Source: Pedobacter yonginensis (GTDB lineage: Bacteria > Bacteroidota > Bacteroidia > Sphingobacteriales > Sphingobacteriaceae). Taken from it: a DNA stretch of 64,000 nt. Positions 1 through 64,000 of this stretch are shown here, one piece after another. The stretch is from positions 124,001 through 188,000 of the forward strand of contig NZ_QGNZ01000002.1 of NCBI RefSeq assembly GCF_003173595.1, given 5' to 3'. Below the pieces are notes generated by a model, which made no database searches, had not been told where the DNA came from, and saw only the letters and a list, made by a program, of their open reading frames with translations. A program made the translations under genes and the position numbers. The stretch's first letter is position 1, and each line of letters starts with the position of its first letter.

Positions 1-213
1 GAAAAAAATAGCCTTGGGTCGGTGTCGTACCTAAATAAGTTCAAACGCCTTCCGTCCTAGTGTGTTCACTACTAATAATAGATAATTGAAAGAGAATGCC
101 ATCTGTGCTCATCAACCAAAAGGCTGTTTGTATAATTTATTGCAGATTATTTACTACAAACGCTATAGAATTAATATATTTTAATAATTTTGCCTCATTC
201 CTATCTTATTTTC

Positions 214-1650
214 ATGAAAAAATCAATTGCGAGCATAGTTGCAGAAGCAAACCAAAGCGGTGAAGGCACGCTTAAAAGAACCTTAGGACCAATTAACCTC
301 ATTTTAATTGGTGTAGGTTTAACCTTAGGCGCTGGTTTATTTTCCATTACTGGTTTGGCGGCCGCAAATCACTCTGGGCCAGCGGTAACCTTGTCTTTTG
401 TAATTGCAGCCTTAGGATGTGGTTTCGCAGCATTATGTTATGCAGAGTTTGCATCCATGATTCCCGTTGCAGGTAGTGCATATACCTACTCTTATGCCAC
501 CATGGGCGAACTCTTCGCCTGGATTATAGGTTGGGATTTGGTGCTCGAATATTCAGTGGGTTGCGCAACAGTTGCCATTTCATGGTCGCAATATTTAACC
601 AAATTTTTGGGCAGCTTGGGCCTTTACCTGCCGCCGCAACTTACCCTTTCTCCATTTGAAACGGCAAAACTTGCTGATGGCTCTACCGTAAACGGCATTA
701 TAAATATCCCTGCTGCACTGGTTGTGGTACTTATGACCGCCATTCTGATTAGAGGCACAAAAGGCTCGGCTATTGTTAATGGAATTATCGTTTTCTTAAA
801 AGTTGGTGTGGTATTGGTTTTTATCGCCTTAGGTTGGCAATATATAGATCCTGCAAATTACCATCCCTATATCCCAGAAAACACAGGCACATTTGGCCAG
901 TTTGGCTGGAGCGGCGTTTTACGTGGTGCCGGTTTGGTATTTTTTGTGTTCATCGGTTTTGATGCCGTAGCAGCATCTGCTCAAGAAACCAAAAACCCCG
1001 CCAGAGATTTACCTATCGGAATTATTGGCTCTCTCTTAGTGTGTACCATTTTATTCGGTTTATTTGGACACGTAATGACGGGCTTAGCCAATTATAAGGA
1101 ATTTGCGAACAGTGGTGCACCTGTTGCCATCGCAATAGAAAAAACGCCATACGCCTGGTTAAGCCAAGCCATCATCTTAGCGATTCTGATTGGTTATACA
1201 TCTGTTATTCTCATCGACTTAATGGCACAATCCAGAATGTTCTATTCCATCAGTAAGGACGGCTTATTGCCAAAAATGTTTTCAGATGTGCACTCAAAGT
1301 TTAAAACACCTTGGAAATCAAATATCATTTTATGTATTTTCATTGCCCTTTTTGCGGCCTTTGTACCCATGAATGTGGTAGGTGAAATGACTAGCATTGG
1401 AACCTTATTGGCATTCTTGATGGTTTGTGTAGGCATATTAATTTTGCGCAAAACAGATCCTGAAGCGAAACGCCCATTCAGAGTTCCCTGGGTTCCGGTA
1501 ATACCCATATTGGGGATATTAACCTGTATTGCCATGATGGTTTTCCTGCCTTGGGAAACTTGGTTGAGACTGGCCGTATGGTTATTGATTGGCTTGGCCA
1601 TATACTTTTGGTATGGCAAAAAAAACAGCAAGCTGAACGACGGAAGGTAA
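214..1650 (+). CDS. APC-superfamily amino acid permease (CAT-like)
   Basis: This encodes a 478-aa polytopic inner-membrane transporter of the amino acid-polyamine-organocation superfamily, most like the cationic amino acid transporter branch. The first transmembrane segment carries the typical glycine-rich stretch (GVGLTLGAGLFSITG, about residues 33-47), followed by about a dozen hydrophobic segments. The cytoplasmic N-terminus (KKSIASIVAEA) resembles the conserved start of Bacteroidota CAT-type permeases. The ATG at 214 was chosen because the frame opens further upstream only with a TTG at 190. The substrate cannot be read from sequence; cationic or neutral amino acids are both possible. It has no obvious operon partner, since the next same-strand gene is a separate 54-codon gene 220 bases on. 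Confidence 0.85.
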   Translation: MKKSIASIVAEANQSGEGTLKRTLGPINLILIGVGLTLGAGLFSITGLAAANHSGPAVTLSFVIAALGCGFAALCYAEFASMIPVAGSAYTYSYATMGELFAWIIGWDLVLEYSVGCATVAISWSQYLTKFLGSLGLYLPPQLTLSPFETAKLADGSTVNGIINIPAALVVVLMTAILIRGTKGSAIVNGIIVFLKVGVVLVFIALGWQYIDPANYHPYIPENTGTFGQFGWSGVLRGAGLVFFVFIGFDAVAASAQETKNPARDLPIGIIGSLLVCTILFGLFGHVMTGLANYKEFANSGAPVAIAIEKTPYAWLSQAIILAILIGYTSVILIDLMAQSRMFYSISKDGLLPKMFSDVHSKFKTPWKSNIILCIFIALFAAFVPMNVVGEMTSIGTLLAFLMVCVGILILRKTDPEAKRPFRVPWVPVIPILGILTCIAMMVFLPWETWLRLAVWLLIGLAIYFWYGKKNSKLNDGR

Positions 1651-1872
1651 AATTTCTTACGGTAATTTACTGTTAATTAAACAGATACGTCGTTTCCAAT
1701 CGTCGGCTTTTGACTACAGACTGATTATCAAACACATGGACAAACTGGTATTTATAACCGTATAAATATCAGTTATTTAACAAAAAGTAAAAGTTATCCA
1801 CAAATAAACATTTTTTTATTTTTTTGGCTTGGGATTTGTCTTAAGTATATCATCTACTTAAAACATTTACCT

Positions 1873-2037
1873 ATGATTATTAAATTAGACACCTCCCTTT
1901 TCAGACTTGCCAGACCAAAAACAGAAAGCAATAGAATCGCATCTAAACCGCTAACAAAAGCACAATGGATTAATGCAGATCGAATTGTAATGGCAATCTT
2001 GTTTATTGTAACCATTGCTGGGGCAATTTTATTTTAG
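1873..2037 (+). CDS. small single-pass membrane protein, 54 aa, unknown
   Basis: A 54-codon frame opens with ATG at 1873 and closes with TAG at 2035-2037. The first ~38 residues are polar and basic (begins MIIKLDTSLFRLARPK). The last ~16 form a hydrophobic segment (RIVMAILFIVTIAGAILF) that ends exactly at the C-terminus, as in tail-anchored small membrane proteins. I do not recognise a family. Support comes from the clear amphipathic-then-hydrophobic design and its position in an otherwise empty 470-base gap. Function unknown; it could still be a spurious frame. Confidence 0.5.
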   Translation: MIIKLDTSLFRLARPKTESNRIASKPLTKAQWINADRIVMAILFIVTIAGAILF

Positions 2038-2122
2038 AACCAAAACGTTTAAAAAAAATAAAGCTCAAAAGCATCACTGCTGCAAACCCTAAAATGGTTA
2101 TGCATTGCTATTAATGGGTTTA

Positions 2123-2752
2123 TCATGCTTTCTTATAAACAGATGCTCTAATAAAACCTCCGAAGTATCTAGATTCATCAATAAGCGTATATTTACTCCC
2201 TTCGAAATACGGTTTAGTTTCTATAAGTTGTGAGGCCTCCACAATTGATAAAAGCTTAAAAAACCGATACATCGCTTTCAACAAAAACAGCTTCCACCAT
2301 TGCCCGCTTGCGGTGCCCACACAAAAATCTACGAATAGCCATAGTCCACAAGGTTTTAAAAAGCCAGATAACTTTTCAAAAACAAATTCGACTCGTTCTT
2401 TCGAGAAATTATCGAACAGGAAAGGCGTTAGTATGGCATCAAATAAAATTGATGAATCAAATTCTTCAATGCCTTGATTGACAATTTGAACTTCGTTATC
2501 TCCAAAATTTCTTTGTTTAGAAAGCGCCACCATTTTTGCTGAAATTTCCACATAAACAATTTTCAATCCCTTCGGACTAAGTTTCGAAATTTCTTCCAGA
2601 ATCCAACCTGTTCCCCCGCCAACAACTAATATAGACCCATTTTTTGGCAGATATTTTAACTGATTTATTTGGGCGTTCACCTGCGATTTAAAAAACACCA
2701 ACCGACTCATAAAATCGTATTGATTGGCTATTTTATCGTAATTGTTAAGCAA
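2123..2752 (-). CDS. class I SAM-dependent methyltransferase
   Basis: A 209-aa Rossmann-fold methyltransferase. The SAM-binding motif I is visible as ILVVGGGTGWILEEI (about residues 41-55), with the acidic motif II at VYVEIS (about 66-71). The N-terminus (YDKIANQYDFMSRLVF) matches the usual opening of UbiE/COQ5-like and generic SAM methyltransferases. The start is probably a TTG at 2752. The only ATG nearby, at 2710, would remove this conserved opening, and no ATG lies between 2752 and an in-frame stop at 2777-2779. The substrate is unknown. It reads in the same direction as the UbiA-like gene upstream (57-base gap), so co-transcription and a shared lipid or quinone-type pathway are possible but unproven. 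Confidence 0.75.
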   Translation of the reverse strand: MLNNYDKIANQYDFMSRLVFFKSQVNAQINQLKYLPKNGSILVVGGGTGWILEEISKLSPKGLKIVYVEISAKMVALSKQRNFGDNEVQIVNQGIEEFDSSILFDAILTPFLFDNFSKERVEFVFEKLSGFLKPCGLWLFVDFCVGTASGQWWKLFLLKAMYRFFKLLSIVEASQLIETKPYFEGSKYTLIDESRYFGGFIRASVYKKA

Positions 2753-2809
2753 TTTATAGGTGTTTAAATTTGTAAATCATTAATAGGATATGGAGTTAAG
2801 CATTGCACC

Positions 2810-3721
2810 CTATTGTACAAACTGCATTCCAATAATTCCGCAAATGGCCTTAAATAAAATTAATCCATCAATAACCATTAAATAGTATAAAATATTCTTC
2901 CTTTTATGCATAGAATAAGCTAAATACATGGTTAGCATAAATGGCAATACATTAAACAAAACCTGCGGTAAGCCAAAACCCTTAAAGTATCCAAATACGG
3001 CAAGCGAAACCAATCCAACAACAAGTAATGGAATTAAAATGTTAAAAATTGTCCTGCGTAAACCATAACGTACCACAAATGTTCTAAGCTGTTTATTGCT
3101 ATCGGTGGGATAATCCTTAATGTCGAAAATGATGGCGTTAACGGTACAAAACATCCAGTTTTTAATAAATAACCAAGCCCATAATACCGAATCGTGATAA
3201 CCAATTCCAGTTTCTATCTTAAGCATAATAAGTGGCAAAACATTAGCACAGCAAGCCCATACAAAACCGATTACAAATGCTTTAAGCCACCCTGTGTTCC
3301 GTAAATTAAACTTTAAGAAGGATTTAGGCAATAGGCCATAATATAGTGCCCCAGCAACAACAATAATTATAATTGCTATCCAATAATTTAAAGGAAGTTG
3401 TAAAAAATTATCAAAGTTTTGATAGAGTAAGCTCAACGCCAGCACCACACAAAGCGTAAACAGAATAGCCTGACTCCAATTTATAAACTTTTTATGTTTA
3501 AAATACCATTGATTTCTTGGATTGTTAACCGAAGCACTTGTTGATACCCGATTATAGGCATAGGTATAATATATTGTGGGAGCCAAAAAAAGTAAAAGGA
3601 AATAATTTAACGAATTATAAGGCAAACGCAATTGCTGTGTAGCTTCTATAGTCAATGCCACAGCCAACAAACCAACAAAATAGTTCCCAAAAAAAATAAA
3701 TCGGATAATCTTATTCAGCAT
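2810..3721 (-). CDS. UbiA-like polytopic membrane protein
   Basis: A 303-aa protein with about eight to nine hydrophobic segments. One loop reads IIFDIKDYPTDSNKQLRTF, which fits the second aspartate-rich motif (DxxDxxxD) of UbiA-type intramembrane prenyltransferases. The first NDxxDxxxD motif is not obvious: the corresponding loop reads YAYNRVSTSAS, with Asn but no Asp. It may therefore be a divergent or catalytically altered family member. The methyltransferase gene directly downstream would fit a small prenyl-lipid modification pair, but this is inference. Start ATG at 3721. Confidence 0.55.
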   Translation of the reverse strand: MLNKIIRFIFFGNYFVGLLAVALTIEATQQLRLPYNSLNYFLLLFLAPTIYYTYAYNRVSTSASVNNPRNQWYFKHKKFINWSQAILFTLCVVLALSLLYQNFDNFLQLPLNYWIAIIIIVVAGALYYGLLPKSFLKFNLRNTGWLKAFVIGFVWACCANVLPLIMLKIETGIGYHDSVLWAWLFIKNWMFCTVNAIIFDIKDYPTDSNKQLRTFVVRYGLRRTIFNILIPLLVVGLVSLAVFGYFKGFGLPQVLFNVLPFMLTMYLAYSMHKRKNILYYLMVIDGLILFKAICGIIGMQFVQ

Positions 3722-3787
3722 TTACTTCATTAAAATTTCGATACCAATTTCGGATATAAAATCGAATTGCGAGACATCTTTTGTCCA

Positions 3788-4310
3788 CCTAAATCCCCTT
3801 AATCAGCTTCATCTGTGTAATCTGCGGCAACAAATCTGCCTCATCTGCGGGAAAAAATTTAAGCCCTGTCAAAACAAAAACAAGTTAATCTTCCTAAATC
3901 CCCTTAATCAGCTTCATCTGTGTAATCTGCGGAAAAAATCTGCCTAATCTGCGGGAAAAAAATTTAGGCCCTGTCAAAACAAAAAACAAGTTAATCCACC
4001 TAAATCCCCTTAATCGGCTTCATCTGTGTAAACTGCGGAAAAAATCTGCCTAATCTGCGGGAAAAAATTTAAGCCCTGTCAAAACAAAAACAAGTTAATC
4101 TACCTAAATCCCTTAATCGGCTTCATCTGCGTAATCTGTGGAAAAAATCTGCATAATCTGCGGGAAAAATCTGCCTAATCTGCGGGAAAAAATTTAAGCC
4201 CTGTCAAAAAGAAACAAGTAAGTCCACCTAAATCCCCTTAATCAGCTTCATCTGTGTAATCTGCGGGAAAAATCTGCCTAATCTGCGGGAAAAAATTAAA
4301 CGTTTTACCT
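3788..4310. repeat. five-unit direct tandem repeat, ~105 bp period
   Basis: Units begin with CCTAAATCCC(C)TTAATC at about 3788, 3893, 3999, 4103 and 4227. Each unit continues CTTCATCTGTGTAATCTGCGG, then AATCTGCGGGAAAAA, then AAGCCCTGTCAAAA. Unit spacing is 105, 106, 104 and 124 bases. The fourth unit is longer through an extra copy of the inner AATCTGCGGGAAAAAT element. No frame is conserved and no hairpin dominates. The repeat fills almost all of the 623-base gap between the UbiA-like gene and the MMPL gene, both of which read away leftwards. Confidence 0.9.
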
Positions 4311-4344
4311 CAAAACAACCTGATCTGCGCAATTGACATCCCTC

Positions 4345-6696
4345 CTAATGATCAAACTCACCAATATGCTTAGCCGATTCCTCATCAGAAATCACCTTTC
4401 TAACTTTCTTCCTATCCAACCACAAAACCAATGCAGGCAATAAAGTTAAATTAAAGATAAGGGCTACGAACAACGTAATTGATAGCAGTAAACCCAAAAT
4501 AACAGTTCCGCCAAAGGTAGATGCCGTAAAAATTCCAAATCCGAAGAATAAAATTAGGGCAATATGTGTCATACTCACTCCTGTTTCCGTAATCGTATCG
4601 GTAATTACTTTCGGAACGCTAAAGTTGGTTAGGTTTAATTCCTGCTGATAACGGGTGAGGAAATATATAGTTTGATCGGAAGCCAATCCAAATGCGATGG
4701 TAAAAATTAAGATGGTTGATGGCTTTAATGAAATTCCGAAATAACCCATAATGCCAGCTGTTATAATTAACGGAACGATATTGGGCAATAGAGATATAAA
4801 CATGATGCCTAAACTCTTAAACTGTGCCAGGCGAAGTAGGGAGATTAAGATGATGGCTAAGCCAATACTTTCGAACAAATGCTTCAACATATAATCGGTT
4901 CCTTTGGAGAAGATTACGCTCGAACCTGTTAATTCCACATCAAATTTAGACGGCGGCAAAATACTGTCAATTCGCGGTTTAAGTTCCTTCATAATGGCAT
5001 CCAAACGTTTAGATCCAACATCTGCCATCTGAAAGCTGATTCTGGTACTTTGATTGTCTTTGCCTACAAAACTGGTTAGTAAACTGGCATTTCCCTTACC
5101 GCCGTTGGCAATGTAAGCCAGAATAAAGTTTTTTTCCAGGTTATCAGGTAATCTAAAAAAAGTAGAATCGTTGTTATAGAATGCCTGTGTGGCATATTTT
5201 AAGCCCATATTTACCGAAATTGAACGGGAGAATTCGGGATAAGCTGAAATCATTTTTTCCATTTTCTCCATTCGTTTAAGGTTCGTTAAATTGAAAACAC
5301 CATTTTTCTTTTTGGTATCAACACTAACCTCAAGTGGCAAAATGCCTTCAAAATTTTTCTCGAAAAACTTTAAATCAGTTAAAATTTCAGAATTTTTCGG
5401 AAGGTCATCAACCACATATCCATTAACGTTTATCTTTAAAACGCCGATGAAAGCAATAATGGCGATGATGATTGTTGCGACATAAATTAACACACTCTTT
5501 CGCTGCACAAGAGCATCTGTTTTGACCAGCAACTTGTGCAAGAACCCTTCTTCTACATGCGTTTGCGCTTTGAGTTTTGGTGCAGGCAGATAGCTAAAGA
5601 TAATTGGAATTAAACATAAGCACATTAACCAAGTAATCATTACATTAATAGAAGCCACACTTCCAAATTGCATTAGCAACTCACTGCCTGTAAAGTACAA
5701 TACGCCGAAGCCAATTGCAGCCGTAATGTTCGCAATCAAAGTTGTAACAGCGATTCGTTCTATGGTTAAACTTAAAGCCCTTTCTTTATCGCCATGTTTT
5801 CTTAACTCATTTTGATATTTGTTAAGCAACAAAATACTATTCGGAATACCGATAATTACAATGAGCGGGGGAATTAGTCCGGTTAAAATGGTTAACTCAA
5901 ACCCAAATAAAACAAGTGTGCCGATACTCCAAATCACCCCCATTACCACCACCAAAATCGGGAAGAATACCGCATAAAACTTTTTAAAGAATATGAGTAA
6001 AATAATGGCAGAAACCAAAATGGATAAACCTAAGAAAAGTACAAACTCGTTACTTACCAACTTACTAACCGCAGTACGAATGTAAGGTAAACCAGAAATA
6101 TGAACTTGTATTTTGGTAGCAGACTGAAAGTCTTTGGCTTTTTGTTCAATCTGCTTTAAAATTGGGTTTCGTTCGGCCGTATTTAGAATTTTAGTATCAA
6201 AGGTAATGGCCATCAAGGTCGCATTCTGCCTATTGTAAACTAAACCTTCGAAAAATAGGGTATTGTATACGGTATTTTTAATGGAATCCATTTCTGAATC
6301 CGATTTAACCAAGCCATTTGGAATGGCTTTAAGCGTAAACTTCTGCTCTACAGTGTCTTTCTCTAGCTGGAAAATTCTTCCTGATGACAAAACCTGCTTA
6401 ATTCCTTTAAGCTTTTGAATCTCATTTGAAAGTTGAACCCATTGATTGTAAACCTCTTTTTTAAAAATATCTGGCGATTGGATGCCAACAACCATTACAC
6501 TTCCATCCTCACCAAACTGCTTTTTAAAGGCATTGTATTTTACAAAGGCACTATCTGTTACGGGTAGAATTTTGCTCCCTGTGTATGATAATTTCACATT
6601 CTTGGCTTGGTAGGCCATGAATATGGTGCCTAATAAGAAAAATACGATGATCGCGATACGGTTCTGAAGAATAAATCTCGATAGCTTAACCCACAT
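4345..6696 (-). CDS. MMPL/RND-family transporter (hydrophobe exporter type)
   Basis: About 783 aa with the duplicated RND architecture: TM1, a large periplasmic domain, five TM segments, then the same pattern repeated. The second half of each repeat shows the SSD/MMPL-like helices (GLSILVSAIILLIFF; FGLASDQTIYFLTRYQQEL, with an Asp in the TM4-equivalent region). The family exports lipids or hydrophobic compounds without a dedicated adaptor in many bacteria. The ATG at 6696 (MWVKLSRFILQNR) is preferred, because the frame extends upstream only to a TTG at 6732. It is divergent from recO across a 124-base gap. The substrate is unknown. Confidence 0.8.
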   Translation of the reverse strand: MWVKLSRFILQNRIAIIVFFLLGTIFMAYQAKNVKLSYTGSKILPVTDSAFVKYNAFKKQFGEDGSVMVVGIQSPDIFKKEVYNQWVQLSNEIQKLKGIKQVLSSGRIFQLEKDTVEQKFTLKAIPNGLVKSDSEMDSIKNTVYNTLFFEGLVYNRQNATLMAITFDTKILNTAERNPILKQIEQKAKDFQSATKIQVHISGLPYIRTAVSKLVSNEFVLFLGLSILVSAIILLIFFKKFYAVFFPILVVVMGVIWSIGTLVLFGFELTILTGLIPPLIVIIGIPNSILLLNKYQNELRKHGDKERALSLTIERIAVTTLIANITAAIGFGVLYFTGSELLMQFGSVASINVMITWLMCLCLIPIIFSYLPAPKLKAQTHVEEGFLHKLLVKTDALVQRKSVLIYVATIIIAIIAFIGVLKINVNGYVVDDLPKNSEILTDLKFFEKNFEGILPLEVSVDTKKKNGVFNLTNLKRMEKMEKMISAYPEFSRSISVNMGLKYATQAFYNNDSTFFRLPDNLEKNFILAYIANGGKGNASLLTSFVGKDNQSTRISFQMADVGSKRLDAIMKELKPRIDSILPPSKFDVELTGSSVIFSKGTDYMLKHLFESIGLAIILISLLRLAQFKSLGIMFISLLPNIVPLIITAGIMGYFGISLKPSTILIFTIAFGLASDQTIYFLTRYQQELNLTNFSVPKVITDTITETGVSMTHIALILFFGFGIFTASTFGGTVILGLLLSITLFVALIFNLTLLPALVLWLDRKKVRKVISDEESAKHIGEFDH

Positions 6697-6792
6697 GTGC
6701 AGCTTAGTTTTAGTAATAATATTTAAGGGCAAAACTAATCTTATTTATAAATGGTGATTACTTTTTACGCATTTAAATTTGCACAAATAACA

Positions 6793-6800
6793 TACTTTTG
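6793..6800 (+). promoter_or_regulatory. possible -7 box of recO
   Basis: TACTTTTG matches the Bacteroidota -7 consensus TAnnTTTG and ends 20 bases before the recO ATG. I see no clean TTG -33 element at the right spacing, so this is a weak call. Confidence 0.35.
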
Positions 6801-6820
6801 AAAAAATTGTTTTAATAAGA

Positions 6821-7546
6821 ATGCTACACAAGGTTAGGGGAATTGTTTTAAAGACAACCAATTACAGCGAAAGCAGCGTAATTGTACAGGTTTTAACAGA
6901 TAAATTTGGGATGCAATCTTATCTAATTAATGGGGTTAAAAAACCAAAGGCGAAGATTAAGTTAAACATGCTACAATCTTTACATCTATTGGATATGGTG
7001 GTTTACCACAAAATAAACACCAATATTCAACGGGTATCCGAAGCAAGACAAACACCCGTTTTCAAATCCATCCCCTATGATATTGTTAAAAGCAGTATTG
7101 TAATTTTTCTTAATGAAGTCCTATACAAGAGCATCCGACAACAATCTGCGGATGATAGTCTATTTGATTACATTTACAACTCTATTGCTTGGTTTGATGA
7201 ATGCGAAGAATTTAATCCAAACTTCCACTTATCATTTTTATTAAAGCTCACCCGATTTTTAGGCTTTTCGCCAAATGATCAAAGAAGAAACGATCAGGTT
7301 TATTTCGATTTGCAAGAAGGAGAATTTGTTTCAAGACCACCCATTCATGTCAATTACCTAGAGTTGGATGATGCTTTAGGGTTCATTTCATTATTTAACA
7401 CCCCATTGGAAAAAATTTATGAACTAAAGTTTACCAATAGCCAAAGGCGGTTTTTATTAGATAAGATATTGGTATTCTATACCTTACATACGGCCTCATT
7501 TGGAGAAGTGCAATCGCATAAAATTTTAGAAAGCCTATTAAGCTGA
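6821..7546 (+). CDS. recO: DNA repair protein RecO
   Basis: A 241-aa protein with the RecO layout. The N-terminal OB-fold is visible as KVRGIVLKTTNYSESSVIV followed by LTDKFG and the basic VKKPKAK strand (residues ~4-50). The helical C-terminal domain follows, with LKLTRFLGFSPN (~135-150). RecO anneals ssDNA and loads RecA with RecR in the RecF pathway. Length and the opening are typical of Bacteroidota RecO, which often lacks the zinc-binding cysteines seen elsewhere, and I see no CxxC pair here. It is followed directly by tRNA genes on the same strand. Confidence 0.9.
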   Translation: MLHKVRGIVLKTTNYSESSVIVQVLTDKFGMQSYLINGVKKPKAKIKLNMLQSLHLLDMVVYHKINTNIQRVSEARQTPVFKSIPYDIVKSSIVIFLNEVLYKSIRQQSADDSLFDYIYNSIAWFDECEEFNPNFHLSFLLKLTRFLGFSPNDQRRNDQVYFDLQEGEFVSRPPIHVNYLELDDALGFISLFNTPLEKIYELKFTNSQRRFLLDKILVFYTLHTASFGEVQSHKILESLLS

Positions 7547-7562
7547 AAAAAAATAAAAAAGA

Positions 7563-7593
7563 TTTGCGAAACAAGATTATAGCGCTATATTTG
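7563..7593 (+). promoter_or_regulatory. promoter of the tRNA-Val pair
   Basis: TTTG at 7563-7566 and TATATTTG at 7586-7593 are separated by 19 bases. This is a textbook Bacteroidota promoter (-33 TTTG, -7 TAnnTTTG), ending 18 bases before the first tRNA. Confidence 0.7.
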
Positions 7594-7611
7594 CATTCCC
7601 AAAAGGAGAAA

Positions 7612-7686
7612 GGGAAATTAGCTCAGCTGGTTCAGAGCACCTCGTTTACACCGAGGGGGTCGGGGGTTCGAACCCCTCATTTCCCA
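7612..7686 (+). tRNA. tRNA-Val (anticodon TAC), copy 1
   Basis: A 75-base cloverleaf. The acceptor stem GGGAAAT pairs with ATTTCCC, with discriminator A. The D-arm contains AGCTCAGCTGGTTCAGAGC. The anticodon stem CCTCG/CGAGG encloses loop TTTACAC with anticodon TAC at 7647-7649. The T-arm is GGGGGTTCGAACCCC. CCA is not encoded here (the next bases are CGA). Confidence 0.97.
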
Positions 7687-7690
7687 CGAA

Positions 7691-7722
7691 AGCCTTTTAG
7701 TTTTAACTAGAAGGCTTTTTTA
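7691..7722 (+). terminator. hairpin with T-tract between the two tRNA-Val genes
   Basis: AGCCTT pairs with AAGGCT and TAGTT with AACTA around a short loop, followed by a run of T. It may terminate or process the first tRNA transcript. Confidence 0.6.
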
Positions 7723-7746
7723 TATCATACATAGTCCTTATCAAAA

Positions 7747-7821
7747 GGGAAATTAGCTCAGCTGGTTCAGAGCACCTCGTTTACACCGAGGGGGTCGGGG
7801 GTTCGAACCCCTCATTTCCCA
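7747..7821 (+). tRNA. tRNA-Val (anticodon TAC), copy 2
   Basis: Identical base for base to the copy at 7612-7686. It differs in context: the discriminator A at 7821 is followed by CCA at 7822-7824, so this copy encodes its 3' CCA, possibly by chance. The two copies are separated by 60 bases containing a terminator-like hairpin. Confidence 0.97.
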
Positions 7822-7830
7822 CCAAAAAAA

Positions 7831-7866
7831 AGCCTTTCAGGAAACTGAGAGGCTTTGGTTTTTTTA
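7831..7866 (+). terminator. terminator after the tRNA-Val pair
   Basis: AGCCTTTCAG and CTGAGAGGCT form a stem around GAAA, followed by TTGGTTTTTTT. It could also serve leftward transcripts through the A-run on its other side. Confidence 0.7.
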
Positions 7867-7890
7867 GGGTATTTTTAAACTCAATTCAAT

Positions 7891-8163
7891 CTATTCTGTT
7901 GCTGGCTTCTTTTCTTCTTCATCAACAGGGACTTCTACCGTTGGATCGGTAATAATTTCAGCCTTACCCTCGCCATCGCTCTTCGCAAATAAAATTGGGT
8001 ACAACAGCCATAATGCACCAATGATAATCAATACGCCGGCAAGCATCTCAAAATATATGCTTCCCTTCACTTCGTTGGCATCAAGAATTTTATAGGCTAT
8101 AAAAGAAAGCACGCCCAATACTAAAAGTAAAACTGCTTTCTGCAACTTGAGGAGCTTGATCAT
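7891..8163 (-). CDS. small two-helix membrane protein with acidic tail, 90 aa
   Basis: Begins MIKLLKLQKAVLLLVLG at 8163. Two hydrophobic segments (about residues 8-25 and 38-62) are followed by a charged C-terminal tail ending VPVDEEEKKPATE. The ATG at 8163 is favoured over upstream frame extension because it overlaps the stop of the preceding gene in an ATGA arrangement (8160-8163), a translational-coupling signature. I do not recognise a characterised family. Together with the 62-aa gene it forms a two-gene leftward unit, and both products are probably inner-membrane. Confidence 0.65.
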   Translation of the reverse strand: MIKLLKLQKAVLLLVLGVLSFIAYKILDANEVKGSIYFEMLAGVLIIIGALWLLYPILFAKSDGEGKAEIITDPTVEVPVDEEEKKPATE

Positions 8164-8348
8164 AGGATTTTCTTTTTTAATGTAATGATATGGAATAAAA
8201 CAAAGATTAATCCTATAAGTTCTAAAAGACCACAAAAATAAAAACCATACAGCACAAAATCTCGGCTGGCGGTATTCATCACAGCAAAAATTGGGAGCGC
8301 AACTACTGCTACAATCATCAATGTAAGCCCAATATTAAATAATTTCAT
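8160..8348 (-). CDS. small two-helix membrane protein, 62 aa
   Basis: Begins MKLFNIGLTLMIVAVVALP and has two hydrophobic segments with a basic C-terminus (HIITLKKKIL). The stop codon overlaps the start of the 90-aa gene by four bases, so the two are very likely co-translated. Family unknown. Divergent from ileS. Confidence 0.6.
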   Translation of the reverse strand: MKLFNIGLTLMIVAVVALPIFAVMNTASRDFVLYGFYFCGLLELIGLIFVLFHIITLKKKIL

Positions 8349-8350
8349 AG

Positions 8351-8358
8351 CAAAAGTA
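8351..8358 (-). promoter_or_regulatory. TAnnTTTG box upstream of the 62-aa gene
   Basis: Read on the minus strand, TACTTTTG ends only two bases before the ATG at 8348. If used, the transcript would be leaderless or would start inside the gene, so either the box is chance or the real start lies downstream (an internal ATG is the 11th codon). Confidence 0.3.
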
Positions 8359-8394
8359 TTTATGCCAAAACTACCGAAATTCAGCCATTTTTTT

Positions 8395-8402
8395 TAACTT
8401 TG
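8395..8402 (+). promoter_or_regulatory. probable -7 box of ileS
   Basis: TAACTTTG matches the Bacteroidota TAnnTTTG consensus and lies 29 bases before the ileS ATG. Confidence 0.45.
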
Positions 8403-8431
8403 CATCCTTAATTTTTTGAGGTACTTGATTG

Positions 8432-11400
8432 ATGTATAGCGAATTTAAACAATTAGACCTTGCCAAAATAGGGCAAGAAATACTGGATTTTTGGAAAAAA
8501 GAAAACATCTTTGAAAAAAGCATTTCTTCACGTTCAAAAGCCAACCCGTTTACTTTTTACGAAGGTCCGCCCTCTGCCAATGGTATGCCAGGGATTCACC
8601 ATGTGATGGCTCGTGCTATTAAAGATATTTTTTGCCGTTACAAAACAATTAAGGGTTATCAAGTTAAAAGAAAAGCGGGCTGGGATACGCATGGCTTACC
8701 CGTAGAACTAGGAACTGAAAAAGAGCTAGGCATTACCAAAGAAGATATAGGTAAAACAATCTCTATAGAAGACTACAACGAAGCCTGCAAAAAAACGGTT
8801 ATGCGCTACACAGATGTGTGGAACGACTTGACCGAACAGATGGGCTACTGGGTGGACATGGACGACCCATACATTACCTACAAATCGAAATATATGGAAT
8901 CGGTTTGGTGGCTTTTAAAACAGATTTACGATAAAGGATTAATTTACAAAGGCTATACCATACAACCTTACTCGCCAAAAGCTGGAACCGGATTAAGCTC
9001 GCATGAGGTGAATCAACCTGGCGCATACCGCGATGTGACCGACACAACAATTGTCGCTCAATTTAAAGCCTTAAAAGATACACTTCCAAGCTTTTTGAAA
9101 GAATTTGGCGATATCTATCTCTTGGCATGGACCACCACACCTTGGACTTTACCATCAAACACCGCATTAACAGTTGGACCAAAAATCGATTACGTTTTGG
9201 TTAAAACTTTTAATCAATATACTTTCTTGCCAACGCAAGTAATTTTGGCTAAAAACCTGGTTGGAAAACAGTTCAGCAAAATTTTCTTCGAAAGCAATGA
9301 GGAGCAAGACTTTACCAATTTCAAGGCTGGCGATAAAAAAATTCCGTTCAAAATCCTTTCAGAATGTAAAGGAACTGAATTGGTTGGCATTAAATATGAG
9401 CAGCTCTTAACCTATGCTTTACCTTACACTAACCCAGAAAATGCATTCCGTGTAATTTCAGGCGATTTTGTTACCACTGAAGATGGAACAGGTATCGTTC
9501 ATACTGCACCAACTTTCGGCGCAGATGATGCGAAGGTGGCCAAAGAAGCCGTTCCTGAAATTCCACCGATGTTGGTGTTGGATGATCATGACATTCTTGT
9601 GCCACTTGTAGATTTACAGGGTAAGTTTACTAAACATGTAGGGCCATTTGCCGGAAAATACGTTAAAAATGAATATTATAACGCTGGCGAAGCGCCTGAA
9701 AAATCGGTTGATGTAGAAATTGCCATTTTATTAAAGGAAGAAAACAAAGCTTTTAAAGTAGAGAAATACGTTCACAGCTATCCGCACAGTTGGAGAACAG
9801 ATGAACCACTTTTATATTATCCGTTAGATTCTTGGTTTATTAAAGTAACTGATGTTAAAGACAGAATGTTCGACCTTAATGAAACCATCAATTGGAAACC
9901 AAAATCTACTGGTGAAGGTCGCTTCGGAAATTGGTTAAAAAATGCAAACGATTGGAATTTATCGCGTTCGCGTTATTGGGGTATTCCACTTCCAATCTGG
10001 AGAACTGAAGATAAAAAGGAAGAGATATTAATCGGTTCTGTTGAAGAACTTTACAAGGAAATTGAAAAATCAATATCAGCTGGCTTTCAGAAAGAAAATC
10101 CATTTAAAGGATTCGAAATCGGAAACATGTCTGAAGAAAACTACGACTTGATTGATCTGCACAAAAATGTAGTGGATCAAATCACTTTAGTTTCTCCATC
10201 AGGCAAACCTATGAATCGCGAAAGTGATTTAATTGATGTTTGGTTTGATTCGGGAGCCATGCCCTATGCCCAATGGCATTATCCTTTTGAAAATAAAGAG
10301 AGTATTGATGGAAATGAGGACTTTCCAGCAGATTTTATTGCAGAGGGCGTAGATCAAACTCGTGGTTGGTTTTATACCCTCCATGCCATCTCTACTTTGG
10401 TATTTGATAAAGTTGCCTACAAAAATGTAGTTTCAAATGGATTGGTATTGGATAAAAACGGGCAGAAAATGTCTAAACGTTTAGGCAATGCCGCAGATCC
10501 ATTCAAAACCATACAAGAGTATGGTGCCGATGCAACGCGTTGGTACATGATTTCTAATGCAAACCCTTGGGACAATTTAAAATTCGACATTGAAGGGATT
10601 GCCGAAGTTCGTCGTAAATTTTTTGGCACCCTGTACAACACCTATGCATTTTTTGCATTATACGCCAACATCGATAAATTTGAAATCGATAAAAATAATT
10701 TAAGCAAGGTTGAAGACAGAACCGAACTAGACCGTTGGATCTTGTCGTTACTGCAAACCTTAATTAACGAAGTGGATGAAAGCTACAACAGTTATGAGCC
10801 AACAAAAGCTACGCGAGCAATACAAGCCTTTGTAGATGAACATTTAAGCAACTGGTACATTAGGTTAAGTCGTCGTCGTTTCTGGAAGGGCGAAATGACC
10901 GATGATAAACGTGCTGCCTACGAAACGCTATATACTTGTTTAGAAACCTTAGCCCAAGTGATGAGTCCGGTGGCGCCTTTCTTCGCCGATTGGTTGTACA
11001 AAAACTTAACTGTTAACGATACTCATGCGGAACAATCCGTTCACTTAACTTTATGGTCCGCTGCCGATGAAAGTTTAATTGATATCGATTTGAACGAACG
11101 CATGGTGTATGCTCAAGATATTTCATCGATGGTTTTGTCATTGCGTAAAAAATCGAGTATTAATGTTCGTCAGCCCCTAGAAAAAATCCTAATCCCTTCA
11201 TTGAACGGCGATTTTGAGCAAAAAATTTCGAAAGTGGCCGATTACATTTTAAGTGAAACAAATGTAAAGCATATCGAGTTTATAACGGACACGCATGGAA
11301 TCGTTAAGAAAAAGCTCAAACCTAACTTCAAATCCTTAGGTAAAAAGGTAGGCAGAGATATGAGTTTGGTAAAAGAAGCTTTAGAAAATGCAGACCAAGA

Positions 11401-11833
11401 CGCCATTCAACGTTTAGAAAACACCGGTTCGCTAATTGTACCTGGAAATAATGGTGCTGAATACACTATCGATTTGAATGACGATGTTGAAGTTTTTGCT
11501 GAAGACATTCCAGGCTGGCAAGTAACCAATCTTGGAAATTTAACCGTTGCATTAGATGTAACCATTTCCGATGAATTAAAACAAGAAGGCATTTCTAGAG
11601 AGTTGGTAAACAGAATTCAGAACTTACGTAAAGAATTGAATTTTGAAGTGACAGATCGAATTAAAGTTAGGTTACAAAATGATAACTTAGTAGCTGATGC
11701 AGTTATTAAGAACAAAGCATACATTTGCGCCGAAATACTTGCCGACGAATTTGAGTTGACAAACGAAATTGAAAATGCAAACAAAATCGTAATAGATGAG
11801 GTTGAATTAAATATCTCGGTAATTAAACTATAA
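8432..11833 (+). CDS. ileS: isoleucyl-tRNA synthetase
   Basis: An 1133-aa class I aminoacyl-tRNA synthetase that charges tRNA-Ile. The HIGH-type ATP motif appears as PGIHHVMAR (~residues 52-60) and the KMSKR loop as NGQKMSKRLGNA (~675-686). Between them lies the CP1 editing domain with LAWTTTPWTLPSNTAL, whose threonine-rich strand is characteristic of Ile/Val/Leu editing sites. The GIHH form and the length resemble the type 2 (IleS2-like) enzymes usual in Bacteroidota, some of which are intrinsically less sensitive to mupirocin; sensitivity here is not readable. The start is ATG at 8432, one codon after a TTG. The DksA-like gene and lspA follow closely, suggesting one operon. Confidence 0.96.
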   Translation: MYSEFKQLDLAKIGQEILDFWKKENIFEKSISSRSKANPFTFYEGPPSANGMPGIHHVMARAIKDIFCRYKTIKGYQVKRKAGWDTHGLPVELGTEKELGITKEDIGKTISIEDYNEACKKTVMRYTDVWNDLTEQMGYWVDMDDPYITYKSKYMESVWWLLKQIYDKGLIYKGYTIQPYSPKAGTGLSSHEVNQPGAYRDVTDTTIVAQFKALKDTLPSFLKEFGDIYLLAWTTTPWTLPSNTALTVGPKIDYVLVKTFNQYTFLPTQVILAKNLVGKQFSKIFFESNEEQDFTNFKAGDKKIPFKILSECKGTELVGIKYEQLLTYALPYTNPENAFRVISGDFVTTEDGTGIVHTAPTFGADDAKVAKEAVPEIPPMLVLDDHDILVPLVDLQGKFTKHVGPFAGKYVKNEYYNAGEAPEKSVDVEIAILLKEENKAFKVEKYVHSYPHSWRTDEPLLYYPLDSWFIKVTDVKDRMFDLNETINWKPKSTGEGRFGNWLKNANDWNLSRSRYWGIPLPIWRTEDKKEEILIGSVEELYKEIEKSISAGFQKENPFKGFEIGNMSEENYDLIDLHKNVVDQITLVSPSGKPMNRESDLIDVWFDSGAMPYAQWHYPFENKESIDGNEDFPADFIAEGVDQTRGWFYTLHAISTLVFDKVAYKNVVSNGLVLDKNGQKMSKRLGNAADPFKTIQEYGADATRWYMISNANPWDNLKFDIEGIAEVRRKFFGTLYNTYAFFALYANIDKFEIDKNNLSKVEDRTELDRWILSLLQTLINEVDESYNSYEPTKATRAIQAFVDEHLSNWYIRLSRRRFWKGEMTDDKRAAYETLYTCLETLAQVMSPVAPFFADWLYKNLTVNDTHAEQSVHLTLWSAADESLIDIDLNERMVYAQDISSMVLSLRKKSSINVRQPLEKILIPSLNGDFEQKISKVADYILSETNVKHIEFITDTHGIVKKKLKPNFKSLGKKVGRDMSLVKEALENADQDAIQRLENTGSLIVPGNNGAEYTIDLNDDVEVFAEDIPGWQVTNLGNLTVALDVTISDELKQEGISRELVNRIQNLRKELNFEVTDRIKVRLQNDNLVADAVIKNKAYICAEILADEFELTNEIENANKIVIDEVELNISVIKL

Positions 11834-11867
11834 AGAAATCCATAAATTAAAAAATTATATAAAGAAC

Positions 11868-12251
11868 ATGGAAAACAGCAACAAAACACGCTACTCAGAC
11901 AGTGAACTACAAGAATTTAAAGAATTAATTCAAGATAAATTGCGCAGTTCTAAAGAAGAACTGAGCGCGCTAACAATGTCATTAAGCAATCCAAATGCGA
12001 ATGGAACAGAAGATACCTCTGGTGCTTACAAAACATTAGAAGATGGCTCTGCAACAATGGAAAAGGAGCAAATCAATCAATTGGCTGCCCGCCAGAAAAA
12101 ATTTATCGATAACCTGGAAAATGCATTGGTTCGCATCGAAAACAAAACTTATGGCATTTGTCGCGAAACAGGGAAATTGATCCCAAAAGAACGTTTACGT
12201 GCAGTACCACACGCAACATTGAGCATGGAAGCTAAATTAAAGCAGAGTTAA
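11868..12251 (+). CDS. DksA/TraR-family protein with degenerate zinc finger
   Basis: A 127-aa protein with a predicted N-terminal coiled coil (EFKELIQDKLRSSKEEL) and a C-terminal segment aligning with the DksA/TraR zinc finger (YGICRETGKLIPKERLRAVP, ~residues 100-119). Only the first cysteine of the four-Cys finger remains, and the other positions hold non-ligands. This pattern is common in Bacteroidota homologues. DksA-type proteins reach the RNA polymerase secondary channel; whether this one does is inferred. It lies 34 bases after ileS, and its stop overlaps the lspA start by one base (TAATG), so the three genes are likely co-transcribed. Confidence 0.82.
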   Translation: MENSNKTRYSDSELQEFKELIQDKLRSSKEELSALTMSLSNPNANGTEDTSGAYKTLEDGSATMEKEQINQLAARQKKFIDNLENALVRIENKTYGICRETGKLIPKERLRAVPHATLSMEAKLKQS

Positions 12252-12853
12252 TGAAAGGCCATACAAAACCTTTAATTCTAATCTTTTTGGTTTTATTGGC
12301 TGATCAGCTGGTAAAAACTTGGGTTAAAACGCATATGTATCTTGGCCAAGAGTTCAATATTATTGGTAAGTGGTTTATCATCCACTTTACAGAAAATAAT
12401 GGAATGGCTTTTGGAATGGAGTTTGGTGGTGAGTTTGGCAAACTGGCTTTATCTTTATTCCGCATTGCAGCAGTGGCAGGGATTGGTTACGGTTTACACT
12501 ATTTGGTTAAGCATAAATATCACAGAGGGTTAATCCTAAACGTTTCATTAATCTTTGCAGGCGCGTTAGGTAACATCATTGATTCGGTGTTTTATGGTAA
12601 GATATACGGCTACGAAAGTTGGTTTCATGGTCGCGTGGTGGATATGTTTTATTTTCCGATTGCCGAGGGGCATTTCCCATCTTGGATTCCAATTTGGGGC
12701 GGTGATGAATTTGTCTTCTTCAGACCTGTTTTTAACCTTGCTGATGCCGCGATTTCAGTTGGAGTGATCCTTATCCTAATCTTCCAGAAAAATTACTTTA
12801 AGGAAGATGTAAAAGATGAAGTAAGTATCAATAGTGAGATTGTTGAAGAATAA
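12251..12853 (+). CDS. lspA: lipoprotein signal peptidase (signal peptidase II)
   Basis: A 200-aa aspartyl peptidase of the inner membrane that cleaves prolipoprotein signal peptides after diacylglyceryl transfer. Family motifs are visible: N-terminal ADQLVKTWV, FTENNGMAFGM, the first catalytic aspartate in GALGNIIDSVFYG (~residue 104), and the second in FNLADAAISVGV (~residue 163). Four hydrophobic segments are present. It is longer than E. coli LspA (164 aa) because of an insertion between the catalytic motifs and a charged C-terminal tail, both usual in Bacteroidota. ATG at 12251 overlaps the preceding stop. Confidence 0.95.
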   Translation: MKGHTKPLILIFLVLLADQLVKTWVKTHMYLGQEFNIIGKWFIIHFTENNGMAFGMEFGGEFGKLALSLFRIAAVAGIGYGLHYLVKHKYHRGLILNVSLIFAGALGNIIDSVFYGKIYGYESWFHGRVVDMFYFPIAEGHFPSWIPIWGGDEFVFFRPVFNLADAAISVGVILILIFQKNYFKEDVKDEVSINSEIVEE

Positions 12854-12893
12854 GCAATTGCCATTCTCGGCTTAAGCACTTGAATAAAATATC

Positions 12894-12924
12894 AGCCCAT
12901 TTCTTAATTGAAATGGGCTTTTTT
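12894..12924 (+). terminator. terminator of the ileS-lspA operon
   Basis: AGCCCATTTC and GAAATGGGCT form a 10-bp stem around TTAATT, followed by TTTTTTA. Confidence 0.85.
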
Positions 12925-12991
12925 ATTGGTTTATAGGAAATTGCACAATTGCACTGAAGTAAAATTAGGTAGCATTATCCCCGATGGTTCA

Positions 12992-13354
12992 TCACCAATC
13001 TGTAAACCACAAGCAAATGAGGTAACCAACAAAATAAGCCAATAAATCAAATACTGAAAAATAAGTACCAAGAACCGTACTCCAAAATTTATCATCCTGC
13101 AAACCCAACCAATTTACATAATGAATGGCTTGCAAACCTTCAATGATAAAGGAAAAGATTAAAACGCCTAAAGCGAGCATTTTAAAATTGGTATTTAAGA
13201 AAGTCCGTAAAAAAGCATAAATCAAAATCACCACCAAAACATCACCACCAAATGGGCGGATGTAATCGTCATGCAGATATTTTGCAATCAGAATTTCGAT
13301 GATAAAAATCACCAAAAACAGCAACAAGAATTTGGTATTGAACGTGAATTTCAT
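12992..13354 (-). CDS. DUF2809-like small membrane protein
   Basis: A 120-aa protein with four hydrophobic segments and the signature-like stretch FIIEGLQAIHYVNWLG (~65-80) followed by STVLGTYFSVFDLLAYFVGY. This resembles the DUF2809 family, whose members are about 120-135 aa. The ATG at 13354 is used because the frame further upstream runs through the sucB terminator. No biochemical role is known for the family. It lies downstream of sucB in the same direction but beyond a good terminator, so it is probably expressed separately or weakly. Confidence 0.65.
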   Translation of the reverse strand: MKFTFNTKFLLLFLVIFIIEILIAKYLHDDYIRPFGGDVLVVILIYAFLRTFLNTNFKMLALGVLIFSFIIEGLQAIHYVNWLGLQDDKFWSTVLGTYFSVFDLLAYFVGYLICLWFTDW

Positions 13355-13365
13355 ATTCAATAATA

Positions 13366-13397
13366 CAAAAAAAAAGCCTTGACAAAATGCCAAGGCT
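13366..13397 (-). terminator. terminator of sucB (minus strand)
   Basis: Read on the minus strand, AGCCTTG and CAAGGCT form a stem, followed by a run of nine T. Confidence 0.85.
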
Positions 13398-13418
13398 GTG
13401 TTAAGTATATTTACAGCG

Positions 13419-14645
13419 TTAAACGCCTAAAAGTAATCTAGCTGGATCTTCTAACAACTGTTTTACGCGAACCAAGAAACCTACAGATTCACGTCCATCG
13501 ATAATTCTATGATCGTAAGATAAGGCAACGTACATCATCGGACGAATTACAACCTCACCCTTTTCTGCAACAGGACGCTCTACAATGTTATGCATACCTA
13601 AAATAGCCGATTGTGGTGCATTGATAATCGGTGTAGACATCATTGAACCGAACACCCCACCGTTGGTGATGGTGAAAGTTCCGCCAGTCATTTCCTCAAT
13701 TGTTAATTTGCTATCGCGTGCTTTCAAGGCTAACTCCAAAACTGATTTTTCAATTTGAGCTAAAGTCATGCTTTCTGCATTGCGAATAACTGGAACAACT
13801 AAGCCTTTTGGAGCAGAAACGGCAATAGAGATATCAGCAAAGTTGTTGTAAACCAATTCTTCACCCTCAATACGACCATTAACAGCAGGGAAATCTTTTA
13901 AGGCTTCGGTAACTGCTTTGGTAAAAAAGCTCATGAAACCCAAACCAACTCCAAATTTCTCTTTAAATTGATCTTTATATTTTCCGCGTAAATCCATGAT
14001 TGGCTTCATATTAACCTCATTAAAGGTGGTTAACATGGCGGTTTCATTTTTAACAGCAACCAAACGCTTTGCAACGGTTCTACGCAATGGCGACATTTTC
14101 TCGCGACGCTCGCTACGGCTTCCCGCCGGAGCTGCTTCTGCAGCTGGAGTGCTTGCTTTAGGGGCTTCTGGTTTTTTTCCGGCTTCAGCTTTTACAGCAT
14201 CATCTTTGGTAATTCTACCATCAATACCTGTACCTTTTACGGCAGCACTATCAATACCTTTTTCGGCAAGAATTTTGCCCGCAGCAGGAGAAGGCGTACC
14301 GCTTGCATAACTGTCGCCAGATTTCTCTGCAACAGGTGCTGAAGTTTTTTCTTCAGCCACAACTGGTTTTTCTTCAGCTTTTGGAGCATCAGCCTTTGCA
14401 GGGGCTGCGCCACCATCTTCAATTTTACAAACTACTGCACCAATGGCTAAAGTATCGCCTTCAGCAGCAATTGTTTTTAAAGTTCCAGCTTGTTCTGCGG
14501 TTAATTCGAATGTGGCTTTGTCTGATTCTAACTCGGCAATAACCTCATCCATTTCAACAACATCGCCATCGTTTTTTATCCAACGGGATAAAACAACTTC
14601 GGTTATCGACTCACCAACTGGTGGAACTTTTATCTCTAAACTCAT
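13419..14645 (-). CDS. sucB: dihydrolipoyl succinyltransferase (E2 of 2-oxoglutarate dehydrogenase)
   Basis: A 408-aa E2 core protein. The N-terminal lipoyl domain carries the lipoylated lysine in [11 protein letters not shown] (~residue 43). An Ala/Pro/Lys-rich hinge follows (~80-110), then the E1/E3-binding domain ([14 protein letters not shown] and [11 protein letters not shown], ~117-150), a second Ala/Pro linker, and the acetyltransferase-like catalytic domain. The active-site motif is [15 protein letters not shown] (~375-390). It transfers succinyl from E1-bound intermediate to CoA in the TCA cycle. It lies 94 bases downstream of sucA in the same orientation, with a large hairpin between them. 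The lpd (E3) gene is not in the window. Confidence 0.95.
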
Positions 14646-14703
14646 AATGTTTAATATGTCTTTACTAGATTCTAAATATTTTATATCAACTCAATCATTA
14701 AAT

Positions 14704-14747
14704 CCGATTAAGAAATAGCATTTGCTTTTTGATGCTATATTAATCGG
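14704..14747 (-). other. large inverted repeat at the sucA-sucB junction
   Basis: CCGATTAA (14704-14711) pairs with TTAATCGG (14740-14747), and the inner ATAGCAT (14715-14721) pairs with ATGCTAT (14732-14738). Together they form an extended hairpin with small internal asymmetry. It covers the sucA stop codon and has no T-tract. It could be an mRNA stability or attenuation structure. Confidence 0.7.
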
Positions 14748-17538
14748 CCTCAGCTAATTTTTTGCTTGCTTTTTTAGTGGCGTCTTTCAACTCCTCTTTT
14801 TTCACAGGCACCTCTAGTGCTTTGGCTAAAATATAAGCTTGTTGATTGGCATGTTGTTTTGCAAATCCTGTAGCCGTACTGCTGCTTTCTCTTCTAGAAA
14901 TTACATCAATGCCTTTTAAGGCTGTTTTATACAATTTACGGAATAGATATGGCCATGCGCCCATGTTTTCTGGTTCTTCTTGTACCCAGAAAATTTCATC
15001 TGCATTTTTGTATTTTATCTTGATGGCTTCCATTTGATCGACAGGTGTAGGATACAATTGCTCAACACGTACAATTGCAACATGTTTAACTTTATCGGCC
15101 TGTTGTTTCTCTAGCAACTCGTAATAAATTTTACCACTACAGAAAACGATTCTGTTTACATCTGCAACTTTAACATTTACATCGTCAATAACCTCTTTGA
15201 AACCACCATCTGTAAACTCCTCTAATTTAGAAACACATGCTGGATGACGCAATAGGCTTTTTGGAGTAAATACAATTAACGGCTTACGGAAATCGCGTTT
15301 AAACTGTCTGCGTAAAACATGGAAAAAGTTTGCCGGCGTAGTACAGTTGGTTACTTGCATGTTATAATCGGCGCAAAGCTCCATAAAACGCTCAATACGT
15401 GCTGAAGAGTGCTCAGGACCTTGACCTTCATAACCGTGTGGCAATAACATCACCAAACCGTTTTCACGTTGCCATTTTGTTTCGGCACTTGCAATGTATT
15501 GATCTACAACAATTTGTGCTCCATTAAAGAAATCGCCAAATTGTGCTTCCCAAATGGTTAATGCATTTGGGTTGGCCATTGCATAACCATATTCAAAGCC
15601 TAAAACACCGTATTCTGATAAGTGAGAATTGTAAATATCAAATGGGGCTTGCTGATCTGAAATATTAGCCAATGGCACATATTCTTCTTCGCTATCTTCT
15701 AAAGTTAAAACAGCATGGCGGTGCGAGAAAGTTCCCCTCTCTACATCTTGCCCACTTAAACGAACACGTTTACCTTCTGATAGTAAAGTACCATAAGCCA
15801 ATTGTTCGCCCATTGCCCAATCGAAAACTTTGGTTTCATTAACCATCTTGGTTCGCTCGGCAAATAGTTTCTCTATTTTCTTAAAAAACTTTTTATTGGC
15901 TGGCAAAGTTGTAATGCGTTTACCAATTTCTAACAGGGTAGATTTTTTTACTGCGGTAACTGGCGAAGTTTCGAAATCTTTTGGAGTAGCCATACGCAAA
16001 TCTGCCCAGGCGCCACCGAATTTAACTTCGGCATTACCCGCTACATATTCTTTAGCTTCGTTTAAACGTTCTTGCAAAATACCCCGGAAATCTTTTTCCA
16101 TTTCTTTTGCCAAGCCTGCCTCCAATTTACCCTCTTTGGTTAATTGTTCTATATATAATTCCCTTGGGTTAGGGTGTTTTTCTATGGTTTTGTACAATAA
16201 AGGTTGGGTGAATTTTGGCTCATCCGATTCATTGTGTCCAAATCTACGATAACAAAGGATATCAATAAACACGTCGTTTTTGTATTTCTGACGATATTCC
16301 ATCGCTAAATTAATGGCATAAACCAACGCTTCAGGATCATCGCCATTTACGTGGAAAACGGGCGATAAAGTTACCTTGGCAATATCCGTACAATAAGTAC
16401 TGGTACGTGCATCTTTGTAATTTGTTGTGAAGCCGATTTGATTGTTAATAACCAAGTGGATGGTTCCACCGGTTTTATAGCCATCCAAGCCTGCCATTTG
16501 AATTACTTCATACACAATACCTTGTCCAGCTACCGATGCATCGCCATGAATCAAAATTGGAGCTAAACGACTGTTATCACCGCCATATTTGAAATCGATT
16601 TTAGAGCGGCTCATGCCCTCAACAACGCCATCAACAGTTTCTAAGTGAGAAGGATTTGGACATAAACTTAAGTGAACGCTTTTTCCTGCATTTGTGGTTA
16701 CATCGGTTGAGTAACCCAAATGATATTTTACATCGCCACCAAAAGGGGTTTCTGGATTATAGCTTTTGCCTTCAAACTCTGCAAAAATATCTTTGTAGGT
16801 TTTTTGCATGATATTGGCCAATACGTTTAAACGACCACGGTGTGCCATACCAATTACAAACTCCTCGATGCCCAGCTCTGCTCCTTTTTCAATTACAGAA
16901 TCTAAAGCAGGTATTAAAGCTTCCGCTCCTTCTAAAGAGAAACGTTTTTGACCTAAGAACTTTGTACCTAAGAAATTTTCAAAGCTTACTGCTTCATTTA
17001 ATTTTCTTAAAATGCGTTTTTTCTCCTCGATAGAAAAGTTTGGGGTATTACGTGCACTTTCCATTTTTTGTTGAATCCAATTCAACACTTCTGGCGTACG
17101 TAAAAATTTATATTCTGCTCCGATGGAGTGTGCGTAGGTTTGTTTTAAAAAGGCAACGATATCTTTCAGCTTTGCTGCACCGATACCAATTTCTACTCCA
17201 GAGTTAAAAACAGTTTCCAAATCTGCATCTGATAAACCGAAATTATCTAAATCTAATGTAGGTAAATGTTTACGTCTTTCGCGTACTGGATTGGTGTGCG
17301 TAAATAGGTGACCACGAGTACGATATCCGTCAATCAAATTTAAAACACTAACCTCTTTTAAAAATTGTTCTGGAGTTTCTGCAGTTACTGTTGGTGCTTC
17401 TGATCCTCTTCCGAAATCAAAACCCTCAAAAAATTTCCGCCAACCAAATTCAACCGACTCTGGGTCTTGCTGATAAGACTGATATAAAGACTCTATATAT
17501 TCGGCGTTTGCGCCGTTAAGATAAGATAAACTACCCAT
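14740..17538 (-). CDS. sucA: 2-oxoglutarate dehydrogenase E1 component
   Basis: A 932-aa thiamine-diphosphate enzyme that decarboxylates 2-oxoglutarate and succinylates the E2 lipoyl group. Features in order: the N-terminal E2-binding segment (YLNGANAEYIESLYQSYQQDP, typical start), FLGTKFLGQKRFSLEGAEALIP (~190), GMAHRGRLNVLANI (~232-245), the ThDP/Mg site LIHGDASVAGQG ... INNQIGFTT (~320-365), the DDPEAL element and RRFGHNESDEP, then the C-terminal transketolase-like domain with PHGYEGQGPEHSSARIERF. Length is typical for OdhA/SucA. It is the first gene of a sucAB operon. Confidence 0.96.
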   Translation of the reverse strand: MGSLSYLNGANAEYIESLYQSYQQDPESVEFGWRKFFEGFDFGRGSEAPTVTAETPEQFLKEVSVLNLIDGYRTRGHLFTHTNPVRERRKHLPTLDLDNFGLSDADLETVFNSGVEIGIGAAKLKDIVAFLKQTYAHSIGAEYKFLRTPEVLNWIQQKMESARNTPNFSIEEKKRILRKLNEAVSFENFLGTKFLGQKRFSLEGAEALIPALDSVIEKGAELGIEEFVIGMAHRGRLNVLANIMQKTYKDIFAEFEGKSYNPETPFGGDVKYHLGYSTDVTTNAGKSVHLSLCPNPSHLETVDGVVEGMSRSKIDFKYGGDNSRLAPILIHGDASVAGQGIVYEVIQMAGLDGYKTGGTIHLVINNQIGFTTNYKDARTSTYCTDIAKVTLSPVFHVNGDDPEALVYAINLAMEYRQKYKNDVFIDILCYRRFGHNESDEPKFTQPLLYKTIEKHPNPRELYIEQLTKEGKLEAGLAKEMEKDFRGILQERLNEAKEYVAGNAEVKFGGAWADLRMATPKDFETSPVTAVKKSTLLEIGKRITTLPANKKFFKKIEKLFAERTKMVNETKVFDWAMGEQLAYGTLLSEGKRVRLSGQDVERGTFSHRHAVLTLEDSEEEYVPLANISDQQAPFDIYNSHLSEYGVLGFEYGYAMANPNALTIWEAQFGDFFNGAQIVVDQYIASAETKWQRENGLVMLLPHGYEGQGPEHSSARIERFMELCADYNMQVTNCTTPANFFHVLRRQFKRDFRKPLIVFTPKSLLRHPACVSKLEEFTDGGFKEVIDDVNVKVADVNRIVFCSGKIYYELLEKQQADKVKHVAIVRVEQLYPTPVDQMEAIKIKYKNADEIFWVQEEPENMGAWPYLFRKLYKTALKGIDVISRRESSSTATGFAKQHANQQAYILAKALEVPVKKEELKDATKKASKKLAEAD

Positions 17539-17563
17539 TATTAACTGTTTACTATAAGCATTA

Positions 17564-17571
17564 CAAAATTA
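17564..17571 (-). promoter_or_regulatory. probable -7 box of sucA
   Basis: On the minus strand TAATTTTG fits TAnnTTTG and lies 25 bases before the sucA ATG. A TTTG lies 22 bases further upstream, a little longer than the usual spacing. Confidence 0.45.
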
Positions 17572-17724
17572 GAATTTTACCTTATATAAATGGCAAAAAT
17601 CTCGATTAAAAATAGAATGATTGAAATTGGAATAATTAATATCGGGAATGATTAAAATGTGCAAAATCAGATCGTTAAAAAAGGCCGCCTTTTGATTCCT
17701 CCCATTTAAAAAATTAACCACTTT

Positions 17725-18999
17725 TTAAGAAGCCCAAGTTAAGGCATAGTTCCCTTTTGGATCGAGATTTTTAATATTCTTATCCAAATCGAATACATTT
17801 TTAGTTTTTTGGTCGTTACCAACACCAGCCATATTTGCCCAATTGCCCCAATTACTGGCTGGATTATAATCGATTAGCTTTTCTTCAAAATAAGCAGCTC
17901 CATAAATCCAACTCACCTCTAAATTGTTTATTAGATATAAAGCAGCAGTTTGGCGAGCAATGTTAGAAATGTAACCAGTTTGGTTCAACTCCGTCATTAC
18001 AGCATCCACCACAGCAAAACCCGTTTGCGCATTTTTCCACTTATTAAAATTTTCCTTTTCGTTCTCTACATCAACCGGGCCTTGACTTCCGAAACCATCG
18101 GGAGTAAAAAATGTGTTGCCGTATTTTTTAAACATAAAGCGGAAATAATCTCTCCAAAGCAAGCCCAACAAAATATGATTAAACATGGCCTTGGTATTAG
18201 GCGTAGTTTCCATTTTTTTGATTTCCCAATATACTTTACGAGGAGATAAACAACCCATAGCCAGCCAGGCAGAAAGTTTCGATGCCAAAATTAAATTCTT
18301 GGCTGTAGCAGCCTGTTGCATGGCTAAAATAACTTTGTGAAGATGCGCTATTCCACAGGATTCGCCACCTGCAAATTCGAAATCGCATCGTTGGTCTTTA
18401 AGGTGGGCAACCAATCCAAAATCTTCTAAAGTTGATAAAGTTCCCCAATCTATTACCTCTGCAACGTTAACTCGATCTGGCGCTAAAAAACAAGGCTTAA
18501 TGATCGAATCTCGTTCAATTTTCTTTTTAAACTGATTAAATGCATCTGGAATATCTTTAATTGGGAAGGGTAAGTCTTCTTTATTGTATAAAGTATGACC
18601 GATGAAGTGTTTCAGATTAACGCGAAGTTTCCATAGTGCATTTTCTAGCATTGCCGAAATGTGGGTTTCCTCACTCGCTACCTCACGATGGTGATAAACC
18701 TCTGTAATTTCGTATTCCTGAACCAGTTGCGGAATAATTTCTTCGGGATGGCCTTTAGCGATTAATAAGTTACCACCAATTTGTTTTAAGGAATTTCTTA
18801 AAGCCGCTACACTTTCCAAGATAAACTGTCCTCTGATATTTCCGGTTTTTAAAGTGTGGTATTTGGTTTCGCCAAATAGCCGCGGATCAAGAATATAAAC
18901 AGGCAAAATTATATCCGATTTCGCAATTGCCTCCACAAGCATTTCATTATCATGCAAGCGAAGATCATTTCTAAACCAGACTAAAATTTTTTTGGACAT
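17725..18999 (-). CDS. cryptochrome DASH / photolyase-family flavoprotein
   Basis: A 424-aa member of the cryptochrome/photolyase family, of the DASH type by its overall arrangement. The N-terminal antenna-binding Rossmann domain starts KKILVWFRNDLRLHDNEML. The FAD-binding C-terminal domain contains ASKLSAWLAMGCLSPRKVYW (~245-265), LLWRDYFRFMFKKYG, GYISNIARQTAALYL and DYNPASNWGNWANMAGVGND. The last matches the W-x-N-W adenine/FAD pocket of DASH proteins. DASH enzymes repair cyclobutane dimers mainly in ssDNA and may be blue-light sensors. A distinct class I photolyase is encoded at 22493. It is a single-gene unit, and upstream it is divergent from the DUF4139 gene. Confidence 0.85.
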   Translation of the reverse strand: MSKKILVWFRNDLRLHDNEMLVEAIAKSDIILPVYILDPRLFGETKYHTLKTGNIRGQFILESVAALRNSLKQIGGNLLIAKGHPEEIIPQLVQEYEITEVYHHREVASEETHISAMLENALWKLRVNLKHFIGHTLYNKEDLPFPIKDIPDAFNQFKKKIERDSIIKPCFLAPDRVNVAEVIDWGTLSTLEDFGLVAHLKDQRCDFEFAGGESCGIAHLHKVILAMQQAATAKNLILASKLSAWLAMGCLSPRKVYWEIKKMETTPNTKAMFNHILLGLLWRDYFRFMFKKYGNTFFTPDGFGSQGPVDVENEKENFNKWKNAQTGFAVVDAVMTELNQTGYISNIARQTAALYLINNLEVSWIYGAAYFEEKLIDYNPASNWGNWANMAGVGNDQKTKNVFDLDKNIKNLDPKGNYALTWAS

Positions 19000-19174
19000 T
19001 CCTTACCTAATTAAGAGTAATATGAGCGCTATACAAAAATATCTTATTTTTCTGTTGCCACAAAAACATGCGAAATTCTTTACAAATACTCAACAAAAGC
19101 AAATTGACTTATGGAATAGTAGAAATCTGCACATCCTCTATTAAAAATTAACGATACCATAATAAGAAAAAAAC

Positions 19175-20788
19175 ATGAAACACTTGCTAACACTTTTACT
19201 ATTCCCAATCAGTTTATGTGCACAACAACAAATTAAAACCAAGGCCTCACTAGAAAGTGTTACCGTTTACAATAATGGTGCACAATTGAGCCATATTGGA
19301 AAGGTAAATTTGCCAGCGGGCACCTCAGAAATTGTAATTAACAATATATCTGGACGTGTGAATGAAAACTCGATCCAAGTTGGGGTTTCAACTGGTGTAA
19401 CCATATTATCGGTTCAGTTTAATAAAGATTTCTTAAATACAGAAGCCGCCAATCCTGAAATTAAAAGATTAACGGATAGTGTTAAAATCATTTCTAACGA
19501 GTTGATTAAAACCAAAAATGCCAAAACCATCGAAGAACAAACTCTGGTTTTGCTAGATGAGAATAGAAAATCGGGCGGCACAAACTCTGGAACAAATGTT
19601 ACCGAATTGATTAAACTTGCCGATTATTACCGCACTAAAAATGCGGAAGTAAGAGCTGCCATTGCTACCTTAAGCCTAACTGAAGACAAGCAAAACCAAA
19701 AATTAAGTGCCTTACAACAACAAATTGCCGAGCTCAGGAATAACCCTAACCAACAACTTGGCCAGTTGGTGTTGCAATTGATGGCAAAAGAAAATATAGA
19801 TGCACAATATAACGTAACATACATTACACCAAACGCAAATTGGGCAGCCAGTTACGACATTAAATCCACAAACATTTCCAATCCCTTAGGCCTGGTTTAC
19901 AAAGCTGCGATTACCCAAAATACAGGTTTAGATTGGAAAAAAGTTAAGCTTGCGTTATCAACCGGCAATCCAAATTATAACATTACAGCACCCATATTAA
20001 ATCCTTGGTTCGTATCAACCTCACAACCGCAAATCCGTATTAGAGGCACATCATCATTTCCTGGTGAACAAAAAAATAGCTTAAACGAAGTACTGGTCGT
20101 GGGCTACGGGAGCGCGAAAAAAGAGCGCTTTACTGGGGCGGTATCTACCGTAAACAATTACACTTCTGTTAACGAATCTCAGCTCGGTGTAACTTTTAAT
20201 ATCGATATCCCTTATGATGTAAATAGCGATAACAAACCACACACGGTTTCTTTCAAAGAATACCAAGTACCTGTAAAATACAAATATTATGCGGCTCCTA
20301 GGTTGAGCACCGATGCCTATTTATTGGCGGATGTAATCGATTGGGAAAAATTAAATCTACAGGCGGGCGATGCTAACATTATTTTCGAAGGCACTTATAC
20401 CGGGAAGTCTTACATCAACCCAGCAAACATTCAAGATACCCTGAGTTTAAGTATGGGGAAAGATAAAAAAATCATCATAACCAAAGAGAAACAACAAGAT
20501 TTTAGCAGCACAAAATTTGTTGGAACAAACAAAAAACAAGTGTTTACTTATCTAATCAAAATCAGGAATACGAAAAAAGAAAGCATAGATTTAACCTTGA
20601 AAGATCAATACCCACTATCAACCGAAAGTGATATTGAAATAGAACTTCTAGAAGCTAATGGTGCTGAAGTAAACAAAGATAATGGAATGCTTTCTTGGCA
20701 ATTAAAAATTGCGCCAAACGAAACCAAAATAATTAAGCTAAGTTATTCAGTTAAAGCACCAAAAAATAAGGTTATTGCGGGATTATAG
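19175..20788 (+). CDS. DUF4139 (mucoidy-inhibitor MuiA-like) protein with embedded SusC-like motifs
   Basis: A 537-aa secreted protein with an N-terminal signal peptide (MKHLLTLLLFPISLCAQQ). The DUF4140 N-terminal domain (ASLESVTVYNNGAQLSHIGK), a central coiled coil (~105-205) and the DUF4139 beta domain (YITPNANWAASYDIKSTNI onwards, ~215) follow. Between strands of DUF4139, about residues 285-325, lies an insertion reading IRIRGTSSFPGE and then NEVLVVGYGSAKKERFTGAV. These are near-consensus copies of the plug-domain motifs of SusC/RagA TonB-dependent receptors, although no barrel follows. Function is unknown; relatives are called MuiA after a Pseudomonas mucoidy-suppressing protein. Confidence 0.8.
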   Translation: MKHLLTLLLFPISLCAQQQIKTKASLESVTVYNNGAQLSHIGKVNLPAGTSEIVINNISGRVNENSIQVGVSTGVTILSVQFNKDFLNTEAANPEIKRLTDSVKIISNELIKTKNAKTIEEQTLVLLDENRKSGGTNSGTNVTELIKLADYYRTKNAEVRAAIATLSLTEDKQNQKLSALQQQIAELRNNPNQQLGQLVLQLMAKENIDAQYNVTYITPNANWAASYDIKSTNISNPLGLVYKAAITQNTGLDWKKVKLALSTGNPNYNITAPILNPWFVSTSQPQIRIRGTSSFPGEQKNSLNEVLVVGYGSAKKERFTGAVSTVNNYTSVNESQLGVTFNIDIPYDVNSDNKPHTVSFKEYQVPVKYKYYAAPRLSTDAYLLADVIDWEKLNLQAGDANIIFEGTYTGKSYINPANIQDTLSLSMGKDKKIIITKEKQQDFSSTKFVGTNKKQVFTYLIKIRNTKKESIDLTLKDQYPLSTESDIEIELLEANGAEVNKDNGMLSWQLKIAPNETKIIKLSYSVKAPKNKVIAGL

Positions 20789-21080
20789 CGAAGGCATTTT
20801 GCGGAAATGATAAGACAATAGCGTTTATATTTTTTGGAAATGAACGTTAGTGAATCGTCGGGGGCAGCAGTCCCGCTCCCGCTTCTGCCCCAATGAAAAA
20901 TTGGGGCATCTCGCTTCGATCCCTTAGGGGCAGAAAGATTGATGCTTTTGGCTTGTTATATCAGTCCATTCAATTTAAACCCGACAGTAGCGGCAGCCCC
21001 GAGTTTTTCACGAGGGCTATAGCGTATGGCGGGACTGCTGTTCGCCAAGAAGTACAGACCGTTCATTTCCAAATCATCAT
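20788..21080. repeat. ~293-bp intergenic repeat, copy A
   Basis: Starts GCGAAGGCATTTTGCGG at the stop codon of the DUF4139 gene and ends AAATCATCAT. It contains two hairpin-forming segments (TGCCCCAATG ... TTGGGGCA; GGCAGCCCCGAG ... CGAGGGCT). It is nearly identical to copy B at 21111-21405. Short reading frames within it are not conserved between copies. Confidence 0.9.
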
Positions 21081-21110
21081 TAACATGCTTTACCTATTCA
21101 ATTCCTTAAA

Positions 21111-21405
21111 GCGAAGGCACTTTGCGGAAATGATAAGACGAAAGCGTTTATATTTTTTGGAAATGAACGTTGGTGAATAGTCGGGGGGCAGCAGCCCCGC
21201 TCCCGCCTTCTGCCCCAATGAAAAATTGGGGCATCTCGCTTTGATCCCTTAGGGGCAGAAAGATTGATGCTTTTGGCTTGTTATATCAGTCCATTCAATT
21301 TAAACCCGACAGTAGCGGCAGCCCCGAGTTTTTCACGAGGGCTATAGCGAATGGCGGGACTGCTGTTCGCCAAGAAGTAAAGACCGCTCATTTCCAAATC
21401 ATCAT
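21111..21405. repeat. ~295-bp intergenic repeat, copy B
   Basis: Direct repeat of copy A, 30 bases after its end, differing by scattered substitutions and a few one-base indels. Together the two copies occupy most of the 764-base gap. The 147 bases from 21406 to the next ATG hold no other feature I can recognise. Confidence 0.9.
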
Positions 21406-21552
21406 GAAAATTTTTGCATTCCATTCGTAAACAAGTAAATATTTGAGGATGAATCCATTTTTAATTGGTGCTTTCTGCCAAACCAACACGGACTTACTAA
21501 TTTTGTTGTGAGCAGTGCAAAAACCCTTTTGTATCTTTAGTGTTTTAAAACC

Positions 21553-22455
21553 ATGGTAAAAAAGATTCTGATTACTGGGGCAACCGGACTTGTAGGCAAA
21601 GCACTCAAAAAACAATTGGTTAAACAAGGCTACGAAGTGAATACGCTGTCGAGAAAGAAAACTGGCGAGCCAAATACTTTTTTTTGGGACGTGTATAAGG
21701 GTACTATTGATGAGGCTTGCTTAAACGGTGTAGATTCGATTATCCACCTAGCTGGCGAGCCTGTTGTAGATAAAAAATGGACAGAAGAACGTAAACAGCA
21801 GATTATTGATAGCCGTGTAAAATCGACTCAATTACTTTTTAAAACCATTAGATCAAAACCCGATCATCAAGTAAAATCATTCGTTTCTGCATCTGCGGTA
21901 GGTTTTTACGGCGATTGTGGCGACGAAATTTTAACGGAAGAAACGCCGAATGGCTATGGCTTTTTAGCAGAATGCTGTAAGCTTTGGGAAGATGCCGTTG
22001 ATGAGGGTAAAAAATTGAGTTTAAGGGTTGTGAAACTCCGCACCGGAATTGTATTGAGCAGAGCCGGGGGTGCACTGCCACAATTGGATCTTCCGGTTCG
22101 TTTTTTTGCGGGTTCTGCAATTGGAACGGGGAAACAATGGACACCTTGGTTGCACCTCGATGATATGGTAGGCATGTACATTTTCGCAGTAGAAAACTTA
22201 AATACAGCTGGCAGCTATAATGCTTGCGCACCTTTTCCAGTAACCAATTATGGCTTAACTAAAGCCATTGCTAAGCAGCTTCATCGTCCTTTTTGGCCCG
22301 TTAAAGTACCAAAGTTTGCCCTACACGCCTTAATGGGCGATAGGGCTGATGCCGTTCTAATGAGTAGTAATACCTCTGCTCAAAAGTTACTAAACGCTGG
22401 TTTCAAATTCAAGTTTACACAGGTTGAAGACGCCTTAAAAGATTTATACGCATAG
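21553..22455 (+). CDS. TIGR01777-family NAD(P)-binding epimerase/oxidoreductase (SDR)
   Basis: A 300-aa extended short-chain dehydrogenase of the YfcH/SulA-like TIGR01777 group. The N-terminal nucleotide-binding motif is ITGATGLVGKALKKQL (~6-21). Next come DSIIHLAGEPV (~64-74) and the family-specific SASAVGFYGDCGDE (~112-125), then RTGIVLSRAGGALPQL. The C-terminal DUF1731-like domain is seen in APFPVTNYGLTKAIAKQLHRPFW. The substrate is unknown. It lies 37 bases upstream of the photolyase gene, so the two are probably co-transcribed, an arrangement common enough to suggest coupling. Confidence 0.88.
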   Translation: MVKKILITGATGLVGKALKKQLVKQGYEVNTLSRKKTGEPNTFFWDVYKGTIDEACLNGVDSIIHLAGEPVVDKKWTEERKQQIIDSRVKSTQLLFKTIRSKPDHQVKSFVSASAVGFYGDCGDEILTEETPNGYGFLAECCKLWEDAVDEGKKLSLRVVKLRTGIVLSRAGGALPQLDLPVRFFAGSAIGTGKQWTPWLHLDDMVGMYIFAVENLNTAGSYNACAPFPVTNYGLTKAIAKQLHRPFWPVKVPKFALHALMGDRADAVLMSSNTSAQKLLNAGFKFKFTQVEDALKDLYA

Positions 22456-22492
22456 GAATTAAGGCAAATAAAATTTATATTAAGAAGTATTT

Positions 22493-23827
22493 ATGCACGT
22501 TGAAAAATTGAAGTCCAATTCAGAAAATTTAGGAGTTAATATTTGTTGGTTGAGGAGAGATTTGCGTTTAGAAGATAACGCCGCACTTTATCATGCATTA
22601 AAAAGCGACAAGCCCGTACTGGTACTTTTTATTTTCGACAAAAATATTTTAGATAAACTTCAAAAAGATGATGCACGGGTAACCTTTATCCATCAAACCA
22701 TTGAGGCTTTAAAGGCAGATCTTCGCAAACATGGTTCGGATATGTTGGTTAAGTATGGCGAACCAGAAAAGGTTTGGCCAGAAATTTTAAAGGGTTATGA
22801 GGTTAAAGAGGTTTATACCAACCACGATTACGAACCTTATGCTCGCGAACGCGACGATAACATGGCTGAATTTTTAAGCAGCGAGAAAATTGCTTTCAAA
22901 ACCTTTAAGGACCAGGTTATATTTGAAAAGGGCGAAATTTTAAAAGCGGATAAAACGCCTTACACTGTTTTTACACCTTTTTACAAACAGTGGCATGCAA
23001 AGCTTAACGATTTTTATATAAAACCTTATCCTACAACGAAATATTTCAAAAATCTTACTAAAAGCAAGCATTTAAATCTGCCGACTTTAAAGGATATGGG
23101 CTTTGAAAAAAGCAAAATGGAATTTCCAAAAATTAGTTATAAAAGTAAGTTGGATGATTATGCCAAGGAGCGAGATTTTCCTGCATTGGATGCTACCACC
23201 CATATTGGCTTACATTTAAGGTTTGGAACGCTAAGTATCCGCAAAGCTGTAAAAGATGCCATTGATGCGAAATCAAACGTGTGGCTGTCTGAACTTGCCT
23301 GGAGAGAATTTTACATGACCATTTTGTGGCACTTTCCTTATGCAGCCTTCGACTCTTTTAAAAAGCAATATGACAAGATTAAGTGGCGCAATAATGAGGA
23401 AGAGTTTAAAGCTTGGTGCACGGGGAACACAGGCTATCCAATTGTTGATGCTGGCATGAGGCAATTAAACGAAACTGGATGGATGCACAATAGGGTGAGA
23501 ATGGTTGTTGGAAGTTTCTTATCTAAGCATTTGTTAATTGATTGGCGATGGGGCGAAAATTATTTTGCTTCAAAGCTTTTAGACTACGAAATGGCGAGTA
23601 ACGTTGGTGGCTGGCAATGGGCTGCAGGATCTGGAAATGATGCCGCACCTTATTTCAGAGTTTTTAACCCGGAACTTCAAACCAAAAAATTTGATCCAAA
23701 GTTTGAGTATATTAAGAAATGGGTTCCAGAGTTTGGTACAAAAAAATATGCCCAACCAATAGTTGAGCATACTTTTGCAAGAGAACGAGTTTTAAAAGCT
23801 TTTAAGGAGGCTTTGTCTAATTCGTAG
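22493..23827 (+). CDS. phrB: class I CPD deoxyribodipyrimidine photolyase
   Basis: A 444-aa light-dependent DNA repair flavoprotein that splits cyclobutane pyrimidine dimers. The antenna domain starts NICWLRRDLRLEDNAALYHAL (~16-35). The FAD domain shows HIGLHLRFGTLSIRKAV, LAWREFYMTIL, TGYPIVDAGMRQLNETGWMH and the diagnostic RVRMVVGSFLSKHLLIDWRWGE. It ends with VGGWQWAAGSGNDAAPYFRVFNP, the class I signature. The stop region overlaps the end of the convergent FKBP gene by 11 bases. Confidence 0.93.
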   Translation: MHVEKLKSNSENLGVNICWLRRDLRLEDNAALYHALKSDKPVLVLFIFDKNILDKLQKDDARVTFIHQTIEALKADLRKHGSDMLVKYGEPEKVWPEILKGYEVKEVYTNHDYEPYARERDDNMAEFLSSEKIAFKTFKDQVIFEKGEILKADKTPYTVFTPFYKQWHAKLNDFYIKPYPTTKYFKNLTKSKHLNLPTLKDMGFEKSKMEFPKISYKSKLDDYAKERDFPALDATTHIGLHLRFGTLSIRKAVKDAIDAKSNVWLSELAWREFYMTILWHFPYAAFDSFKKQYDKIKWRNNEEEFKAWCTGNTGYPIVDAGMRQLNETGWMHNRVRMVVGSFLSKHLLIDWRWGENYFASKLLDYEMASNVGGWQWAAGSGNDAAPYFRVFNPELQTKKFDPKFEYIKKWVPEFGTKKYAQPIVEHTFARERVLKAFKEALSNS

Positions 23828-24719
23828 CACTTACAATTTCAATGTCGAAATCTAATGTTGTATTTGCAGGGATTACGCTTACACCTGATGATGAATCTAT
23901 ACTTCCAGAAGGGCCATAAGCCAAAGCTGATGGAATAAAAAGTCTAACCTTGGCACCTGGGGCAAAGTTTTTCAAAATGCCCCAACCTTTTATTACATCA
24001 TTCAATGTTGTAGAAAAGGTTCCATCTGAAGAGGAATCAAACGTAGTTCCACTTAAAAACCTTCCTGTATATTTTACAACTAATGTTGTTTGGTCATTAA
24101 TCACTGTGCCTGGTGTACCCGGACTGGTAACTACATAATAAATCCCCGTAGCTTGGTCCTTTGTAGCCGTAATTTTATTTGCTGTTAAGTAGGTTTGAAT
24201 GTAGTAATCATCCAATTGCCATTGTTTTCTATACGTAAGCGTGGTGATGTAGGTATCCAAAATGGCATTTGAGGGTACATTTATAGCTGAGGAACCGTTT
24301 TTACCATAGGCAAGGTGCGATGGGATTAGGATACGAACTTTAGCGCCATACTTCAATCCGTTTAGTGCCTTACCCCATGTACCATTAAACGTATTACTCA
24401 TGTAACCAAAATAAGTTCCACTTACTCCATATGTTGAAGTAGAATTATATACAGTTCCATCGGTAATCGATTTTTCTTGGTAGCTAAAGAAAACCGAGTC
24501 TCTATTTGCAAAAACATCGCCTGTACCACCATCTATAACTTGGTAGTAAGAGCCAGAACCATCTGATTTCATTACAGAGCCAAGATTGTTTGCTTTAATA
24601 TAGGCCTGAATCGCAGCTTCATCAACGCTTTCAATACTTTCATACTCCTTTTTACAAGAGCTGAAAATGGTTGTAGCCAATAATAGGGCAGCCAGACTTA
24701 TTTTAGAAAAATTGTTCAT
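23817..24719 (-). CDS. lipoprotein with two FKBP-type peptidyl-prolyl isomerase domains
   Basis: A 300-aa lipoprotein with signal peptide and lipobox (LLLATTIFSSCKK, Cys ~21). It contains two FKBP modules, ~75-165 and ~200-300. The second shows YTGRFLSGTTFDSS, GWGILKNFAPGAKVRLFIPSALAYG and LDFDIEIVSA, the typical FKBP core. The first is more divergent (TSTYGVSGTYFGYMSN, VRILIPSHLAYGKNG). FKBPs catalyse proline cis-trans isomerisation, here probably at the periplasmic face. The single-domain paralogue lies 6 bases upstream, indicating an operon and probable duplication. Confidence 0.85.
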   Translation of the reverse strand: MNNFSKISLAALLLATTIFSSCKKEYESIESVDEAAIQAYIKANNLGSVMKSDGSGSYYQVIDGGTGDVFANRDSVFFSYQEKSITDGTVYNSTSTYGVSGTYFGYMSNTFNGTWGKALNGLKYGAKVRILIPSHLAYGKNGSSAINVPSNAILDTYITTLTYRKQWQLDDYYIQTYLTANKITATKDQATGIYYVVTSPGTPGTVINDQTTLVVKYTGRFLSGTTFDSSSDGTFSTTLNDVIKGWGILKNFAPGAKVRLFIPSALAYGPSGSIDSSSGVSVIPANTTLDFDIEIVSATN

Positions 24720-24725
24720 TGTTTA

Positions 24726-25172
24726 TTATTGTGCGTTTGTTAACTGTATATTAAAATCTAAAACCGAATTGGCCGGAACAGGTCCTACCGCTCTACTTCC
24801 GTATCCTAAAGCCGGTGGAATAATTAATCTAATCTCACCGCCTTTTTGAATTTTGGGAATGCCAATTTTCCAACCTTCGATTAGATCTCCTAATCTAAAT
24901 GTGTTCTCTTTGCCTCCACCATTATCAATCACCGTTCCATCAAGTAATTTACCTTCGTAAATAATGGTAATGTTTGTATTCGAATTGATGTTGGTAGTTC
25001 CAGAACCGGGTTTAATGATTTGATAGTATAAGCCTGATGGATCTTTTACAGCATTAATCTTATTCTGTTGAATATAGTTTGAAATCTGCGTATCTACATC
25101 TTCTTCTTTTTTACAAGAAGATAACGCCAGAACAAACAAAAGAAGTATTGAGAAATATTTAAACTTAACCAT
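24726..25172 (-). CDS. FKBP-type peptidyl-prolyl isomerase lipoprotein
   Basis: A 148-aa lipoprotein. ATG at 25172 gives a clean type II signal (LLLFVLALSSCKKEED), whereas the frame further upstream runs through repeats and lacks one. One FKBP domain fills the rest: IIYEGKLLDGTVIDNG, GWKIGIPKIQKGGEIRLIIPPALGYG and NSVLDFNIQL. It is the first gene of a two-gene FKBP operon. Confidence 0.87.
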   Translation of the reverse strand: MVKFKYFSILLLFVLALSSCKKEEDVDTQISNYIQQNKINAVKDPSGLYYQIIKPGSGTTNINSNTNITIIYEGKLLDGTVIDNGGGKENTFRLGDLIEGWKIGIPKIQKGGEIRLIIPPALGYGSRAVGPVPANSVLDFNIQLTNAQ

Positions 25173-25499
25173 TATCCGCAAAAATAAGCTTTTAATACGG
25201 ATGCCACAATTTTTAACCAATTTTAACACATAGCAAACAAGACTAAAGGGTGGGAAAAGACCAAAGGAGAAAGGTGAAAGACTAAAGGGCGCAAAAATAC
25301 CAAAGGAGAAAGGTGAAAGACTAACGATTCGCAATGAACCATAAAGGATACAAAAGAAACAACAGTTTTGGTGCTTCTGCTTTGGCCTTTCACCTTTAGT
25401 CTGTCAGCTTTTTGCTTTCACAAAAGAAACAAAAAAGATAAAAGTATTGCGTCTTCCCACTTCGGTCTTCGGTCTTTCAACTTTAGTCTTTCACCTTTA
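25173..25499. repeat. non-coding spacer with short A/G-rich direct repeats
   Basis: A 327-base gap. Around 25244-25323 the motif CAAAGGAGAAAGGTGAAAGA occurs twice in direct orientation with variants. The complementary form (CTTTCACCTTTAGTCTTTC-like) recurs at 25388-25410 and 25478-25500, giving potential long-range pairing. Frames opened across it are repetitive (SPFSFG) and are not credible genes. Confidence 0.6.
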
Positions 25500-27293
25500 T
25501 TAAAAAATATACTTATTGGCTTCGATTAATTGTTGTGCGACTCTTTGTCTGGCCTCTTTAACGTTAAATGGCTCCACTTTGGTAAAACGGCGTAGTCCAA
25601 CCAACATCATGCGTTGTTCGTCGCCTTCGGCAAATGCCCAAAGTGCTTCTTTACCAGCCTTTGCAATACCATCAACGGCCTCAACCATGTAAATTCTTAA
25701 CAAATCCAATTGACCAGCCGATGTTTCCTCGCCTTTTGTTGCAACTAATTTTTCTGTTCTAAGCAAGGCTGATTCAAAAACGTACACATAACCTGCCATA
25801 TCAGCTATGTTCATTAAAATTTCTTGCTCTTTGCTTAAGGTCATCATAAGTTTCTGAACCGCAGCGCCTGCAACCATCAACGTAGCCTTCTTCAAATTGG
25901 CTAAAACTTTTTTCTCGGCAGCGAATAAGGTGGTGTCTTCTTCTCCAAAATCAGGGATACTCATCAATTCGGCAGCCACAGCAGTAGCTGGCCCCATTAA
26001 ATCCAATTCCCCTTTCATTGCGCGTTTAAGCATCATATCAACGGTTAACAAACGGTTAATCTCATTTGTACCTTCAAAAATGCGGTTAATTCGAGCATCG
26101 CGATAAGCCCTGTCCATTGGTGCATCGGCGCTGAAACCCATACCTCCATAAATTTGAACGCCCTCATCAACGGTGTAATCAAGCGCTTCAGAACCCCAAA
26201 CTTTTAAAATGGCGCACTCCACTGCGAATTGTTCAACAGATTTCAATCGTGCCTTGCCAGATTCCATTCCGCCTGCCACCAATTGGTCGTAAGTGTCATC
26301 TATGTTTTGTCCTGCACGATAATTTGCTGCATCTACGGCGTACAGTTTGGCGGCAATTTCTGCTATTTTAAAACGGATGGCTCCATATTTAGAAATCGGG
26401 CGACCAAACTGAATTCTCTCATTGGAATAATTGATTGCGGTACTTAAAGTTGCTTTTGAGGCCCCAATAGCTGCGGCCGATAATTTAATACGACCTATAT
26501 TTAGAATGTTTACTGCGATTTTGAAACCATTTTCTCTTTCGCTCAACATGTTTTCAACCGGAACTTCACAGTCGTTAAAAAACACCTGACGAGTTGATGA
26601 TCCCTTGATGCCCATTTTATGTTCTTCTGGGTTCATGGTAATGCCGCCAAAATCTTTTTCTACGATAAATGCAGTCAAGTTTTTATCGTCATCTATCTTT
26701 GCAAAAACGATGAAGATATCTGCAAAACCACCATTGGTGATCCACATTTTTTGTCCAGTGATGATGTAATGTTTTCCATCGTCGCTTAGTTTCGCTTTTG
26801 TCTTTCCTGAATTGGCATCAGAGCCCGAGTTTGGTTCGGTTAAGCAATAGGCAGCTTTCCATTCTCCAGAGCCTAATTTGGGTATGTATTTGGCTTTCTG
26901 TTCTTCATTTCCATAATAAAGAATCGGCAAAGTTCCGATTCCAGTATGTGCTGATAGGGCTACCGCAAACGAATGTCCTGCACCTACAACATCGGCAACC
27001 AACATAGATGTGTTGAAGTTTTTACCGAAACCTCCGTATTCTTCGGGTACAGAAACGCCCAAAATTCCTAATTCACCAGCCTTCGTTAAAAGGTTTGGCA
27101 TCAATTCAGGGTCTTCCTGCTTATCAATTTTATCTAAGTTAGGATAAACCTCTGCTTCCAAAAAATCGCGACAGGTTTGTGCAATCATTTGTTGCTCTTC
27201 ATCAAATTCTTCAGGAATAAATACATCCTTGTACGTGGTTTCTTTAATTAAGAACTCTCCACCTTTAATTGTCTTTTTTTCAGTTGTTTCCAT
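25500..27293 (-). CDS. fadE: acyl-CoA dehydrogenase (FadE type, with C-terminal extension)
   Basis: A 597-aa flavoprotein that oxidises acyl-CoA to trans-2-enoyl-CoA, the first step of beta-oxidation. Seen: the acyl-CoA dehydrogenase signature AAYCLTEPNSGSDANSGKT (~147-165), WITNGGFADIFIVFAK, the flavin region, and QIYGGMGFSADAPMDRAYRDAR followed by the catalytic glutamate in RIFEGTNEINRLL (~412-424). About 160 extra C-terminal residues match the ~594-aa Bacillus FadE subfamily. It is the distal gene of a fadN-fadA-fadE order like that of Bacillus subtilis, interrupted here by a four-helix-bundle gene. Confidence 0.9.
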   Translation of the reverse strand: METTEKKTIKGGEFLIKETTYKDVFIPEEFDEEQQMIAQTCRDFLEAEVYPNLDKIDKQEDPELMPNLLTKAGELGILGVSVPEEYGGFGKNFNTSMLVADVVGAGHSFAVALSAHTGIGTLPILYYGNEEQKAKYIPKLGSGEWKAAYCLTEPNSGSDANSGKTKAKLSDDGKHYIITGQKMWITNGGFADIFIVFAKIDDDKNLTAFIVEKDFGGITMNPEEHKMGIKGSSTRQVFFNDCEVPVENMLSERENGFKIAVNILNIGRIKLSAAAIGASKATLSTAINYSNERIQFGRPISKYGAIRFKIAEIAAKLYAVDAANYRAGQNIDDTYDQLVAGGMESGKARLKSVEQFAVECAILKVWGSEALDYTVDEGVQIYGGMGFSADAPMDRAYRDARINRIFEGTNEINRLLTVDMMLKRAMKGELDLMGPATAVAAELMSIPDFGEEDTTLFAAEKKVLANLKKATLMVAGAAVQKLMMTLSKEQEILMNIADMAGYVYVFESALLRTEKLVATKGEETSAGQLDLLRIYMVEAVDGIAKAGKEALWAFAEGDEQRMMLVGLRRFTKVEPFNVKEARQRVAQQLIEANKYIF

Positions 27294-27462
27294 TGTTATA
27301 GTATCTAGTAGCGAGTATCAAGACAAAGCTCAACCTGATTTTCGCTAGGATTAAGTTTTAAATATTTATGTGCACACAAAAGCGAGTATCAAATGATAGA
27401 AATGTTTTAAAATTTGATATTTCTAATTGATATCTTATCCCTTTTTTCAAATGCGAATTGTT

Positions 27463-27816
27463 TCAAACATTCATACTTTTTGATAAGGCATGCACCATTT
27501 TTTGAATTTCGATTGTTCTCTGAATCAAATCGGCTGATTGCTCGTCATTCAACAATTTTAGTTGGTTCGATATAATCAATTGCGTTTCTAATTCAAAAGC
27601 CGAACCTTGACTGATGTTTAAAAAATATTTGAATTGAGCACTGCTGCCCCTTCCACATCCTTCAGCAATATTTGAAGAGATTGAAACCGAACATCTCTTC
27701 ATTTGCGAAATTAAACCAAACTTCTCGTCAGCTGGAAGCGTTGATACAGCCTTATAAACTTCAACCGCTAATTCAATCGACTTTTGCCAGACCTTTAAAT
27801 CCTTAAAGTTGTGCAT
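27463..27816 (-). CDS. four helix bundle protein (23S rRNA intervening-sequence protein family)
   Basis: A 117-aa protein starting MHNFKDLKVWQKSIELAVEV. It has the hallmark ISQMKRCSVSISSNIAEGCGRGS (~residues 40-62) and FLNISQGSAFELETQL, which define the S23/IVP-like four-helix-bundle family. Many relatives are encoded inside 23S rRNA intervening sequences or as stand-alone genes in Bacteroidota, and their biochemical role is unsettled. Here it sits between fadA and fadE in the same direction, with 104-base and 169-base flanks that share the motif GTATCAA/TTGATAC. This suggests insertion as a small mobile or repeat-associated unit. Confidence 0.85.
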   Translation of the reverse strand: MHNFKDLKVWQKSIELAVEVYKAVSTLPADEKFGLISQMKRCSVSISSNIAEGCGRGSSAQFKYFLNISQGSAFELETQLIISNQLKLLNDEQSADLIQRTIEIQKMVHALSKSMNV

Positions 27817-27920
27817 ACACTAGTTTTAAAATTGAGTAAATATTTGAGATGAATTCTTTTGGGGATGATTTTTATCCTATCGGTCTTCAAACTTGATACT
27901 TGATACTCACTTAAACTAAT

Positions 27921-29096
27921 CTATAAAAGCTCAAAAATCCCTGCTGCGCCTTGGCCGGTTCCTACGCACATCGTAACCATGCCATATTTTTTATTTTGTC
28001 TTTTCAATTCATTCATCATTTGTACGGTAAGTTTAGCCCCTGTACAGCCTAGAGGATGACCTAAAGCGATGGCACCTCCATTTACATTGATGATATCCGG
28101 ATTTAAATTTAACGTTCTGACAATGGCTAGAGATTGTGATGCGAAAGCCTCATTTAATTCAATTAAATCGATATCATCTTGTTTTAGTCCTGCTTGTTTC
28201 AGGGCTTTCGGAATGGCTTCAATCGGACCAATTCCCATAATTCTTGGGGGTACCCCTGCCACGCCATAACTTACCAATCTCGCTATCGGCTCTACGTTTA
28301 ATTCTTTCATCTTCTTCTCAGAAACTACCAAAACAAAGGCGGCTCCATCAGACGTTTGAGACGAGTTACCCGCAGTTACGCTTCCAACAGCATCGAAAAC
28401 AGGTTTCAATTTTGCTAATTTTTCTAAAGTGGTATCTGCACGAGGTCCTTCATCTGTATCTACAACGTAAGAACGGGTTTTCTTCTTCAGGTTATCATCC
28501 AAATAATTTTCATTAATGGTAATCGGCAAAACACCATCTTTTAGATGACCATTTTTAATGGCATGAATTGCCTTTTCATGAGATTTTAGTGAAAATGCAT
28601 CTTGATCTTCACGACTAACCTTGTACTCTTTCGCAACCGCTTCGGCCGTTAGGCCCATGCCCCAGTACCAATCGGGATTATTCTTAGCTACCTCCGCATT
28701 GGGTACCAATTTCCACCCACCGAAAGGCATTCCACTCATCACTTCTACTCCCCCTGCAATAATACAATCGGCCATGCCAGCCTTAATTTTTGCCACCGCG
28801 GTTGCAATGGTATCTAAACCAGATGCACAATAACGGTTAACGGTAACACCCGGAACTTTATCGGTATCCAAACCCATTAGCGAAATCATACGGGCGATAT
28901 TTAAACCCTGCTCCGCCTCTGGTGTAGCATTACCCACCATTACATCATCAATTTGTTCCTTATCTAAGTTTGGAACAGATGCAACCAATGCTCTAATCAC
29001 TTCTGCAGCCAAATCATCAGCTCTTGTAAAACGGAATACGCCACGAGGTGCTTTACCTACTGCTGTACGATATCCGGCTATAATATATGCTTCCAT
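27921..29096 (-). CDS. fadA: acetyl-CoA acyltransferase (3-ketoacyl-CoA thiolase)
   Basis: A 391-aa thiolase catalysing the final step of beta-oxidation. The nucleophilic cysteine is in VNRYCASGLDTIATA (~residue 89). The His of the active site is in NGGAIALGHPLGCTGAK (~345-360), and the general-base cysteine is in MVTMCVGTGQGAAGIF (~375-385). Length is typical. It is second gene of the fad block, downstream of fadN across a 247-base repeat-like spacer. Confidence 0.94.
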   Translation of the reverse strand: MEAYIIAGYRTAVGKAPRGVFRFTRADDLAAEVIRALVASVPNLDKEQIDDVMVGNATPEAEQGLNIARMISLMGLDTDKVPGVTVNRYCASGLDTIATAVAKIKAGMADCIIAGGVEVMSGMPFGGWKLVPNAEVAKNNPDWYWGMGLTAEAVAKEYKVSREDQDAFSLKSHEKAIHAIKNGHLKDGVLPITINENYLDDNLKKKTRSYVVDTDEGPRADTTLEKLAKLKPVFDAVGSVTAGNSSQTSDGAAFVLVVSEKKMKELNVEPIARLVSYGVAGVPPRIMGIGPIEAIPKALKQAGLKQDDIDLIELNEAFASQSLAIVRTLNLNPDIINVNGGAIALGHPLGCTGAKLTVQMMNELKRQNKKYGMVTMCVGTGQGAAGIFELL

Positions 29097-29343
29097 GTTT
29101 TAAGATTTGAGATTTGAGACAATGCTTCGAGATTTGCCCGAAACAGATTGTCCAAATCGTAATGTTTATTTTTTTATTTGAGACTTAAGATGTGAGATTA
29201 GAGACTTGAGATGTGAGACTGGAGATAGGAGAAAAGAGATTGGTGACCTGACAAGCTCTGTCATCTAATCTCTAACCTCTCATATCTAACTTCTCATATC
29301 TAATATCTAACCTCTCATATCCCAACTCTCTCACCTCTATTCC
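29097..29343. repeat. low-complexity purine/pyrimidine spacer between fadN and fadA
   Basis: Repeated GAGATTTGAGAC / TTGAGATGTGAGACT-type units (29106-29250) are followed by complementary CTCATATCTAAC units (29278-29320). The two halves could form a long imperfect hairpin in the fadN-fadA transcript. No coding signal. Confidence 0.55.
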
Positions 29344-31749
29344 CTAGTTTCTTAATGGCTTACCTTTTGTTATAATTGATTGAATTCTTTCCAGCGATTT
29401 TCGTTCCCCAGCAAGTGACAAAAAGGCTTCTCTTTCTAAATCCAACAAATATTGTTCGCTTACTTCTGTTGGAGAGGATAAATCACCTCCACACATTACG
29501 TAACCTAACTTTTCGGAGATTTTTTTATCGTGTTCGGAAATAAAATGCCCCGCATACATGCTGTTTGCACCTGCATAAACAATTCCTAAACCTTGCTTGC
29601 CCAATACTTTAATGTCAGTACGTTGAACTGGTTTTGTATATCCAGCATCGGCAAGTTCAATTGCTTTTGCTTTCGCATCAGCCAACAATCGGTTGCGGTT
29701 CATTGAAATCGAAAATTTGTCCTTTTGAAGGTAACCCAACTCATACGCTTCATAGCCTGATGTAGAAACTTTCGCCATACCAATGGTTAAGAAACGTTCT
29801 TTCAAAGCATTTTGAACGATTTGATCATCTTTATATTCATCAGAAGCTCTTAAGGCAAACTCTTTTGTGCCGCCTCCGCCTGGGATTACCCCTACACCAA
29901 ACTCAACCAAACCCATATACGTTTCGGCAGAAAGCTGAACATGATCGGCGTGTAAACTAAATTCGCAACCACCACCTAATGTTAAATTGTGTGGCGCAAC
30001 TACCACTGGAATTGATGAGTAACGAATGCGCATAGATGTGTTTTGGAACATGCGAATCGCCATATTCAATTCATCCCATTCCTGCTCAACGGCCATCATA
30101 AAAATCATCCCAACATTTGCGCCCGCAGAGAAATTAGCGCCATCATTGCCGATAACTAAGCCACGATAGTCTTTCTCAGCCATGTCAATTGCTTTGTTGA
30201 TTCCAGAAATTACATCCCCACCGATTGTGTTCATTTTGGTGTGGAACTCTACACTTAAGATGCCATCGCCTAAATCAATAATAGATACACCCGAGTTTTT
30301 CCAAAGCGTTTTGTTTTCGCGAATGTTATCTAAAATGATAAAATCATCTGTTCCTGGTAAAGCCTTATAGGATTTTGAGGGAATGTCATAATACTTTTTA
30401 ATGCCATCCTCAACTTTATAAAATGAGGTATTTCCAGCATCAAGCATTTCATGTACCCAAGCCGCAGCTTTGTTTCCATATTGGTCCATCCCTTCGAGGG
30501 CTTCTTTAACGCCAACGGCATCCCAAAGTTCAAATGGGCCTAGTTCCCAGCCAAACCCTGCTCGCATGGCATCGTCTATACGATATAATTCATCAGATAT
30601 TTCTGGAATTCTATCGGATACATATTCGAACAAACCAAATGAAGAATGACGGAAAAGCTCACCTGCTTTGTCTTTCCCCTTGGCAAAAATCTTCATCCTA
30701 TCGCGAAGATTTTCAACCGGCTTGGTCATTTCTAAAGTGGCCGATTTTACTTTTTGCTGTGGCTTGTACTCTAAAGTTTTTAAATCAAGCGCAAGAATTT
30801 CCGTTTTACCATCAGCCGTTTTTGTTTTTTTATAGAAGCCCTGCTTGGTTTTATCACCTAGCCATTTCTGCTCTTCCATTTTCTTTACATAGGCTGGAAG
30901 TTGAAATAAATCATGCGCCTTATCCTCCGGACAATTATCATAAAGCCCTTTGGCAACCTTAATCATGGTATCTAAACCAACCACATCCGATGTGCGGAAA
31001 GTTGCCGATTTTGGCCTGCCCAAAGCTGGACCAGTAAACTTATCTACTTCTTCTACAGTTAAATCTAGTTTTTCAACCAAATGCAAAAGTGCCATGATGG
31101 AATAAACACCTACACGATTTGCAATAAAAGCTGGCGTATCTTTGCAGAGCACCGTAGTTTTACCTAAAAATTTATCACCATAATGCATCAAGAAATCAAC
31201 AATTTCTGGCTTGGTGTGTGGCGTTGGTATTACTTCTAATAATTTTAAGTAACGTGGCGGATTGAAAAAGTGTGTTCCGCAGAAATGCGCTTTAAAATCA
31301 TCACTTCTTCCTTCAGCCATAAGATGAATGGGAATACCGGAAGTATTTGAAGTAATTAATGTACCTGGTTTGCGGAATTGCTCAACCTGCTCAAAAACTT
31401 TCTTTTTGATGTCCAGATTTTCGACTACTACTTCAATCACCCAATCAAAGCCTGAAATCTTCGACATATCATCATCGAAGTTTCCTGTTTTAATTTTATT
31501 CAATACTTTTTTAGAATAAACTGGGGATGGATTTGTTTTTACAGCAGTTTGCAAGGCGGTATTTACAATTCGATTTTTCACCGCAGGGTGATCCAATGTT
31601 AATCCTTTTGCTTGTTCATCTGGATTCAAATCTTTTGGGGCAATATCCAACAACAAAACCTCTACACCAATATTGGCGAAGTGGCAGGCGATACGCGAAC
31701 CCATAATACCTGAGCCTAAAACAGCAACTTTATTTATGCTTCTTTTCAT
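29344..31749 (-). CDS. fadN: 3-hydroxyacyl-CoA dehydrogenase / enoyl-CoA hydratase (FadN type)
   Basis: An 801-aa bifunctional beta-oxidation enzyme. The hydroxyacyl-CoA dehydrogenase half is N-terminal (NAD motif VAVLGSGIMGSRIACHFA, ~7-24; THFFNPPRYLKLLEVIPTP, ~160-178; FIANRVGVYSI). The crotonase half is C-terminal (GANFSAGANVGMIF; LTLGGGCEFSLHAD; GVGVIPGGGGTKEF, ~500-640). This order is the reverse of E. coli FadB and matches Bacillus FadN. ATG at 31749 is preferred over a TTG three codons upstream. The start lies one base beyond the stop of the marR gene, so the two are surely one transcript. Confidence 0.92.
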   Translation of the reverse strand: MKRSINKVAVLGSGIMGSRIACHFANIGVEVLLLDIAPKDLNPDEQAKGLTLDHPAVKNRIVNTALQTAVKTNPSPVYSKKVLNKIKTGNFDDDMSKISGFDWVIEVVVENLDIKKKVFEQVEQFRKPGTLITSNTSGIPIHLMAEGRSDDFKAHFCGTHFFNPPRYLKLLEVIPTPHTKPEIVDFLMHYGDKFLGKTTVLCKDTPAFIANRVGVYSIMALLHLVEKLDLTVEEVDKFTGPALGRPKSATFRTSDVVGLDTMIKVAKGLYDNCPEDKAHDLFQLPAYVKKMEEQKWLGDKTKQGFYKKTKTADGKTEILALDLKTLEYKPQQKVKSATLEMTKPVENLRDRMKIFAKGKDKAGELFRHSSFGLFEYVSDRIPEISDELYRIDDAMRAGFGWELGPFELWDAVGVKEALEGMDQYGNKAAAWVHEMLDAGNTSFYKVEDGIKKYYDIPSKSYKALPGTDDFIILDNIRENKTLWKNSGVSIIDLGDGILSVEFHTKMNTIGGDVISGINKAIDMAEKDYRGLVIGNDGANFSAGANVGMIFMMAVEQEWDELNMAIRMFQNTSMRIRYSSIPVVVAPHNLTLGGGCEFSLHADHVQLSAETYMGLVEFGVGVIPGGGGTKEFALRASDEYKDDQIVQNALKERFLTIGMAKVSTSGYEAYELGYLQKDKFSISMNRNRLLADAKAKAIELADAGYTKPVQRTDIKVLGKQGLGIVYAGANSMYAGHFISEHDKKISEKLGYVMCGGDLSSPTEVSEQYLLDLEREAFLSLAGERKSLERIQSIITKGKPLRN

Positions 31750-31750
31750 G

Positions 31751-32185
31751 TTAATCAACGGTATATGCTACAGTTATATCATTTAGTTTTATCAATAGAT
31801 TTATGAAAGTCTCCTTTTCTTTTTTGGAGAAATGCTCGTCGAGATACTCATTAAATTTGCGAACAACACCTTTGGCTAAATGTTTCTTTTCTTTACCAAA
31901 ATCGGTCAGAAAAACCTTAACAGATCTTTTATCTCCAACCGAAGTTTCGCGATAAATTAACCTAGCCTCTTCCATGTTGTTTAACATGCGAGATAAGCTG
32001 GTGGCTTTAACACCAAGCAACGCTGCAAGATTCGAAACAGCTGTACCATCAACATCATCAATATTAATTAACATATAACCAATCGCCTGGGTGATCCCAA
32101 AACTTGATGCCATTTGATTATATTTATTAAACATATTTTGCCAGGCAAACTTTACGTGGTAATCTAATGTTTGTTGTTGCTTCAT
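31751..32185 (-). CDS. MarR-family transcriptional regulator
   Basis: A 144-aa winged-helix regulator. The recognition region reads AALLGVKATSLSRMLNNMEEARLIYRE (~56-82) and the wing follows with SVGDKRSVKVFLTDFGK, both typical of MarR. Its stop is one base from the fadN ATG, so it probably controls the fad operon, perhaps in response to an acyl-CoA; the ligand is inference. The ATG at 32185 (MKQQQTLDYHVK) is chosen because the upstream extension is AT-rich and non-homologous-looking. Confidence 0.87.
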   Translation of the reverse strand: MKQQQTLDYHVKFAWQNMFNKYNQMASSFGITQAIGYMLINIDDVDGTAVSNLAALLGVKATSLSRMLNNMEEARLIYRETSVGDKRSVKVFLTDFGKEKKHLAKGVVRKFNEYLDEHFSKKEKETFINLLIKLNDITVAYTVD

Positions 32186-32265
32186 TTGGTTAATTTTATT
32201 ATGCTTGCATAACAAAGCTAACGAATGTATTTTGTTAATGCAAGCAGAAATTAATTATTTTTTGT

Positions 32266-32303
32266 CACAAAAAAAGCGTCCTGATTTTCATCAGGACGCT
32301 TTC
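32266..32303 (-). terminator. terminator of the OmpA-family gene
   Basis: AGCGTCCTGAT and ATCAGGACGCT form an 11-bp stem. On the minus strand it is followed by TTTTTTTG. Confidence 0.9.
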
Positions 32304-32321
32304 TATTAAAACTAAGTTAGA

Positions 32322-33647
32322 TTAGTAAATTGTAAATTCTACACGACGGTTTTGTTGACGACCAGCTGCAGTTTTGTTTGTTGCAATTGGTTGACCCATT
32401 CCATAACCTGTAGCTTCTATACGAGATGCATTAGCGCCTTGAGAAACTAAATATGCTTTCACTGATTCTGCTCTATCTTTTGATAAACGTAAGTTTAATT
32501 CTTTAGAACCTGTGTTATCTGTATGACCAGCTAATTTTAAGCTGAAGTTTTTCTCGATTAATAATGCTGCAACTCTATTTAAAGATGCGAAAGATTTAGA
32601 ACGAATAGTAGCTTTACCTAAATCGAACTCTAAATTTTTAATGGCTTCTTTAACAACTGCACGATCTGCTTCAGTAACGATTACTTTCTCTGTAATTTGT
32701 GGAGCTGGCACTTTTAATGGACAACCAGAACCATCAACCACTGTACCTGCTGGTGTACCAGGGCATTTATCTAATTTATCAGCAACACCGTCACCATCAG
32801 CATCAGCTAATAAGTTGTTTAAATCTGAACGCAATTTTGCATTTTCAGCTTTTTGAGCATCTAAGTCTGATTTTAATGCGTTAGCCGTATTTTTCGCAGC
32901 TAAAGCTTCATCATAAGTGGCTGCAACTGGATTGTGGAAAGCCAATTGTTTTCCGCTTCCAAGTGCAAATTCTAAACCTGCATAAGCATAGTTATATTTA
33001 TCGTTTGATCCTCTGTAGTAACCATCTAAGTTATCACCATCAACAAAGTTGATTGTCCAACCTAAATCAAAGTTTACCGCGTCAGAAATTTTAAATTTAG
33101 CACCCAGGCCAACCGGAATAATTAATTCGCTAATGTTTTTACCACCTGCGTAATCTACTGTACCTGCAGCAGTTGTAATGGTTGGTTTGTAACCTGCTAA
33201 ACCTGCACCTGCTGAAGCATAAAGTTGTAATGCATTTTCTTTCTTAAACATATCGATGTTAAACATATTAACAACTGCGCTTAAGGTTCCAGAATATTCT
33301 AACTGAGTATCAAATGATCTTACTGGTGAATTGTTGGTTACTCCGCTTTCGAAAGCTTCTGTATTATCACCTTTCAATTTCCCTCTAACTCCGTCTAAAC
33401 GTAAAGAGAAATAAGGTGTAAATTGTTTTTTGATGTAAAGACCATAGCCTAAACTAGATTTGTTGTTGCTAAAATCGTTTTTACCGCCCAGTGGAGATAA
33501 TGGTGTAAGTACACCGGCATTAACACCGATTGACCATGTTCTTAAACTGGTTGTGCTTGATGCCATTGGCTCTTGAGCTTGAGCTACTGATCCAATAAAT
33601 AAACCAGCAATTGCTACTGGTAATGCTTTGAATAATTTTGATTTCAT
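32322..33647 (-). CDS. OmpA-family outer membrane protein
   Basis: A 441-aa protein with a Sec signal peptide (cleavage after GSVAQA). An N-terminal ~200-residue beta-barrel-like domain is followed by a coiled linker (AKNTANALKSDLDAQKAENA) and a thrombospondin-type-3 calcium repeat (DADGDGVADKLDKCPGTP, ~277-294). The C-terminal OmpA peptidoglycan-binding domain (LAGHTDNTGSKELNLRLSKD and GYGMGQPIATN, ~360-441) ends with the typical NRRVEFTIY. It anchors outer membrane to peptidoglycan. It is monocistronic, with its own terminator and a TAnnTTTG box upstream. Confidence 0.92.
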   Translation of the reverse strand: MKSKLFKALPVAIAGLFIGSVAQAQEPMASSTTSLRTWSIGVNAGVLTPLSPLGGKNDFSNNKSSLGYGLYIKKQFTPYFSLRLDGVRGKLKGDNTEAFESGVTNNSPVRSFDTQLEYSGTLSAVVNMFNIDMFKKENALQLYASAGAGLAGYKPTITTAAGTVDYAGGKNISELIIPVGLGAKFKISDAVNFDLGWTINFVDGDNLDGYYRGSNDKYNYAYAGLEFALGSGKQLAFHNPVAATYDEALAAKNTANALKSDLDAQKAENAKLRSDLNNLLADADGDGVADKLDKCPGTPAGTVVDGSGCPLKVPAPQITEKVIVTEADRAVVKEAIKNLEFDLGKATIRSKSFASLNRVAALLIEKNFSLKLAGHTDNTGSKELNLRLSKDRAESVKAYLVSQGANASRIEATGYGMGQPIATNKTAAGRQQNRRVEFTIY

Positions 33648-33700
33648 AATTTCTAAATAACGTTAAATAAGCGTTTGACCATTCTATGCAATCGCCATAC

Positions 33701-33708
33701 CAAAACTA
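33701..33708 (-). promoter_or_regulatory. probable -7 box of the OmpA-family gene
   Basis: On the minus strand TAGTTTTG (TAnnTTTG) lies 53 bases before the ATG. Confidence 0.4.
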
Positions 33709-33740
33709 TGATTTGATCAAAAAATTACTTTATTAAAGGA

Positions 33741-35462
33741 TTAATAGCCAATGGCCTTATCATCGCCACGCGGGTCAGCACCACCTTGATAATAGCCCCA
33801 TTTGGTTTTTAATATCGCATCAACACGGCCAATTGGCCCTCTCGGGCTAATTACATAGCCTTTAGATTTTAACTTCTGTGTAGTCAAACTATCCAAAGCG
33901 TCTTTTTCTACATACACTTCATCTGGTAGCCACTGATGATGAAATTTTTTCGCCGATACAGCAGATTGCATCGACATATCAAAATCGATTACATTAATAA
34001 TGGTTTGCAAAACCGAAGTGATAATGGTTGAACCACCTGGGGTACCCACAACCATGAACAATTTTCCGTCTTTTTCTACAATACTTGGTGTCATGGAGCT
34101 TAGCATTCTTTTATTCGGTGCAATTGCATTGGCTTCACCTCCAACTAAACCATACATATTTGGGGCGCCAGGTTTTACAGAAAAGTCGTCCATTTCATTA
34201 TTTAAGAGGAAGCCCGCACCTTTTACGGCTACCAAAGCTCCATAAGAACCATTTAACGTTGTGGTGATGGACACAGCATTTCCGGCTCTGTCCACAATAG
34301 AGAAATGGGTGGTTTCTTCGTGCTCCTTGCCTTTAACTTCGCCAGCAAAGATTGCACTGCTTGGAGTTGCAGCGTTCCAGTTAAAATTAGCCATTCTATT
34401 TTTATTGTATTCGGGCTTGGTGAGTTCCATTTGCGGAACGGCATAAAAATCAGGATCGCCCAAGTGCGTAGCGCGATCTGCATACACTCTTCTTTCGGCT
34501 TCTACGATCACCTGTACTGTTGAATCGGCATTATGACCCCATTTTCTTAATGGAAAAGGTTCTACCGATTGAAGCAGTTGAACGAGGGCAATCCCACCGC
34601 TCGATGTTGGGGGCATAGTGACAATTTTATAACCTCTATACTGACCTATAATTGCTTTTCGCCATGTGGCGCGGTAATTCTTTAAATCGGCTTTGGTGAT
34701 TAACCCTTTGCCACGTTGCATTTCAGCTACAATTGAATCGGCAACGGCACCTTCATAAAACCCTGCTCTGCCTTTTTCCTGAATCAATTTGAGTGTATTG
34801 GCGAGCTCTTTCTGTACCAATACATCATTTTCTTGCCAAGGACTCTCCAAATTTACGAATGCCGTACCGTTGGGATTGAACTGCATAAATTTTTGGTGGA
34901 GACCGTTTAATTCGCTTGCTTGTCTTTTGGTAATTTTAAATCCATTCTGGGCAAGTTCGATAGCGGGCTGTAAAACCTGCGCCCAAGTTAGTTTGCCGTA
35001 TTTTTTGTGGGCTTCCACCATCCCATCAACCGAACCTGGTACACCGGCAGCCAAATCACCATATAAACTTTTGTCCACTATCGGATGACCTGCTGAATCC
35101 AAATACATATCACGGTTAGCAGCTTGTGCGGCCTTTTCCCTAAAATCGAGCGTATTTACTTCTCCGCTTGCAGCGCGATAAACTATGAAACCACCGCCGC
35201 CAATATTTCCTGCATTAGGATAAACAACGGCTAGGGCAAATTGAACGGCAACTGCTGCATCTATTGCATTGCCTCCTTTTTTTAAGATTTCTATGCCAAC
35301 TTCTGAGGCGGCTGGATGGGCTGAAACCACCATCCCATTTCTAAATTCGTTACTGTTGTTTTTACCCAATTGCCCGCTTGCACAAGCTGAGCATAATAAA
35401 ACGATAAAAAGGTAAGCTGATATTACTTTATAATTAGTTCGATGCCTTGTAGTTCTCTGCAT
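33741..35462 (-). CDS. ggt: gamma-glutamyltransferase lipoprotein
   Basis: A 573-aa Ntn-hydrolase precursor that cleaves and transfers gamma-glutamyl groups, for example from glutathione. The N-terminus is lipoprotein-like (YLFIVLLCSACASG). Family motifs: NGMVVSAHPAASEVGIEIL, GGNAIDAAVAVQFALAVVYP, GGGGFIVY, the autocleavage threonine in EETTHFSIVDRAGNAVSITT (~382-401), and the C-terminal GTPGGSTIITSVLQ. The ATG at 35462 overlaps the 3' end of the acyl-CoA ligase gene by 29 bases, which points to co-transcription without an obvious metabolic link. Confidence 0.92.
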   Translation of the reverse strand: MQRTTRHRTNYKVISAYLFIVLLCSACASGQLGKNNSNEFRNGMVVSAHPAASEVGIEILKKGGNAIDAAVAVQFALAVVYPNAGNIGGGGFIVYRAASGEVNTLDFREKAAQAANRDMYLDSAGHPIVDKSLYGDLAAGVPGSVDGMVEAHKKYGKLTWAQVLQPAIELAQNGFKITKRQASELNGLHQKFMQFNPNGTAFVNLESPWQENDVLVQKELANTLKLIQEKGRAGFYEGAVADSIVAEMQRGKGLITKADLKNYRATWRKAIIGQYRGYKIVTMPPTSSGGIALVQLLQSVEPFPLRKWGHNADSTVQVIVEAERRVYADRATHLGDPDFYAVPQMELTKPEYNKNRMANFNWNAATPSSAIFAGEVKGKEHEETTHFSIVDRAGNAVSITTTLNGSYGALVAVKGAGFLLNNEMDDFSVKPGAPNMYGLVGGEANAIAPNKRMLSSMTPSIVEKDGKLFMVVGTPGGSTIITSVLQTIINVIDFDMSMQSAVSAKKFHHQWLPDEVYVEKDALDSLTTQKLKSKGYVISPRGPIGRVDAILKTKWGYYQGGADPRGDDKAIGY

Positions 35463-37209
35463 CCTTGTATATCTTTTCAATGATTTCGTTATTTTTTTCT
35501 GTAATTACTTTTCTTTTTAAACTTAATTTAGGTGTAAGCTCTCCCCCATCAATGCTCCATTCTTTTGGCAATAAGGCAAAACGCTTAACTTGTTCCCATT
35601 TACCAAAACCCACACTTGCAGCTTCAATTACCTCAGTATATTTCGTTAAAACCTGCTCGTTTTTTATAATTTCTTCATTAGTAGTGTATGGAATGCCTTT
35701 TCTACCCGCCCATGTTTTTAGTGTTTCGAAATTAGGAACAATCAGGGCAGAAGGGAATTTTCTATTCTCTCCCAAAACCATAATCTGCTCGATAAATATA
35801 GATTCTTTGTATTTATTTTCAAGCATTTGTGGCGCAATGTATTTTCCGCCTGCGGTTTTAAACATTTCTTTTTTACGATCTGTAATTCTTAGAAAGCGCC
35901 CATCTACCAATTCACCTATATCGCCAGTGTGGAACCAGCCTTCACGATCAATGGCTTCATCTGTTAAATCTTGACGATTATAATAGCCTTTCATCACTTG
36001 GTGGCCGCGAGTTAAAACTTCACCATCTTCGGCAATTTTTACTTCCACACCTTTAATCACCTCGCCAACAGAGCCAAACATCGTTCCACCGAAGTGATTT
36101 ACCGTAATTACAGGCGAGGTTTCGGTTAATCCGTATCCTTCAAACACAGGCATTCCTGCTGCCCAAAAAATTCTTGCCAATCGTGGATTTAGTGCTGCAC
36201 CCCCAGAAACAATAACTACAATCTCGCCTCCTAAAGCTTCCTGCCATTTTTTGAAAACCAGTTTCCTTGCAATACCCAATTTAAAATTATACCAAGGGCC
36301 AGCATCGGTTGTATATTTTTCGGCCAATGCAACCGACCAAAAGAAAATCCCTTTTTTAATTCCAGTTAGAGATTTTCCCTTTTCCATTATTTTATCGTAC
36401 ACCTTTTCTAAAAGACGAGGAACGGTTGAAAAAGCATTTGGCTTAACTTGCTGAATATCTGCAACTATGGTATCCATACTTTCTGCATAATACACCGCCG
36501 TGTGATTAAAGAGGTACAAATAGATAATCATGCGCTCGAAAATATGCGAAAGCGGTAAAAAGCTCAATCCTTTGCTTACGCCTTCGGGCATTACCACGGC
36601 CGAGTTTACAAAGTTTGAAACTAAATTGTGGTGTGTTAACATCACGCCTTTCGGGGTGCCAGTTGTACCAGATGTGTATATTAAAGTCAGAATATCTTCC
36701 GGCTTTACCTTGTCACGGTATTCATCAAGATTGATTTCGGCACTGGACTTACCCTCTTCTAATAAGGTACTCCAGTGCGCGGTACCTTGTATTTCATTAA
36801 AACCATAAATTTTTATCGCTGGATTTACAGCTTCTACACAAGGTTTAACCTTTTTGTAAATTTCCTCGTCTGCAACAAAAATTATTGCGATTTCGGCATC
36901 CTTTAAAATAAATTGAATATCGTTTTCTGCTAGCGTTGGATACAATGGAATTTGATAGGCACCAATTTGGTTGGCCGCAAAATCGGCAATATTCCATTCT
37001 GGCCTGTTGTGAGACATCACCGCCACCCGACCGCCTTTGCCAATGCCTTGTTTGACTAATCCTCGGCTTAAATCGTCAACCGTGTTGCAAAAATCTTGTG
37101 TACTGTAATTTATCCACTTTCCTTTAATTTTTCCGCTGATGAATTCTGCTTTGGGTTGCTCAAGGCTAAATTTTAAGAGATCGAAAACCCGTTTAATTGA
37201 TGCAGCCAT
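35434..37209 (-). CDS. long-chain fatty acid-CoA ligase (AMP-forming)
   Basis: A 591-aa adenylate-forming enzyme that activates fatty acids to acyl-CoA. The ATP/AMP signature is LTLIYTSGTTGTPKGVMLTHHN (~170-190). Next come FLPLSHIFERM, EGYGLTETSPVITVN (~352-366), GWFHTGDIGELVDGRFLRITDRKKE (~424-448) and the C-terminal lysine-containing LSLKRKVI. It supplies acyl-CoA to the nearby fad enzymes, although it lies in a separate transcription unit with ggt. Confidence 0.92.
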   Translation of the reverse strand: MAASIKRVFDLLKFSLEQPKAEFISGKIKGKWINYSTQDFCNTVDDLSRGLVKQGIGKGGRVAVMSHNRPEWNIADFAANQIGAYQIPLYPTLAENDIQFILKDAEIAIIFVADEEIYKKVKPCVEAVNPAIKIYGFNEIQGTAHWSTLLEEGKSSAEINLDEYRDKVKPEDILTLIYTSGTTGTPKGVMLTHHNLVSNFVNSAVVMPEGVSKGLSFLPLSHIFERMIIYLYLFNHTAVYYAESMDTIVADIQQVKPNAFSTVPRLLEKVYDKIMEKGKSLTGIKKGIFFWSVALAEKYTTDAGPWYNFKLGIARKLVFKKWQEALGGEIVVIVSGGAALNPRLARIFWAAGMPVFEGYGLTETSPVITVNHFGGTMFGSVGEVIKGVEVKIAEDGEVLTRGHQVMKGYYNRQDLTDEAIDREGWFHTGDIGELVDGRFLRITDRKKEMFKTAGGKYIAPQMLENKYKESIFIEQIMVLGENRKFPSALIVPNFETLKTWAGRKGIPYTTNEEIIKNEQVLTKYTEVIEAASVGFGKWEQVKRFALLPKEWSIDGGELTPKLSLKRKVITEKNNEIIEKIYKDAENYKASN

Positions 37210-37468
37210 ATAATTTATAATATTTGGTTAAGTTAAAAAAATCAAACATAAAGACGTAAACAATATGTTTTTTGTGATTAGAAATTCTATTTAAGCCTAC
37301 GATAGCTTTGCTAAAATTTCATCATGTAAATATTTAAATAAACTTAGCAATTACAAAATTACTATGCAAGCATTGTTTTTATCTAATCTGTTTTTTACCC
37401 AAAAAACATAAACGGCACAAATGTTGTTTAATTGCAACCTTAATAATTCATCCTTAAAATTACAAATT

Positions 37469-37936
37469 ATGAAAAAATTATTCTTTACTATTTTTGGTTG
37501 CGTAGCCTTATTCGCGATGACTGCAACGACTGTTAAAGCTCAAAATTACAAAACTGGTTTAGGCTTGGGTATCGATTTTGGTGATGGAGCAACCTTAGTT
37601 GGCCCATCTGTTAGACATCATTTCAGCAGAAATGCAGCTTTACAAGGCGAAGTTTTGTTCGGTGGAAATTCTACGATTTTACAAGCTTTCTTACAGTACA
37701 ACGCTCCAATTCCTGGTGCTAAAGGACTTGATTGGTACCTTGGTGGTGGTCCATCTGTACAACTTTACGATGGTGGATCTAGCTTTTATTTAGTGCCGAT
37801 GGTAGGTTTAGACTATAAATTTAGCGGTGCACCTTTGGCATTGGCTTTAGATTGGAGACCAAGATTATACATTGGCAGCAATGATAGCGACTTTAATGCT
37901 GGCCGATTTGGCTTAGGCTTTAGATATACCTTTTAA
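37469..37936 (+). CDS. small outer-membrane beta-barrel-like protein, 155 aa
   Basis: The signal peptide (KKLFFTIFGCVALFAM ... VKAQ) is followed by alternating, glycine-rich beta-strand segments. It ends RFGLGFRYTF with a terminal phenylalanine, typical of outer-membrane barrels recognised by BamA. ATG at 37469 is chosen because it starts the signal peptide. It resembles small Bacteroidota 'outer membrane beta-barrel' proteins of the OmpX/PagP size class. No specific function is recognisable. Monocistronic, with a strong terminator. Confidence 0.75.
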   Translation: MKKLFFTIFGCVALFAMTATTVKAQNYKTGLGLGIDFGDGATLVGPSVRHHFSRNAALQGEVLFGGNSTILQAFLQYNAPIPGAKGLDWYLGGGPSVQLYDGGSSFYLVPMVGLDYKFSGAPLALALDWRPRLYIGSNDSDFNAGRFGLGFRYTF

Positions 37937-37954
37937 TTTGGTACGAAGCATTTA

Positions 37955-37990
37955 TAAAAAAACCGTGAACAATTTGCTCACGGTTTTTTT
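37955..37990 (+). terminator. terminator of the 155-aa barrel gene
   Basis: AACCGTGA and TCACGGTT form a stem, followed by TTTTTT. Confidence 0.88.
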
Positions 37991-38075
37991 ATGCCTTTTA
38001 AATAAACATTATTTAGTTGTCCTCTTTACAAACACTTTGATGTGTGCCCTCCGTCATGCTTCAAAACCATCCGTC

Positions 38076-38095
38076 ATGCTGAATTTATTTCAGCA
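38076..38095. repeat. dispersed palindromic element (copy near M61 gene)
   Basis: ATGCTGAA-(TTTAT)-TTCAGCA. It is the reverse-orientation counterpart of the element at 54211-54231, and is preceded by another CCGTCATGCT copy at about 38051. Confidence 0.6.
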
Positions 38096-38155
38096 CCTTA
38101 ACGAGCATTCAAAATGCTTTGGCCTTTCTCCTGTACGGCTAAAGCCGAAAACAGG

Positions 38156-39985
38156 TTATTTACCTGTCCATTTTTGAAAAACAGCTTTCTGTGCTGGACT
38201 AGCGTTTTCATTTATGGTTGCTTTCAAACGCACACTTGGGTTTGCTTTTAGGGTTAACAATAGCTCGCGATCAATTCCATCACGCTTAATTTTAACTTTC
38301 AACACCTCTCCAATATTCTTTTTGGCCACAACTGGCAGTACATCTAATGAAATTAGAGGGCTTCTTAACCTGATGTTGGAGAGGGCATCATTAACCGTTA
38401 CATCATCTAAAGAGATAATTTCATCGTTTACATTTAAGCCATCAACCCAAGCGGCCGAATTTCTTGTAACTGAAGTAACCATTAAACCGCTGTTGCTTAA
38501 CTGACCACTTGCACCTGTTACAGGTTTTCCTGGCGTTGCGTTTTCTGTAGAAACATCTACACCAGCATAGCCAAAATATTTACCGTATTCGGCATCATCT
38601 ACCCCATTAATGTATTTAGCCCAAAAATTGGTGAAATTAATACCAGAAATTTTTTCCACCATAGCCTTAAATTCTGCATCGGTATAACCTCTTTTCAAGG
38701 TTTTGCATTGTAAATACATGGCTTTCATTACATCATCGAGGCTTTTTGTACCTTTACTGGCGTTGATGATTTCCAAATCCATCATAATTCCAATTACCTC
38801 GCCTTTGTTATAATACGAAATGGAATTGTTTTTAGAGTTTTCATTTGGGCGATAGCCAATAATCCAAGCGTCGTAACTCGATGCTGAGGCAGACTGGTAT
38901 TTAGCACCTGGTGTGTTTAGTACAACAGCTATAGCTCCCGCCAAATCATTTACAAAAGTGTTGGCATCATTAAAGCCAGCACGATGCATATATTTGTTTT
39001 CGTAATATGAGGTAAAACCTTCAGCCACCCACAAATTGGTGGTGTAATTCTCGTTATCATAATCAAACGGACCCAAGGCCACCGGACGCAAGCGTTTAAC
39101 ATTCCATAAATGATGGTACTCGTGAGCAACCAAGCCTAAAAAGCCTTTATAACCTGCTTCTGTATTGTAGGCGTTTCTGGTTGCACCTAAGGTTGTAGAG
39201 TTTAAATGCTCTAAACCGCCACCGCCACGAGAAAAGTTGTGTACAATAAATAAATAGTATTTGTTCGGGTTTTCACCATAAACTGCGGTTTCTTGCTCCA
39301 CAATTTTGGCCATATCTACCTTTAGTTTTTCTTTATCATAATTACCACCACCGTACATGGCTACTTCGTGGCGTACACCAGAAGCGGTAAATTCGAAAAC
39401 ATCTTGGTTGCCGACTTCAATCGGGCTATCATATAAAATATCGAAATCAGTTGCTTTATAGGTAAAGTTTTCGCCAGCTACCGGAGTTAATCCGGTTGAT
39501 ACCTTGCTCCAAGTTTTAAATGGAACAATTTTAACGGTACTGGGTGATTTAATCATTCCATCTGGGTGCATGAATATACCCGTTGGCGATAAGAAAGCAT
39601 GGGAATCATCAATGAAAGGTGTACGTACAGAAATTTCGAAAGCATATACACGGTAATTGATTTGGATATTTGTTGCTTTAGCAGAAAAGATTCTCCAAGT
39701 ATTTTTCCTAACTTTTTCTACCCTTACAGTTTTGCCGGCAGCGGTAGCTTTAAATTCTTCCACACTTTTTTCAAATTCGCGCACCAAGTAAGAACCTGGG
39801 GTCCAAACTGGCATTTTTACATCCACGAAATCTTTAACTAAACCAGAAATATTCATCTGTATTTCGGCATAATGTGCCTGTGGTTCTTTAAAGGAAACCT
39901 CGAAACCTATTTTTACTTGCGCCTTAGCTGCCATAATACTCGTTAGTAATAAAACTAAACTTAAAACTGATTTTTTATTAAACAT
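38156..39985 (-). CDS. M61-family metallopeptidase with PDZ domain
   Basis: A 609-aa secreted peptidase. Signal peptide FNKKSVLSLVLLLTSIMAAKAQ; ATG at 39985 is chosen to begin it. An N-terminal beta domain precedes the zinc-binding HEYHHLW (~residue 286) and the third ligand glutamate in WVAEGFTSYYENKYM (~320-334). A C-terminal PDZ domain (MVTSVTRNSAAWVDGLNVND, ~510-530) completes the M61 glycyl-aminopeptidase architecture. Likely role: periplasmic or extracellular peptide degradation with preference for N-terminal Gly/Ala, by family analogy. Confidence 0.9.
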   Translation of the reverse strand: MFNKKSVLSLVLLLTSIMAAKAQVKIGFEVSFKEPQAHYAEIQMNISGLVKDFVDVKMPVWTPGSYLVREFEKSVEEFKATAAGKTVRVEKVRKNTWRIFSAKATNIQINYRVYAFEISVRTPFIDDSHAFLSPTGIFMHPDGMIKSPSTVKIVPFKTWSKVSTGLTPVAGENFTYKATDFDILYDSPIEVGNQDVFEFTASGVRHEVAMYGGGNYDKEKLKVDMAKIVEQETAVYGENPNKYYLFIVHNFSRGGGGLEHLNSTTLGATRNAYNTEAGYKGFLGLVAHEYHHLWNVKRLRPVALGPFDYDNENYTTNLWVAEGFTSYYENKYMHRAGFNDANTFVNDLAGAIAVVLNTPGAKYQSASASSYDAWIIGYRPNENSKNNSISYYNKGEVIGIMMDLEIINASKGTKSLDDVMKAMYLQCKTLKRGYTDAEFKAMVEKISGINFTNFWAKYINGVDDAEYGKYFGYAGVDVSTENATPGKPVTGASGQLSNSGLMVTSVTRNSAAWVDGLNVNDEIISLDDVTVNDALSNIRLRSPLISLDVLPVVAKKNIGEVLKVKIKRDGIDRELLLTLKANPSVRLKATINENASPAQKAVFQKWTGK

Positions 39986-40258
39986 ATGGATGGTGTTTTG
40001 CAACAAATTTATAGTTTCTTATCATCGTTTAAAATTTTAATGGCAATTGAGCTATAAATTTTACCTAAACCCTGTTGATACGGAAGTTTTCACAATAAGG
40101 CCAATATGTGGTGCAACATAGTCTTGAGCGCTTGTTGATTTAGTAACATCCTTAATACAACGAATTTAAGCTTAAACTAATTGGATATTTTTACCAACCA
40201 ATTTTCGAACATTTGTTCTATATTAATGTTCTCAACAGTTATACACACACACCAATAC

Positions 40259-41353
40259 ATGAAGAAAAGGTATATTTTTTACATCATTTTAGCTTTAGGG
40301 CTAGCTTATTTAGTTTATTATCGCATTAGTGCGAACAAGAAAATAGAAGGGAAAGGCGGAGGAGCATCTGCAGGCAAAGGTGGAAAAGGCGGCAAAGATG
40401 GCAAATCGGCTCCATTAATAGTTGATGGAATCGTGGTAAAACCTGTTTCATTTGATAACGATTTGGAAATTACCGGTGCCATTGATGCAAATGAATCTGT
40501 AATCCTTAAAAGTGAAGTGTCAGGCCTAGTTACCGGAATTTTTTTCAAAGAAGGTTCGACAGTAAGTAAAGGGACTGTTTTGGTAAAAGTTAACGACCTT
40601 GACATACAGGCGCAACTGCAAGAAGCATTAACCAAGCAACGCCTATCTGGCACCAATGAAAACCGAGCGAAACAGCTCTTAGCCAAAGGCGCTATCAGTC
40701 AGGAAGAGTACGATACTTCTTTGGCAGACTTAAAATCTTTGCAGGCGCAATCGCAATTAATTAGAGCGCAATTGGCTAAAACAACCATACGTGCACCGTT
40801 TACTGGGCGTATAGGTTTGAGAAATATTTCGGCCGGAACTTATTTAACCCCGGCTACGACCATTGCAAACTTGGTAAGTACAAACCCCATAAAAGTTACC
40901 TTTTCGGTACCAGAAAAATATGCGGGTGAAATTAAGGTTGGCTCAGAAATCACATTTACTACTGATGGATCTTCGAAAGAAAATACCGGAAAAGTATATG
41001 CCATTGAGCCTGGAATTAATGCAACAACCAGAACCTTACAAATTCGGGCGCTGGCACCAAATTCAAACAATGCTTTGTTACCTGGATCTTTCGCTAAAAT
41101 AAAACTGGCATTAAGTACTTTAAATAATGCCATTCTAATCCCTAATGAAGCCGTTGTTCCCGTTTTGAAAGGAAAAATTGTTTACATCCAAAAAAATGGA
41201 AAAGCACAGGAAGTTAAAGTTGAGGCAGGCACACGTACAGCTGAAAATATTGTAATTACATCTGGATTGAAAGCTGGCGATACCGTTTTAACAACTGGAT
41301 CGATGGCATTGAAAAAAGACGCTCCGGTAAAAGTTAATTTGGTTAAACAATAA
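40259..41353 (+). CDS. RND efflux periplasmic adaptor (membrane fusion protein)
   Basis: A 364-aa HlyD/AcrA-type adaptor. Begins with a membrane anchor (IFYIILALGLAYLVYY) followed by an unusual Gly/Lys-rich linker (GGASAGKGGKGGKDGK). The lipoyl-like half-motifs are ILKSEVSGLVTGIFFKEGS and TTIRAPFTGRIGLRNISAG, flanking an alpha-hairpin (~120-165). Beta-barrel and membrane-proximal domains complete it. The ATG at 40259 is chosen as the start of the membrane anchor. It is first gene of a three-gene efflux operon (adaptor, pump, TolC-like channel). Confidence 0.92.
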   Translation: MKKRYIFYIILALGLAYLVYYRISANKKIEGKGGGASAGKGGKGGKDGKSAPLIVDGIVVKPVSFDNDLEITGAIDANESVILKSEVSGLVTGIFFKEGSTVSKGTVLVKVNDLDIQAQLQEALTKQRLSGTNENRAKQLLAKGAISQEEYDTSLADLKSLQAQSQLIRAQLAKTTIRAPFTGRIGLRNISAGTYLTPATTIANLVSTNPIKVTFSVPEKYAGEIKVGSEITFTTDGSSKENTGKVYAIEPGINATTRTLQIRALAPNSNNALLPGSFAKIKLALSTLNNAILIPNEAVVPVLKGKIVYIQKNGKAQEVKVEAGTRTAENIVITSGLKAGDTVLTTGSMALKKDAPVKVNLVKQ

Positions 41354-41355
41354 GT

Positions 41356-44300
41356 ATGAGTATTTCCACTACCAGTATAAAGAGACCGGTTCTTGCTATT
41401 GTTATGAACCTAATGATTGTCCTGTTTGGGGTAATCGGTTATAACTTTTTGGGCGTACGCGAGTATCCGTCTATTGACCCAACCGTTGTATCTGTAAGAA
41501 CCTCCTATCCTGGAGCCAATTCAGACATCATCGAATCACAAATTACCGAACCATTAGAAAAATCCATTAACTCTATCGATGGGATTCGGAACATTTCATC
41601 ATCTAGTAACCAAGGTACGAGTAACATTACCATTGAGTTTAATCTCGATAAAAACATAGAAGAGGCCGCCAACGATGTACGTGATAAAGTTTCGCAAGCG
41701 GCAAGAACCTTACCGAAAGATATTGATGGTTTGCCAACGGTAAGTAAGGCAGATGCCAACTCCGATGCCATTTTATCGATGACCATTCAAAGCGATAAAA
41801 GAAACACGCTTGAATTGAGTGATTTTGCCGAAAACGTTATTGCCGACCGAATTCAAACTATACCAGGGGTAAGTAGCGTACAAATTCAAGGCCAAAGGAA
41901 ATATGCCATGCGAATTTGGATGGACCCCAATAAGTTAAGTGCTTATGGACTAACCTCGCAAGATATTGTTACCGCCTTAGATAATGAAAATGTGGAGTTG
42001 CCATCAGGAAAAATTACTGGGGCCACAACCGAGCTTACGGTTAAAACTTTGGGTAAATTAACCAACGAATCGCAGTTTAATAACCTCATTCTAAAAACAG
42101 ACAGTAACCAAGTTATCAAATTAAAAGATGTAGGTTATGCCGTTCTAGGGCCTGAAAACGAGGAAACGATTTTAAGAGAGTCGGGCAGACCCATGGTGGC
42201 TGTTGCCATTATACCGCAGCCAGGCGCCAACTATCTGGATATTAGCAACGAATTTTATAAGCGTTTTGATAAGTTGAAGGCAGATATTCCGCAGGATATT
42301 AAACTTAAAGTTGCATTAGATACCACTTTATTTATTAAACGTTCGGTAACTGAGGTGGCAGAAACCATCGGTCTATCTCTCATACTGGTTATTTTAATTA
42401 TCTATTTATTTTTTAGAGACTGGGCAATTGCTTTCCGTCCGCTGATTGATATTCCTGTTTCTTTAATCTTCACCTTCTTTATTATGTACGCTTTTGGATT
42501 TTCCATTAACGTATTAAGCTTACTTGCCATTGTTTTGGCCACAGGTTTGGTGGTTGATGATGGGATTGTGGTAACAGAAAACATATTTAAGAAAGTTGAA
42601 GAAGGTATGTCGCCATTTGAGGCTGCAATTAAAGGCTCAAATGAGATTTTCTTTGCCGTAATTTCCATTTCCATTACGCTTGCAGCGGTATTCCTCCCAG
42701 TAATATTTTTACAAGGATTTGTTGGGCGATTGTTTAGAGAATTTGGGGTGGTAATTGGTGCGGCCGTTTTAATATCGGCTTTTGTATCGCTTACCTTAAC
42801 GCCAATGCTTAATGCCTATTTAATGAAAAAAGGTGGCCATAAGCCATCAAAATTTTACAATTGGACGGAGCCTTATTTTGTTAAGCTGAACGATGGTTAT
42901 GAAACCAATCTAAATAAGTTTTTAGATAGACGATGGTTATCTATCCCGATTATCTTGGTTTGTATGGGTTTAATTTTTCTTTTCTGGAAAATCCTTCCTA
43001 AAGAAACTGCGCCTTACGATGATAGAAGTGCCATCAACATCAATGTAACCACACCAGAAGGGGCATCATTTGCTTACACGGATAAATTCATCATGAAATT
43101 GAATCAATTGGTTATTGATTCAGTTCCAGAAAAAAACGTAAACATCACCATTACCTCCCCAGGCTTTGGCGGTTCGGGATCTGTAAACTCTGGTTTTTTG
43201 CGTATGGGTTTAGTCAATCCAGAAGACCGAGACAGAACGCAACAGCAAATTGCCGATCAGTTAACCAGACTCACAAAAAAATTCACCGAAGGAAAAACGA
43301 TTGTAAATCAGCAACCTACAATTTCTGTTGGTCGTAGAGGTGGCTTGCCGATAAGTTACATCATTCAGGCACAAAATTTTGAAAAACTGAGAGAGAAGGT
43401 GCCATTGTTTATGGAAGCGGTTTCTAAAGACCCAACTTTCACTACTTCTGATGTGAACTTGAAGTTTAACAAACCAGAAATTAATCTCACCATCGATCGT
43501 GATAAGGCAAAAAATCTAGGTGTTTCTATTGCGTCAATTGCACAAACCTTAAATCTTGGCCTTAGTGGGCAACGTTTTTCTTATTTCTTTATGAATGGAA
43601 AGCAATATCAGGTTATTGGGCAGTTTGATCGGGGCGATAGAAAAGACCCATTGGATTTAAGTTCGGTATATGTGAGAAATGATAGCGGAGAGCTGGTACA
43701 GCTGGATAATTTGGTTACGGCGAAGGAAGAAAGCAGTCCGCCACAACTCTACCGAAATAACCGTTTCATAGCCGCTACGGTTTCTGCTGGTTTAGCTCCA
43801 GGGAAAAGTATTGGCGAAGGTATCGATGCTATGGATGCCATTGCTAAAAAGGTTTTGGATGAAAGCTTCTCTACCGATTTGAGTGGAGAATCGAGAGATT
43901 TTAAAGAAAGCTCATCGAACACATTTTTCGCCTTTGGATTGGCTTTGCTATTGGTTTATCTAATTTTATCTGCACAATTTGAAAGTTTTAAAGATCCAAT
44001 CATCATTATTTTAACTGTACCCATGGCGGTCGCAGGGGCATTCTTATCGCTCTGGTTATGTGGTCAAAGTTGGAATATCTTTAGTCAAATTGGTACCATT
44101 ATGCTCATCGGTTTGGTAACTAAAAACGGTATCTTAATTGTAGAATTTGCCAACCAGCTCAAGGAGAAGGGCATTCCAATTCCAGAAGCCATACGCGAGG
44201 CTTCAGTTTCTCGCTTACGCCCAATTTTAATGACAAGTTTGGCCATTGCAATTGGCGCTTTACCCATTGCTTTGGCATTGGGTGCGGCTGCAAAAAGCAG

Positions 44301-44466
44301 AATGAGTATGGGAACTGTTATTGTTGGTGGTACGTTATTTTCTTTAATTTTAACCCTTTTTGTAATTCCGGCAATATATTCGTATTGGGCAAAACCATAC
44401 AAGCCAAACAAAGACTTAAAAGAAGCTGATCGTTATGAACACGAAGCATTGGAGGGATCAAAATAA
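41356..44466 (+). CDS. RND multidrug efflux permease (AcrB/HAE1 type)
   Basis: A 1036-aa proton-driven inner-membrane pump with 12 TM segments and two large periplasmic loops. N-terminal SIKRPVLAIVMNLMIVLFGVIG, then SYPGANSDIIESQITEPLEKSI. The proton-relay aspartates lie in TM4 in ATGLVVDDGIVVTENIFKK (~residues 394-412). C-terminal repeat: GLVTKNGILIVEFANQLKEKG. It starts 2 bases after the adaptor stop. Substrates are unknown; the family exports antibiotics, detergents and siderophores. Confidence 0.94.
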   Translation: MSISTTSIKRPVLAIVMNLMIVLFGVIGYNFLGVREYPSIDPTVVSVRTSYPGANSDIIESQITEPLEKSINSIDGIRNISSSSNQGTSNITIEFNLDKNIEEAANDVRDKVSQAARTLPKDIDGLPTVSKADANSDAILSMTIQSDKRNTLELSDFAENVIADRIQTIPGVSSVQIQGQRKYAMRIWMDPNKLSAYGLTSQDIVTALDNENVELPSGKITGATTELTVKTLGKLTNESQFNNLILKTDSNQVIKLKDVGYAVLGPENEETILRESGRPMVAVAIIPQPGANYLDISNEFYKRFDKLKADIPQDIKLKVALDTTLFIKRSVTEVAETIGLSLILVILIIYLFFRDWAIAFRPLIDIPVSLIFTFFIMYAFGFSINVLSLLAIVLATGLVVDDGIVVTENIFKKVEEGMSPFEAAIKGSNEIFFAVISISITLAAVFLPVIFLQGFVGRLFREFGVVIGAAVLISAFVSLTLTPMLNAYLMKKGGHKPSKFYNWTEPYFVKLNDGYETNLNKFLDRRWLSIPIILVCMGLIFLFWKILPKETAPYDDRSAININVTTPEGASFAYTDKFIMKLNQLVIDSVPEKNVNITITSPGFGGSGSVNSGFLRMGLVNPEDRDRTQQQIADQLTRLTKKFTEGKTIVNQQPTISVGRRGGLPISYIIQAQNFEKLREKVPLFMEAVSKDPTFTTSDVNLKFNKPEINLTIDRDKAKNLGVSIASIAQTLNLGLSGQRFSYFFMNGKQYQVIGQFDRGDRKDPLDLSSVYVRNDSGELVQLDNLVTAKEESSPPQLYRNNRFIAATVSAGLAPGKSIGEGIDAMDAIAKKVLDESFSTDLSGESRDFKESSSNTFFAFGLALLLVYLILSAQFESFKDPIIIILTVPMAVAGAFLSLWLCGQSWNIFSQIGTIMLIGLVTKNGILIVEFANQLKEKGIPIPEAIREASVSRLRPILMTSLAIAIGALPIALALGAAAKSRMSMGTVIVGGTLFSLILTLFVIPAIYSYWAKPYKPNKDLKEADRYEHEALEGSK

Positions 44467-44471
44467 ATAAC

Positions 44472-45785
44472 ATGAGCAGAAGATTAAATCTATTAATATT
44501 ATTGCTGAGTTTAAGTTCGTTTTCGGCCTTTGCCCAAGAGAAGCTCAGTTTGCAAGATGCGATAAGCATTGCGCTCCAAAATAACTACGACATCAAAATC
44601 AGTAAAAACAATATCGATATTGCGAAAAATAATGCAACCATTGGTAACGCAGGAATGCTGCCAAATGTTGCTGCCAATTACACCAATGGGGGAAGTATTC
44701 AAAACACCAGACAAACGCCCGTAACTGGTGAAGATCGGGTGATTAGGGGTGCTAAAAGTACAAATAATAGCCTGGGGGCCGATTTAAACTGGACCATTTT
44801 TGATGGTTTTACCATGTTTGCCAACTATGACCGGTTAAAGGAATTGGAAAAACAGGGTGAAATAAACGCTCGATTAACAATCTTAACCACAGTTTCTGAT
44901 GTAATTACCGCCTATTACGATGTAGTGAGACAGCAACAATTGGTAATTGCTGCAGATAGCGCAATGGACGTTTCTGTGTTGAGAACACAAATTGCCAAAA
45001 CCAAACTGGAACTGGGTAGAGGTTCTAAGCTTGATGTGCTAACGGCTCAGGTAGATTACAATACGGATACATCCAATTATTTACAAACCAAAAACGCTTT
45101 AAAGGTTGCCAAAGTTCGATTAAACCAATTGATGGTAAGAGAGATCAGTACCGACTTTAATGTTGTAAACGAAATTGGGGTAGATGATGGCTTGATTTAT
45201 AGCCAGCTTGCTGAAGTTGCCGAAAAACAAAACCCGAATGTTCAAAACGCCTTTATTAATCAGAGGATAGCCGCATTGACCTTAAAATCCATTCGTGGGT
45301 CGAGGTACCCAGCAGTTAGCTTAAATTCAGGGTACAGCCGAGCAAACAGTACCAGTCCGACGGGTTTTAACCAGAAATTTGCGGCTAACGGTTTTACTTA
45401 CGGCGTAACGGCAAGCTTAAATCTTTTTAATGGTTTTTTACAAAGACAACAAGAGCGTAATGCTAAAATTGATATTGATAATTCGCTACTGAATTTGAAC
45501 AAAACCAAGCTCGACGTTAATGCGCAACTACTTTCTGCTTATCAAAACTACAGTACTTATCTGGATTTGGTAAAGCTTGAGCAAACCAATGTAAATATTG
45601 CGAAAGAAAACTTAGATATTACCCTTGCTAAATACCGTTTGGGAAGCATAGCACCTTTAGAATTGAGAGAAGCACAAAGAAATGCTATTGATGCCCAAAA
45701 TCGCTTCATTGAAATGCAATACCAAGCCAAATTAGCAGAAACAACGCTTAAAGAAATTAGCGGAAATATAAACTTAACCAATTAA
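44472..45785 (+). CDS. TolC-family outer membrane efflux channel
   Basis: A 437-aa outer-membrane channel subunit. Signal peptide ends SSFSAFAQ. Two homologous halves each carry long helices (LQDAISIALQNNYDIKISKN near the start; ALTLKSIRGSRYPAVSLNSG, ~265-285; SIAPLELREAQRNAIDAQNR near the end). This is the OEP/TolC pattern. It lies 5 bases after the pump gene and completes a tripartite exporter. Confidence 0.93.
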   Translation: MSRRLNLLILLLSLSSFSAFAQEKLSLQDAISIALQNNYDIKISKNNIDIAKNNATIGNAGMLPNVAANYTNGGSIQNTRQTPVTGEDRVIRGAKSTNNSLGADLNWTIFDGFTMFANYDRLKELEKQGEINARLTILTTVSDVITAYYDVVRQQQLVIAADSAMDVSVLRTQIAKTKLELGRGSKLDVLTAQVDYNTDTSNYLQTKNALKVAKVRLNQLMVREISTDFNVVNEIGVDDGLIYSQLAEVAEKQNPNVQNAFINQRIAALTLKSIRGSRYPAVSLNSGYSRANSTSPTGFNQKFAANGFTYGVTASLNLFNGFLQRQQERNAKIDIDNSLLNLNKTKLDVNAQLLSAYQNYSTYLDLVKLEQTNVNIAKENLDITLAKYRLGSIAPLELREAQRNAIDAQNRFIEMQYQAKLAETTLKEISGNINLTN

Positions 45786-45801
45786 TTTTTATATTTAGTC
45801 C

Positions 45802-46665
45802 ATGATACTTGTTGCAGATAGCGGTTCATCCAAAACCGATTGGATGGGTTATTTCAATGGTGAAACCATTACATTTAATACGCCTGGTATAAACCCTTAT
45901 TTTTTAAGTGAGCAGGAAATAACTAAACTGATTTCGAAGAATGAAACGGTTATGGAATTTGCCTTAGAGGTGAAGGAGATTTATTTCTTTGGTGCAGGAT
46001 GTTCATCGCCCGATAAACATGAGGTGGTATCGAACGGGCTTTCTGCAGTTTTTTCAAATGCTTTTATTTCTGTCGATCATGATTTACTCGGCTCAGTTTA
46101 TGCAACTTGTGGCGATGCAGAGGGTTTGAATTGCATTTTGGGTACAGGCTCAAACATCTGTTATTTTGACGGTGAAAAAATTCACGATGGACACCACGGC
46201 CTAGGTTATGTTTTAGGAGATGAAGGTTCGGGCACTTTTTTCGGAAAAAAGGTTTTGCTGAGTTACCTGTATAAAAAAATGCCTTCAGATTTGGTAGCCG
46301 AGTTTAAAAAAACTTTCGCAACAGAAAAGGAGCAAATCATTACCAATGTATATCAAAAACCTTTTCCAAATATTTATCTCGCCAGCTTTAGCCGTTTCAT
46401 GGCCAATCATAAAAGCCATCCATTTATTCAAAATATTTTAAAAACAGGCTTTCAGGAATTTGTAGATACCAATGTTAAGGACTATTCAAGGCACAAAAAG
46501 GTTCCGTGTCATTTTGTAGGTTCTATAGCTTATTATTATCAGGATGAATTGAAGCAAGTTTTGGCCGAAAATGGTATAGAAGCGGGCAAAATTTTGCAAA
46601 AACCAATAGAAGAACTTTTCAATTTTATTTTGCTAAAAGAAGGCGTTGTAAAGCAAGCCATTTAA
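45802..46665 (+). CDS. BadF/BcrA-type ATPase, N-acetylglucosamine kinase-like
   Basis: A 287-aa ASKHA-fold protein. The phosphate-1 loop is ILVADSGSSKTDWMGY (~2-17) and the phosphate-2 segment NCILGTGSNICYFDG (~110-124), followed by GLGYVLGDEGSGTFFGKK. This arrangement is typical of GlcNAc kinases of the BadF/BadG family, which phosphorylate recycled amino sugars. It lies 16 bases after the TolC-like gene and could be read through from the efflux operon, without a clear functional link. Confidence 0.83.
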   Translation: MILVADSGSSKTDWMGYFNGETITFNTPGINPYFLSEQEITKLISKNETVMEFALEVKEIYFFGAGCSSPDKHEVVSNGLSAVFSNAFISVDHDLLGSVYATCGDAEGLNCILGTGSNICYFDGEKIHDGHHGLGYVLGDEGSGTFFGKKVLLSYLYKKMPSDLVAEFKKTFATEKEQIITNVYQKPFPNIYLASFSRFMANHKSHPFIQNILKTGFQEFVDTNVKDYSRHKKVPCHFVGSIAYYYQDELKQVLAENGIEAGKILQKPIEELFNFILLKEGVVKQAI

Positions 46666-46781
46666 ACTACCCAACATTTTACGATAAATATAAATTTATT
46701 GTTAAAATATTCTTAAGATTGTAAACATAACCGTGCGAAGTAGTGTTATAAATAAACAACACACAAAATTGCACAGAACAT

Positions 46782-47171
46782 ATGAAGAGAATACTGGTAG
46801 TTGATGATGATATTGAGGTTTTAGAAACCATACAATTGATTTTAGAAATAGGTGGTTTTAAAGTGTCTGCACTTAGCGATGGCGAAGAAGTTTTTAATCG
46901 CATTGAAACCTTTAAACCCGATTTACTTTTATTGGATATTTCACTTGGCCATATTGATGGGCGTGTATTGTGCGAGCAACTAAAATCAATAGAAAGTACT
47001 TCTCAAATTCCAATTTTATTAATTTCTGGTTTGTACGATCCTAAAGATTTCACCACATTAAATTATGGACAGGATGATTTCTTATCAAAACCTTTTCAAA
47101 TGGATGTACTATTGAAGAAGATTAGTAAAATTCTTTCGTTAGAACAGGATGAAACTTATTTAATGAACTAA
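46782..47171 (+). CDS. single-domain response regulator (receiver only)
   Basis: A 129-aa CheY-like receiver with no output domain. Acidic pair in ILVVDDDIEVLE (~3-14), phosphoacceptor Asp in DLLLLDISLGHIDGR (~residue 53), conserved Ser in ILLISG (~82-87) and Lys in DDFLSKPFQ (~107). Partner kinase unknown; none lies next to it. Its last codons and terminator are included in the 153-base tandem duplication that follows. Confidence 0.9.
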   Translation: MKRILVVDDDIEVLETIQLILEIGGFKVSALSDGEEVFNRIETFKPDLLLLDISLGHIDGRVLCEQLKSIESTSQIPILLISGLYDPKDFTTLNYGQDDFLSKPFQMDVLLKKISKILSLEQDETYLMN

Positions 47172-47455
47172 CTAAAAATCAGCAAAATATACAGCCAATA
47201 CTCATTTAGGGTGTTGGCTTTTTTTATTTGCCCTGATTTATGGTTTCACAGTGCTTTTTGTTTTTTGTTATGTGGTTCGTGAAGACACGAACCACGGCGG
47301 GGTGAAACTTATTTAATGAACTAACTAAAAATCAGCAAAATATACAGCCAATACTCATTTAGGGTGTTGGCTTTTTTATTTGCCCTGATTCGTGGTTTCA
47401 CAGTGCTTTTTTTGTCTTTTGTTATGTGGTTCGTGAAGACACAAACCACGGCGGG
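47150..47455. repeat. 153-bp tandem duplication including the end of the receiver gene
   Basis: The unit starting TGAAACTTATTTAATGAAC occurs at 47150 and again at 47303. The first copy covers the last seven codons plus stop of the receiver gene, its terminator and an inverted GTGGTTCGTGAAGACAC/GAACCAC element. The second copy repeats all of this with a handful of changes. Confidence 0.9.
47193..47226 (+). terminator. terminator of the receiver gene (first copy)
   Basis: AGCCAATAC and GTGTTGGCT form a stem (one G-T pair), followed by TTTTTTT. An equivalent copy lies about 153 bases downstream in the duplication. Confidence 0.75.
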
Positions 47456-47850
47456 ATGGTTTGCCATTGCCTTGCGTCGCTGTGCACTGGCCTTAGTAAA
47501 ATAAACCAGATTGAAACGGCAGCCCCCGATTTTTTCTATAGGGGCTACAGTGAAAAGCTGGACGAACATTAATAGATGCACTGCCCCTGCTTTACAAATT
47601 ATTTTCAGCACAAGTTTTATATTTATTTCCTTATTCATGAACACACAAACCACGGCGGGATGGTTTGCATTTGCCTGCTTCGCGGTGCACTAGCCTTAGT
47701 AAAATAAACCAGATTGAAACGGCAGCCCCCGATTTTTTCTATCGGGGCTACAGTGTAAAGCTGGACGAACCTTAATAGATCCACTGCCCCTGCTTTACAA
47801 ATTATTTCCAGCATAAGTTTTATACCCTTTTCGTTGTTAATGAACATACA
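47441..47850. repeat. 204-bp tandem duplication
   Basis: Units start ACAAACCACGGCGGGATGG at 47441 and 47645. Each contains ACCAGATTGAAACGGCAGCC, CCCGATTTTTTCTAT(A/C)GGGGCTACAG and CACTGCCCCTGCTTTACAAA. The GGCAGCCCC ... GGGGCTA core is related to the repeat at 20788-21405. The remaining 138 bases to the htpG ATG contain no gene I can support. Confidence 0.88.
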
Positions 47851-47988
47851 AACTACAGCGAGTATTTGTGAATACACCTACCAAAACGAAAGATGAGTAA
47901 TTGAAAAGTCTCTGTCAATTTGTCAAATAAGCGGCTTTGGAACAAGCCTTGTTATGCAGGTTATAGATTAAACAATTTATTTACACAT

Positions 47989-49875
47989 ATGAGCATACAA
48001 GAAAAAGGAAACATCTCGATACATACCGAGAACATTTTCCCGATAATTAAGAAGTTTTTATACTCTGATAACGAAATTTTTCTTCGTGAATTGGTTTCTA
48101 ACGCTGTAGATGCGGTTCAGAAAATTAAAAGACTAGGTTCATTAGGTCAGTTTAACGGAGAAGTTGGGCAACCTTTGGTGCAAGTTGCGGTTGATAAGGA
48201 AGCTAAAACCATTACCATTAGCGATAATGGTTTGGGTATGACTGCCGAAGAAATAAAAAAATACATCAACCAGGTTGCATTTTCTGGCGCAAGTGAGTTT
48301 GTTGAGAAATTTAAAGATGCCAAAGATGCCAATGAAATTATTGGTAAATTTGGTTTAGGCTTTTACTCGGCCTTTATGGTTTCAGATTTAGTGGAAATTC
48401 AAACTTTATCTTACCAAGATGGTGCAGAACCTGCCCGTTGGATTTGTGATGGTAGTACAGAATTTGAAATTACTGAAGGCACCAAAACTACCCGTGGTAC
48501 GGATATTATTTTACATGTAAATAAAGATTCGGAAGAGTTTTTGGAAGAATCGAAGTTGCAAGAAATTCTTGATAAATACGCAAAATTCTTACCTGTGCCG
48601 ATTAAATTTGGTACGAAAACCGAATCTGTAGAGGATGGTGAAGATGAAGAGGGAAAGAAAAAATACAAAGATGTAGAGGTTGATAATATCATCAATACAA
48701 CAAATCCAATTTGGGCAAAAGCGCCTGCAGATTTGTCAGACGAAGATTACCTAAATTTTTACCGCGAGCTGTATCCGTTTAGTGAAGAGCCATTATTTTG
48801 GATTCACCTAAATGTTGATTATCCATTTAACTTAACTGGTGTATTGTATTTCCCTAAGTTGAAAAACGACTTTGAATTGCAACGCAATAAAATTAAGCTT
48901 TACTCTCGCCAAGTATTTATTACTGATGAGGTTAAGGATATTGTGCCAGAATTTTTAATGTTATTGCACGGGGTGATTGATTCTCCAGATATTCCATTAA
49001 ACGTATCGCGTAGTTTCTTACAGGCCGATAGTAACGTTAAGAAAATAAACAATTACATTACCAAAAAAGTTGCTGATAAACTAGGCGAACTGTTTGTTAA
49101 AGACCGTAAAAGCTTTGAAGACAAGTGGAAAGACATTGGTATGTTTGTGAAGTACGGCATGATTAGCGAAGATAAATTTTATGATAAAGCTAAAGATTTT
49201 GCCTTAGTAGGAAACACGAAAAATGAACTTTTCACCTTGCCAGAGTATAAAGAGAAAGTTTCGCCTTTACAAACTGATAAAAACGGACGAGTAGTTTATT
49301 TGTACACCAATGATGCGGCTAAACAGGATGCTTTTATCCAATCGGCTAATAAAAAAGAGTACGATGTTTTGGTGTTGGATTCGCCAATAGACAATCATTT
49401 TATCAATCAATTGGAGCAGAAGTTGGAAAAAACATCGATTAAACGTGTTGACTCTAGCGTGGCGGACAAATTAATTGAAAAAGATGAGCAAAACGAACAT
49501 GTTTTAAATGAAGAGCAGGTTAAGGAAGTAACGACCATCTTCGAGAAAGCGATTACAAAACCGGGAATGCAGGTAGAGGTTGTGGCTTTACACCCTGAGG
49601 AGTTACCGGTTACCATTACCATGGATGAATTTATGCGCCGCATGAAAGATATGGCGGCAATGGGTGGCGGAATGGGCTTTTACGGCCAAATGCCCGACAA
49701 TTACAAAGTTGCCATTAATGGAAATCACAAGTTGGTGAGCAAAATTTTGAAAGCTGAAGGCGAAGAGCAAAGTAACTTGGCTAAACAAGCAATAGATTTA
49801 GCTTTATTGGCTCAAGGCATGTTAACGGGTGCAGAATTAACCGCATTTGTAAGCAGAAGCGTAGCGTTAATTTAA
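47989..49875 (+). CDS. htpG: chaperone HtpG (Hsp90)
   Basis: A 628-aa ATP-dependent chaperone. GHKL ATPase motifs: FLRELVSNAVDAVQKI (~28-43), ITISDNGLGMTAEEI (~75-89), IIGKFGLGFYSAFMVSD (~116-132), GTDIILH. The middle domain contains the catalytic-loop-type RSFLQADSNVKKI and GVIDSPDIPLNVSRSFL. The C-terminal dimerisation domain ends the protein. ATG at 47989 (SIQEKGNISIHTEN) is chosen since it starts the conserved N-terminal strand; upstream frame falls in repeat-adjacent sequence. Monocistronic, with a strong terminator. Confidence 0.96.
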   Translation: MSIQEKGNISIHTENIFPIIKKFLYSDNEIFLRELVSNAVDAVQKIKRLGSLGQFNGEVGQPLVQVAVDKEAKTITISDNGLGMTAEEIKKYINQVAFSGASEFVEKFKDAKDANEIIGKFGLGFYSAFMVSDLVEIQTLSYQDGAEPARWICDGSTEFEITEGTKTTRGTDIILHVNKDSEEFLEESKLQEILDKYAKFLPVPIKFGTKTESVEDGEDEEGKKKYKDVEVDNIINTTNPIWAKAPADLSDEDYLNFYRELYPFSEEPLFWIHLNVDYPFNLTGVLYFPKLKNDFELQRNKIKLYSRQVFITDEVKDIVPEFLMLLHGVIDSPDIPLNVSRSFLQADSNVKKINNYITKKVADKLGELFVKDRKSFEDKWKDIGMFVKYGMISEDKFYDKAKDFALVGNTKNELFTLPEYKEKVSPLQTDKNGRVVYLYTNDAAKQDAFIQSANKKEYDVLVLDSPIDNHFINQLEQKLEKTSIKRVDSSVADKLIEKDEQNEHVLNEEQVKEVTTIFEKAITKPGMQVEVVALHPEELPVTITMDEFMRRMKDMAAMGGGMGFYGQMPDNYKVAINGNHKLVSKILKAEGEEQSNLAKQAIDLALLAQGMLTGAELTAFVSRSVALI

Positions 49876-49913
49876 TTTCTCTGCATTGGTTTGGTGTATT
49901 CACGAACCAATAA

Positions 49914-49946
49914 AAAACCCCTCAAATTTATTTTTGAGGGGTTTTT
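49914..49946. terminator. bidirectional terminator between htpG and the HsdR-N gene
   Basis: AAACCCCTCAAA and TTTGAGGGGTTT form a long stem with A and T runs on both sides, serving both convergent genes. Confidence 0.88.
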
Positions 49947-49967
49947 CTATATTAGGTTAGATAAAGT

Positions 49968-50462
49968 CTAGCTTGCTATCTGATCATCCTTCGCTTCAAC
50001 TTTGAAATAATCTTTATGTTCTTCGATCATTTTAGCAATGGTTGCAGCTTTGGTATCGGTAATTTTAAATTCAAACAATGGCTCTGAATTTTTTTTACTG
50101 TTTACCATTTTCTCTGTGTAAAAACGGTAAACTAAGCCATTGGTTAATAAACCATATTTGGCTTTTGTTTTACGGAAATATTTAGATAAGCGAGACTGCT
50201 GAATATCAAGGCTTTCGTTGTGGTGTTTACACTCTACTAAGATAGTAGGTTCGCCATCTTTCATTATTGTATAATCTACTTTTTTACTTTTCTTGATGCC
50301 AAAATCCAAAACGGCTTCTGATTGAACCTCTGAAGGGTCAAAACCTAAGATTTGAATAAATGGCATAACTAAAGCGTTCCGAGTAGAATCCTCTGTTTGA
50401 ACGGTTGGGAGCATTTTCTTAATTCTCACGGCAAATTGGCTTATTTCGTCTTTAAGTTCCAT
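49968..50462 (-). CDS. orphan HsdR N-terminal (PD-(D/E)XK) domain protein
   Basis: A 164-aa protein corresponding to only the N-terminal nuclease-fold domain of type I restriction HsdR subunits. The catalytic pattern is visible: RNALVMPFIQILGFDPSEVQ (~28-47), Asp in KKVDYTIMKDG (~75-85), then ExK in PTILVECKHHN (~88-98), and QSRLSKYFRKTKAKYGLLTNG. There is no helicase domain and no hsdM/hsdS nearby, so this is not a restriction system. Small stand-alone forms are widespread in Bacteroidota with unknown role. It is read away from the RiPP regulator gene, across a 391-base gap. Confidence 0.78.
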   Translation of the reverse strand: MELKDEISQFAVRIKKMLPTVQTEDSTRNALVMPFIQILGFDPSEVQSEAVLDFGIKKSKKVDYTIMKDGEPTILVECKHHNESLDIQQSRLSKYFRKTKAKYGLLTNGLVYRFYTEKMVNSKKNSEPLFEFKITDTKAATIAKMIEEHKDYFKVEAKDDQIAS

Positions 50463-50853
50463 GATTATTATATTTAATATTGATCTGTTTAATCTATTCT
50501 TATTTGCTTATTCAAAAAATACAAGTTGTTTTATCCCAGTATTGTATGGCCTGTCTTAATTTTTTTACAACAGGCTACACAACATTGGGGCAGGTAGATG
50601 TTTTTTTTTAATTGTACAATTTTACTTTTAGGCTCGATTGTGCAATCATTTGTTTTTGGCAAACAGTGTAAAGTTTAGTAAAAACAACTAATTGAAGTAT
50701 TTTTTTACATCAACCTTAGGAATTTTTACACCAACCTGTGGTGATTATTAGACAAACCAGATTGAAGATTTTTTCTAACACCTAGTTGAAGAGATTCTTT
50801 TTTTATTTAACTTGCGTTGAAATCATTCCAAACATACATATTTAATTAAGAAC
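50463..50853. promoter_or_regulatory. 391-base regulatory region upstream of the LytTR regulator
   Basis: No gene. The right part contains repeated boxes: TTTTTTACATCAACCT (50701-50716), TTTTACACCAACCT (50724-50737) and TTTTTTCTAACACCTAGTT (50769-50787), interspersed with (A/G)TTGAAG at 50691, 50761 and 50785. The 11-mer AACACCTAGTT (50777-50787) recurs exactly at 53000-53010 in the kinase/precursor intergenic region, within a T-run context (TTTTTTTACACAAACACC). These are candidate binding sites for the adjacent LytTR regulator. The left part (50463-50650) is AT-rich with no recognisable feature. Confidence 0.55.
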
Positions 50854-51597
50854 ATGAATCTAAAATGCGTTGTTATTGACGATGAACAACATGCGATTGA
50901 GGTGTTAACTGACCACATAGCGGAAATGCCAGGTTTGAATTTGTTTAAAACCTTTACAAGTCCGATACAGGCGTTAACTGAAATAAGTACAGACGATGAA
51001 ATCGACTTGTTGTTCATGGATATTGATATGCCTGGAATTAACGGGATAGAGTTGGCTAAAAACATTAGGGAAAAAGCAAAGTACCTGATATTTACGACAG
51101 CTCACCCTGATTATGCGCTTCAGGCTTTTGATGTTCAATCCGATCAATACTTACTTAAACCGATTTCGTTTGCAAAGTTTGCACTCGGTATTGACAGAAT
51201 CTTGAAGAAAGAGGCTAATAATTCTAAAAATGCGACAAAAGATGCCGATCAGGTGGCTGCCTTATATATTAAAGGCGATCACAAATATGCGTTTTCTAAT
51301 ATCGCTATTGATGAGATTTTATACATCAAGGCGTTGCAAAACTATATTCAGATCATTACTAAAGGCGAAACGCATACGACCTACCTTACACTAAAAGAGA
51401 TTGAAAAGGCTTTAGAAACACATGCATTTATTCGCGTGAATAAATCAAACATTGTTGCTAAGTCGGCAATAAAGAAAGTTGATGGTAATATTATTCGTTT
51501 GGTTAATAACGAGATGATTCAGATTGGAGAGGGCTACAAAGAGGCATTCTTCGCTTACGTTCAGAATAGCTTGTTAAAATCTAACAGAAGCCAGTAG
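50854..51597 (+). CDS. LytTR-type response regulator
   Basis: A 247-aa response regulator. Receiver domain: KCVVIDDEQHAIEVLTDHI (~4-22), phosphoacceptor Asp in LLFMDIDMPGINGIEL (~residue 55), TTAHPDYALQAF, and Lys in YLLKPISF (~105). The LytTR DNA-binding domain (~135-240) shows IAIDEILYIKALQNYIQIIT, THTTYLTLKEIEKAL and FIRVNKSNIVAK. LytTR proteins bind paired direct repeats and pair with LytS/AgrC-like kinases; a LytS-type kinase lies at 53054. The decayed precursor copy begins 3 bases after the stop on the opposite strand. It is the likely regulator of the RiPP array. Confidence 0.93.
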   Translation: MNLKCVVIDDEQHAIEVLTDHIAEMPGLNLFKTFTSPIQALTEISTDDEIDLLFMDIDMPGINGIELAKNIREKAKYLIFTTAHPDYALQAFDVQSDQYLLKPISFAKFALGIDRILKKEANNSKNATKDADQVAALYIKGDHKYAFSNIAIDEILYIKALQNYIQIITKGETHTTYLTLKEIEKALETHAFIRVNKSNIVAKSAIKKVDGNIIRLVNNEMIQIGEGYKEAFFAYVQNSLLKSNRSQ

Positions 51598-51600
51598 CAT

Positions 51601-51756
51601 TTAAGATTTGTATGGAGTAGCTTCGGTTACAAGTGTCTGATTTGAATCAGATGCTGTTTTTGTGCCAAAGTTATTTAATGATTTTTGAGAATAAGAATCT
51701 TTTGGAACGAGAGAGGTTTGGACAAAGGGTAAATCCCTGCGCTTAAGAATTAAAAG
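51601..51756 (-). pseudogene. decayed eighth copy of the RiPP precursor
   Basis: In the frame ending with TAA at 51601-51603 the minus strand reads ...LVPKDSYSQKSLNNFGT and then KTASDSNQTLVTEATPYKS. This aligns with the intact precursors (LSKKT-x-F-x-YKS ... NNF-x-T, then SD-x-x-QT-x-VT-x-x-T), with a three-residue deletion before NNF. The frame is open back to a TAG at 51757-51759, but it has no ATG, GTG or TTG start, and many core residues differ. It lies where the next ~165-base array unit would fall. It is best read as a relic of a longer array, though a functional divergent copy fused to another frame is not excluded. Confidence 0.6.
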
Positions 51757-51893
51757 CTAAGAGCAAATGTTCCTAAAGTTACTTGAGTTTGGCTTTGATC
51801 AGAAATTGGGTTCGTAACAAAGTTATTTTGATACTTTACACTTTTGTAAACAAATACAGTTTTTTTAGATAGCTTGCTATTTTTAGTTTTCAT
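51750..51893 (-). CDS. RiPP precursor peptide, array copy 7 (47 aa)
   Basis: Starts MKTKNSKLSKKTVFVYKSVK and continues YQNNFVTNP, then ISDQSQTQVTLGTFALSF. The last member of the array differs by a Tyr in place of the usual Asp/Glu after the leader lysine, by MKTKNS at the start, and by a three-residue tail LSF instead of a single Ile. It contains no cysteine. The stop at 51750-51752 lies within a region that also opens the decayed eighth copy. Copy 7 is the most divergent intact copy, consistent with erosion at the promoter-distal end of the array. Confidence 0.88.
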   Translation of the reverse strand: MKTKNSKLSKKTVFVYKSVKYQNNFVTNPISDQSQTQVTLGTFALSF

Positions 51894-51917
51894 AATTCTT
51901 AAAATTAAAGCTAGTTA

Positions 51918-52058
51918 CTAAATTATTGCAAATGTTCCTAGAGTTACCTGAGTTTGGCTTTGATCAGAAATTGGGTTGGTAGCAAAGTTGCTTTGATCTT
52001 TGATGCTTTTGTAAACAAAGATGGTTTTTTTTGCAAGTTTAATGTTTTGAGATTTCAT
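51918..52058 (-). CDS. RiPP precursor peptide, array copy 6 (46 aa)
   Basis: Starts MKSQNIKLAKKTIFVYKSIK and continues DQSNFATNPI, then SDQSQTQVTLGTFAII. It follows the family pattern with an extra C-terminal Ile. No cysteine; Ser and Thr make up the core's modifiable residues. It is separated from copy 7 by 24 bases and from copy 5 by 24 bases. The spacer carries TTAGCT-like sequence but no Shine-Dalgarno. Confidence 0.9.
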   Translation of the reverse strand: MKSQNIKLAKKTIFVYKSIKDQSNFATNPISDQSQTQVTLGTFAII

Positions 52059-52082
52059 AGTATCGACGGGCGGAGCTAATTA

Positions 52083-52220
52083 TTAGATTGCAAATGTTCC
52101 TAAAGTTACCTGAGTTTGGCTTTGATCAGAAATTGGGTTGGTAACAAAGTTATTTTGGTCTTTAACGCTTTTGTAAACGAAGATCGTTTTTTTAGAAAGT
52201 TTAATATTTTGAGTTTTCAT
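52083..52220 (-). CDS. RiPP precursor peptide, array copy 5 (45 aa)
   Basis: Starts MKTQNIKLSKKTIFVYKSVK and continues DQNNFVTNPI, then SDQSQTQVTLGTFAI. This is the consensus of the short subtype (VTNP hinge). It differs from copy 4 by only two residues (Asp for Glu and Asn for Ser in the hinge). Cysteine-free. Substitutions between copies in the core codons are all synonymous, for example GTT/GTA for Val and ACT/ACC for Thr. Confidence 0.92.
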   Translation of the reverse strand: MKTQNIKLSKKTIFVYKSVKDQNNFVTNPISDQSQTQVTLGTFAI

Positions 52221-52245
52221 ATTATTAGTAGAGTGAAGCTAGTAA

Positions 52246-52383
52246 TTAAATTGCAAATGTTCCTAAAGTAACTTGAGTTTGACTTTGATCAGAAATTGGG
52301 TTGGTAACAAAGCTATTTTGTTCTTTAACGCTTTTGTAAACGAAGATCGTTTTTTTAGAAAGTTTGATGTTTTGAGTTTTCAT
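52246..52383 (-). CDS. RiPP precursor peptide, array copy 4 (45 aa)
   Basis: Starts MKTQNIKLSKKTIFVYKSVK and continues EQNSFVTNPI, then SDQSQTQVTLGTFAI. It is the first copy of the short subtype. The spacer to copy 5 (25 bases, reading TTACTAGCTTCA) is also nearly identical to the one before copy 4 itself, so the duplicated unit is gene plus spacer (163 bases). Cysteine-free. Confidence 0.92.
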   Translation of the reverse strand: MKTQNIKLSKKTIFVYKSVKEQNSFVTNPISDQSQTQVTLGTFAI

Positions 52384-52408
52384 GATATTGATAGATTGAA
52401 GCTAGTAA

Positions 52409-52555
52409 TTAAATTGCAAATGTTCCTAAAGTTACTTGAGTTTGGCTTTGGTCTGATACTGGATTTGTTCTTTCGAAATCGAAGTTGTTTTGATCTTTGA
52501 TGCTTTTGAAAACGAAGATGGTTTTTTTAGCGATTTTGATATTTTGAGTTGTCAT
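52409..52555 (-). CDS. RiPP precursor peptide, array copy 3 (48 aa)
   Basis: Starts MTTQNIKIAKKTIFVFKSIK and continues DQNNFDFERTNP, then VSDQSQTQVTLGTFAI. It belongs to the long subtype, which has three extra residues (FDFERTNP instead of FVTNP) between leader and core. Cysteine-free. The core amino acids match all other copies even though TCA/GAC replace TCT/GAT for Ser-Asp. Confidence 0.92.
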   Translation of the reverse strand: MTTQNIKIAKKTIFVFKSIKDQNNFDFERTNPVSDQSQTQVTLGTFAI

Positions 52556-52585
52556 GAGTTTAAAACTTAATGGTTACTAAATAAA

Positions 52586-52732
52586 TTATACTGCGAATGT
52601 GCCTAAGGTTACTTGAGTTTGACTTTGATCAGAAATTGGATTGGTTCTTTCAAAATCGAAGTTGTTTTGATCTTTAACACTTTTGAAAACGAATACAGTT
52701 TTTTTGGCAAGTTTGATGTTTTGAGTTGTCAT
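52586..52732 (-). CDS. RiPP precursor peptide, array copy 2 (48 aa)
   Basis: Starts MTTQNIKLAKKTVFVFKSVK and continues DQNNFDFERTNP, then ISDQSQTQVTLGTFAV. Long subtype like copies 1 and 3, with a Val at the C-terminus. Cysteine-free. It is 30 bases from copy 3 and 31 from copy 1. Confidence 0.92.
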   Translation of the reverse strand: MTTQNIKLAKKTVFVFKSVKDQNNFDFERTNPISDQSQTQVTLGTFAV

Positions 52733-52763
52733 GATTATTATAATTGAAAGGTTAATGTTTAAA

Positions 52764-52913
52764 TTAAATTGCGAATGTTCCTAAGGTTACTTGAGTTTGG
52801 CTTTGATCAGAAACTGGGTTTGTTCTTTCGTAACCGAAGTTGTTTTGATCTTTAACGCTTTTGTAAATGAATAAAGTTTTTTTTGCAAGTTTGTTAGTGT
52901 ATTCAGCTTTCAT
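52764..52913 (-). CDS. RiPP precursor peptide, array copy 1 (49 aa, promoter-proximal)
   Basis: Starts MKAEYTNKLAKKTLFIYKSV and continues KDQNNFGYERTNP, then VSDQSQTQVTLGTFAI. It is the first gene of the array, next to the divergent kinase promoter region. Its first seven residues (KAEYTN) differ from the other copies, while the leader core (KLAKKT-x-F-x-YKS) and the C-terminal core are conserved. It is cysteine-free. The leader's Leu-x-Lys-Lys-Thr-hydrophobic pattern resembles leaders of Bacteroidota class I lanthipeptide precursors; this is family knowledge rather than a search result. Six Ser/Thr (T-N-P, S, S, T, T, T) lie in the conserved core and could be dehydrated by the LanB at 54737. 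Confidence 0.92.
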   Translation of the reverse strand: MKAEYTNKLAKKTLFIYKSVKDQNNFGYERTNPVSDQSQTQVTLGTFAI

Positions 52914-53053
52914 TGTAATTATTTTAAAATTTTTAATTCGTTGTTGTTATCTGATGTAAAGGTGCAACTCCTAAATACCTACTACCATTTTTTTACACAA
53001 ACACCTAGTTTTAGAAGATAAAAGGCCTAATAAAATAGATAAAAAGCAATAAA
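52914..53053. promoter_or_regulatory. divergent promoter region of precursor array and kinase
   Basis: A 140-base spacer between the array start (minus) and the kinase ATG (plus). It contains TTTTTTTACACAAACACC followed by TAGTT (52988-53010). That is an exact 11-base match (AACACCTAGTT) plus T-run context to the region upstream of the LytTR regulator. A second related half-site on the minus strand (TAGGTATTTA) lies 26 bases from TAGGTGTTTG. No clear TAnnTTTG box was found. Confidence 0.5.
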
Positions 53054-54169
53054 ATGAAAATTTCTACTCTCAGTAATTTCTTTAAACAGTATAGACTTCA
53101 CTTCCTTATTTGGGGTATTTATATTATTTATGAGTCTGTTATTTTGTCGTTAGCCTCGCTGAAGTTCAGACCTCTTGGGGTTTACGTATTAATATACTTC
53201 ACGAACATACTCTCCTTCTATGTATATGCTTATTTGCTTAATAAGGTACTCAATATAAAATCTCGTTTTAGCGCATTGGGAATTCCCCTACTGATTATCT
53301 TGGTAAGTGGCTTTTATGTCTTCTTAAGCTTTGGCCTAGGCATTTTATTTGTAAAACTTGGCTTTTTCGAATCGACCAGGCCAATGAATTTAGATCACGA
53401 ATTTATCTTTAGCTGCATTTTTAGAGCCTTATATTACATTGGAATTGCTACAGGTTATGTTTACCTCATAAAATCATTAGAAGAGCGGAAGAAAGTAGAA
53501 CAACTTGAAAGACAAAGTTTAGTTACTCAGATTGAAAAGCAAGCATTGGAAAACGATTTGGTTCAATCGCAAAATAATTTCTTAAGGAGCCAAATTAATC
53601 CACATTTCTTATTCAATACGCTGAATTTCATCTACAACGATGCGCGTAAAAAAGCTCCAATGGCGGCTGATGCCATTATGAACTTATCTGAAATGATGCG
53701 TTATGCCTTGAAACGCCCGGAGGCTTCGGAATTGGTGCCACTAAGTGAGGAGATTGAGCAAATTGAGCACCTGATTAACCTACACAAACTGCGTACGGCC
53801 AATTTACTTAACGTAGAATTACAAATTAATGGCGATTTATTTGGTCTTCGCTTTCCGCCTTTAATTATGCTAACCTTGGTTGAGAACATTTTTAAACATG
53901 GAAATATCGCACATTCTACCCAACCTGCTATTATTTCGGTTGATTATCATGGCAACCACTTAAATATAAAAACCATTAATATGGTTAATGATGTAAAGAG
54001 TAAAAAAGTAGAAAGCCATCATGTAGGTATAGAAAATATCCAAAAACGACTAAATAATTTTTATAAAGACAACTTCGAGTTTAAATATTACACCGATCAG
54101 CAGAACAGATACATTACCGAAATTAATGTTACTGTGGTTAATTTGATGGCTAATTTGAACATTAATTAA
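53054..54169 (+). CDS. LytS/YehU-type sensor histidine kinase
   Basis: A 371-aa membrane kinase of the His_kinase (PF06580) type. Four predicted TM segments occupy residues ~12-145. A coiled linker (LEERKKVEQLERQSLV) follows, then the phosphoacceptor motif LRSQINPHFLFNTLNFIYND (His ~185), the N-box in LTLVENIFKHGNIAH (~275-289) and a G-box in HVGIENIQKRLNNFY. These kinases pair with LytTR regulators. The partner is almost certainly the regulator at 50854, on the other side of the precursor array. The membrane sensor lacks a large extracytoplasmic domain, as expected for kinases sensing small peptides or membrane state. Peptide sensing is inference. Confidence 0.92.
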   Translation: MKISTLSNFFKQYRLHFLIWGIYIIYESVILSLASLKFRPLGVYVLIYFTNILSFYVYAYLLNKVLNIKSRFSALGIPLLIILVSGFYVFLSFGLGILFVKLGFFESTRPMNLDHEFIFSCIFRALYYIGIATGYVYLIKSLEERKKVEQLERQSLVTQIEKQALENDLVQSQNNFLRSQINPHFLFNTLNFIYNDARKKAPMAADAIMNLSEMMRYALKRPEASELVPLSEEIEQIEHLINLHKLRTANLLNVELQINGDLFGLRFPPLIMLTLVENIFKHGNIAHSTQPAIISVDYHGNHLNIKTINMVNDVKSKKVESHHVGIENIQKRLNNFYKDNFEFKYYTDQQNRYITEINVTVVNLMANLNIN

Positions 54170-54736
54170 AGGCATTGGGTTTAACTTATAAGGGGAATAG
54201 ATCCATTAAGATGCTGAAATAAATTCAGCATCACGGATTGTTTATTCAGCGTGGGGATTGTTTATTTAGCATGAGGGATGGGCGTAAGGTAGCGTTACCC
54301 CGAATTATTTCAGGCTCATAGTTCCTTTTTTTGAGCATGATAGAAGGTTAAGATATTGTTTATTCAGCATGAGGGATTACTTATTCAGCATGAAGGATGG
54401 GCGTAAGGTATCGTTACTCCGACTTATTTCGGTACTTGCAATTGCCTAAGTGCAATAAACCCGGGCGGCACGGAAATCCTTTTACCAAATCCCTTTTTCA
54501 GGGATTTGCAGTAAAAGATTGGAGTAAGCACGGGGCTATGGTAGCCGATTAGCACTGAATTTGATTTTCAATTAAAAAAACAAGAACCCCTATCATAATT
54601 CATTTTCATTTGAGATTGTCAAATAATTTGAAGCTACACCTGCTTCGCTCGGTTTAAACGCTAAGGAGCAAGATCAAATCGAATTGATTTGCATTAACGT
54701 GCTCAAATAAATTTAGCATGAGGGATGGGTTTAATT
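54170..54736. repeat. 567-base non-coding gap with dispersed repeats
   Basis: Two copies of CAGCATGARGGATGGGCGTA, followed by AGGTA(G/T)CGTTAC, occur at about 54267 and 54388. The palindrome at 54211-54231 and further GCATGAGGGAT elements (54716 and elsewhere) are also present, as is an inverted pair TCCTTTTACCAAATCCCT/AGGGATTTGCAGTAAAAG around 54477-54517. No gene signal on either strand. The gap separates the kinase from the convergently oriented LanB gene. Confidence 0.75.
54211..54231. repeat. dispersed palindromic element (copy near kinase gene)
   Basis: ATGCTGAA-(ATAAA)-TTCAGCAT, a perfect 8-bp inverted repeat with a 5-base loop. The same element, in the other orientation, occurs at 38076-38095. 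A degenerate version (CTCAAATAAATTTAGCATGA) lies near 54702. Confidence 0.7.
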
Positions 54737-57541
54737 TTAATTGGCCATTGCGTTTCTGCGTTGAACATCTTTCAACAGGTAATAATACATAACCATTTCG
54801 TGGGTGCGCTGATCTTTATTAAACAGGCGATTAACGTGCATGTGCATTAAATCGCTAAACAAGCTCATTCTTTTATTTGGCTCTGCCTGCTTTAAAACGG
54901 CTACGAAAGATTGCGAAAATAGCTCAAAATGGCTTGCCTGATCGGGACTTAACTCCATAGATGCTCCCTTGCGATACAATTGATATTGGGTGTTTAGTTT
55001 TTTAAAGTCGGTAGCATCGAGGTTATGCTCATTGTTATAGGAATCTGAAAATAGCTTAATCATTTTAGCGAAATCCTTTGTATCGAATATTTCAGCTTGA
55101 TTAATTTTATCTGCCACATCCGAACACAATTTATATTTGGTAAAAGCATCTGGTTGGGCTTGCAAAAGCGAGATTACATAATTGCTGTCTGCTCCGAAAT
55201 GAGTTTCTACTTGTGCAATTAAATCATTTCCGTAGCGTTGTGTTTCGCGTTTATAGGTTCTAATTTGAAAATCGGATACGAGGCCAACTTTTAAATCATC
55301 ATCTAAATAATTAGAAAGAGCGGTTGTTAATGCTTGCCCTTGGCCTACATCGTGTAGCAAGAGCCTTAACCTTAAATGATTTCCATTTTCGTTGTAGCGG
55401 ATGAAAAACCACGATTTAATGTCTTGCTCGTGGGTTTCTAAAAAGTAACTGATTACACCAATCAGCATTTCATCCGACCGTTGCTGGTGGCAATAAATTT
55501 CGAAATAAAGCCACTCGCTGCCCGGCGGAAAGTATTGTTGAACGTGTGTTGATGCTGAGTTTTCTACCAAATTGGCTGGGGCATAAATTTGGCTTTCTTG
55601 ATAGAGATTGAGTATAAATTGGGCTAAATATGGTTTACCATCTTCATCAACCACTGGGCTACTTTCTGGCAAAATTACCTCTTCCAAGTACACGCTCTTT
55701 TGTTTTTGCATGTATTGTATCAATGCGTTGATATCCTCATCGTTGGCTAAGTTAAAACATAAGGTTTGATCGGAAGCGCCGGCTTTAAAACAATTTGATA
55801 CACCCAGATTTGTAAGATAAGTTCGGCATTGTGCTAATGTAAGTTGTTCATTTTTAGCTGGAAAGATGGCTTCTTTTTTTACACGCCATTTTGCCCTACT
55901 TAAGGAGATATTATGAAAATGTAGTGGTGGATAGTAATCCAAATTTGGGAATATGGCATCTAAGGGGATATTCAAATTGCTTGCGATTTCTTGATGTTGT
56001 AAATCGCAGAGCAAACGAAAGATAGAAAGATCTGAGCGGCTGTAGTTATATGCCGATGCCATTTTCGGCACCATTCTTTTATTCAGTTTTTTTGATCGAA
56101 GTATTATTTCTGATCCTCTAACAGAAATCATTATGTCGTTTAACAACAGAGGCTCGGCTGATGTATCGTAATTTAAAATAGAAAGCTGCTGCCCATAAAT
56201 TATCTTTCTTCTGTTGATGTTATCTACCGTGGCCTCGACCATGTAGGCCACATCAAAAAACAAAACATCCGGATTTGCTTTTTGCTCTATTTCTGCTATT
56301 AACTTACTGTGCTGCTCTACTTCGGCATTTGCCATTGTAAACCGACCACTTAAGCCGTTTGCTGTTATGCCCCCAACCTGATCTACACATAATTGATCAT
56401 CGGCTATCGACATTAACATACTGAAGGTATTGGGCAATTTAGCAGGTTTTTCGCTCAGTTTAAACGCCAGTTTGTTTAGGTAAATTGGCTTCCCTTGTTC
56501 AAAGGATTCTTGATTTAGGGTTTTGCCCAATGTGGATTTTAGGTTTTCTCCCTCTTTAGTTTTTTCAGCTTGCTTGTTGCTAAATTGAGCTACAAAATCA
56601 TCGCTTTGATCGGCTTGCTCCAATTCATCGTATCCAACGCCCATTTCCGGATCAAGTGCAATTAAAAGCGAAACCTCTTTTTGCTCGAACTTTTTCTTAA
56701 ATCTATTTTTAAATTTCTGAAGGGCTTCTTTTTCGTTGTTGGGTATGATTTGCTGTAACAGTTGGATTAAACTGGGTACATGTTGCAACAATCTTTCTTC
56801 TATTTGCCCAGCTTTGGCTTTGCGTTCTGCTATGATATATCTTGGCAACCCTGTATCGGAAAAACCAATTCTTTTAAAATAATCTTCGCCTAATATATTT
56901 GGATCGTGATCTGTAAACAGGAGTTGAAGATCGCGCATATCTGCAAGAAGATTTAGAAAGGATTGGTGCTCATCTTCTTGAATACCCATTGTTTGTTCCA
57001 ATTCTTGTACACTGATGGGCTTTAAACAGGCTTCTAAAACCTTTTGCACAAATACATCTTGATTAATTTCTGCCAGTTCGAATAATCCATCGGTACAGGC
57101 AATGTAGCGCAAGCTGTTGGAAGTTGGGTAGTAACTACTGTTGCTAAACAATAAACAATTTTTGGCAAGCAGTTCTGCTACGGAGTAGGATACATTATTT
57201 TTTTGAGGCCAATCGATAAACGAATGTTCTTGTTGGTGGGCTTCAATTAGGATTTTATCGGCATTAAATTTTACCGCATTTTTTAGCAGGCTAAAACTTG
57301 CAAACGTACCATATGGTGTTGAGCGAAATTTTGCTCGGTTGAAATATTTCCAAATGGTAAAAACAATTTTTGGTGGTAGGTTTGGTATTTCATCGGCCTT
57401 TACATCTTTAATGGTCTCGTAAAATGCTTCCGACGAGATGGATATGGCTTGTTTAAGTTCATCCCAACAGGCCGAAATATCTGATTGATACGAGAATTTT
57501 GGTGTTCTGAAAATGGCAGTTGGGTGTATATTGATATTCAT
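54737..57541 (-). CDS. full-length LanB-type lantibiotic dehydratase
   Basis: A 934-aa protein. The N-terminal part (~1-640) matches the Lant_dehydr_N glutamylation domain: opening PTAIFRTPKFSYQS, then KFRSTPYGTFASFSLL and SARGSEIILRSKKL-like region (VRGSEIILRSKKLNKRMVPK, ~478-497). The C-terminal part (~670-930) matches the SpaB_C elimination domain: WLYFEIYCHQQRSDEMLIG, WFFIRYNENGNHLRLRLLLH (~705-724) and ETQRYGNDLIAQVETHFGAD. Such enzymes glutamylate Ser/Thr of a precursor using glutamyl-tRNA and eliminate to dehydroamino acids. ATG at 57541 (MNINIHPTAIF) is chosen because the longer frame runs through a terminator. Its likely substrates are the seven cysteine-free peptides at 51750-52913; no LanC cyclase is nearby. 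Confidence 0.88.
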   Translation of the reverse strand: MNINIHPTAIFRTPKFSYQSDISACWDELKQAISISSEAFYETIKDVKADEIPNLPPKIVFTIWKYFNRAKFRSTPYGTFASFSLLKNAVKFNADKILIEAHQQEHSFIDWPQKNNVSYSVAELLAKNCLLFSNSSYYPTSNSLRYIACTDGLFELAEINQDVFVQKVLEACLKPISVQELEQTMGIQEDEHQSFLNLLADMRDLQLLFTDHDPNILGEDYFKRIGFSDTGLPRYIIAERKAKAGQIEERLLQHVPSLIQLLQQIIPNNEKEALQKFKNRFKKKFEQKEVSLLIALDPEMGVGYDELEQADQSDDFVAQFSNKQAEKTKEGENLKSTLGKTLNQESFEQGKPIYLNKLAFKLSEKPAKLPNTFSMLMSIADDQLCVDQVGGITANGLSGRFTMANAEVEQHSKLIAEIEQKANPDVLFFDVAYMVEATVDNINRRKIIYGQQLSILNYDTSAEPLLLNDIMISVRGSEIILRSKKLNKRMVPKMASAYNYSRSDLSIFRLLCDLQHQEIASNLNIPLDAIFPNLDYYPPLHFHNISLSRAKWRVKKEAIFPAKNEQLTLAQCRTYLTNLGVSNCFKAGASDQTLCFNLANDEDINALIQYMQKQKSVYLEEVILPESSPVVDEDGKPYLAQFILNLYQESQIYAPANLVENSASTHVQQYFPPGSEWLYFEIYCHQQRSDEMLIGVISYFLETHEQDIKSWFFIRYNENGNHLRLRLLLHDVGQGQALTTALSNYLDDDLKVGLVSDFQIRTYKRETQRYGNDLIAQVETHFGADSNYVISLLQAQPDAFTKYKLCSDVADKINQAEIFDTKDFAKMIKLFSDSYNNEHNLDATDFKKLNTQYQLYRKGASMELSPDQASHFELFSQSFVAVLKQAEPNKRMSLFSDLMHMHVNRLFNKDQRTHEMVMYYYLLKDVQRRNAMAN

Positions 57542-57566
57542 AAATTTGTTTGATAAGCGGAAATTA

Positions 57567-57575
57567 CAAAGATTA
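57567..57575 (-). promoter_or_regulatory. possible -7 box of the LanB gene
   Basis: On the minus strand TAATCTTTG, one base longer than the TAnnTTTG consensus, lies 25 bases before the LanB ATG and downstream of the preceding operon's terminator. A TTGGC lies about 20 bases further up. Confidence 0.3.
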
Positions 57576-57602
57576 AATTTAATTCTGTTATTTGCCAATA
57601 GC

Positions 57603-57632
57603 AAAAAAAGCCATCCCCCTAAAGGAATGGCT
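57603..57632 (-). terminator. terminator of the T9SS-type operon (minus strand)
   Basis: AGCCATTCC and GGATGGCT pair around TTTAGGG, followed on the minus strand by TTTTTTT. It separates the adhesin-PorP-OmpA operon from the LanB gene, so the dehydratase has its own promoter. Confidence 0.85.
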
Positions 57633-57654
57633 AACCAAAACAACTGAATAATTT

Positions 57655-59646
57655 CTATTTTTTTGTAACCTTAAACTCTGTGCGCCTGTTTTTGGCTCTA
57701 CCTTCCGGGTTATCTTTTCCTTTTTTAAGGGTATTGGGTGCGATGGGCATTTTCTCGCCGTAGCCTTTTGATGTCATACGTGAGGCGGATATGCCTTTGG
57801 TTACTAAATAATCTACACAAGACTGTGCTCTTTTTTCGGATAATTCCTGATTGTACTCCTCCTTACCCACATCATCCGTATGGGCGCCTAATTCGATTTC
57901 CATTTCGGCATTATCTTCCATAATGGTGGCCAAGGCATCCAAAACCTTTTTCGAGGGTTCGGTTAAATCTGCACGATCAAATTCGTAATACACGTTATCC
58001 AATACGATGGGAATATTGATTTTGAATGGGCTAATGCAGTAATCTTTATGGATTAAAGTATCGGCCTTGGCCAACTCTTCGAAAGGATAATTTTTGGTGA
58101 TGGAGAAATAATTATCTTTTGCAAAAGCCAATTTTATTGGTCGTTTTCGATCTACTTTAAAACTATACATACCGGATGCATTTGTTCTGATTCTTTGATC
58201 ACCCTCGTAATTACTAAGCGTTACGGTTGCATCGGCCATGGGTTTGTTGGTTTTACAATCGTTAAGTACGCCACTAAGGGTAAAGTATTCTTTTTTAACT
58301 TCGAAAATTTCTAAACAGCAGGATGATTCTCGATCTGAGCTGATGTACCCGCGGTTTCCTTGGGCATCTATCGGGGTAAAATAAACATCGTCTTTAGATG
58401 AATTGAAAGGATAACCCATATTTTTGGGTTTCGACCAAGTGATTAAATCGCCTTCTGACTCGAAGAAATCCAATCCACCCAAACCAATTCTTCCATCGGT
58501 ACTAAATAATAGCTTTTTGGTTACCACATTATAGTATGGTGCCCTTTCGTCATCTTCTGAATTGATGGTTTCGCCTAAGTTAACAGGCTGCCCTAATGAT
58601 CCATCATTCCGAATAACGCAATACCACAAATCGAACTTCCCAAATCCTCCGCTTCGATCAGATGAAAATAGCAGAAACTTTCCATCGCTGGTTACAAAAG
58701 GTTGCATGGCATTAAAATCTTTGCTATTTACCTGTAAGCCTAAGGGCTGAGGGTCTGACCAATTATTGCCCGATTTTTTTGAACTGTATATGGCGTATTT
58801 TTCTTTGTCGCGCCAAGCGGTAAAGTAAACGGTGTTTCCATCTGGGCTAAAAGTTGTCGCAGCAACTTCCATATCTTTTGGTAGGTTAATACCCATCATT
58901 TTTACCGAAATTTCTCCCTCAACAGCACTATTTTTTGCGCTATAAATATTGTTGATGAATGGATTTGCTTTAGTTGAAACTTGAACCTGTCCATTTTCTG
59001 TTTTCACAATATCTTTTTTACCGGCAATGGAAATGGGTCTTGACGATGTGAAATAGATTTCGTTATTGAATCTATATGGCGCATAGTTAGATCCTAAGCC
59101 ATTAACTTTGTTGGGCATTTTGTTAATTTGCTCCATTCTGGGGAAACGCATTTCTTCAATTGCAAATTTGCTTGAAAGAATTGCCTTCTGAGCATCTTTA
59201 GCTAAAACATCGCCGTTATTTTTCTGAATAAATTTTTCATAAGCGGCAATGGCTTCGTTGAATTTTCGGTTAGCCCTCAGGCTTTCGGCATACCAAAAAA
59301 GTGCTTTTCTATATCTGGTATTGGTAAAGGTTATGGCGATGCCGTAATATTTTTCTGCTTCAGAAAATTCCTTATACATCCGACTAGATTCTGCCAAATT
59401 GTAAATAGCGCCTTCGTAATCTTCTATCACTTTATCATCGCTAGTGGCTTTACGTTCTTTACCATAGGGCAAAATGGCCTGGGTACTGTCGCTGGTAATT
59501 TTTAAGGCCTTTTTATAAAAGGTAGATGCGGCATAGTAATCCTTATTTTCGAAATATGTATCAGCAACTTTTTTATAGTTTACCACAAACTGTGCGTTTG
59601 CCAAACTGCTATATGCTACCAATAAAATGATTAAAATTTTTCTCAT
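57655..59646 (-). CDS. TPR-PD40-OmpA family protein (T9SS-associated)
   Basis: A 663-aa protein. Signal peptide LIILLVAYSSLANAQ. N-terminal TPR-like helices (~25-150) are followed by WD40-like PD40 beta-propeller repeats (FSPDGNTVYFTAW, VTSDGKFLLFSSDRSGGFGKFD, ~265-440). A CarboxypepD_reg-like beta-sandwich (~450-520) and a C-terminal OmpA domain (LGAHTDDVGKEEYNQELSEK and SKGYGEKMPIAP) close it. This is the domain order of PorE-like proteins that link T9SS partners to peptidoglycan. It is last of a three-gene operon with a PorP/SprF-like protein and an adhesin. Confidence 0.9.
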   Translation of the reverse strand: MRKILIILLVAYSSLANAQFVVNYKKVADTYFENKDYYAASTFYKKALKITSDSTQAILPYGKERKATSDDKVIEDYEGAIYNLAESSRMYKEFSEAEKYYGIAITFTNTRYRKALFWYAESLRANRKFNEAIAAYEKFIQKNNGDVLAKDAQKAILSSKFAIEEMRFPRMEQINKMPNKVNGLGSNYAPYRFNNEIYFTSSRPISIAGKKDIVKTENGQVQVSTKANPFINNIYSAKNSAVEGEISVKMMGINLPKDMEVAATTFSPDGNTVYFTAWRDKEKYAIYSSKKSGNNWSDPQPLGLQVNSKDFNAMQPFVTSDGKFLLFSSDRSGGFGKFDLWYCVIRNDGSLGQPVNLGETINSEDDERAPYYNVVTKKLLFSTDGRIGLGGLDFFESEGDLITWSKPKNMGYPFNSSKDDVYFTPIDAQGNRGYISSDRESSCCLEIFEVKKEYFTLSGVLNDCKTNKPMADATVTLSNYEGDQRIRTNASGMYSFKVDRKRPIKLAFAKDNYFSITKNYPFEELAKADTLIHKDYCISPFKINIPIVLDNVYYEFDRADLTEPSKKVLDALATIMEDNAEMEIELGAHTDDVGKEEYNQELSEKRAQSCVDYLVTKGISASRMTSKGYGEKMPIAPNTLKKGKDNPEGRAKNRRTEFKVTKK

Positions 59647-59697
59647 CTCTATCGATTTATTTATTTGATGATTGTTTTTGTTACCTCTTATATTGAA

Positions 59698-60699
59698 CTA
59701 TAATCGTGGGCAAAAGAAGTTTGGTCCAATAATTCCATTTCTGCCAATAAGCGATATGGAAAGTTCCAAACCTCCGTTGCTATTAGAAGCACGCTGAAAA
59801 GTGGAGGTATTTACATCGTAACTTAATCCAAAAACCATGTTCTTTAATTGCAGGCCCACAAAAGCGATAGCTGCATCTTTAACCCGATAATTGCCTCCGA
59901 ACAGGATATTGGATGAATTATTTACGTTTAGCTGGGCATAAGCACCCACAGAAACTTCATTTGTATTGCCTTGATACATCACTAATGCATTTGGCACAAT
60001 ATCCAACAATTCGGATGCGCGCACCCTTGCCCCGCCATGTGCTGTAAACCGAATTGGCGTTTTACCGTTGTAACCTGTAAAGCGTTCTGTTGGTCGGTTT
60101 AAATGTGCCGCACTAACACCTGCGAAGATATTTACACTTTGATTTGGATTGCCATCAAAAAACATAACCCCTGCGTTTACATCGGGCACAAAAGATGAGG
60201 TTGATGAGAAGGTTTCCCCACTCATCATGCCGCCATCATAACCTGTAATCGGGTTGAACTGATTACCGAAACGAGCCTGAGAGAAATCAAAACTTCTATT
60301 TACAAAACCGGCTTGCAAGCCGAAACTAAACATCTGCAATCCCTCCACACCAAACCTTAATCGATATGAACCCGAAACCAAGGCGCTTAAATAATTAAAA
60401 TCCAATTCACCGGCTCTTTGATTGAGGATGGTTACCCCAAAAGCAAAGTTTTTAATGGGTGCCAAATCAAATGACGCCCCTCCTGTTAAAAAAGAACTGT
60501 TTAGCGCAGCCCATTGCTGTTTAAAATTTACCGATGCTCGATAATCGCCATCAATTACACCTGTTAATGCTGGGTTTAGCCAAAGTGGATAGGCATAATA
60601 TTGTGAGAAATGTGGATCTGTTTGTGCAATTGATTTCGATGCGCATAGCACTATGCCGATTATAATTGCATATATTTTTAAAGCCGATAGTATTTTCAT
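59698..60699 (-). CDS. PorP/SprF-family outer membrane protein
   Basis: A 333-aa beta-barrel protein. Signal peptide KIYAIIIGIVLCASKSIAQ. The family opening TDPHFSQYYAYPLWLNPALTG (~27-47) and the C-terminal sequence FGLSYDVNTSTFQRASN are diagnostic of PorP/SprF. In Flavobacterium, SprF is needed for secretion of the adhesin SprB. Such genes typically sit next to proteins with a gliding-motility type C-terminal domain, as here. It lies 51 bases from the OmpA-type gene and 40 from the adhesin. Confidence 0.92.
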   Translation of the reverse strand: MKILSALKIYAIIIGIVLCASKSIAQTDPHFSQYYAYPLWLNPALTGVIDGDYRASVNFKQQWAALNSSFLTGGASFDLAPIKNFAFGVTILNQRAGELDFNYLSALVSGSYRLRFGVEGLQMFSFGLQAGFVNRSFDFSQARFGNQFNPITGYDGGMMSGETFSSTSSFVPDVNAGVMFFDGNPNQSVNIFAGVSAAHLNRPTERFTGYNGKTPIRFTAHGGARVRASELLDIVPNALVMYQGNTNEVSVGAYAQLNVNNSSNILFGGNYRVKDAAIAFVGLQLKNMVFGLSYDVNTSTFQRASNSNGGLELSISLIGRNGIIGPNFFCPRL

Positions 60700-60739
60700 G
60701 GTTTGTAGTTTTTCGATTTATAAATTAATCCGATCGTGG

Positions 60740-63700
60740 TTATCTTATTAAGGTTACTGTCCCCTTTTTCATCACACTTGTACCATCTGCAAATTTCACA
60801 TCAACGATGTACACATACACACCTACAGGTTGATTAACGCCTTTGAAGGTTCCATCCCATCCATTTGCTACGTTATCTGATTGATAAATTAACTGTCCCC
60901 ACTGGGTGTAAATGGTCATTCGGGCACTGGCGATGGTATTTCCATAAATTAGGAAGAGGTCGTTCTTTCCATCATTATTCGGCGTGAAAATATTTGGGAT
61001 GTAAATCTCATTGCCCAGCGGGTTAGTGGCCTTGCCTGTAAAAGGTGCAGAATTTGCACTGGTTTGACAGTCAATTTGACCCTTTGCCCGAACAATCAAG
61101 GTTACACTCTGATCTGGTTTTAAGCCTGAAACTAAAAAGGTTGTACCTGCAGAGCCTGATGTTGGGGCTTGCCAACTTAAGCCGTTATCTGTTGATACTT
61201 CATAAGCGATTGCGCCTGATATTGCTGGCCATCCGAACGTGATGCTATTGGATGTTATTGCTTGAACGGACACTACTGGCCTATCCAACACTGGCAACAC
61301 ATTAACGGTTACTGCGGTTCTTGTTGGACTCGAACAACCGCCTAAGGCAACGCTTTCTACATAATAGGTTGTGGTGCTTGTTAAAGTTGGCGTGGTAAAA
61401 GTTACACCTTCTGCTAAAAATGCCCCACCAGAACTCGAAGCATACCATCTGTAAATCAGGTTGGCTAAAGGATTGTTCACGGTCAATATGGCTGTACTGC
61501 CTGAGCAGATTGGACTACTATTAACCGTTACTGAGCTTGGTGCAACAGGTACCGGTAGTGGCGAAACATTTACTGCTGTTCGTGATGTTGAGATACAAGA
61601 ACCAGACGCCCCCTCTACGTAGTAGGTTACATTTGCTGTTATGGCTGGAGTGGTAAATGTTGTGCCAGTAGCCACTAATGTTCCTCCTGTAGCGGTTGTG
61701 TACCAGTTGTAAACAACCCCCGATTGTGGAGTGGACACGATTAAAATTGTCGAACTGCCTGTGCAGGTACTTACATTATTTGCTGAAACCGCTGGTACAT
61801 TAGGCCTTGGATTAACGACTACCGTAACCTGAACTCTAGCGCTAGCCGTATTACAACCTGTTGCGTTAACTGCATTTACATAATAAGCTTTGGTTGCACT
61901 TAATGCAGGCGTAGTATAAGTTGTTCCAGTAAATAGCAAATTACCTCCTGTTGCTGCATCATACCATTCGTAGGTTATGCCTGCTTGTGGGTTTTGGATG
62001 GAGAGTGATGTAGCCTCGCCAGCGCAGATGTTGGTGCCTGTTGTTGATACAATAGGGTTTGATGGCAAGGCATTGACTGTAACACTTACCACTTTTGCAT
62101 TACCTGGTGCATTTTCACATTTATTATCCCCTTTCACGGTAACGTAGTATGTGGTATTTACACTTAAGTTTGGCGTTACAAATGTTGCGCCTATAAACGA
62201 TACATTGGTTAATGCAGCATCGGTGTACCAGGTAAATACAGGGTTGGTAACAGTTGGCGAACTGGCAGTTAAAGTGGTTGATGATCCGGCACAAATTACG
62301 GCATTATTGGCAATAATATCAGTTGTAGAGGCCAATGGATTAACCGTTACCGTTACCACCTTAGCGTTTGCTGGAGTGTTTTCGCACTTATTTGCACCCC
62401 TAACCGTTACGTAATAATTTGTAGTGGTGGTAACTGGAACCGTAAATGTTGGCCCTGTAAACACAACGTTTGTTAATGAAGCATCGCTATACCAAGTGAA
62501 GATTGGCTGTGTTACCGTTAAGCTTGATGCCATTAATACCGCTGAAGTGCCCGAACAGATTTGAGCATTGTTTAGGGTAATATCGGCCGCTGTGGCAAAG
62601 GCCTTAACTGTTACCGTTACAACTTTTGCATTGCTTGGCGCATTTTCACATTTATTATCGCCTTTTACCGTAACGTAGTATGTTGTGCTTACATTAAGAA
62701 TTGGTGTATTAAACGTTACACCAACAAAGGCTACAGTGGTTAAGCTTGCATCACTGTACCAAGTAAATACTGGATTATTAACCGTTGAGCTTGAAGCGGA
62801 TAAAACTGTTGATGAACCTTGGCAAATGGTTGTATTTCCACTTGCGGAGATGTCAGCATCTGTTGCTGAAGGATTAACCGTGACGGTGATTGCCTTAGCC
62901 GTAGCACTCGTATTTTCGCATCGGTTATCTCCTTTTACAGTTACATAATAGGTTGTGTTGGAAGATAAAACAGGGGTTGAAAATATTGACCCAACGTAAG
63001 CTACAGTGGTTAAGCCTGCATCACTGTACCAGGTAAATATTGGATTGATCACCGTAGTTGAGCTGGCGGTAAGCGTTACAGATGAACCTCCACACAATGT
63101 TGTGGCTCCCGATAAATTAATGTCTGAAGCCCCAGCAACAGGATTTATTGAGATGGTTACTTCTGCTGCATTACCAGCCGTATTGGCGCATTTATTGGAT
63201 CCGTTAACGGTAACATAGTATTTAGTGGTTGCTGAAATTGCCGGCGTTGTATATACTGGGCCTGTAAATACAGTTGTTGTTAAGGCTGCATCGCTATACC
63301 AAGTAAATATTGGATTGTTAACTGTTGTACTGCTTGCTGTAAGTACAGCGACTCCCGATGTGCACAATGACGTATTTCCATTGATGGAAACATCTGATGC
63401 AGTTGCGGATGGGTTAACGGTAATCGAAATTTTTGTGCGCGCAGGATTTGTACAACTTGTGCCGCCAGCATTTACCGCTTCTACGTAATAATCATATATT
63501 CCGGGCGCTAGTGAAGCTGAAGTGGTGAAACTGCTATTGTTACTTACCAACAAATTTCCGGCCGTTGGCGCATCGTACCAATTATAAACTACACCACTAC
63601 TGGCTTGAACACTTAATGTTGCAGGGGTGCCAATACAAGTTGTTAATGGGTTTCCTAGAGTAGGAACTGGTGGGGCTGGCGGGGCCACAACAGTTATTGT

Positions 63701-64000
63701 AATTACCGCTCCAGCCGTTTCGCAACCATTTGCGGTTGCTGTAACGGTGTAGTTATAACTTCCTGCGGCTAAACTCGCATCCGTTGTAAAGGTTGGCCCA
63801 TCTTTACCCGCTTGGTAAGTTGTACCCAGATACCATTTATAGTTAAGGTTAGCTTGAGGGTTTTGAACACTTAATACGGCGGATGTTCCTTCACAAATAT
63901 TGTTCACCGAGGCTTGAACCGTTGGAACAGGAATTGTTCTTTGGGCATAATTTAGATTTACAGAAGTTAATGCACCTAAAAGCCCTGAATTCAATCGAAG
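60740..64000 (-). CDS. Ig-repeat adhesin with gliding-motility C-terminal domain (5' end cut by window)
   Basis: At least 1086 residues are visible; the start lies beyond the right edge, because the frame remains open through base 64000. Ten Ig-like modules of ~86-90 residues follow each other, each starting around (N/S)-x-(I/S)C-x-G-x-S and ending -x-x-VTVNP. Modules 3-7 are closely related (NP-x-FTWYSDA, TTYYVTVKGDNKCEN). A fibronectin-III-like module (SITFGWPAISGAIAYEVSTD) follows, then the type B T9SS sorting domain (YIPNIFTPNNDGKNDLFLI ... GWDGTFKGVNQPVGVYVYIV). It is probably a cell-surface adhesin exported by T9SS with the PorP/SprF protein encoded next. Confidence 0.92.
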   Translation of the reverse strand, partial: LRLNSGLLGALTSVNLNYAQRTIPVPTVQASVNNICEGTSAVLSVQNPQANLNYKWYLGTTYQAGKDGPTFTTDASLAAGSYNYTVTATANGCETAGAVITITVVAPPAPPVPTLGNPLTTCIGTPATLSVQASSGVVYNWYDAPTAGNLLVSNNSSFTTSASLAPGIYDYYVEAVNAGGTSCTNPARTKISITVNPSATASDVSINGNTSLCTSGVAVLTASSTTVNNPIFTWYSDAALTTTVFTGPVYTTPAISATTKYYVTVNGSNKCANTAGNAAEVTISINPVAGASDINLSGATTLCGGSSVTLTASSTTVINPIFTWYSDAGLTTVAYVGSIFSTPVLSSNTTYYVTVKGDNRCENTSATAKAITVTVNPSATDADISASGNTTICQGSSTVLSASSSTVNNPVFTWYSDASLTTVAFVGVTFNTPILNVSTTYYVTVKGDNKCENAPSNAKVVTVTVKAFATAADITLNNAQICSGTSAVLMASSLTVTQPIFTWYSDASLTNVVFTGPTFTVPVTTTTNYYVTVRGANKCENTPANAKVVTVTVNPLASTTDIIANNAVICAGSSTTLTASSPTVTNPVFTWYTDAALTNVSFIGATFVTPNLSVNTTYYVTVKGDNKCENAPGNAKVVSVTVNALPSNPIVSTTGTNICAGEATSLSIQNPQAGITYEWYDAATGGNLLFTGTTYTTPALSATKAYYVNAVNATGCNTASARVQVTVVVNPRPNVPAVSANNVSTCTGSSTILIVSTPQSGVVYNWYTTATGGTLVATGTTFTTPAITANVTYYVEGASGSCISTSRTAVNVSPLPVPVAPSSVTVNSSPICSGSTAILTVNNPLANLIYRWYASSSGGAFLAEGVTFTTPTLTSTTTYYVESVALGGCSSPTRTAVTVNVLPVLDRPVVSVQAITSNSITFGWPAISGAIAYEVSTDNGLSWQAPTSGSAGTTFLVSGLKPDQSVTLIVRAKGQIDCQTSANSAPFTGKATNPLGNEIYIPNIFTPNNDGKNDLFLIYGNTIASARMTIYTQWGQLIYQSDNVANGWDGTFKGVNQPVGVYVYIVDVKFADGTSVMKKGTVTLIR

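Follow-up and report, generated by a model that had tools for sequence, protein, structure and literature searches.

The window, i.e., the whole 64,000-nucleotide stretch of Pedobacter yonginensis DNA that was analysed, carries an array of short precursor genes placed between a LytTR-type response regulator (RR) and a histidine kinase (HK) of the four-helix membrane type (4-TM), with a LanB dehydratase beyond the kinase:

50854..51597, plus strand: LytTR-type response regulator (receiver and LytTR domains), convergent with the array
about 51600-51747, minus strand: decayed eighth precursor copy without a start codon, core-like SDSNQTLVTEATPYKS
51750..51893, minus strand: precursor gene 7, 47 aa
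51918..52058, minus strand: precursor gene 6, 46 aa
52083..52220, minus strand: precursor gene 5, 45 aa
52246..52383, minus strand: precursor gene 4, 45 aa
52409..52555, minus strand: precursor gene 3, 48 aa
52586..52732, minus strand: precursor gene 2, 48 aa
52764..52913, minus strand: precursor gene 1, 49 aa, the first gene of the array
52914..53053, no strand: shared intergenic region between the divergent array and kinase, candidate promoter/LytTR site
53054..54169, plus strand: histidine kinase, four predicted N-terminal helices and PF06580, divergent from the array
54737..57541, minus strand: full-length LanB dehydratase (Lant_dehydr_N and Lant_dehydr_C), beyond the kinase

The original prediction of seven tandem minus-strand frames at 51750-52913 was confirmed in its coordinates, start and stop codons, period and gaps. 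Each ORF (45 to 49 aa) runs from an ATG to a stop codon, with start-to-start spacings of 162-181 nt and intervals of 24-31 nt between ORFs, and TRF reported a repeat unit of 163 nt present 6.7 times (score 1094). The remnant of the eighth copy, downstream of the array, is still readable, ending in ...SLNNFGTKTASDSNQTLVTEATPYKS and a stop codon, and gave a weak match to the precursor profile at 51622-51690 (E = 0.63). For the tested precursors, the family models of NCBIfam and Pfam gave no credible match beyond chance, and their annotation as a known family was rejected on this ground.

All seven peptides carry the leader motif K[LI][AS]KKTxFx[YF]KS and the identical 14-residue core SDQSQTQVTLGTFA, and none contains a cysteine, as had been proposed. 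Synonymous variation among the copies was found at 10 of the 14 core codons (pS = 0.37, pN = 0.00), whereas the 15 leader codons were less constrained (pS = 0.53, pN = 0.094). The absence of nonsynonymous change in the core supports purifying selection on it, in agreement with the selection on the peptide first deduced from these silent changes. The number of 18-Da losses expected from the core, up to six, was too high: the core has five Ser/Thr residues, and a sixth loss would require a residue N-terminal to it. The array leader (KLxKKTxFVYKS) lacks a GG cleavage motif and does not match the LxLxKx5L motif of Bacteroidota GG-leader lanthipeptides.

The LanB of the window matched both PF04738 and PF14028. 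Comparison with relatives places its start probably at the ATG at 57541, the listed ORF beginning with a TTG at 57643. It aligns with NisB across both domains, and the equivalents of NisB R83, R87, R784, R786, R826, and H961, which we take to be the catalytic residues of that enzyme, are the same in all 14 divergent LanBs of such units that were compared (module LanBs hereafter); residue numbers were counted on the alignment rows of 4wd9, and the stretch with R83 and R87 was aligned by motif with a weak score. The predicted model (pLDDT 84) gave full-length matches to MadB, NisB, and MibB. Judged by alignment and model, this LanB retains full-length glutamylation and elimination domains with their catalytic residues and is an enzyme of the class I type.

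The interval from the regulator to LanB contains only the precursors and the kinase; no transporter, protease, immunity gene, or LanC was found there. The proposed position of the precursors beside a LanB holds as a conserved linkage (see below), but the kinase gene (53054-54169, plus strand) separates the array from LanB, so the two do not form one transcription unit. The kinase was modelled with four N-terminal helices followed by DHp/CA domains (pLDDT 81, pTM 0.45), and its kinase part matched many PDB kinases, with the cytoplasmic domain of AgrC at rank 3. Beside the other seven PF06580 kinases of the genome, where ATG-initiated ORFs were considered, no peptide of the array family was seen except for one GG-type relative (L256).

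The intergenic region shared by array and kinase is 140 bp long here. The sequence TGTAAAGRTGC (52955-52965) is present in 38 of 41 aligned regions (missing in L069, L079, and L084), and a second block, TTTTTACACA (within 52989-52999), in 36 of 41. A genome scan for a regulon with TGTAAAGRTGC returned 9 sites versus 2 for the reversed control, a motif with so few bases giving counts that do not bear interpretation.

Conservation of the unit and its link to LanB

The precursor profile matched 46 of the 301 genomes of the host's family, its own included. The 40 relatives fetched first are the 45 other matches minus five weak ones (G233, G275, G299, G216, and G237; E from 1e-4 to 0.008), all of which except G216 were examined among later regions. 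The order and orientation RR, precursor(s), HK, LanB were constant in 40 of 40. Synteny extended further in 39, all of them (39/39) with HtpG and an HsdR-N-like gene on one side and 28 with an OmpA ortholog (at least 70%) within 20 kb. The regulators of 39 of the 40 relatives are 88-99% identical to that of the window; the remaining locus, L084, has the same unit in a different neighbourhood, with identities of 37% (LanB), 33% (HK), and 35% (RR). In total, the 40 relatives encode 111 precursor ORFs, of which 98 are distinct; each locus has between one and seven, and 14 loci have just one. Cysteine was found in 4 of the 111, all from L078.

Versions of the unit with LanBs 27-43% identical to that of the window lie in other neighbourhoods and genera. 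With profile A2, matches were obtained in 75 of the 400 genomes searched at the level of the order and in 4 of 395 at that of the phylum; the only match outside the family, in G442 (L118), was judged a chance one, with no kinase, regulator, or LanB within 3 kb. Among 40 genomes picked for weak or missing precursor matches, a LanB was found in 33. Of 38 regions, mostly around short-type LanBs, 29 had a precursor detected by profile, 7 had a candidate found by eye, and 2 had none; no peptide was found at L211, which has LanB, HK, and RR, and L245 showed neither a precursor nor a module LanB. Kinases initially missed in diverged regions were found at 12 of 12 loci re-examined. The diverged precursors share a leader of the form [LI]xxxTxF[VI][YF]K and a Thr-rich tail, often together with DPT[TS], and [DN]P[TSIV] occurs in 118 of the 150 profile-detected precursors of named loci. 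In a subgroup, HK and RR are paired and the peptide is encoded outside the pair, mostly with a Cys near its end; most of these peptides were found by eye only. In proteins sampled from divergent loci, Pfam confirmed the assignment of the kinase (PF06580, three proteins), of the regulator (LytTR, two), and of LanB (both domains, one).

In named genomes, the best 80 of 166 LanB relatives had a regulator in 80 cases, a kinase in 78 (none found by profile at L305 and L306), and a precursor in 75, the kinase and regulator profiles having been derived from loci already collected in the present analysis. A phmmer search that used one query, the LanC of the host genome, found no LanC at any of these 80 loci. 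HK, RR, and precursor were all detected at 74 named loci; the precursor gene sits between the other two at 73 of these, and its direction is opposite to that of the kinase gene at every one. Most of the best 80 of 166 are from Pedobacter, headed by P. paludis (81% LanB identity) and P. fastidiosus (80%), two species with different cores, and the others from Mucilaginibacter, Olivibacter, Taibaiella, a Sphingobacterium metagenome-assembled genome (MAG), and unnamed Bacteroidetes MAGs. Named loci with just one precursor gene make up 17 of the 45 whose LanBs are 52-81% identical and all 30 of the diverged ones that gave a profile match. The stable unit is the peptide, the kinase, and the regulator, usually with LanB. 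The presence of seven copies is a minor aspect, and the dosage first put forward to explain them keeps a secondary place.

Across 145 Pedobacter genomes, 85 have both precursor and module LanB, 19 LanB only, 3 precursor only, and 38 neither (Fisher's test, P = 3e-17, a value that overstates independence because the genomes are related). Precursor matches were counted at E ≤ 0.001 (88/145) and LanB matches at E ≤ 1e-30 (115/145); the 104 genomes with a module-type LanB are the 115 minus 11 that have only weaker or long-type matches, and the 85 co-occurrences are counts of presence, with adjacency not verified one by one. All 19 LanB-only genomes have a candidate peptide that adjoins HK/RR or, in G167, a regulator remnant; relaxing the profile threshold recovered 12 of these, and visual inspection the other 7. 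Homologous arrays that always lack a LanB gene had been named beforehand as evidence against the link: 3 of the 88 precursor-bearing genomes lack a module-type LanB, two of them assemblies that are 78-80% complete and the third (G362) with a long-type LanB only.

Twelve further regions came from weaker second matches. Ten of these, two of them in the genome studied here, have the RR-precursor-HK arrangement with no LanB nearby, although at one (L142) no regulator is visible. The other two regions, L141 and L147, run off contig ends, where a LanB is possible. The genomes inspected that carry such units have a module LanB as well. These units show a tie between the peptide and the kinase/regulator pair that does not depend on a neighbouring LanB, and they require either modification in trans or none. 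The 7 LanB-free genomes out of 40, too few for a test of modification in trans, comprise six without a precursor match and one (G216) with a truncated weak one.

Divergence of core and sensor

Distances were computed for the window and 39 syntenic loci, L084 being left out. The core (mean pairwise distance 0.59) and the HK sensor (0.54) were the most variable parts, followed by LanB (0.38), the leader (0.29), the kinase domain (0.17), TolC (0.16), RR (0.07), and HtpG (0.05). Core and sensor distances were correlated (r = 0.76), more strongly than core distances were with those of the kinase domain (0.65), TolC (0.61), or LanB (0.58); the comparison set consists of genes of the same loci, with unrelated 4-TM kinases not among the controls, and the permutation test removes shared ancestry only in part. 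The core-sensor partial correlation was 0.74 given HtpG, 0.65 given LanB, 0.61 given the kinase domain, and 0.59 given TolC. Given HtpG, the core had partial correlations of 0.61 with the kinase domain, 0.58 with TolC, 0.53 with LanB, and 0.41 with RR; that between core and kinase domain fell to 0.37 given the sensor. A combination in which peptide and sensor vary while the regulator stays nearly constant is the pattern of peptide pheromone systems, but rapid divergence is common in general among the membrane sensors of kinases.

A candidate signalling system and its alternatives

A leader-core precursor linked to a modifying enzyme, as seen here in sequence, is a hallmark of RiPP genes, and the array peptides are very likely precursors modified by LanB. 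The original view of them as LanB-linked RiPP precursors is well supported by leader, synteny, and co-occurrence; it had missed the regulator/kinase context, the absence of LanC, and the co-variation of core and sensor. Taken together, peptide, LanB, kinase, and regulator form a conserved four-part unit, apparently an undescribed system for peptide signalling in Bacteroidota. We give a probability of roughly 55% to the reading that a peptide modified by LanB in the absence of LanC acts as a signal to the two-component system encoded with it, following a logic like that of nisin or agr.

From the genes, their architecture and conservation, the catalytic residues, and the co-variation, we infer the following steps of modification, export, cleavage, sensing, and feedback. 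LanB would bind the conserved leader KLxKKTxFVYKS and, through glutamylation followed by elimination, dehydrate Ser/Thr residues of the core, which has no Cys; with no LanC step after that, a dehydro-peptide lacking lanthionine would result. Unlinked machinery would export and cleave it, and that no exporter or leader peptidase was found in the unit counts against signalling. The adjacent 4-TM kinase may then sense the product as a species-specific signal and phosphorylate the LytTR regulator, which probably binds the promoter shared by array and kinase, closing a feedback loop, as well as other targets. Multiplication of the precursor in the host lineage would raise the dosage of the signal.

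The same peptide could be mainly a weapon, i.e., an autoregulated bacteriocin or antifungal, with the two-component system serving only to switch on its production, as NisRK does in the case of nisin. In nisin, one peptide is both antibiotic and inducer. Products of LanB enzymes are best known as antimicrobials, and species-specific cores and multicopy arrays would suit a weapon too; PMC3091789 describes the lanK/lanR pair as part of lantibiotic clusters. We consider this reading rather unlikely given the interval from RR to LanB, which lacks a transporter, a protease, and an immunity gene (genes flanking the divergent loci were grouped by similarity and identified in part, and flanking or unlinked helpers are possible), the missing LanC at the best 80 of 166 loci, the housekeeping genes that flank the syntenic loci, the wide occurrence of module LanB (104 of 145 Pedobacter genomes), and the peptide-kinase-regulator units without LanB. 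Less likely than a bacteriocin, and quite unlikely overall, is a peptide that stays in the cytoplasm and tunes the adjacent kinase, with LanB modifying it or being co-regulated with it. The pairing of the peptide with the kinase, its site between kinase and regulator, the lack of an exporter in the unit, and a leader without a GG cleavage motif would agree with such a role, yet the core correlates better with the membrane sensor (r = 0.76) than with the cytoplasmic kinase domain (0.65).

Cyclisation by enzymes encoded elsewhere, giving a conventional class I lanthipeptide or another RiPP, is improbable: the window peptides are free of Cys, so that lanthionine cannot form within them, and the single-query phmmer search found no LanC at the 80 loci. 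The genome does have one LanC, beside its other LanB and a Cys-rich GG-leader peptide, and some relatives of the precursors carry a Cys near the C terminus. That the array consists of noncoding repeats or untranslated remnants, as the decayed copy at its end might suggest, was rejected as extremely improbable, given that all variation of the core codons is synonymous (pN = 0 versus pS = 0.37) and that reading frame, leader, and linkage are conserved over a long range.

The preferred reading, a LanB-modified peptide sensed by its own kinase, can tentatively be widened to a family of RiPP pheromones in Bacteroidota, although we would not count on it: LanB without LanC might make the signal, a 4-TM kinase might read it with species specificity, and several channels might coexist in a genome, units without LanB being served in trans by one LanB. 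The proposed family would cover Pedobacter, Mucilaginibacter, and Olivibacter, with Taibaiella and the Sphingobacterium MAG having a peptide found by eye only. If the signalling reading is true, Bacteroidota gain a genetically encoded peptide signal, LanB without LanC gets a clear role, and the loci provide a natural series of core/sensor pairs for direct tests of specificity.

Relation to known systems

Like the agr system (AgrBDCA), the unit has a small precursor adjoining a regulator of the LytTR type and a kinase with several membrane-spanning helices; unlike it, the unit has a LanB in place of the AgrB protease and lacks the thiolactone Cys. In agr, too, peptide and sensor are variable and the regulator conserved, and its gene order and strands differ from those of the window. 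With nisin and subtilin (LanABC with LanRK) the unit shares a LanB, predicted here to act on a leader peptide, and a locus that combines the peptide with its kinase and regulator; according to PMC5266694, nisin is sensed by NisK, which controls nisin synthesis. Unlike these systems, the unit has no LanC, transporter, protease, or immunity gene from regulator to LanB, its core is Cys-free, and its host belongs to Bacteroidota. Among the matches listed in the open full-text literature, which leaves subscription papers out of scope, no description of a LanB/LytTR peptide unit in Bacteroidota was found; its novelty is provisional, as a prior description may exist.

Class I lanthipeptides of Bacteroidota, such as the pinensins and PedA15.2, which PMC12328550 names for Pedobacter lusitanus, share with the unit the phylum, the LanB family, and a short basic leader. 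Leaders of Bacteroidetes lanthipeptides have the motif LxLxKx5L and GG ends (PMC7268733), whereas the leader of the window (LxKKTxFVYK) has no GG, the unit no LanC, and the core no Cys. In a tree of 70 LanBs, from fetched short-type loci and the window, and 11 long LanBs picked by length (LanC neighbourhood checked for L002 only), 68 of the 70 short-type or module LanBs, including that of the window, formed one clade (support 0.996) apart from the 11 sampled long ones; the other two are those of L212 and L244. The host genome (4.37 Mb, 14 contigs) has two LanB genes, that of the window and one on contig 12. The latter lies near the genome's only LanC and a Cys-rich GG-leader peptide, which is the classical class I arrangement of Bacteroidota and an internal contrast to the unit of the window.

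Genes flanking the module in the window

Two sets of genes border the module, which comprises a LytTR response regulator, precursor peptides, a PF06580 histidine kinase and a LanB dehydratase:

49968-50462, HsdR N-terminal-like protein, 164 aa
57655-63994, OmpA-family, PorP/SprF-like and large repeat protein genes adjoining LanB, named from reading the sequence

The HsdR N-terminal-like gene adjoins the module in all 39 syntenic relatives; beside the window copy, no further restriction gene was noticed. A gap of 11 nt separates the block on the other side from the LanB ORF as listed, and an OmpA ortholog (≥70%) is present within the 20 kb in 28 of the 39 relatives.

Diverged modules and their peptides

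Clustering of the flanking genes of the diverged loci placed the SusD-type genes in one cluster spanning 9 of 35 loci, and Pfam confirmed the SusD type in L307. In six modules (L305, L306, L307, L310, L311, and L315), the peptide carries a cysteine close to its end and a SusD-type gene lies within 6 kb; SusC-like and TlpA-like neighbors, assigned by eye from sequence alone, accompany some of them. For the outer membrane pair, a role as a target or as an importer is conceivable. At another locus (L211; genome G334, contig 1, about 3.35 Mb), a module-type LanB was found together with kinase and regulator, without a recognizable peptide gene.

A possible further locus in the same genome and other repeats

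P. yonginensis itself possibly has a second peptide/kinase locus, of GG type, in region L256:

4149-9202 of L256 (contig 10, about 310.1-315.2 kb), PF06580 kinase and S41 peptidase

Its peptide combines the KKTAFVFK leader motif, as in the module precursors, with a GG site. Two additional GG-leader peptides are encoded in L256, and two Rce1/CAAX-like membrane proteases lie within the same interval.

TRF also reported other tandem repeats in the window:

3787-4294, periods of 105/125 nt
20783-21405, period of 325 nt
47430-47860, period of 203 nt
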